From a virus: 22,220 nucleotides of DNA. The notes below the pieces were generated by a model. That model had not been told where the DNA came from. It ran no database searches and saw nothing but the letters and a program-made list of their open reading frames with translations. Positions 1-22,220 of the stretch are shown here, one piece after another (positions within the stretch are counted from its first letter, which is position 1; every line of letters starts with the position of its first letter). The position numbers were made by a program, and so were the translations under genes. The stretch spans positions 1-22,220 of IMG/VR virus record IMGVR_UViG_3300049783_002302. The stretch is one strand, 5' to 3'.

Positions 1-822
1 GTTGATTTCGGCGATCAGTTGTTCAAGGGTTGATTCGCGGTCGGCCATACCGGCGGCAATTGCGTCGGCGCCTAAGCGCATGTCGCCCTGACCGAAATCA
101 GACAGGACTGTTTCTTCACTAACGCCACGATAATTCGCAACGTCGGCAATGAAGATGCTGGTGAGTTTGTCGACAAAGGTTTGCGCTAGTGCGCGACCTT
201 CTGGCGTACCGTAGTCGGGCCGCTTATGTGGGCTTTGCGTGCTCACAATCTCTATTGCGCCAGTATCACGATTCGGAAACACGGTAAGCACACTGCCGAT
301 TGAGCCAACGGCGCCAGTGCGCGCAATAACAATTTCACCCGCCGCAGACGCCATCCAATAGCCTGCACTGGCAGCGTTGCCGCCCACATAAGCAATAACC
401 GGTTTAGTGCTGTTGTGGATCATTGCCGAAAATTCAGCGATGCCACTGGCAATGCCGCCCGGTGTGTCCATCATCAACACAATGTGTGTGGTGCGTGGGT
501 CTGCCTCAGCGGCTGCAAAATCAGTCGCTAGTGTCTCTACCGCTGGCCAGCCGTAGTAGTCAGTCATCCAGTTGCTGTACCGAAACACAGGGCCAACAAT
601 TGGCATTAACGCTACGTTTTCGCGCTGGGTAACAGTTCGCGTATTTACAATTGGGCGACCAAGGCGACTTTGCAGCGCAGATATGTCGCTGGTTTGATTC
701 AGTGCAATTTCGCTGATGGAACGCAACGCTTCTGGCGTAATGGCCCACGGCTCATTGCACAGCAATTCAAACTCCGCCCCGCGGTGAATACTGGGCGAAG
801 ATTCAGTTACTGGATCTGGCAT
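1..822 (-). CDS. S49-family head maturation protease (lambda gpC-like), 3' end cut by window
   Basis: The frame is open from an ATG at 822 to the window edge (274 codons, no stop), so the C-terminus lies outside. The translation has the SppA/gpC peptidase S49 pattern: MDTPGGIASG at about residues 118-127, then GGNAASAGYW around residues 147-156, where Ser152 is the expected nucleophile, then TGAVGSIGSV at about 169-178. Lys200 in SPHKRPDYG is the likely general base of the Ser-Lys dyad. Family members process the portal/scaffold during prohead maturation. The scaffold is often made from the 3' part of the same gene, which would be outside this window. The gene starts 2 bases after the portal stop, in lambda order (W-B-C), so co-translation with the portal is expected. 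There is no signal peptide, consistent with cytoplasmic capsid assembly. Confidence 0.9.
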   Translation of the reverse strand, partial: MPDPVTESSPSIHRGAEFELLCNEPWAITPEALRSISEIALNQTSDISALQSRLGRPIVNTRTVTQRENVALMPIVGPVFRYSNWMTDYYGWPAVETLATDFAAAEADPRTTHIVLMMDTPGGIASGIAEFSAMIHNSTKPVIAYVGGNAASAGYWMASAAGEIVIARTGAVGSIGSVLTVFPNRDTGAIEIVSTQSPHKRPDYGTPEGRALAQTFVDKLTSIFIADVANYRGVSEETVLSDFGQGDMRLGADAIAAGMADRESTLEQLIAEIN

Positions 823-824
823 AA

Positions 825-2438
825 TTAATTCCGCTCGGGTAGGTCGGGGTTATTTTTCGGATCACTTTGATCGTTGGGGTCTGGGTCGGCTTTGCTTTCT
901 TTAAGCGGGCCGAGTCCGTCTTCCACACGACGCTTATTTTCAAGTGCGAGCTGCTCGTGGTTTTCTTCCCAGTCGCTGCCGTCGTAGAGCATGCTTTCTT
1001 TGGCGCGAGTGCTTATGCCAATAGAGAGGCGTTTTTCTGCGGCATTGGCATCTTTCAGCGGGTCTACTGTGCCGGGGCCATCACCTACCCAAATGCTGCC
1101 GCAATATGCCCAGCGTAAAAGTGGATCTTTGAAAAAGCCGGGGGCCTCTACATCACCGAGCGCAACGGCTTCTTCTAGCCAGTGTTCGTAAATTGGCTGG
1201 CAATATTCATTGGCCAAGAATTCACGGCAACCGCGGACAAACTGCCACGCTTCCATAACAGCGGCCCGCGCTGCGGTGTAGCTGGCGGTAAAGTGTTTAA
1301 TCAGCACTTCGTACGGTAGTTCTAATGCAATGCCCACTTGGCGGAGCATGGCCAACACAAACGGGTCAAAGGCTTGGTTTGGTCTACCGGGTGTAGCGGT
1401 ATCTACCTCGCAACCGTCGTCTAACTCCGCAACGATGCCGCCGGTTAACGTGCCATCCCATCCACCTTGGCGTTTATCACTACCATTTGGTGTTTCACCG
1501 GTAGCCGCTGACGCAAGCGGGCTCATACCACTACCGCCGGGCTTTTTAATAAACACAGCAAAGAACGCGCTAACGACGGCGGCTTCTAATTCCGCGTCTG
1601 TGTATCGGTCTAGCTGTTTAAGCTTTTCAATTACCGGTGCTAGGTATGGCACACCGCGTGGCTGACCTACGCGGCGTTTGCGGTACAAATGCAGCAATGC
1701 GCGCTTGCCAGTTCCAGTAAAGAACTCGCGCTCATCCCAGTGCATGTCTTTCACACCCAACGCGCCAGGGTGACTACGCAAAATGTGCGCTTTTAGCGGC
1801 GCGCCATCGTCGTCACGCTCTATGCCGGCGGTGAGTTTTTCGGTGTCGGATCTGCGCTGCGGATTACAAACGCGGTCTGCCTCAATTAGCTGCTGACAGG
1901 CGCTATAGCGTTGACCAGGACGGTCTTTGTGTACCAATAAACTGAATACATCGCCGCTGCTAAGCACTGAGCGCCACGCCAGATCTTGTAAGCCGTAAAA
2001 GTTTTGCTCGCGGCAAATGTCTGGCGCGGTGCTTTCTGCATAAGAGCGAAACAGTGCCTCGGTTTTACGCTGCCATTTACGGGTTTTTTCTTCGTCCCAA
2101 CCGAGTACTTCGCGGTTTACTGCGCATTTAAGCGCCAGGCCTGTGCCTACCGTTTTGGTAACCACGGTGTTTATGGCGCCACCGGCAATAGGGTTGTTAC
2201 GTTCCAGATCCCGGCTGCGTTCGCGCAGCGTTGGTAAATCTGGTAACAGATCTGCGGCAGCGCTGCCGTTCGAGGCATTATATTTACTCAAGGTACGCTT
2301 ACGACGAGAGGCACCTGAATAACCACCCAACGCTTGCAATGCCATTCTGGCTCTTAGACGGTTGGCGCCAAGTTCTGGCGATGCCCAGGTAATGACCTTG
2401 TCGAGCATTGTCGGTTCTGGCAGTTTGGTGCGGCTCAT
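825..2438 (-). CDS. Phage portal protein, lambda family
   Basis: The product is 537 residues, close to lambda gpB (about 530). It forms the dodecameric portal ring at the capsid vertex through which DNA is packaged and ejected. Recognisable lambda-family landmarks are ERNNPIAGGAINTVV then GTGL near residues 78-102, a WRSVLSSGDVFSLL block, the IEADRVCNP block, and a C-terminal region with AFDPFVLAMLRQVGIALELP followed by an FTASYTAARAAVMEAW block (the usual YSSxR segment). A Gly/Ser-rich stretch (GGSGMSPLASAATGETPNGS) in the middle looks like a flexible loop. The start ATG overlaps the stop of the upstream head-tail joining gene (ATGA), and the protease gene follows after 2 bases, so the packaging and head genes form one late transcription unit. 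Confidence 0.93.
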   Translation of the reverse strand: MSRTKLPEPTMLDKVITWASPELGANRLRARMALQALGGYSGASRRKRTLSKYNASNGSAAADLLPDLPTLRERSRDLERNNPIAGGAINTVVTKTVGTGLALKCAVNREVLGWDEEKTRKWQRKTEALFRSYAESTAPDICREQNFYGLQDLAWRSVLSSGDVFSLLVHKDRPGQRYSACQQLIEADRVCNPQRRSDTEKLTAGIERDDDGAPLKAHILRSHPGALGVKDMHWDEREFFTGTGKRALLHLYRKRRVGQPRGVPYLAPVIEKLKQLDRYTDAELEAAVVSAFFAVFIKKPGGSGMSPLASAATGETPNGSDKRQGGWDGTLTGGIVAELDDGCEVDTATPGRPNQAFDPFVLAMLRQVGIALELPYEVLIKHFTASYTAARAAVMEAWQFVRGCREFLANEYCQPIYEHWLEEAVALGDVEAPGFFKDPLLRWAYCGSIWVGDGPGTVDPLKDANAAEKRLSIGISTRAKESMLYDGSDWEENHEQLALENKRRVEDGLGPLKESKADPDPNDQSDPKNNPDLPERN

Positions 2439-2656
2439 AGCGGCGTGATGCCCCGCAAGGTAATGCCACGAGGTGTACCCGACGCTATGCGATCAACTTG
2501 GTTCTGCCAGTAATCGATCATACGAGTGACTTCTGCCGCGTCGGCGTATTCAAGCTGACGGGCACCAATGCGGTAACTTTGCTTTTTGCTAACCGCAAGG
2601 CTGGCATCTAGCCACGCCTGCAATTGGCTTTGTGCTTGTTCAAGCGTTATCGACAT
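2435..2656 (-). CDS. gpW-like / DUF6148-type small head-tail joining protein
   Basis: A 73-residue, mostly helical protein sits between large terminase and portal, exactly where lambda W lies. The sequence (ITLEQAQSQLQAWLDASLAV, then QSYRIGARQLEYADAAEV, then MIDYWQNQVDRI) follows the pattern I associate with the DUF6148 family of phage head completion proteins. Its role is inferred from position: plugging or extending the portal after packaging so that the tail connector can bind. AAGG upstream of the ATG serves as ribosome binding site. The stop overlaps the portal ATG by four bases. Assignment to DUF6148 rather than true gpW is from memory of the family and would need a profile search. Confidence 0.78.
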   Translation of the reverse strand: MSITLEQAQSQLQAWLDASLAVSKKQSYRIGARQLEYADAAEVTRMIDYWQNQVDRIASGTPRGITLRGITPL

Positions 2657-2662
2657 TCGTAA

Positions 2663-4765
2663 TTACCTTGTTTGGGAAAGCACACGTAATCGGCTACGTC
2701 GCCCTGAAACAACAACCCCGCCAGTTGGCGGGGTTTCTGTGGGTTTGTTTGGTTCGTCCGGAGAGTCATCCGGATCCGGCGTAATGGGTACCGGCGCAGG
2801 TTCAAACAATGCGCCCTGCCTGATGTTGCCCTCTATCGTTGTCCAATCTGCCTCTGTAAGCAGGTGCGTTTTGAGCGACCTTGCCGCATGTAGCGCATAC
2901 GTTTCGCAGTCAGTGCCTTCGTTAGCTTCACCGGCTTTCTTCTGCCAAACTTTGCGACCATGATGCTTGCGGCTTGGTGCTTTAATCTCAGCCGTGATCT
3001 GACGCCAGTAGTCCGGCCGCACGGTGTCGTAAAAGTGCATTCGACCGGGGCCAGCACCTGTAAGAGGCAAGCGACCTTCAATCCACAAATCCTTTGCGCG
3101 AGAAGTACCGACAATATAGGGCCGCAACCCGTATTTATAAGCCTTTTGCTCATGGTCGGTATCCAGTGCCTGCCGTGGTGGGCTGAATATTTCGCGGCGT
3201 TCATCGTCGCGCGTATTTGCCCGTTCACTGGCGCCTTTCACGGCCATTACGCCTTGGCCCTGATACTGCCGACAAAACGCATAGGCGGCGTCTTGGGTGG
3301 CGGTACCGTCTGAAGTATCTAGCGATATCGCAAGTACTCTCAGTTTTGCGCCACTTTCGTGTTCAATCGGGGCAAAGAGTCGTTTGGCTAAATCGATCCA
3401 AACGCCTTGTCCGGGCAAAGTGACTTGCCCAAATATTTCACCCCAGTAAACAAGCCAGCTTTCTTCACCACGACCCCACGCCCGAATAACAATTGCCACA
3501 CGGTCATGCTGCACGTCGACGCCGGCAGTAAGTACTAAGCCGCCAGCGGGAACAAATAGTTCAGGGTAGCTTTCGGCACGTTCTGCCAGTTTGTCCGCGT
3601 CGGGCAAGTCAGATTTGTACTCGTAGGCGCGGCCCTGTTTCTGGTTTACAAATTTGATCATCATGGACAGGTCACCCTGCCGCGCCCGGTGTTCAGCGTT
3701 GAGCTGTTCCCGTACCAAACCGGCTAAGGTGGTGCCTTCCATGCAGGCGTAAAGTTCATTGAGTTCTAAAAATCCAGCGCGACCGGCGAAGGGTTTTGTT
3801 TGCACCCATCCACATAATGGATCGCCACGCTCAATCGCGTTAAATACCGTGTTTCGTATGTTTTCACGGCGCTGGTAGTCGTCCCACATTTCTCCGCAGT
3901 GTGGGCAGGAATAGACCGCTGTGCTTGGGTCTACTCGTCCATAAATCTCATGAGGTAATTGTCCCTCAGGTATGTCCAGTGCGCTGATGTGCGCAAAATC
4001 TAATACATGGCCTTTGCCGCAACCGTTGCAGATGATCGGCAGTACACGGCAGTCAGTTTGTGCAAGCCGTGCTTCTGTTTTACTAACGCCTTTGATTGCC
4101 GGTGTACCACCAACAAGCATCTTGGATCCGGGGTAGCGTTTAATTCGCTCTTCAAGCAGGCCGATCGCATCGCCCTGTCCCTTAACGTCGTCACTGGTGT
4201 CGTCTGGCTCTTCAACAACAGCCAGCCCAACAGAGGATGTCGACTTAACGTTGCCAGGCGAATTAGAGGCAACCAGTTTTAAGAACCCACCGGGGAAGTT
4301 CTTATGATCCCAGCGGTTTCCGCTTTGCCGACTGGTCGAGACCGGCATCAGCTTTTCTATCGCGGGGTTGTCTTCAACTGTCGGCTTTAGTTTTTCATCG
4401 TGAAAATTCTTGCCGTCCTTTTCCTTGGCAAACAGCACCATGATCGGACGCGGCAAGAAGTGAATAAATTTAAAAATGTAACCGATTAAAAAATAAGTCC
4501 AACCGATCTGGCTGGCCTTCATCAAATCTACTTCGTCTACTTCTGGGTCATCCAGTGCGGCAGCAACACCAAGAAAATAAGGCGTATAGAAAAAGTCATA
4601 CAAGCCGTGCAACACACCCGACACTGGCGGAAGATAAAAATTAGTTTGGATATACTCAGCGGTTGCAACTTCCTGCTGAGGCAGAAAGCTATCCGCTGCC
4701 TCCAGTAAGCTGCGCGCCAAGTTTTCCCGCGTAGCCTGCAATTCGCTCGGTTGTAGCTCCAGCAA
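2663..4765 (-). CDS. terL: Terminase large subunit, GpA family
   Basis: This is the 700-residue packaging motor: ATP-driven DNA translocase plus nuclease that cuts the concatemer. The Walker A-like segment is KASQIGWT (residues 83-90), and an acidic Walker B region is LAVVEEPDD (about 181-189). A zinc-ribbon-like CNGCGKGH ... CPHCGEMW pair lies between ATPase and nuclease. The nuclease domain begins at TAGVDVQHDR. The last 45 residues are Pro/Thr/Asp-rich and end in a basic RRSRLRVLSQTR tail, probably the portal-binding end. The outermost start is a TTG at 4765 with no visible ribosome binding site, and it lies 77 bases inside the small subunit gene. Translation is therefore probably coupled, and the true start could be further downstream. 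The GpA type implies cos-type packaging. Confidence 0.94.
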   Translation of the reverse strand: MLELQPSELQATRENLARSLLEAADSFLPQQEVATAEYIQTNFYLPPVSGVLHGLYDFFYTPYFLGVAAALDDPEVDEVDLMKASQIGWTYFLIGYIFKFIHFLPRPIMVLFAKEKDGKNFHDEKLKPTVEDNPAIEKLMPVSTSRQSGNRWDHKNFPGGFLKLVASNSPGNVKSTSSVGLAVVEEPDDTSDDVKGQGDAIGLLEERIKRYPGSKMLVGGTPAIKGVSKTEARLAQTDCRVLPIICNGCGKGHVLDFAHISALDIPEGQLPHEIYGRVDPSTAVYSCPHCGEMWDDYQRRENIRNTVFNAIERGDPLCGWVQTKPFAGRAGFLELNELYACMEGTTLAGLVREQLNAEHRARQGDLSMMIKFVNQKQGRAYEYKSDLPDADKLAERAESYPELFVPAGGLVLTAGVDVQHDRVAIVIRAWGRGEESWLVYWGEIFGQVTLPGQGVWIDLAKRLFAPIEHESGAKLRVLAISLDTSDGTATQDAAYAFCRQYQGQGVMAVKGASERANTRDDERREIFSPPRQALDTDHEQKAYKYGLRPYIVGTSRAKDLWIEGRLPLTGAGPGRMHFYDTVRPDYWRQITAEIKAPSRKHHGRKVWQKKAGEANEGTDCETYALHAARSLKTHLLTEADWTTIEGNIRQGALFEPAPVPITPDPDDSPDEPNKPTETPPTGGVVVSGRRSRLRVLSQTR

Positions 4766-5165
4766 CTTTGATCACCAATGATCGATCAATCGTGATTTTG
4801 TTCACGCTTTCGATTTCCTGTAACAGCCGCTCTATACCGCCGCTATATTCGCGATTGGCGAAACTAGCCCAATCAACAAGACAATGCTGCGCATCTGCCG
4901 CCGGCACCAAAGAGCCCAATTTTTCGTTATAAGCCAAACGACCATTCGCCGACTTAACTTGCATGTCTTCAAGCCGCGCTGCGTTCAACTCGTCCAGCAT
5001 TGAGCCACCACGGCCAGCAGCCTTAGCCCGCAGATCGCGAATGTATGCAACCCGTACTTCGTCCATTGTCAGCTTCTGCCAATCAAGCCCAAGCGTCTTC
5101 ATCACATCACGGGCATTGCGTTCGCTCATGTCTAAATGGCGAGCAATGTCACGCTGTGTTGGCAT
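4689..5165 (-). CDS. terS: Terminase small subunit, Nu1/DUF1441-like
   Basis: A 158-residue protein precedes and overlaps the large terminase gene. The N-terminus is a winged-helix/HTH (TQRDIARHLDMSERNARDVM, residues 3-22) like the cos-binding domain of lambda Nu1. Next comes a charged helical region (VRVAYIRDLRAKAAGRGG), then a predicted helical oligomerisation part ending in a Gly-rich tail. It should bind the packaging site, recruit TerL and stimulate its ATPase. The ATG at 5165 is preceded by only a weak GGG. The non-coding stretch upstream (5166-5387) is where the cos site is expected by analogy with lambda. Confidence 0.85.
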   Translation of the reverse strand: MPTQRDIARHLDMSERNARDVMKTLGLDWQKLTMDEVRVAYIRDLRAKAAGRGGSMLDELNAARLEDMQVKSANGRLAYNEKLGSLVPAADAQHCLVDWASFANREYSGGIERLLQEIESVNKITIDRSLVIKVAGATTERIAGYAGKLGAQLTGGSG

Positions 5166-5387
5166 AAAAGACCCGATTTAAATCAAACAATGAAAAGTGA
5201 ATATCACGCCAAACTAAGGGCCACCACTGAAGCGGAACCCCCTATAGCAATTTGAATCTGCAAACAAATCGGGGCCCGAATTACCCCGTTGGCCAGATCT
5301 GCCAAAGAACCTATTGTTTTGGGGTGAAGGCACCCCTTGCCCGCCCTACCGTGGTGCAAAAATCGACGAGTCTCGCCGGAATCGTGG
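5166..5387. other. Non-coding gap upstream of terminase; candidate cos region
   Basis: There are 222 bases without a credible gene between the neck-like gene and terS, the position of cos in lambda-type genomes. Visible structures are a CGGGG/CCCCG inverted repeat at 5270-5274 and 5284-5288 enclosing GGGCCC, and a perfect 6-bp stem with a 4-base loop (GGGGTG-AAGG-CACCCC) at 5321-5336. Neither has a T-run on either strand, so they are not obvious terminators. No cohesive-end cut can be placed from the sequence alone. Confidence 0.4.
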
Positions 5388-6122
5388 TCATCGCGACATC
5401 TCGCGCTCTAATGCACGAACAAGCAGAGGTTCAAACTCTTTGGCAGCTATGCGCTGCGCCACACCATAGAAATCAAAGCGCCGTTTGTACGTTGGTCGCT
5501 TAACAAATATCAGTATGGGCCTAGCACCATTGCCAACACGCTGCCATACACCCAGTGGGCCAGATCCATTGCCCGGCCGCCCTACAAAGTAGTCAGGCTG
5601 GTTACGCCGACGCTTGCGGCTCTTCGCCGTGCGGTTAGCCATAAAGCCTGACATACGCTCAGCAGCACCAAGGGCAGATAGTATTTGTATTATCTGACCT
5701 CGGCTCATATTGCCCGACGCATCCATGCGCGCTCGCCTACCAGGCACAGCGTACATATCAGAAGGCATAATGCCGTAGTGGATTAACGCCTTCTCAAACC
5801 GCTTATGCGGCCTGTTGCCACCATCAATATGCGGTGGTAAATATTTAGCAGCCGGTATACCAGACGTACCACCAGCCCACTCATCCTTAATCCACACACG
5901 AGAGAATAAGCGTGCTGGTGTAGCGCTCAGCTTATAGATAGACCGCAATGTCCATCGTGTGGGCCTATCAAACACCCGTTGCAGCTCTTGCTTCTCTGCA
6001 GCCTGCACACGCTCTGCTGTGAATGTAAGAGCCTTAGCGGTAGCCATTGGCACCTTAGTGCGCTTTAGTCGCTTAGTGTCCCTGACAACACGGTCAATGT
6101 TGTCCTTCATTTCTAGGCGCAT
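5388..6122 (-). CDS. Phage neck / tail-completion-like protein of unknown function
   Basis: The product is 244 residues, basic, with no membrane segment. The N-terminal helix VVRDTKRLKRTKVPMATAKA, the RPTRWTLRSIY block, GGNRPHKRFEKAL and a basic RTAKSRKRRRN stretch recall minor tail protein Z or HK97 gp10-type tail-completion proteins, but I do not recognise a family with certainty. It lies between the lysis cassette and the presumed cos/terminase start, which is unusual for a tail-completion gene in lambda but is seen in some related prophages. The ATG at 6122 has TGGAG six bases upstream; a second ATG four codons in is possible. It appears to be transcribed with the lysis genes, about 40 bases after the spanin-like gene. 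Confidence 0.55.
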   Translation of the reverse strand: MRLEMKDNIDRVVRDTKRLKRTKVPMATAKALTFTAERVQAAEKQELQRVFDRPTRWTLRSIYKLSATPARLFSRVWIKDEWAGGTSGIPAAKYLPPHIDGGNRPHKRFEKALIHYGIMPSDMYAVPGRRARMDASGNMSRGQIIQILSALGAAERMSGFMANRTAKSRKRRRNQPDYFVGRPGNGSGPLGVWQRVGNGARPILIFVKRPTYKRRFDFYGVAQRIAAKEFEPLLVRALEREMSR

Positions 6123-6161
6123 TACGACTCCAGCGCAGGACTTAGCTCATCAGTAAAGATA

Positions 6162-6476
6162 TTAATTTCGAAGCTCACGCAATATCTGCTGCATGTCAGC
6201 ACGCGTTTGCTTCATGTCTTCACGAAGCTGCCGCATTTGTTCTGTTCGGTTAATCGACTCACTTTCCTGATTGGCTTTAATCGTTGCCACGTCGATCTTT
6301 ATGTCCTGAACATCCTTGGTCATTGCCGCTGTCTTAACTTGCAAGGCAACAGTAGCTTGCTCTTGGGTGTTATCTGCGGCCGTCAAAGTGGCGAAACTAA
6401 CACCAACAAAAAAGACCATCGCCCCAAAGGTAGATATATTCTGCACGCTAAAAAAATCGCTCTTTTCAAAACTCAT
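6162..6476 (-). CDS. Small membrane-anchored coiled-coil protein, possible i-spanin
   Basis: This 104-residue protein has one hydrophobic segment at about residues 14-33 (STFGAMVFFVGVSFATLTAA). A long Gln/Glu/Lys-rich helix with heptad character follows to the C-terminus (VATIKANQESESINRTEQ, then LREDMKQTRADMQQILREL). An N-terminal anchor with a long coiled coil after it is the topology of Rz-type i-spanins, and it directly follows the holin with an ATGA overlap, as expected for a lysis cassette. It is shorter than lambda Rz (153 residues), and no nested lipoprotein Rz1 was found in the other frames. An XhlA-like or other holin-accessory protein is the alternative. Confidence 0.55.
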   Translation of the reverse strand: MSFEKSDFFSVQNISTFGAMVFFVGVSFATLTAADNTQEQATVALQVKTAAMTKDVQDIKIDVATIKANQESESINRTEQMRQLREDMKQTRADMQQILRELRN

Positions 6477-6961
6477 TTAAGAAGCCTTGTCTTCTCAGCA
6501 CTGGCCCGCGTTGTCCCTACCCAATAGGTGATCGATGCACCCCACAAAGCCGACAATTGGCCCAACATAACGTAGGCAAGATCACGGTTTGCTTGTGGGA
6601 TCTCTACACCTAGAACGGCATATAGGGCGCCACCAAATATAAGTGTCAGCGCACCAGTGACAACCATCGGCATAGGCGAGTGTTTATGTGCTTCTCTCGC
6701 ATTGGCCTTATCAGCTAGCTCTGCTTTGGCAAGCTCTACAGCCATCTGCTCAAGTTCGGCGCGATGATCCGCCTCAATCTGCTTGAGCTTAACAAGCGTT
6801 TCAGGGGATGCCATAGCATTCGCCACAGAACTAGGATCGTTATCCACACCGAGAGCGCTAGAAACAAGAGCGCCAACAGCACCACCAGCAGGGCCGCCAA
6901 GAACGGTTCCCAGAAGAGGAGCAACTTGGCCAACACTTTTCGCAACCGACTTCCAGTTCAT
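6473..6961 (-). CDS. 3TM-type phage holin
   Basis: The product is 162 residues with the layout of the Holin_3TMs/GTA-holin family. A Gly/Ala-rich hydrophobic segment (PLLGTVLGGPAGGAVGALV) occupies about residues 15-33. A charged helix (LKQIEADHRAELEQMAVELA) follows, then two further membrane segments at about 97-117 (MPMVVTGALTLIFGGALYAV) and 129-147. Holins oligomerise in the inner membrane and open at a programmed time to release endolysin or depolarise the membrane. The gene overlaps the upstream DUF5675 gene and the downstream spanin-like gene by four bases each, so all three are translated as a cassette. Confidence 0.8.
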   Translation of the reverse strand: MNWKSVAKSVGQVAPLLGTVLGGPAGGAVGALVSSALGVDNDPSSVANAMASPETLVKLKQIEADHRAELEQMAVELAKAELADKANAREAHKHSPMPMVVTGALTLIFGGALYAVLGVEIPQANRDLAYVMLGQLSALWGASITYWVGTTRASAEKTRLLK

Positions 6962-7431
6962 CCCGCCGCCCTTGTCACAAAATCCAAATCTTTATCGACG
7001 TATTCTATCGTCAACGTGTCAGCCAATGCCGCTTCAATAACCAAGCGATACAGCTTGCGATACGCATTGCTGCTATTGATCAACTTCATGCCGCCGTGCG
7101 TTGTTATCGAGTCTTCACCTACCAACAAACAACCGGCGGTATCAGCATCGTTATTGCCGCAATGAATCAAAATGAAATCGAAGTTAGGCACATCCAGAAT
7201 CTGCAACATGCCTTCATGCATACCCGGATACCGCAGCCCATAGCGCTTATGAAAGTCACCAATGCGACGCAAGCCGATCTTATACTTACCGGCGGGAATA
7301 CGTGTTCTTCCGTAAACCTTCGTTTCGCGGTACTCATCCTCAAGGCCATAACAAACCTTCACACCATCGACAAATACTTCCGACACTGTTGAATCCGCAT
7401 CAGACAATACTCGCTCTACTAGGATGTGCAT
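6958..7431 (-). CDS. DUF5675 family protein, candidate endolysin or lysis-associated enzyme
   Basis: From ATG 7431 the product is 157 residues and begins MHILVERV, the usual start of DUF5675 proteins. Conserved blocks are GLEDEYRETKVYGRTRIPAG (29-48) and ILIHCGNNDADTAGCLLVG (87-105). His90 and Cys101 in the latter resemble the His/Cys spacing of YkuD-type L,D-transpeptidase active sites. A catalytic role at peptidoglycan is inference; the family function is not settled as far as I know. It is the first gene of the holin/spanin cassette, and no other endolysin is visible. GGTGG five bases before ATG 7431 supports that start. The frame remains open upstream to 7530, but that part is an intrinsic terminator, not protein. 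ATG 7446 is an alternative. Confidence 0.72.
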   Translation of the reverse strand: MHILVERVLSDADSTVSEVFVDGVKVCYGLEDEYRETKVYGRTRIPAGKYKIGLRRIGDFHKRYGLRYPGMHEGMLQILDVPNFDFILIHCGNNDADTAGCLLVGEDSITTHGGMKLINSSNAYRKLYRLVIEAALADTLTIEYVDKDLDFVTRAAG

Positions 7432-7446
7432 GAGGCCACCAGACAT

Positions 7447-7477
7447 AAAAAACCCCGCAACACATTCGTGAGCGGGG
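7447..7477 (-). terminator. Intrinsic terminator before the late genes (tR'-like)
   Basis: On the minus strand a stem CCCCGC/GCGGGG (7472-7477 with 7453-7458), extendable inward by CAC/GTG, is followed at once by six T (7452-7447). It lies between the Q-like gene and the first lysis gene and directly abuts ATG 7446. This is the arrangement of lambda tR', where late transcripts stop until Q lets polymerase through. A weak TATAAC (7519-7524) could be the -10 of a late promoter; no good -35 is seen. Confidence 0.75.
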
Positions 7478-7658
7478 CTGAGGGTAGAGGCTGGGTGCGA
7501 CGCCAACCAACTGACAGAGTTATACAACAATAGCGACTTTTTACACCCACACCCCTAATGGCGTAAACCCCCTATTTTCGCCATTTGCGTCTGTTGTGTG
7601 TGGGTTGTGTGTCATCACTTAAAATCAGCGAAGAATAATTAAAAAATAAATTAAAAAA
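7478..7658. promoter_or_regulatory. Late promoter / antiterminator-loading region (putative pR'-qut)
   Basis: This is the gap between the Q-like gene and the terminator. It contains an inverted repeat AATGGCG/CGCCATT (7557-7563 and 7579-7585) whose 15-base loop carries a run of five G on the minus strand. A second GGGG run and a weak TATAAC -10 lie further along the minus strand. By position this should hold the late promoter and the site where the antiterminator engages. The binding-site assignment is inference. Confidence 0.4.
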
Positions 7659-8087
7659 TCATCCTGCCCGTTTCAACCAAGGCAGCTCAACCAGCAAGTT
7701 AGGCTCAATAGCACGATGCAGTTGATCAAGCTTGTTGTAGTAAGTCGCCTCAGCCTTCCAGCCCATGCGCTTCATTTGCCGCGACACAATCGGCATAGGA
7801 TCGGTCAGGTACCTAACCCGCGCCAGCTTAATCAACTCAACACCCGCAGCGCCCAAGCCGCCACACTCCACATCTTGCCGCACAGCAACAAGGGCAGACT
7901 CAACCGCCGCGCCCACCACGCCAAGCTCACCGGTATACAGCGCCTTACCGCCGGTCTCAGCTGTGCCAACAATCATCACGCCCTTGTTGGCAATAGCTGA
8001 GCCAAGCGGGCAACGCAGCGCACTGCCGCTATGCATTCTGTACTCATCACCCCAGGCAATCAGGGCCAATTCAATCGCATTTATCAC
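7659..8087 (-). CDS. Q-like late antitermination protein
   Basis: This is a soluble protein of about 142 residues. The N-terminal INAIELALIAWGDEYR helix and the C-terminal LIKLARVRYLTDPMP ... MKRMGWKAEATYYNKLDQLHRAI segment match the outline of phage Q-type antiterminators, where a sigma-region-4-like helix-turn-helix (here KRMGWKAEATYYNKLDQLH) ends the protein. Such proteins load on RNA polymerase at the late promoter and suppress the downstream terminator. That terminator is present 190 bases downstream (7447-7477), which strongly supports the role. The longest frame starts at a TTG (8129) inside the repeat array. GTG 8087 has AAGAGG with a 7-base spacer and is the better start; ATG 8093 is too close to that site. 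Family assignment is by pattern and position. Confidence 0.6.
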   Translation of the reverse strand: MINAIELALIAWGDEYRMHSGSALRCPLGSAIANKGVMIVGTAETGGKALYTGELGVVGAAVESALVAVRQDVECGGLGAAGVELIKLARVRYLTDPMPIVSRQMKRMGWKAEATYYNKLDQLHRAIEPNLLVELPWLKRAG

Positions 8088-8110
8088 TGTCATCCCTCTT
8101 AAAAATCCAA

Positions 8111-8397
8111 CCCTAGTAAAATCGGCCAACCCTAGTAAAACCCTAGTAAATTATTTTCTTTATATTTCATATGTTTATATAACATTTACTAGGGTTACTA
8201 GGGTTACTAGGGTTTTTTGAGCCTCGCGTAGGAAAAAAACACCTCTTTTTACGCTATATTTACGCGCGTGCGCGCACATATAACCCTAGCAACCCTAGTA
8301 AATCAGAAAAACGCCCCGCAAAGCCGCGTGGTTGCTGTATCTCATTTACTAGGGTTGAAAAAACCAACCCTAGTACTACCCTAGCAACCCTAGTAAA
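8111..8397. repeat. Iteron-like array of CCCTAGTAAA repeats, probable replication origin
   Basis: About twelve copies of CCCTAGTAAA or shorter CCCTAGY variants are seen. On plus: 8111-8120, 8130-8139, 8141-8150, 8284-8290, 8293-8302, then three packed at 8368-8397. Inverted: three tandem 9-mers TTACTAGGG at 8186-8212, and one copy at 8345-8354. Opposed copies at 8141-8150 and 8185-8194 flank an AT-rich stretch (8151-8184). The array lies directly downstream of the primase and helicase genes. This is the look of an iteron origin with an unwinding element, as in P4-type phages whose replicase binds repeats. Function is inference; the repeats are seen directly. Confidence 0.75.
8261..8282. other. 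22-base perfect alternating pyrimidine-purine tract
   Basis: Every step from 8261 to 8282 alternates pyrimidine and purine, with a GC-rich core (CGCGCGTGCGCGCACA) grading into TATA. Such tracts can adopt Z-DNA or melt easily under negative supercoiling. It lies in the middle of the repeat array, between the inverted tandem copies and the next direct pair, so it may belong to the origin. Confidence 0.6.
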
Positions 8398-8407
8398 TTT
8401 CACCGTT

Positions 8408-10150
8408 TTAGCTCCCCGAAATACCCGCTGGCGGTGTAAAAGACACCCTTTTCTCCCACTTTTCAGGACTCCAACCAGCTTTGAACACCTCAATGCGCCA
8501 ATTGCGTACTTGCGCACCTACCGCCTTGGCGTCATTAAGTTTTAAATCCATTGGCGGACACGGCAGAAAGAACTTAGAGCGCCGTCGCTGGCCATCTTCA
8601 TCATTCCAGCCAATCTGATCAGCAGATTTGGCCGTGTCGGGCTTGGTAGACATAAACAAACTAAACTTGGTGTCAGACAACGCATGCTCTTTGAGCTTGC
8701 TGCACCACTCTAAAAACAGATCATGCAGATCCTGAGTACGACACAGCGTAAATGGTACACCTAGCTCACCTGTGCGCCACTGGTTATAAAACGTCTCCCA
8801 ACTGGCCATACTCAAATCTACCAGCCGTTGCCGCGCTGGGGTATGTGGCGGCCTAGTGCGCTCGTCAAAATCGCCTATATTGTAATTCAGCAGGTAATCA
8901 TAAAACGCAGCAATGCCACCGTTTTCAATCTCCCAACCAATTCGCTTCTGGGCCTTCTCCTGCAACGTTAGCATTGGCCACAACACCAACATACGACGAT
9001 CGTTCTCGCCAATGGGCCACGGCAATATTTCGTTACTAAGAAACACCGCATTCATGTAATTGGCTTCTTCCCAGCCGTTTACAAATTTACTTTCTATGCG
9101 CACGGTTTTACCGGTGATCATGTGCTTAATCTTGCCCACCTGGTTATAGCGCTGGTCGCGGCTTACCACCTCTTCAAACAAGCCATACAGCTTATTGGCC
9201 TGCCACGCTGTCCAGTTAGACTCCAACTGCGCTTGCCCCACTGTAGCACCGTACGCGCCGTAAATCGGCTGCAAAATCTTGTCAAACAAAAGCGACTTAC
9301 CCGAGCCTTCCATCGTGGAATGCATCAATACTGCCGTATCCATTTTGGAACCGATTTGCTGCAGCGGCAAGGCCAGCCAACAAGTTAACCAGTGCACGGC
9401 ATCATCTTGTTTATTACACAAAAATCGCAGCAAAAACCGAATGCCAGAGCACAATTCAAGATCGGGGTGCGGGGTAAGAGGCAAGCCCTCAAAGGTATTT
9501 ATCGTGTCTGCCGGTGACTCAGTCATCCGTGGATCAAACAACAAATTCTCAGACGGAATCACTTGCCGCATATCGCTGTTTTGCCACAGAGTAAACTTAT
9601 CACCCATCGCCAACTTAACCGCCGCCGCGGGCAAACGCTGTCGCAATTGGCGGTCGTAAATATCTTGCGACCCATCCAAATACACATACCGCCAAAAATC
9701 ATCTGTGCTTTTGTCACCCTTCGACTGCTTAAGCCGCCGGCCCAACTTAGCCTCAACCTCAAGCCGCTTTGCTTGATCTGGATCTATGCCCTTTTTATCT
9801 GGCAAGGCAAACCATTGGGTAGATAGCGCCTTACTCACCAGCGCTTCAAAGCCTGTTTTCTTAACGATGGACTTACGATACAAATCAAATACTTTAGTCT
9901 CACCCTCAACCAGCGCAAAACGGGTTTTGACCTTATCCAGAGTCCACCCCTCCCCGTACCCCTCAGCGGGAGGAGCCGCGCCAAATTCGGGCTCGACCTC
10001 AGATGGGGTCGGGGGAAGATCAGCATCAGGCGAGCCAGCAACACGCACCATAGGCTCAGTATTTGCCGCGCGAAATAACTGAAAACGCACAACATCTAAA
10101 CCGTGCTCACAGTGCAGGTCATTCCAATCTATTTTACCCGGTTCCGTCAT
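8408..10150 (-). CDS. DUF5906 superfamily-3-type replicative helicase
   Basis: The 580-residue replication protein has a C-terminal helicase core. Walker A is HSTMEGSGKS (277-286), Walker B is LYGLFEEVV (321-329), and the sensor-1-like segment is VFLSNE (369-374). NDRRMLV (383-389) probably carries the arginine finger. This is the D5/DUF5906 pattern of phage primase-helicases. The N-terminal 200 residues hold a Pro/Glu-rich linker (about 40-66) and a basic region, but no Toprim or archaeo-eukaryotic primase motif. Priming is therefore probably supplied by the separate upstream protein, whose stop overlaps this ATG (ATGA). The repeat array begins 10 bases after the stop, consistent with a helicase acting at an origin next to its own gene. 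Confidence 0.87.
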   Translation of the reverse strand: MTEPGKIDWNDLHCEHGLDVVRFQLFRAANTEPMVRVAGSPDADLPPTPSEVEPEFGAAPPAEGYGEGWTLDKVKTRFALVEGETKVFDLYRKSIVKKTGFEALVSKALSTQWFALPDKKGIDPDQAKRLEVEAKLGRRLKQSKGDKSTDDFWRYVYLDGSQDIYDRQLRQRLPAAAVKLAMGDKFTLWQNSDMRQVIPSENLLFDPRMTESPADTINTFEGLPLTPHPDLELCSGIRFLLRFLCNKQDDAVHWLTCWLALPLQQIGSKMDTAVLMHSTMEGSGKSLLFDKILQPIYGAYGATVGQAQLESNWTAWQANKLYGLFEEVVSRDQRYNQVGKIKHMITGKTVRIESKFVNGWEEANYMNAVFLSNEILPWPIGENDRRMLVLWPMLTLQEKAQKRIGWEIENGGIAAFYDYLLNYNIGDFDERTRPPHTPARQRLVDLSMASWETFYNQWRTGELGVPFTLCRTQDLHDLFLEWCSKLKEHALSDTKFSLFMSTKPDTAKSADQIGWNDEDGQRRRSKFFLPCPPMDLKLNDAKAVGAQVRNWRIEVFKAGWSPEKWEKRVSFTPPAGISGS

Positions 10151-11190
10151 GCCGCCACCTGCTCAGGCAACTGCGGAAACACCACAACCAAACCTAACTC
10201 ACTAGCCAACTCAGTCGCTTTGGTGCGCCCAGGATTACCCTTGCTAGTCGGGTCATCATCACCCGCAATAATAAATTTTGTGCTGGGGTAACGCTCCCTC
10301 AAAGCCTTAACTACTGCCGACATATTGTAAATATCAACAGTCATCACCGTGGGCCACTCAGTCGCTAAATACACACTCGCCGCCGTAGAATATCCCTCAG
10401 CCACCGCAACCACATCCGCGTCCGCAACCGAGCCAATAGAATGCATGCAACCTTGTTTGCGGGAATACTTAGGAAACAACTTAGTGCCATTGGCAGCAAC
10501 AGACTGAAACGACCACACGACCCCATCAACATCAACTAACGGGACAAGAAAGGTGCCGGGCTTCAACATCATAAAACTGTGGTTGTCTGGGCGTGGCTTT
10601 GGCAAATCATCAAAAAAGCGCTTAATGTCATCACCCGCCCACAGGTCGCAACGCTGCAGCTTGTCGTCAATGCTCAGCACCACAGCGCATTTCATGAAGC
10701 GCACACCAAAGGCGCCCACCTGCTTACGATCCAAATACTCACTCTTACCACGCGCAACCGTAAACTCTGCCAACAAACGCTGCGTAGCCAACTGAACCTG
10801 CTGCTGCATTACCAGCAACTTAGCCTCGTCAGCCTCAACCTCTGCTTGGCGTTTTAAACGGCGCTCTTCCTGATCAGATTTACGCTGGCGCTTTTCCTCG
10901 GCGGTAAGCTCTTTTTTATCTGGACGCCAACCGCCCTCTTTCGCTAAATGGATAACAGTGCCAAGCGATACGCCACGGCCCTTGCAGCTTTTCCAAACTG
11001 CCAGCGCGGCCGACCGATCGTAATTGCTGCCGCCGCCACTCCAATTGTCCCAGTCAGAAAACGCGCTCTCACCAAATTCAGACTTAACGCCCATGGTTAC
11101 TTTTACCCACGTTTCACGATCAATATCAGGAGAGATAAAGCTCAATAAATTCGGCAGATCAGCCAATTCTAAATCTGGGTAATCAGGCAT
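10147..11190 (-). CDS. Phage DNA primase with PriCT-like and Toprim domains
   Basis: From ATG 11190 the protein has 347 residues. Residues 10-90 match a PriCT_2-type domain (FISPDIDRETWVKVTMGVKS, DRSAALAVWKSCKGRGVSLG). Residues about 90-135 are a strongly charged Lys/Glu helix, probably a linker or coiled coil. The C-terminal Toprim domain has its conserved Glu265 in VAVAEGYSTAA (261-271) and acidic IIAGDDDP (307-314) that would bind metal. It should make RNA primers for the downstream helicase. GAGG seven bases before ATG 11190 supports that start over the upstream GTG at 11202. The start overlaps the preceding gene's stop by eight bases (ATGCCTGA), a pattern repeated at three junctions of this operon. 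Confidence 0.85.
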   Translation of the reverse strand: MPDYPDLELADLPNLLSFISPDIDRETWVKVTMGVKSEFGESAFSDWDNWSGGGSNYDRSAALAVWKSCKGRGVSLGTVIHLAKEGGWRPDKKELTAEEKRQRKSDQEERRLKRQAEVEADEAKLLVMQQQVQLATQRLLAEFTVARGKSEYLDRKQVGAFGVRFMKCAVVLSIDDKLQRCDLWAGDDIKRFFDDLPKPRPDNHSFMMLKPGTFLVPLVDVDGVVWSFQSVAANGTKLFPKYSRKQGCMHSIGSVADADVVAVAEGYSTAASVYLATEWPTVMTVDIYNMSAVVKALRERYPSTKFIIAGDDDPTSKGNPGRTKATELASELGLVVVFPQLPEQVAA

Positions 11191-11491
11191 TTTCAGCCTC
11201 ACTTTTACTGCTATGCTCAGATATTCGATTTAAACGTACCTGATCAGAAAGGAGCTCTACAGATGCACTCAACAGACTTGACCGAAACCCTTGAACTTCT
11301 GCGTAAAGCAATTGATGCATACGACCGGATACCGACAATAGAAAATCTTCCAGCGCTTCGTCTGCACAGTCGACTACTATCCCTTCACCTAGACATGCAT
11401 AAACTTCATGAGAAACTTCAAAAGCAAGAGAGCAAGACACGCCCCCCAGCGTGAGCTTTGCCTCAGATTTTTTTACAGACTTATCACCCAC
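11183..11491 (-). CDS. Small hypothetical early phage protein
   Basis: A frame of 102 residues runs from GTG 11491. It contains AKLTLGGVSCSLAFEVSHEV, DEALEDFLLSVSGRMHQLL and a helical Ser-rich tail. No family is recognised. The start is inferred from AGGAG seven bases upstream and from an eight-base overlap (GTGGGTGA) with the TraR-like stop. The end overlaps the primase ATG the same way. These matched junctions are the main argument that it is real and translated as part of the operon. A longer version starting at 11575 would overlap the whole C-terminal half of the TraR gene and is unlikely. A plus-strand frame (11263-11454) lies inside it and competes for the same DNA. Confidence 0.6.
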   Translation of the reverse strand: MGDKSVKKSEAKLTLGGVSCSLAFEVSHEVYACLGEGIVVDCADEALEDFLLSVSGRMHQLLYAEVQGFRSSLLSASVELLSDQVRLNRISEHSSKSEAENA

Positions 11492-11696
11492 GGCCCGACT
11501 CCTGTAATTGCTGGCAATACACACACAACTCAACACCAGGCAAATAGGCCCGACGCTTTTCAGGAATGTCATCACCGCACTCTAAACAATGCGGATGATC
11601 AACCGCGGGGCGCTCAGCTTTGCGCTTAGCCTCAGCCAAGGCCAAATCCAACATGCGCTGGCTTTCTTCTGCTGCGTAGTCACATAAATCAGCCAT
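11484..11696 (-). CDS. TraR/DksA-type zinc-finger transcription regulator
   Basis: The product is 70 residues, typical of plasmid and phage TraR proteins (about 70). An N-terminal helix (residues 5-28) with acidic DLCDYAAEE, of the kind that enters the RNA polymerase secondary channel, is followed by a four-cysteine zinc finger: Cys37/Cys40 (CLECG) and Cys58/Cys61 (CVYC). TraR proteins mimic DksA plus ppGpp, redirecting host transcription; here that could favour phage promoters. The start overlaps the CII-like stop by eight bases (ATGGCTGA), placing it in the early lytic operon. Confidence 0.85.
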   Translation of the reverse strand: MADLCDYAAEESQRMLDLALAEAKRKAERPAVDHPHCLECGDDIPEKRRAYLPGVELCVYCQQLQESGRG

Positions 11697-12174
11697 TGCT
11701 CACCTCCGCAGACTGCCTAGCACCGGCAACAATACTCAGCACCTTGCTAATAACCTCATAGCCATAATGCTCAAGCTCGTTTACCTCGGCGGTGTCCCAG
11801 CGCTGATCTGCCACACCGCTATTCAAGCTTTCAACAAACGCACCCGCTGCGTTTAGCACCTCACCCAATGCTTTAAGCGCATCACTTGTGCCTGGTACCG
11901 GCGTTACATCAAACAACACCTTGCCACGCGCGCGGGCATACGCCTCGTCTATACGCGGGTCATCAGTAATGCCCACCAGCGTTTCAAACTCCGGAAGCGT
12001 TAAATGATGTGTGGTATTGGCAATGCTGAGTTTCTTCTGAAGGGTGTCGTAATTGGTGGCCATAATGGCCGCTAAGGCCGTTAAACCACCGCGATAGTCG
12101 CGGCTTGCGCAATACAGCGCTTGGTGTAAATCCAGCACAGGGCCGGCGTCAGGCAACAAATGGTTTCGACTCAT
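11689..12174 (-). CDS. Phage regulatory protein CII / CP76 family
   Basis: This 161-residue protein has the Phage_CP76 (CII family) layout. The N-terminal DLHQALYCASRDYRGGLTAL precedes an HTH-like MATNYDTLQKKLSIANTTHHLT, where NYDTLQKKLS is typical, then a helical C-terminal half (SDALKALGEVLNAAGAFVES). In Mu-like and P2-like relatives the family regulates early transcription and establishment of lysogeny; the specific promoter is unknown. GAGGG ten bases before the ATG is the likely ribosome binding site. The leader upstream (12175-12489) is unusually long and holds a strong hairpin at 12255-12297 whose minus-strand loop displays CCACCCACCACA. Confidence 0.8.
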   Translation of the reverse strand: MSRNHLLPDAGPVLDLHQALYCASRDYRGGLTALAAIMATNYDTLQKKLSIANTTHHLTLPEFETLVGITDDPRIDEAYARARGKVLFDVTPVPGTSDALKALGEVLNAAGAFVESLNSGVADQRWDTAEVNELEHYGYEVISKVLSIVAGARQSAEVSNG

Positions 12175-12254
12175 GGCGAAAATTCCCTCATATCGCCGTA
12201 GCCAAGACGCGGTGAATCCGCTTATTCTTGAACTGCGGCATGGTTGTGTCGCAC

Positions 12255-12306
12255 GCCTCGGGGTGGAATATCTGTGGTGGGTGGACCACTCCGAGGCACT
12301 TTTTAA
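12255..12306 (+). terminator. Strong hairpin with T-run; terminator on plus, leader structure on minus
   Basis: GCCTCGG (12255-12261) pairs with CCGAGGC (12291-12297), continued by a G-T wobble and GTGG/CCAC, giving a 12-pair stem. The 19-base loop contains TGTGGTGGGTGG (12274-12285). On the plus strand it is followed by ACTTTTTAATT, which makes it a classic intrinsic terminator. On the minus strand the same stem lies in the CII leader and shows CCACCCACCACA. No plus-strand protein gene with a ribosome binding site feeds it, so a short plus RNA is possible. Confidence 0.65.
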
Positions 12307-12356
12307 TTATATAAGTTAGACCTAATCCGGTTTAACACACCGCTATAGGACGGTTA

Positions 12357-12563
12357 ATGAGCATTCCAAACATCAGTCACCCCACAAAATTTAAAATCAA
12401 AGGAATGATTTTTGAGGTGATCTCCTATGGCCGGCTGACCAACGACCAAGCCGCCAAAATTGCTATGCATTTTTATCGTTCCCATAAATTTAAGAAGTCG
12501 GATCAAGGCAAATTATTTCAGGTGATGACTCAGTTCGATTCCAATTCTGCAAACCTGCTATGA
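12357..12563 (+). CDS. Small hypothetical phage protein, antisense to the early operon
   Basis: This is a 68-residue frame with protein-like composition: a beta-prone N-terminus (PTKFKIKGMIFEVISYGRL) and a basic helix (NDQAAKIAMHFYRSHKFKKS). No family is recognised. AGGACGG a few bases before the ATG could be a ribosome binding site. It sits on the plus strand in the leader between the Cro-side gene and CII and overlaps the 3' end of the minus-strand gene at 12490-12702 by 74 bases, tail to tail. If expressed, its transcript would run antisense to cro and on toward cI, like lambda pRE. Only one of the two overlapping frames may be real. Confidence 0.45.
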   Translation: MSIPNISHPTKFKIKGMIFEVISYGRLTNDQAAKIAMHFYRSHKFKKSDQGKLFQVMTQFDSNSANLL

Positions 12564-12702
12564 GCATGTCCTTATCAACCAGCGGCAGCATCAACACGGT
12601 ATCGGTTTCACAGGAATAAATTTCTATTACATCTCCCTCACCCGCCGAGAGTGCCAACCGAATATGTCTATCCATGCCCTGCGACGCCTTGTTATCTCGC
12701 AT
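12490..12702 (-). CDS. Small hypothetical protein downstream of Cro
   Basis: The frame has 70 residues and starts 2 bases after the Cro-like stop, with GGCGAGG about ten bases upstream. The sequence alternates beta-prone stretches (GDVIEIYSCETDTVLMLPLV) with a C-terminal AGLQNWNRTESSPEI; no cysteine motif or membrane segment is evident. No family is recognised. The position as second gene of the lytic operon suggests a regulatory or switch accessory protein, but this is context only. Its 3' end overlaps the plus-strand frame at 12357-12563. Confidence 0.55.
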   Translation of the reverse strand: MRDNKASQGMDRHIRLALSAGEGDVIEIYSCETDTVLMLPLVDKDMLIAGLQNWNRTESSPEIICLDPTS

Positions 12703-12704
12703 AG

Positions 12705-12908
12705 TTATGCGGCCTCGCCTACACCCAAAGAATCACAAGCTACTTTCTCTGAATATGTTTTTTCAATTGATTTACCAACGTCATAACGGACTTCCGATCC
12801 ATTTAGCGCGCGATATATCGTTGGCTGGCTGCAACCCACAAGCTCTGAAATTTCACGCTGCGACATTCCCAGAGCAACCAGCTCACTAAGCATGGCTTTA
12901 ATTGACAT
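12705..12908 (-). CDS. Cro-like helix-turn-helix repressor
   Basis: This small DNA-binding protein of 67 residues is divergent from the CI repressor. The helix-turn-helix is LVALGMSQREISELVGCSQP followed by TIYRALNG (about residues 10-37), the recognition helix being SQPTIYRAL. The first gene on the lytic side of the immunity region normally encodes Cro, which binds the shared operators and shuts off cI. AGGG seven bases upstream serves the ATG at 12908. Its promoter (TTGCGA-17-TATTGT on minus, 12940-12968) overlaps the GTATTG repeats that probably form the operators. Confidence 0.82.
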   Translation of the reverse strand: MSIKAMLSELVALGMSQREISELVGCSQPTIYRALNGSEVRYDVGKSIEKTYSEKVACDSLGVGEAA

Positions 12909-12928
12909 ACGTCACCCTATTCATTTGC

Positions 12929-12976
12929 GTATTTTCAATACAATACCCTAATGAATTAATACTCGCAATACAATAC
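12929..12976. promoter_or_regulatory. CI/Cro operator cluster with leftward early promoter
   Basis: Between cro and cI there is a perfect palindrome GTATT-TTC-AATAC (12929-12941) and two copies of CAATACAATAC (12936-12946 and 12966-12976). On the minus strand -35 TTGCGA (12968-12963) and -10 TATTGT (12945-12940) have a 17-base spacer and point to cro, so repressor bound at either repeat would cover promoter elements. The cI promoter must also be here, but its hexamers are not clear. Confidence 0.7.
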
Positions 12977-13007
12977 GAATATTTATTCAAAAGAGAATAG
13001 ACAGGTC

Positions 13008-13670
13008 ATGCAGAATCAGATCCCGAATCAGGCCACTTGGAGCAGGCTCAAAGCCACGATGGAGAGTCTGAACTGGAGCGAGCAAGAATTAGCAGACCGC
13101 TCAGGCGTCCCACAACCCACCATTCACAGAATTATAAATGGTCAATCTAAAAGCCCTCGGTACGAGAACTTGTTTCGGATCATGAAAGCACTAGGGCTTG
13201 ATGAGGGCTCATTTCAAGTCGGCGAAGACCCCAACAGCTATACGACCAATACCCGCGAGGGGCCAGCTTTGCAAAGCAAAGTACCACTCATATCTTGGGT
13301 TCAAGCCGGCGACCTATGCGAAGCCATTGACCTATTCTCGCCTGGGATCGCTGACGAGTGGCTCAACTGCCCTTTCAAGCATAGCGATAACGCATTCTGC
13401 TTAAAGGTAGTCGGACTAAGCATGTACCCCGAGTACCGTGAAGGCGAGATCATTCTTGTTGAGCCAGCACTTGAGGCAAGACATGGCGATGACGTAGTGG
13501 TTCGGACTCCTGAAAACACAACTACCTTCAAACGGCTACACTCTTCAGATGACGGCACCTATTTAATTGCACTAAACCCAGACCTAAAAAACCGCATTAT
13601 TGAAATACCTGCAGATACCGTCTTTTGCGGCGTAGTAACGGGATCATGGACTAACCGAAGAAACAAATAA
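13008..13670 (+). CDS. CI-type prophage repressor, HTH plus S24 (LexA-like) autoprotease
   Basis: The repressor has 220 residues. The N-terminal HTH is WSEQELADRSGVPQPTIHRI (23-42), followed by INGQSKSPRYENLFRIMKAL. The C-terminal S24 domain has the nucleophile Ser138 in VGLSMYPEYREGEIILVEP and the general base Lys175 in TTTFKRL. The RecA-stimulated self-cleavage site is Ala100-Gly101 (SWVQAGDL). The protein should hold the prophage silent and be inactivated during SOS, making the element UV or mitomycin inducible. It is divergent from the Cro-like gene. ACAGGT upstream of the ATG is a modest ribosome binding site. All catalytic residues are present, so the repressor looks functional. Confidence 0.95.
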   Translation: MQNQIPNQATWSRLKATMESLNWSEQELADRSGVPQPTIHRIINGQSKSPRYENLFRIMKALGLDEGSFQVGEDPNSYTTNTREGPALQSKVPLISWVQAGDLCEAIDLFSPGIADEWLNCPFKHSDNAFCLKVVGLSMYPEYREGEIILVEPALEARHGDDVVVRTPENTTTFKRLHSSDDGTYLIALNPDLKNRIIEIPADTVFCGVVTGSWTNRRNK

Positions 13671-13688
13671 CTAGCAGCCAGACACGAA

Positions 13689-13725
13689 GGGCGTTCATGC
13701 CCGCTGCGTACTTCTTTTTATTTTT
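13689..13725 (+). terminator. Probable intrinsic terminator of cI
   Basis: GGGC (13689-13692) pairs with GCCC (13699-13702) around a 6-base loop 19 bases after the cI stop. After a short spacer comes a T-rich tract, CTTCTTTTTATTTTT (13711-13725). The stem is short and the spacer long, so strength is uncertain. The convergent gene ends right behind it. Confidence 0.45.
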
Positions 13726-13726
13726 A

Positions 13727-14107
13727 CTAATACCTGCCTGATGACGCGCCTACAAAAATTCCACCGAAAATACCGGTAACTATGAGAAAGATAACAGTCA
13801 GGATAATCATAGCTGGAATAGAGGCAAGCGCCCATTTCACCATAAAAGAAATCATGGATGAGAACGACATTTGAATATCAGTGATGACCACAGCATTGAT
13901 ATTTTCTTGACCCACCTTCACACCCGCAGACGATTTTGAACGGGCTGCACCAACGCCCGAGAGCTCAGTAGCGTTAACGAACCAATCATCCCCCACCTTT
14001 CTGCCGACATAAAACCCATCGCGAATCATGTCGACGGCCTTTTCCGGCGTAATTCCTTTGCTTTTTGCAAAGTCGCTAACTGGGATCATCCCTTCTATTT
14101 CTGGCAT
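13727..14107 (-). CDS. Membrane-anchored protein with N-terminal HTH-like domain (probable moron)
   Basis: This 126-residue protein is in two parts. Residues 7-50 (IPVSDFAKSKGITPEKAVDM, then GFYVGRKVGDDWFVNATEL) look like an excisionase/MerR-type winged helix. Residues about 92-119 (WALASIPAMIILTVIFLIVT, GIFGGIFVGA) form one long hydrophobic membrane segment at the C-terminus, so the DNA-binding-like domain would face the cytoplasm. The gene is convergent with cI, monocistronic, and on the opposite strand to both neighbours, as for lysogenic-conversion genes. The function is unknown; superinfection exclusion or a membrane-tethered regulator are possibilities only. Confidence 0.65.
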   Translation of the reverse strand: MPEIEGMIPVSDFAKSKGITPEKAVDMIRDGFYVGRKVGDDWFVNATELSGVGAARSKSSAGVKVGQENINAVVITDIQMSFSSMISFMVKWALASIPAMIILTVIFLIVTGIFGGIFVGASSGRY

Positions 14108-14294
14108 ATCCTTGCTCCAATTTAGTTGTCATTTATGGGCCGGCAGACCGACACACATCGCAGCTGTAATCCTATCCAATCAGCAGAAGTTTGCAACGAT
14201 GAAAATGGACATCAACATACGTTAATGTCCAGTGGATGTGGTAGATGAATCCGCAGCAATTAAATACGCCTATGAATTAAAATAATTCATCACA

Positions 14295-14326
14295 GTATTG
14301 ATTTATTCAATTCATTTACGTATTGT
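14295..14326 (+). promoter_or_regulatory. Rightward accessory-operon promoter with CI-type operator half-sites
   Basis: -35 TTGATT (14298-14303) and -10 TATTGT (14321-14326) are separated by 17 bases. GTATTG occurs at 14295-14300 and 14320-14325, each touching a hexamer. The same half-site, same -10 and same spacer occur at the cro promoter, so the repressor very likely silences this operon in the lysogen. The rest of the 14108-14361 gap shows no gene. Confidence 0.65.
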
Positions 14327-14329
14327 TAT

Positions 14330-14358
14330 GTTGAACCCACCCACCACACAGGGTCAAC
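14330..14358 (+). promoter_or_regulatory. Leader hairpin with ACCCACCACACA loop covering a ribosome binding site
   Basis: GTTG (14330-14333) pairs with CAAC (14355-14358), and ACCC (14335-14338) with GGGT (14351-14354), with one bulged A. The apical loop is ACCCACCACACA. The AGGG Shine-Dalgarno for ATG 14362 lies in the 3' arm, so the hairpin could restrict translation of the operon's first gene. Confidence 0.5.
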
Positions 14359-14361
14359 ACA

Positions 14362-14550
14362 ATGAACCAGACACAACCATGCCGTATTTATTTACACCCC
14401 ACGGCGGCCAATAGCCCTGAAAAGATTCAGGCCGTTATCGCCCGTACTGGCCTCGCCATTGTTATTGGCGGCAACAGTCAGGCTGCCGCACTTAAGCCCC
14501 ACACCACCCCAACACAGGACGATTTTGGCCCTTGGGATGGTGCCGCATGA
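14362..14550 (+). CDS. Small hypothetical protein, first gene of the rightward operon
   Basis: The product has 62 residues, starting MNQTQPCRIYLHPTAANSPE, with a small hydrophobic stretch GLAIVIGGNSQAAAL and a Pro/Thr/Asp-rich tail. No family is recognised. AGGG eight bases before the ATG serves as ribosome binding site and is part of a leader hairpin. The stop overlaps the next start (ATGA). As the first product after a repressor-controlled promoter it should be made early after induction; nothing in the sequence shows its job. Confidence 0.65.
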   Translation: MNQTQPCRIYLHPTAANSPEKIQAVIARTGLAIVIGGNSQAAALKPHTTPTQDDFGPWDGAA

Positions 14551-14831
14551 AACTGACCCCTACCCCGCGCAGTATTACGCGCATAAAAAACCTGTTGCCG
14601 TCGGCGTCGACCATTGCGGTGTGCCTCAATGACGGCAGCCCAGCGGAAACGTGGGCAATTCTGGCCGAGCTGAACATTCAGCGCTGCCAGGCTCACACCG
14701 ATTTTAGGTTTACCTGCCAAGGCACAGCTAACACCACCAGCCTTGCCAACACACCCACACTCGCTAAAGACGTTATTGAATGGATTGAAGCTTGCGCCAA
14801 TAGCGAAACCTATCAGGAGGCGGCCGCATGA
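14547..14831 (+). CDS. Hypothetical early phage protein
   Basis: From the overlapping ATG at 14547 the product has 94 residues: a basic N-terminus (KLTPTPRSITRIKNLLPSAS) and a region AETWAILAELNIQRCQAHTD followed by helical DVIEWIEACANSETYQEAAA. No domain or membrane segment is recognised. The frame is open a little upstream, but coupling through ATGA at both ends makes 14547 the natural start. Confidence 0.7.
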   Translation: MKLTPTPRSITRIKNLLPSASTIAVCLNDGSPAETWAILAELNIQRCQAHTDFRFTCQGTANTTSLANTPTLAKDVIEWIEACANSETYQEAAA

Positions 14832-15154
14832 ACCCTCAAATTCAAGACAAAATAAACGCGCTGCTGTTGCTGTGTTTTGAAGTAACGGCGGAAGGCGTCT
14901 GGGATCTACATTTCAGCTTCGACGGCCACTGCAACGTTATTACTGTACGCGCAACTAACGCTGACCATGACTGGCAACGAGAAAACCTCCCTCTTCTAAA
15001 ATACGCATTTCCGAGCTTATGGCTCGCTTTGTATCAGCACGACCATATTGGCGAAACCGACGAAGAACACATTGCCCGCGTAAATGAAGAGCTAGACGCC
15101 GCCATCGCTTTGGTACAAGGCCTCCGCAACACGGAGGTGAGCCATGCCGCATAA
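14828..15154 (+). CDS. Hypothetical early phage protein
   Basis: The product is acidic, 108 residues, with GGAGG seven bases before the ATG and an ATGA overlap with the gene before. It contains FEVTAEGVWDLHFSFDGHCN, a WQRENLPLLKY segment and a helical Glu/Asp-rich C-terminus (DEEHIARVNEELDAAIALVQ). It looks like a small single-domain alpha/beta protein. No family is recognised; it ends 11 bases inside the following KilA-C-like gene. Confidence 0.7.
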   Translation: MNPQIQDKINALLLLCFEVTAEGVWDLHFSFDGHCNVITVRATNADHDWQRENLPLLKYAFPSLWLALYQHDHIGETDEEHIARVNEELDAAIALVQGLRNTEVSHAA

Positions 15155-15449
15155 ATACACCCTGGGCGACGCCGCCAAAATGCTTGGCACGGGCCGCAAT
15201 CGCTTGACTGCACAGCTTAAGCAACGCGGCATTCTCGACCATAAATGCCTCCCCAAAAAGCAAGCCGACATCGATGCTGGCCGCTTTGCCGTGGACTTAA
15301 AACAGCACCATGGCAACCCCAACTGGAATGAGGGTAAAGGCCAGCTTTACCACCAAACCTTGGTGACCCAAAAGGGCCTCAGCTGGTTAGCTACGTTACT
15401 CAACGTGAACGTAACCGACGCCGACCAACAAAAGGAACACGCCGCATGA
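15144..15449 (+). CDS. KilA-C / antirepressor C-terminal domain-like DNA-binding protein
   Basis: The product has 101 residues. It matches the KilAC (Phage_antirepressor C-terminal) domain pattern: YTLGDAAKMLGTGRNRLTAQ (residues 5-24, HTH), then LKQRGIL, and the C-terminal LVTQKGLSWLATLL. In full antirepressors this domain follows a Bro-N or AntA/Rha domain; here it stands alone, so it may act as a small DNA-binding regulator. GGAGG stands eight bases before the ATG. The stop overlaps the next start (ATGA). Confidence 0.72.
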   Translation: MPHKYTLGDAAKMLGTGRNRLTAQLKQRGILDHKCLPKKQADIDAGRFAVDLKQHHGNPNWNEGKGQLYHQTLVTQKGLSWLATLLNVNVTDADQQKEHAA

Positions 15450-15787
15450 TGCACTTAATAGATAGCGCGAAAGGCGCCCTAAAGCTTTGCCTGCTGCACA
15501 TGCAACACCCAAGCGCGGTAGATGCCGCACAGGTGCAAGCAACGGCGAATGAAGCGATTGATCGGCTTGATTTAATTGCGACCAAAAATCAGCTAGAAGA
15601 AACCTATTCCGCTGTGCGAGCTGTTATACCCCAAAACCTTCGCGTGGCCGTGGCACCAAGCACCTCAGAAAAGCACCCAGTTGATGTATTCATTTTTGAT
15701 CGCGATGACTTAATAGACATTTTCACTGGTAGAACACCGGCGGGAATCGCCGAGTTTTTACGCCTCAAATTCGTGGAGGCAGCATGA
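15446..15787 (+). CDS. Hypothetical early phage protein
   Basis: The product has 113 residues, with helical N-terminal MMHLIDSAKGALKLCLLHMQ and VDAAQVQATANEAIDRLDLI. The C-terminal half mixes VFIFDRDDLIDIFTG with IAEFLRLKFVEAA. No family is recognised. The start overlaps the previous stop, and the stop overlaps the next start. A second Met directly after the first is an alternative start. Confidence 0.65.
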   Translation: MMHLIDSAKGALKLCLLHMQHPSAVDAAQVQATANEAIDRLDLIATKNQLEETYSAVRAVIPQNLRVAVAPSTSEKHPVDVFIFDRDDLIDIFTGRTPAGIAEFLRLKFVEAA

Positions 15788-16026
15788 CCACCCTAGAACA
15801 ACTGCAGCGCCGGTACGACCGGCCCTACCTAACGCTTGAAGAAGTGCGGACAGAGCACCTGCCCCACATCAAAACCGACAGACACCTACTGCGCCTGATT
15901 AAAGATGGCGCGGTAGATCTGCACCCCTCGCGGCTGCACAACTCAAACCGCGCACCGCGAGTGGTTTACCTGCCTGATTTAGCACGGTGGCTCAATACCA
16001 CCATGGCTCAGGCTATCGCCGCTTAG
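15784..16026 (+). CDS. PrtN-like small DNA-binding protein
   Basis: This 80-residue protein has the outline of the pyocin activator PrtN family: PYLTLEEVRTEHLPHI near the N-terminus, LLRLIKDGAVDLHPSRL, then APRVVYLPDLARWLN. The ordered P..L/V..E ... H ... LR...G..dL ... V.L.DLA..L pattern is shared with the clearer PrtN homologue at 20617-20895. GGAGG seven bases before the ATG, plus an ATGA overlap, supports the start. It probably binds DNA as an activator or excisionase-like accessory; the target is unknown. Confidence 0.55.
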   Translation: MTTLEQLQRRYDRPYLTLEEVRTEHLPHIKTDRHLLRLIKDGAVDLHPSRLHNSNRAPRVVYLPDLARWLNTTMAQAIAA

Positions 16027-16049
16027 GCACCCAACCAAGGAAAACAACC

Positions 16050-16403
16050 ATGAAACCAACTGACCCAGGCGAACTGCTCGCCAATTTAAACGCCGGTGTA
16101 TTTGCACAACAAGTCGGCAAAGCCATTTCTGACGTCGCCGCTGGCGTTGTGGACCACAGCAAAAAAGGCCAAGTCATTATCGTGCTCGACATGACCCAGA
16201 TCGACGGCAGCCACCAAGTGAGCATTCAACACACGCTCAAATACACCGCGCCCACCAAACGCGGTAAACGCTACGAAGACACATCGTTGAAAACCCCAAT
16301 GCACGTCACAGCAAACGGCCTGCAGTTGTTTGCAGAAAGCGCCACAGGCGACATGTTCAAGAACAAAGAGCAGTCACCTTCGCAGCCAGCAGAGCGCCAC
16401 TAA
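16050..16403 (+). CDS. Conserved phage protein usually paired with DUF2303
   Basis: From ATG 16050 (AAGGA eight bases upstream) the product has 117 residues: GELLANLNAGVFAQQVGKAI, SDVAAGVVDHSKKGQVIIVL, a beta-rich middle (VSIQHTLKYTAPTKRGKR), and a polar tail. I recognise the pattern as a companion of DUF2303/YfdQ genes in many prophages, but no biochemical role is known to me. The frame extends upstream to 15987, inside the previous gene, and that extension is rejected. The 37 bases before the next gene hold two alternative hairpins. Confidence 0.7.
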   Translation: MKPTDPGELLANLNAGVFAQQVGKAISDVAAGVVDHSKKGQVIIVLDMTQIDGSHQVSIQHTLKYTAPTKRGKRYEDTSLKTPMHVTANGLQLFAESATGDMFKNKEQSPSQPAERH

Positions 16404-16438
16404 GCGCGCTCTACCATCCACCCACCACAGGATTTAGA
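16391..16438 (+). promoter_or_regulatory. Leader hairpins before DUF2303, one with ACCCACCACA loop over the ribosome binding site
   Basis: Hairpin one is AGAGCGC/GCGCTCT (16391-16397 and 16406-16412). Hairpin two is TCTA..ATCC (16410-16419) with GGAT..TAGA (16430-16438), and has apical loop ACCCACCACA. They share 16410-16412, so they compete at the base. The AGGA Shine-Dalgarno of ATG 16441 lies in the 3' arm of hairpin two. Confidence 0.45.
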
Positions 16439-16440
16439 CC

Positions 16441-17256
16441 ATGTTACCTGCAGAAACCTTAGACAAAATAATCGCAACGGCGGTTATAGCCGCTGGCGAC
16501 ACCCTTGGTACCGACACGCCAAGCATACTGTTGCCCCACGGCTACAGCATAGAAAACATTGAACACCTGCAAGATCAGCGCAGCCGCTTTCGTGGCGTAC
16601 TCAACACCCAATCGTTGCCAGACTTTTGTGACTACGTTGTCAACCAAACTGGATCAGACGTGAAGGTACCCACCTTTGTAGATGCCGAATGCATGGCCGC
16701 CGTGGCCATATTCGACCTTGGCGACACAGCCTTACCCTTGCATGCAGAGCACCAAGCCAAGCTCATTTTAAAACCCACCGCTGCCTATAACGCACTGCGC
16801 CTAATTGCCGGCGGCCGTCACAGCCAACAACAGATGGCCGAATGGGTAGAAGACTGGAACCAGTACCTAAAAGTAAAAGACAAAGACGGTGCAGACATAT
16901 CGATTGGCGTGGCCGTGCAAAAAATCCGCAGCATCACCATTAAAGCCAAATCAGAAGTCACCAGCTCTCAAGATAACTTTAGCGCTGGCCGCTCAAGCAT
17001 GGACAGCATAGAAGCCGCCCACGCAGAGCAACAACCACACGACCTAATCTTTACCACCAAACCCTACGAAGGCCTGCCACCCTTCGCCTTTACCCTACGT
17101 CTCAGCATCATCACCGGCGAGAAGCCCATGCTCTGCCCTCGCTGGGTGCAAAAAGAAGCACAGGAGGAGGAAATCGCCCAAGCCTTTAAAGACGTGCTCA
17201 AAAAGGAAATTGGTGGCCTGAGCGTGATTACCGTAGGCACGTTTAACACCAAATAA
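16441..17256 (+). CDS. DUF2303 (YfdQ) family protein
   Basis: The product has 271 residues, close to E. coli YfdQ (about 270). Family-typical blocks are ILLPHGYSIENIEHLQDQRS then RFRGVLNTQSLPDF near residues 29-62, CDYVV, VAIFDLGDTALPLH in the middle and DLIFTTKPYEGLPPFAFTLR near the C-terminus. DUF2303 proteins are widespread in prophage early regions next to recombination or anti-defence genes; their function is not established. It is a soluble protein with no signal peptide. AGGA eight bases before the ATG sits inside a leader hairpin, suggesting translational control. Confidence 0.85.
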   Translation: MLPAETLDKIIATAVIAAGDTLGTDTPSILLPHGYSIENIEHLQDQRSRFRGVLNTQSLPDFCDYVVNQTGSDVKVPTFVDAECMAAVAIFDLGDTALPLHAEHQAKLILKPTAAYNALRLIAGGRHSQQQMAEWVEDWNQYLKVKDKDGADISIGVAVQKIRSITIKAKSEVTSSQDNFSAGRSSMDSIEAAHAEQQPHDLIFTTKPYEGLPPFAFTLRLSIITGEKPMLCPRWVQKEAQEEEIAQAFKDVLKKEIGGLSVITVGTFNTK

Positions 17257-17268
17257 ACGCGGCACCAA

Positions 17269-17304
17269 ATCTTCAGCGGTATACATAGCGTGTCCGCTGA
17301 AGAT
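17269..17304 (+). promoter_or_regulatory. Perfect 11-bp hairpin upstream of acb2
   Basis: ATCTTCAGCGG (17269-17279) pairs perfectly with CCGCTGAAGAT (17294-17304) around a 14-base loop in the 88-base gap between the DUF2303 gene and acb2. There is no T-run after it on either strand, so it is not a standard terminator. It could be an mRNA stabiliser, processing site or a regulator's binding site. Confidence 0.55.
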
Positions 17305-17344
17305 ATTAGACACGAATTACGAAACCACAGAGTGAGAATTAAAA

Positions 17345-17626
17345 ATGGAAAATCAGCACCGCAAAATTACTGGCTATCGCGAACTAGACCAGGAAGAAAT
17401 TGACCTGATGAATGAAATCAAAGCACTTGGCCCACAGGTAGAAGGGGTTCTTCTAAAGGTAGATGCCCATATCGCTAAATTAAATGAGCGAAGCAAAACA
17501 GACGAGGCCTTGCAGCTCCGCTTGCATCAATCAACAGCATATCGCTTTTTGGCTATGGCTAAGACTGAAATGCAAACAGGCTTGATGTATGCAACACGCG
17601 CCGTAGCACAGCCTGAATTTTTCTAG
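17345..17626 (+). CDS. acb2: Acb2 anti-CBASS cyclic-nucleotide sponge
   Basis: At 93 residues it matches the known length of phage Acb2 (about 94). It begins MENQHRKITGYRELDQEEID, the family signature, continues LMNEIKALGPQVEGVLLKVD and ends in a long helix with YRFLAMAKTEMQTGLMYATR. Tyr11 and Lys26, reported as ligand-contacting residues in the Pseudomonas phage protein, are at the same positions here. Acb2 forms hexamers that sequester cyclic di- and trinucleotides made by CBASS, preventing effector activation and abortive infection. The gene stands alone in the operon, with gaps of 88 and 108 bases around it and hairpins in both. GAG about ten bases before the ATG is a weak ribosome binding site. 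Confidence 0.92.
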   Translation: MENQHRKITGYRELDQEEIDLMNEIKALGPQVEGVLLKVDAHIAKLNERSKTDEALQLRLHQSTAYRFLAMAKTEMQTGLMYATRAVAQPEFF

Positions 17627-17663
17627 AGGTACTAAGCCGACAGCACCAAGACTAAAACCAAAC

Positions 17664-17698
17664 CCCAGCGCCTCCACCCACCACGTACCGGCGCTGGG
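17664..17698 (+). promoter_or_regulatory. Stable intergenic hairpin with CCACCCACCAC loop
   Basis: CCCAGCGCC (17664-17672) pairs perfectly with GGCGCTGGG (17690-17698). The 17-base loop is TCCACCCACCACGTACC. It follows the acb2 stop by 38 bases and precedes ATG 17735 by 37 bases. There is no T-run, so it is not an intrinsic terminator. The loop carries the motif found at three other leaders. Confidence 0.6.
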
Positions 17699-17734
17699 TA
17701 ACTGACACAACCACTGAGCTTAATCGGAGCCGCT

Positions 17735-17953
17735 ATGAGCGAAACCATAGAGAATAAATTGCGACGCATGGAAAAAGCCCGCAACGCGCATAATGAAAAC
17801 ATACAGCGCATTAGCGCTGCACTTCCCAAGCTAAAAGGCCAAGAAAAACTACGGGCTGAAAAAAGCATTGCCAACCTTAGTGCCCAAATTCTTGAAATAG
17901 ACAAACACCTGTTTCGCTCTGAGTGCTCACAATTCAGAGGGATACCAGCATGA
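17735..17953 (+). CDS. Small coiled-coil hypothetical protein
   Basis: The product has 72 residues and is strongly helical and charged (TIENKLRRMEKARNAHNENI, then LRAEKSIANLSAQILEIDKH), probably a helical hairpin. No family is recognised. CGGAG five bases before the ATG is a good ribosome binding site. The stop overlaps the next gene (ATGA). It sits directly after acb2 and the 17664 hairpin, so it may be part of the same anti-defence cluster, which is inference only. Confidence 0.65.
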   Translation: MSETIENKLRRMEKARNAHNENIQRISAALPKLKGQEKLRAEKSIANLSAQILEIDKHLFRSECSQFRGIPA

Positions 17954-18468
17954 TCTTATTTCAAATAGCCACCGCCCTAACCGTGCTCCTTATTGCCGTG
18001 CTTATCTGGCGCACCATTGCCGACGGATGGCCAATAAAGCCCAAAGTCATTGGCAAAAATTACCTGTCACGCTGGCACATCATTCCGCGCAACCGTTATT
18101 TTAATATTTACCTGCACAAATTTGTCGGCAGCGACGACGATCGCGCACTCCACGACCACCCATGGCACTCACTGTCATTCCTGCTTGCTGGCGCGCTCGC
18201 AGAGATAACCGACGAAGACAAAATAGCCGGCTGCCAAACCGTAAATTACCCACGGTTTTTAAGGCCCATATTCAGACGCCGCAGCCACCAACACCGGCTA
18301 ATACTGCTAGGCAACAAACCCGCATGGACACTGTTCATCACCGGCCCACGCAAACACTTTGCCGACGGCGTAACACCGCGCTGGTTCTTTTACTGCCCCA
18401 ACGGCAAAAAGCCCTGGTACACCATGACCACACCAGACGGCAAGCAAAGCGGAGGCTGCGAGGAATGA
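17950..18468 (+). CDS. Membrane-anchored cupin-like phage protein
   Basis: From ATG 17950 the product has 172 residues. Residues 1-22 form one hydrophobic segment (MILFQIATALTVLLIAVLIW), a membrane anchor or uncleaved signal. The rest has a cupin-like pattern of a known phage hypothetical family: YFNIYLHKFVGSDDDRALHD, then HPWHSLSFLLAG, a basic RRRSHQHRLIL and WTLFITGPRKH, ending FFYCPNGKKPWYT. HDHPW and HQH supply histidines that could bind a metal. The substrate is unknown. Coupled ATGA overlaps are found on both sides. Confidence 0.65.
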   Translation: MILFQIATALTVLLIAVLIWRTIADGWPIKPKVIGKNYLSRWHIIPRNRYFNIYLHKFVGSDDDRALHDHPWHSLSFLLAGALAEITDEDKIAGCQTVNYPRFLRPIFRRRSHQHRLILLGNKPAWTLFITGPRKHFADGVTPRWFFYCPNGKKPWYTMTTPDGKQSGGCEE

Positions 18469-18746
18469 TGCCGTTTGCCACATACCGCGGAACCAATGAT
18501 GAAGACGGAAAGTTCATAAAGCTGAATCACCCCGGCCACAGACACTTTCGGTACCGCGTAAATATGTGGGTAGAAACACCAACCGGCGCACGCCTAACAG
18601 ACGACTACACCAGTAAACGACCTTGCCGGCTGAATGACTTGCTAGAGCAAACCATCACACCGGCAGTAGACAAATTAATTAACGAAGCCAAGAAAGAATA
18701 CGGCGGCGTAAGTCGATACGGCTTCAATTGTTATAAATGGGGTTAA
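18465..18746 (+). CDS. Hypothetical phage protein
   Basis: The product has 93 residues from ATG 18465 (a second ATG follows at once). GGAGG is ten or more bases upstream and GAGGA adjoins the start. It includes FIKLNHPGHRHFRYRVNMWV, a conserved-looking TDDYTSKRPCRLNDLL and a C-terminal helix with KEYGGVSRYGFNCYKWG. No family is recognised. Frames extending further upstream are inside the cupin-like gene and rejected. Confidence 0.6.
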   Translation: MMPFATYRGTNDEDGKFIKLNHPGHRHFRYRVNMWVETPTGARLTDDYTSKRPCRLNDLLEQTITPAVDKLINEAKKEYGGVSRYGFNCYKWG

Positions 18747-18750
18747 CAAC

Positions 18751-19065
18751 ATGCAATTGTTAGAAGAAGTAAAAGCAAAAATACTATACCTAAACTCCTG
18801 CACTGCAGCTTACCTGTTAGCGCACGCAGCATGGTCAGCCTGCGACCACCGCAAACTACCAGGGCCAAGTGTATTGCAACTCAGCGCGGCGCTAGATCAC
18901 TCAAATAAAGAGCTTATCAGCCAGCTCTACCGAATAACTGACCAACCAGACTATAGCAACCGCGACCAAGCAGAAATGCTCCGCTGGCTTAACGACCAAG
19001 GCTATACCACCTATGTCGCCAAGCAACTCAAAACCACAAAAAATAAGCTAGTGGACTGGAGCTGA
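18751..19065 (+). CDS. Hypothetical phage protein
   Basis: The product is a helical protein of 104 residues: QLLEEVKAKILYLNSCTAAY, LLAHAAWSACDHRK, SAALDHSNKELISQLYRITD and a Lys-rich C-terminus. There is no transmembrane-length segment and no recognised family. It starts 4 bases after the previous stop and ends one base before the methyltransferase start, so it belongs to the same transcription unit. Confidence 0.6.
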   Translation: MQLLEEVKAKILYLNSCTAAYLLAHAAWSACDHRKLPGPSVLQLSAALDHSNKELISQLYRITDQPDYSNRDQAEMLRWLNDQGYTTYVAKQLKTTKNKLVDWS

Positions 19066-19066
19066 T

Positions 19067-20620
19067 ATGAACTATCGCACAACACCACAATTCGGCTTTG
19101 GCTTTGATGAACTGCTAGTGGACAGCTTCGCCGGTGGCGGCGGTGCCAGCACAGGCATAGAGCTGGCAATGGGACGATCTGTTGATATTGCCATCAATCA
19201 CGACGAGCAAGCCATAAGCATGCACACAGTGAATCACCCGCGCACAAAGCACTACTGCGAAAGCGTATGGGATATAGATCCGCGTGAAGCCTGCCAAGGT
19301 CGCCCAGTCGGTCTTGCGTGGTTTAGTCCGGATTGCCGCCACTTCTCAAAAGCAAAAGGCGGCGCGCCGGTGTCTCCTCGAGTACGCGGTTTAGCATGGG
19401 TAGTGTTGCGCTGGGCTGCCACGGTAAAACCCCGCGTGATCATGCTGGAAAACGTAGAAGAATTTACCACGTGGGGCCCACTGGTCACCGACGACAATGG
19501 CGACCTAAGACCCTGCCAAAAACGCAAAGGCCAAACATTCAACAGCTTTAAAAATGCGCTCAATCGCCAAGGCTACGCGGTAGAATTTAAAACACTGCGC
19601 GCCTGCGACTATGGCGCCCCAACCATTCGTAAACGCCTGTTCTTGGTGGCACGCCGCGACGGCCTGCCAATCGTATGGCCAAAGGCAACCCACGGCCCCG
19701 GATTAAAACCCTACAAAACCGCTGCCGACATAATCGATTGGACTTTACCCTGCCCAAGTATCTTCGACCGTAAAAAACCGCTAGCGGAGAACACGCTTAA
19801 GCGGATTGCCAAAGGCCTGCAGCGCTTTGTTATCGACAACCCCAAACCCTTTATTGTTAAAGGTGCCGCACCATTTCTCACTGAGCACGCCAACGGATCT
19901 ACGCAAAGAGTCTTTGATGCAAACGAACCGCTCCGAACTCAGGTATCGACGATCAAGGGCGGTCATTTCGCCGTCATTGCACCCTACATACAACCCTACT
20001 ACGGCGATAAATCACCAATCGCTAGAGGTCGCTTGCTTAGCGATCCAATAGCCACCCAGACCACAGAAAACAGGTTCGCGCTTTGCGCCGCCTTCCTAGC
20101 AAAACACTACGGCGGAGTTACCGGCCACGGTGTAGAGCAGCCCATAGGCACAATCACACAGCAAGACCACCACAGCTTGGTAACTAGCCACCTATTGAAA
20201 TTGCGCAACAACCAATTTGGCCAAGCCACCGATACGCCGATCCCCACACTCACATCAGGCGGCGGTCATGTCGGCGAAGTACGCGCATTCTTGCTTAAGT
20301 ATTACGGCAGCGACCGCGAAGGCATGAGCCTCAAAGACCCACTTCACACCATCAGCACACGCGATCGCTTTGGCTTAGTTACCGTGCGCGGCGAGCAATA
20401 CCAAATCGTCGACATTGGCATGCGCATGCTTCAGCCGCATGAGCTCTATGCCGCGCAAGGATTCCCCAGCGGCTACATATTCACCCACGACGCCAAGGGC
20501 AAGCCAATCACCAAGACTCAGCAAATAGCCAAGTGCGGCAACAGTGTTTGTCCGCCCGTTGCCGCTGCGCTGGTAAAAGCTAATATGCAAATAAGCCAAA
20601 TCCAAGAGGTGGCAGCATGA
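19067..20620 (+). CDS. C5-cytosine DNA methyltransferase
   Basis: This 517-residue enzyme transfers a methyl group from S-adenosylmethionine to cytosine C5. Motif I is LVDSFAGGGGASTGIELA (17-34). The catalytic loop is FSPDCRHFSKAKGG with Cys90, where SPDC replaces the common PPCQ. Motif VI is MLENVEEF with ENV at 128-130, motif VIII is RKRLFLVARR (188-197), and motifs IX/X are AAQGFPSGY (462-470) and KCGNSVCPPVAAALV (489-503). Between 287 and 449 the target-recognition part is built from five degenerate repeats. No cognate restriction endonuclease gene is next to it, so it is an orphan that probably protects phage DNA from host restriction. Its stop overlaps the PrtN-like start. Confidence 0.95.
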   Translation: MNYRTTPQFGFGFDELLVDSFAGGGGASTGIELAMGRSVDIAINHDEQAISMHTVNHPRTKHYCESVWDIDPREACQGRPVGLAWFSPDCRHFSKAKGGAPVSPRVRGLAWVVLRWAATVKPRVIMLENVEEFTTWGPLVTDDNGDLRPCQKRKGQTFNSFKNALNRQGYAVEFKTLRACDYGAPTIRKRLFLVARRDGLPIVWPKATHGPGLKPYKTAADIIDWTLPCPSIFDRKKPLAENTLKRIAKGLQRFVIDNPKPFIVKGAAPFLTEHANGSTQRVFDANEPLRTQVSTIKGGHFAVIAPYIQPYYGDKSPIARGRLLSDPIATQTTENRFALCAAFLAKHYGGVTGHGVEQPIGTITQQDHHSLVTSHLLKLRNNQFGQATDTPIPTLTSGGGHVGEVRAFLLKYYGSDREGMSLKDPLHTISTRDRFGLVTVRGEQYQIVDIGMRMLQPHELYAAQGFPSGYIFTHDAKGKPITKTQQIAKCGNSVCPPVAAALVKANMQISQIQEVAA

Positions 20621-20895
20621 AAACCCTATTCCTACTCATGGCCCAGTACAACGGCAAAGCCATTATTCCGGTTGACCAGATCTGCACAGACTTCTTCAGC
20701 CACTTAACACCCGGCGTATTCATGCGGCGCGTGGCCGCCGGCGAACTGGATCTACCCATCACCCGCATGGGCGACAACCAAAAAGCCGCCAAGGGAGTGC
20801 ACCTAGAAGACCTAGCCGCATACTTGGATAAACAACGGCAAAAGGCAATCGCAGAGAATGACAAGCTGCATGGACGTTATAAGAGGGCGTCATGA
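20617..20895 (+). CDS. Pyocin activator PrtN family protein
   Basis: The product has 92 residues and closely follows the PrtN pattern: FLLMAQYNGKAIIPVDQICT, FFSHLTPGVFMRRVAAGELD, LPITRMGDNQKAAKGVHLED then LAAYLDKQRQKA. Pseudomonas PrtN activates pyocin genes by binding P-box DNA. In phages the family is common next to early or excision genes and is likely a DNA-binding regulator, but its target here is unknown. It overlaps the methyltransferase stop (ATGA), with GAGG seven or eight bases upstream. Confidence 0.88.
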   Translation: MKTLFLLMAQYNGKAIIPVDQICTDFFSHLTPGVFMRRVAAGELDLPITRMGDNQKAAKGVHLEDLAAYLDKQRQKAIAENDKLHGRYKRAS

Positions 20896-21113
20896 ATAAA
20901 CCCTACGAACATCGAGTCGACACCGACCAAAAGAACTACGTTCACGGCCCCGGCAACGGCCTCGACTACTTCAGCGGAATACTGTGGCCAGAACTGCGCT
21001 GCAACTCCCAAGAAGAAGCCGAACGCGCCGCGACCATCGCCAATATCGCCTACGAGCAAGGCTACAAAGCCGCTCAGCTAGAGGCACGAAAAGCATTGGG
21101 ATTGAAGGGATAA
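20892..21113 (+). CDS. Small hypothetical phage protein
   Basis: The product has 73 residues: YVHGPGNGLDYFSGILWPEL, then RCNSQEEAERAATIANIAYE and a basic helix. The C-terminal helix with AERAATIANIAYEQGYKA is seen in small phage hypotheticals of early operons, but I cannot name a family. It overlaps the PrtN-like stop (ATGA) and has GAGGG upstream. Confidence 0.65.
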   Translation: MNKPYEHRVDTDQKNYVHGPGNGLDYFSGILWPELRCNSQEEAERAATIANIAYEQGYKAAQLEARKALGLKG

Positions 21114-21117
21114 GATT

Positions 21118-21780
21118 ATGAAACCTAAAATGTGCGATAAAGAAAGATTCTTAAAAGACACCGCCAACCATCAAATGCGGATAATACGTGACGATGGTGT
21201 AAACCGTCATATTCGCTACGGGGAATTAGGCTCAAGCGTCTACCAATTCGACTTAATCACTTGGGCTGGTCACCTTTGCATAACTGGTGACTGCGGAACT
21301 TACGTGTTTAGTCGGGTTAACGACATGTTCAATTTCTTTAGAGGCGACAGGATCAATCCCGGCTATTGGGAAGAAAAGTGCCTTGCATATGACCGCCACG
21401 GCAAAACCGAGAAGTACTCTTCTGACCTATTTCAGCACAACGTAGTTAGATACTTCTGGGAATCCACGAGTGAGATGGATCGTGCAGAGCGCCGCGAACT
21501 ATGGGCCGCAATTAAAGAAGACGTAATTTCATACGCTGACGATGGCGAAGCTCGAGGCTTACAGGCAGCCATGGAATTCGAGCACAACGGTTTTTTATTT
21601 ACCGATTTTTGGGAATACGACTGTAATGAATATTCGTTTCACTTCCTGTGGATTTTGTACGCCATTGTCTACGGTATAAATCAATACGATCAACACCTAC
21701 CTTCGCAGCAAGTAAAAGCTAATTGGTGGCACCAAATTTTAGGCAGGTTTCGCGATCAAACTAAAGCGAGGTCAATATAG
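21118..21780 (+). CDS. Conserved hypothetical phage protein
   Basis: The product has 220 residues. The recognisable core is RHIRYGELGSSVYQFDLITW, AGHLCITGDCGTYVFSRVND, MFNFFRGDRINPGYWEEKCL, a pattern I have met in many phage hypothetical proteins without known function. The Trp/Phe-rich second half (FTDFWEYDCNEYSFHFLWIL) is aromatic but too polar around it for a confident membrane helix. AAGGG eight or nine bases before the ATG is a good ribosome binding site. It is somewhat more AT-rich than neighbouring genes. Confidence 0.7.
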   Translation: MKPKMCDKERFLKDTANHQMRIIRDDGVNRHIRYGELGSSVYQFDLITWAGHLCITGDCGTYVFSRVNDMFNFFRGDRINPGYWEEKCLAYDRHGKTEKYSSDLFQHNVVRYFWESTSEMDRAERRELWAAIKEDVISYADDGEARGLQAAMEFEHNGFLFTDFWEYDCNEYSFHFLWILYAIVYGINQYDQHLPSQQVKANWWHQILGRFRDQTKARSI

Positions 21781-21782
21781 AA

Positions 21783-22220
21783 ATGAGCAAAAAACAAAGC
21801 AACCCACCGCCACCAAACAACGCGCGCCCCACTCCGCCCCCAATGCCGCCAAGAATAGGCATGAAGTTGAGCTGCGCAAATAACTGCAAAGGCTGCGAAT
21901 CAGGAGACCCCGAGCAACAGCAATGCCTCAGCACCAGCCATACAGCTATTTACATACAAGCACTAGATAAATGGGGTGTCTCAACCCAAGCCATGATGGC
22001 AATGGGCGAATGCGGCGAACTAATCGCAGAACTAAACGCCTTCTTCAACCAGGGCAAATCGACCCCTGAAAAAGTGATCGACGAAATTGCCGACGTAGAA
22101 ATCATGTGCGGGCAACTCAGGCAAATTTTTGGCGAAGAAGCCGTCAACGCCAGAAAGGAATTCAAGCTGGCGCGACTAGAAGGCATTTTAAAGAATAGGA
22201 TTGAACATCCACACAGCTAA
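21783..22220 (+). CDS. MazG-like nucleotide pyrophosphohydrolase with Cys-rich N-terminus
   Basis: The product has 145 residues; the stop is the last codon of the window. Residues about 55-130 form an all-alpha MazG-type domain: QAMMAMGECGELIAELNAFF gives the ExxE metal-binding pair, and KVIDEIADVEIMCGQLRQIF gives the second acidic set. Such enzymes hydrolyse NTPs or dNTPs, and phage versions may lower nucleotide alarm signals or adjust pools. The N-terminal 50 residues are Pro-rich (NPPPPNNARPTPPPMPP) and then carry four cysteines (C30, C34, C37, C48), perhaps a zinc site that is not part of standard MazG. It follows the previous gene by 2 bases. Confidence 0.78.
   Translation: MSKKQSNPPPPNNARPTPPPMPPRIGMKLSCANNCKGCESGDPEQQQCLSTSHTAIYIQALDKWGVSTQAMMAMGECGELIAELNAFFNQGKSTPEKVIDEIADVEIMCGQLRQIFGEEAVNARKEFKLARLEGILKNRIEHPHS

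Follow-up and report, generated by a model that had tools for sequence, protein, structure and literature searches.

Phage antisense regulators that are known in detail (OOP, sar, aQ and c4) mostly act on one target, and OOP covers the 3' end of cII. OOP and aQ of lambda and sar of P22 are short antisense RNAs that lower the expression of switch genes, the first two in cis and sar by pairing with the ant mRNA, each with a single target (PMC12197685). The C4 RNAs of P1 and P7 (RF01695) and the C4-like RNAs of Acinetobacter are structured phage RNAs of ~77 nt with two exposed segments (PMC5320573); one segment pairs upstream and gives specificity, the other pairs at the ribosome-binding site, and both change together with their target between heteroimmune phages (PMC5320573, PMC12197685). 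C4 itself has three stems and is cut by RNase P from a longer transcript, with processing at GGW. In lambda the establishment promoter pRE lies in the leader on the cII side and is aimed across cro to cI, and we know of no short structured trans-acting RNA described at the start of the pRE transcript of lambda or of the pE transcript of 186. The geometry of pE in 186 has been described, and there CII primes the expression of CI (PMC7708051).

The DNA considered here, referred to as the window, is a fragment of 22,220 nt (IMG/VR record IMGVR_UViG_3300049783_002302, positions 1 to 22,220) of a temperate phage; among described phages, the closest to it are temperate phages of Pseudomonas. The plus strand opposite its cII leader looks like a gene for a small RNA (Table 1), and judging from the sequence comparisons below this is probably a two-seed antisense RNA of ~70 nt that would be made from a pE-type promoter and would block early genes in trans. 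A sequence-only reading had already put forward a trans-acting antisense RNA on this strand, an idea supported by the promoter comparison, by stems that are specific to the antisense RNA and by the joint change of loop and target in 80 of 80 phages.

In its mode of action the proposed RNA would seem to come closest to C4, as two exposed segments are complementary to sequence around the target ribosome-binding site. It would differ from C4 in having its own promoter, at least two hairpins (two in the fold of the window type), an antisense relationship to the cII leader and several targets, and the C4 model RF01695 gave no match within the element up to an E value of 10. It is like OOP, aQ and sar in being a short phage antisense RNA, but it runs antisense to the 5' leader of cII, not to the 3' end of that gene, and several separate early-gene start regions are matched through two repeated seeds. 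The promoter-like element lies in the cII leader and is directed across cro to cI, which resembles lambda pRE and 186 pE (in 186 it is apl that is crossed), and the CII of the window belongs to the CP76 Pfam family, as does that of 186. In neither the window nor eight relatives did any of the 4227 Rfam families reach its gathering score, and no description of such an RNA was found in the openly accessible papers searched.

Table 1. Features of the antisense locus and of its proposed targets in the window.
Feature	Position	Strand	Basis or remark
-35-like element TAGCCA	12199..12204	+	exact in 62/72 relatives
-10-like element TATTCT	12223..12228	+	spacer 18; T, A and final T kept in relatives
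Proposed antisense RNA, ~70 nt	12235..12304	+	predicted +1 to end of T-run; two-hairpin fold
Hairpin 1, GCGGCAT-GGTT-GTGTCGC	12235..12252	+	fold; begins at predicted +1
Seed B CGGCATGGTTGTGTC, complementary to GACACAACCATGCCG	12236..12250	+	exact 15-nt complement at 14370-14384
Hairpin 2, terminator-like, seed A in loop	12255..12297	+	sequence, stem search, alignment
Seed A TGTGGTGGGTGG	12273..12284	+	complement at 14337 and 16418; at 17674 with 1 mismatch
T-run TTTTT	12300..12304	+	sequence
cII-like activator (Phage_CP76, phrog_101)	11689..12174	-	Pfam E 3.3e-18, PHROG E 4.6e-25
cII leader, cis-antisense partner of the proposed RNA	gene 11689..12174	-	
cI repressor (HTH + S24)	13008..13670	+	3' of the antisense promoter, same strand
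First early-operon gene, phrog_13491, 62 aa, proposed main target	14362..14550	+	E 4.1e-15
Target site A, leader hairpin of first early-operon gene	14337..14348	+	exact complement of seed A
Target site B GACACAACCATGCCG, within codons 3-8 of first early-operon gene	14370..14384	+	
Weaker target site B CCATGCCGC, over start of ORF 15144	15142..15150	+	duplex z -3.9
DUF2303/YfdQ-like gene, proposed target	16441..17256	+	Pfam E 9.2e-50
Target site A, just 5' of DUF2303 ribosome-binding site	16417..16430	+	duplex z -5.4
Small gene of no named family, proposed target	17735..17953	+	shared seed sequences
Target site A CCACCCACCACG, in 9-bp hairpin	17674..17685	+	1 mismatch
Target site B GACACAACCA	17704..17713	+	shared with cII leader element

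Promoter-like element and ends of the predicted RNA

A profile scan produced 340 relatives, of which 80 were kept, and about 80 relatives, mostly Pseudomonas phages together with one Halomonas phage, retain both the promoter and the hairpins. The earlier reading had seen no convincing promoter upstream and named this as its weak point; that objection falls away, as the arrangement TAGCCA-N17/18-TANNNT, found at 12199-12228 in the window, is conserved in the relatives. There TAGCCA is found on the antisense strand at a distance of 24-26 nt from the start of cII, the spacer is 17-18 nt and the -10 takes the forms TATCCT, TACTCT, TATTCT, TATGCT, TACAGT and TACTAT. Almost all relatives without an exact TAGCCA are accounted for by near-variants or by a shifted promoter, the latter in five rearranged genomes where TAGCCA-N17/18-TACTAT is found 142-151 nt away and the RNA behind it is the same except that its stems are longer. 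Both the -35 and the -10 agree at only four of six positions, and the proposed promoter would therefore be weak without an activator.

The start point predicted from this promoter is near 12235, the first base of hairpin 1, and the 70 nt of the proposed RNA would read GCGGCATGGTTGTGTCGC-AC-hairpin 2-ACTTTTT, with a z of about -4 to -5 for the two-hairpin fold. A CM built from the Pseudomonas relatives matches 12235-12300 of the plus strand weakly (20.7 bits, E 0.48). It could be argued that from 12173 the plus strand codes for a peptide of 48 aa (MAKIPSYRRSQ...) and that conservation is that of a coding sequence, as the frame 12173-12319 overlaps the proposed RNA and is open in the window and in relatives L005 and L006; yet L007 has no such start, the predicted RNA begins after the start codon and it is structure, not codons, that is conserved, so that a peptide seems scarcely credible.

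The hairpin and T-run which first drew attention to the locus are confirmed as described, with 12-bp arms GCCTCGGGGTGG (12255-12266) and CCACTCCGAGGC (12286-12297) followed by AC and the T-run, the 3' flank reading ACTTTTTAATT. A GC-rich hairpin with a U-run is what is expected of an intrinsic terminator, and to call it a textbook case is fair for the window but too strong for the relatives, where the T-run is only partly conserved: it is good in L006, a near relative, and in some Pseudomonas phages and short in many others. Of 60 unique relatives, 19 have at least four T after the last hairpin and 35 have at least three. Termination at hairpin 2 is thus likely in the window and uncertain in other phages. 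The remark that no plus-strand gene obviously needs a terminator here has to be amended, since cI is the next well-supported plus-strand gene 3' of the proposed RNA and the terminator would lie within the would-be transcript for cI establishment.

Which strand carries the structure

Complementarity of the loop to other leaders is by itself a trivial result of motif repetition, as repetition alone makes the antisense of any one site complementary to all the rest; the strand must be decided by other means, and it is the strand evidence that makes the case. A stem search that was neutral to strand, scoring G-U and A-C alike, found 19 A-C and 5 G-U among the internal non-Watson-Crick positions of cII-leader stems read in the sense direction. 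An A-C in the sense reading is a G-U in the antisense RNA, and the variation in the stems therefore preserves antisense pairing.

The two-hairpin structure leads to the same reading. Across 29 aligned relatives 99.2% of cells are paired when read as antisense and 82.5% when read as sense, with 124 G-U against 3 A-C cells in the antisense reading, although the relatives are not independent, so that cell counts overstate the number of events, and the outline of hairpin 1 came from the antisense fold, so that the comparison is biased in this half. Hairpin 2 on its own, the stem of which was not chosen by strand, gives 35 G-U against 2 A-C. Six pairs have changed on both sides, a number matched by none of 500 shuffles. 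The plus strand of the window folds at -33.6 kcal/mol (z -4.0) and the minus strand at -20.5 kcal/mol (z -2.6); the antisense fold is the stabler in 67 of 67 relatives and has the lower z in 15 of 18, and hairpin 1 is stabler as antisense in 27 of 29 unique 5' ends. No G-U-tolerant bias is seen where the targets differ from the cII leader (13 versus 17), and this comparison lends no support. On the evidence of stem variation the question of strand is answered in favour of antisense over sense.

This bears on an alternative in which the element works on the sense strand, with C/A/U-rich loops bound by a phage RNA-binding protein such as the phrog_13491 product, much as N binds boxB in lambda, and with the antisense complementarity being incidental. 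Every occurrence of the complement of seed A is in the sense orientation of its downstream gene (cII-like, phrog_13491, DUF2303 and 17735), at places like those of lambda nutL and nutR; there too hairpins stand at the head of the left operon and in the cro-cII interval, and the loops are phage-specific. The phrog_13491 gene is present in all relatives with enough sequence and, besides cI and cro, it is the sole shared early gene that differs strongly between LPPA56 and Meadow, the loops of which differ. Such a protein is nevertheless unlikely given that the stems maintain antisense pairing, that a promoter is conserved on the antisense strand, that the cII leader conserves seed B although no gene starts there and that near-identical phrog_13491 proteins (L089, L076) carry different loops. 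Unlike lambda nut, where structure is on the sense transcript, the structure here is conserved on the opposite strand, the sites abut start codons and there are extra sites inside the operon.

Several related candidates were discarded. A trans factor acting on the sense strand was demoted once the stem variation proved antisense-specific. For phrog_13491 as an RNA-binding autoregulator the comparison of LPPA56 with Meadow is suggestive, but it is confounded by recombination, and L089 and L076 disagree; the AlphaFold model of this protein (pLDDT 56) is too poor for use. As to a lambda boxA/nut element, the PG1 loop resembles boxA, a resemblance that the other loop classes do not share.

Proposed target sites in the early operon

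The complement of seed A, CCACCCACCACA, had been reported at three places downstream, fully at 14337 and 16418 and at 11 of 12 bases at 17674, and pattern search and shuffles bear this out. When up to two mismatches are allowed seven sites are found in the window where 2.1 are expected, a number reached in none of 100 shuffles, and the 11-mer core of the motif occurs four times in the record against none for a reversed control pattern. The loop is not the only target sequence of the proposed RNA, for there is a second shared element that had been missed. This element, GACACAACCATG(CCG), has its complement at plus 12236-12250; in the cII leader it sits downstream of the hairpin and it is repeated at 14370 in full and at 17704 in part. 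A pattern joining the elements of both seeds matches six IMG/VR contigs, at least five of which are related phages.

Sequence complementary to both seeds lies near the starts at 14362 and 17735, to seed A only near 16441 and, more weakly, to seed B only at 15144. The kissing contacts suggested earlier with three accessory-operon sites therefore have complementarity at all three, but the number of matched start sites is larger. Among the 36 start regions of the window six have at least 9 nt in common with the RNA's complement, against an expectation of 0.6, and five of the six are plausible early-operon sites (14362, 15144, 16050, 16441 and 17735). Predicted duplexes at 14362 have z of -7.1 for seed B and -3.1 for seed A, and those at 17735 have z of -3.7 for seed A and -2.7 for seed B; the duplex z of the yfdP-like gene at 16050 is not significant, and the control starts in the window (cI and a methyltransferase) form no strong duplex.

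Leftward early genes carry seed matches in LPPA56, pAN, PG1, Turba and H4907 as well. Because GC-rich stems match by chance, the count of 9-nt matches is not clearly above control in four of six phages, pAN being the only one of the five relatives where it clearly is. Long-segment duplex energies ranked the early genes first in LPPA56 only.

Phage-specific seeds in related phages

Loops of the same leaders were compared in the Pseudomonas phages LPPA56, Turba, Lodos, Presto, Meadow, PG1, KT1, SC_9_H1H8 and pAN and the Halomonas phage H4907, and they are alike inside one phage and different between phages. For scoring, seven loop classes were used (CTCTCAC, CACCCACC, CTCTGAC, CTCTAC, CACTTACC, CACTCACC and CCCACCAC), and the natural seed classes are CTCTCAC, CTCTGAC, CTCTAC, CACTTAC, CACTCAC, CACCCAC and CCCACCAC. 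The seed A class of the cII leader is that of the phrog_13491 leader in 80 of 80 phages, across seven classes, and DUF2303 leaders which carry the motif never conflict in class with their own phage. Seed B likewise follows the phage, with ACACAACCAT in the group of the window, CACAGCA in Pseudomonas phages and GCAAACCAATGC in the Halomonas phage, and it remains phage-specific in phrog_13491 where it lies inside the first codons.

The stems around these loops are unrelated in sequence across sites and phages, and the copying of whole leaders therefore fails to explain the identity of the loops. A simple intrinsic terminator combined with a dispersed repeat, with complementarity due to chance or to a recent duplication of leaders, is very improbable; terminator shape and T-run would suit it, but the same loop is found on unrelated stems at each site, the counts are far over those in shuffles and there is covariation. 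A further suggestion, that the plus strand is only the leader of a CII-activated cI mRNA (pE/pRE) whose hairpin is a partial terminator or a block to cII, with no role in trans, is well suited by position, direction and the cI gene downstream, but it leaves unexplained why in 80 of 80 phages the early-operon leaders and the loop antisense to cII change together and why seed B is present inside the phrog_13491 coding sequence, and we hold it to be quite improbable.

Other sources for the specificity were rejected. No separate phage-encoded complementary RNA was found beyond chance elsewhere in the complete genomes of PG1, pAN, KT1, LPPA56 and Turba. The cI or cro product as specificity factor is at odds with KT1 and SC_9, which have common loops and different cI/cro, and with the window and L006 compared with L005 and L007, which likewise share loops but not cI/cro.

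Variation around the loops takes several forms. Three tandem loop-bearing modules lie upstream of cII in one relative (L094:5800-6060) and two in four others (L077, L097, L104 and L137), which suggests modular growth of the RNA. In L010 two successive early-operon genes are each preceded by an almost identical loop hairpin (8844 and 9282), as if new genes had been gained along with a target site. LPPA56 (L027) is 97-98% identical to Meadow and Lodos (L029/L033) rightward from the cII leader and has unrelated cI/cro, an exchange of immunity cassettes with breakpoints at target hairpins. The N-terminal residues of phrog_13491 track the seed B of the phage (TQH, TQP), and the C-terminus of most of these proteins is -AA (GG-D-AA), resembling a degradation signal.

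Proposed mechanism and distribution

The features that point to an antisense regulator are the conserved promoter-like element, the antisense-specific structure, the two-part complementarity and the co-variation with targets; transcription, repression, dependence on CII and partial termination are inferred. The promoter inside the cII leader would give rise to the ~70-nt RNA running towards cI, and this would fold as two hairpins, the first exposing seed B and the second displaying seed A in its loop. Seed A would pair in trans with loops or single-stranded stretches just 5' of the ribosome-binding sites of early (PL-like) genes and seed B over or beside their start codons, so that translation of several early genes would be blocked together, whilst in cis the RNA would be fully complementary to the cII leader. 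As position and direction of the promoter correspond to those of the CII-activated establishment promoters of lambda (pRE) and 186 (pE), the RNA would be made at commitment to lysogeny, with some polymerases stopping at hairpin 2 to give the short RNA and the remainder continuing to cI.

If correct, this would be a small RNA of phages that acts on a defined set of several genes and is encoded at the position of the CII-dependent establishment promoter of lambda and 186. It would be present in many Pseudomonas prophages, and through it the decision for lysogeny would be coupled to RNA silencing of the entire early operon. More tentatively, there may be a widespread class of CII-driven modular antisense RNAs of one to three hairpins which silence an early gene set through co-evolving seed and target codes and form a layer of immunity separate from cI/cro, a generalisation that we regard as possible and somewhat doubtful. 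Were it true, the phage-specific codes could set which co-infecting phages silence each other, and the natural seed classes make specificity directly testable with existing phages.

Outside these phages no such motif was seen in the leaders looked at from yfdQ phages of E. coli, Salmonella and Shigella. A CM search in 369 genomes of the same class as a Paraburkholderia, a set without a positive control genome, gave no match and so carries no weight, and six scattered matches in unrelated bacteria from a pattern scan of genome contigs were judged to be chance.

Other features of the window

A small hairpin immediately ahead of the cII start codon holds the ribosome-binding site of this gene in its loop (12175-12197 in the window, and at orthologous sites); the arms of the hairpin vary but stay complementary (GGCGA/TCGCC, GGCGTTA/TAACGCC, ACCGTAA/TTACGGT); from this sequence pattern a separate translational control of cII is suggested. 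Within the early operon, 17345-17626 encodes a 93-aa protein with an Acb2/Tad1 hairpin domain (Pfam E 3e-13) that is possibly related to counter-defence. A cluster of direct and inverted repeats, ACCCTAGTAA/ACCCTAGCAA, lies at 8126-8400 near the end of a primase-like gene and is iteron-like. Finally, two small opposed and overlapping ORFs (68 and 70 aa) occupy 12357-12702 between cro and cII and are found only in the window and L006; they have a palindromic TTAGACC-N6-GGTTTAA in front of them, and the pair is a possible insertion.
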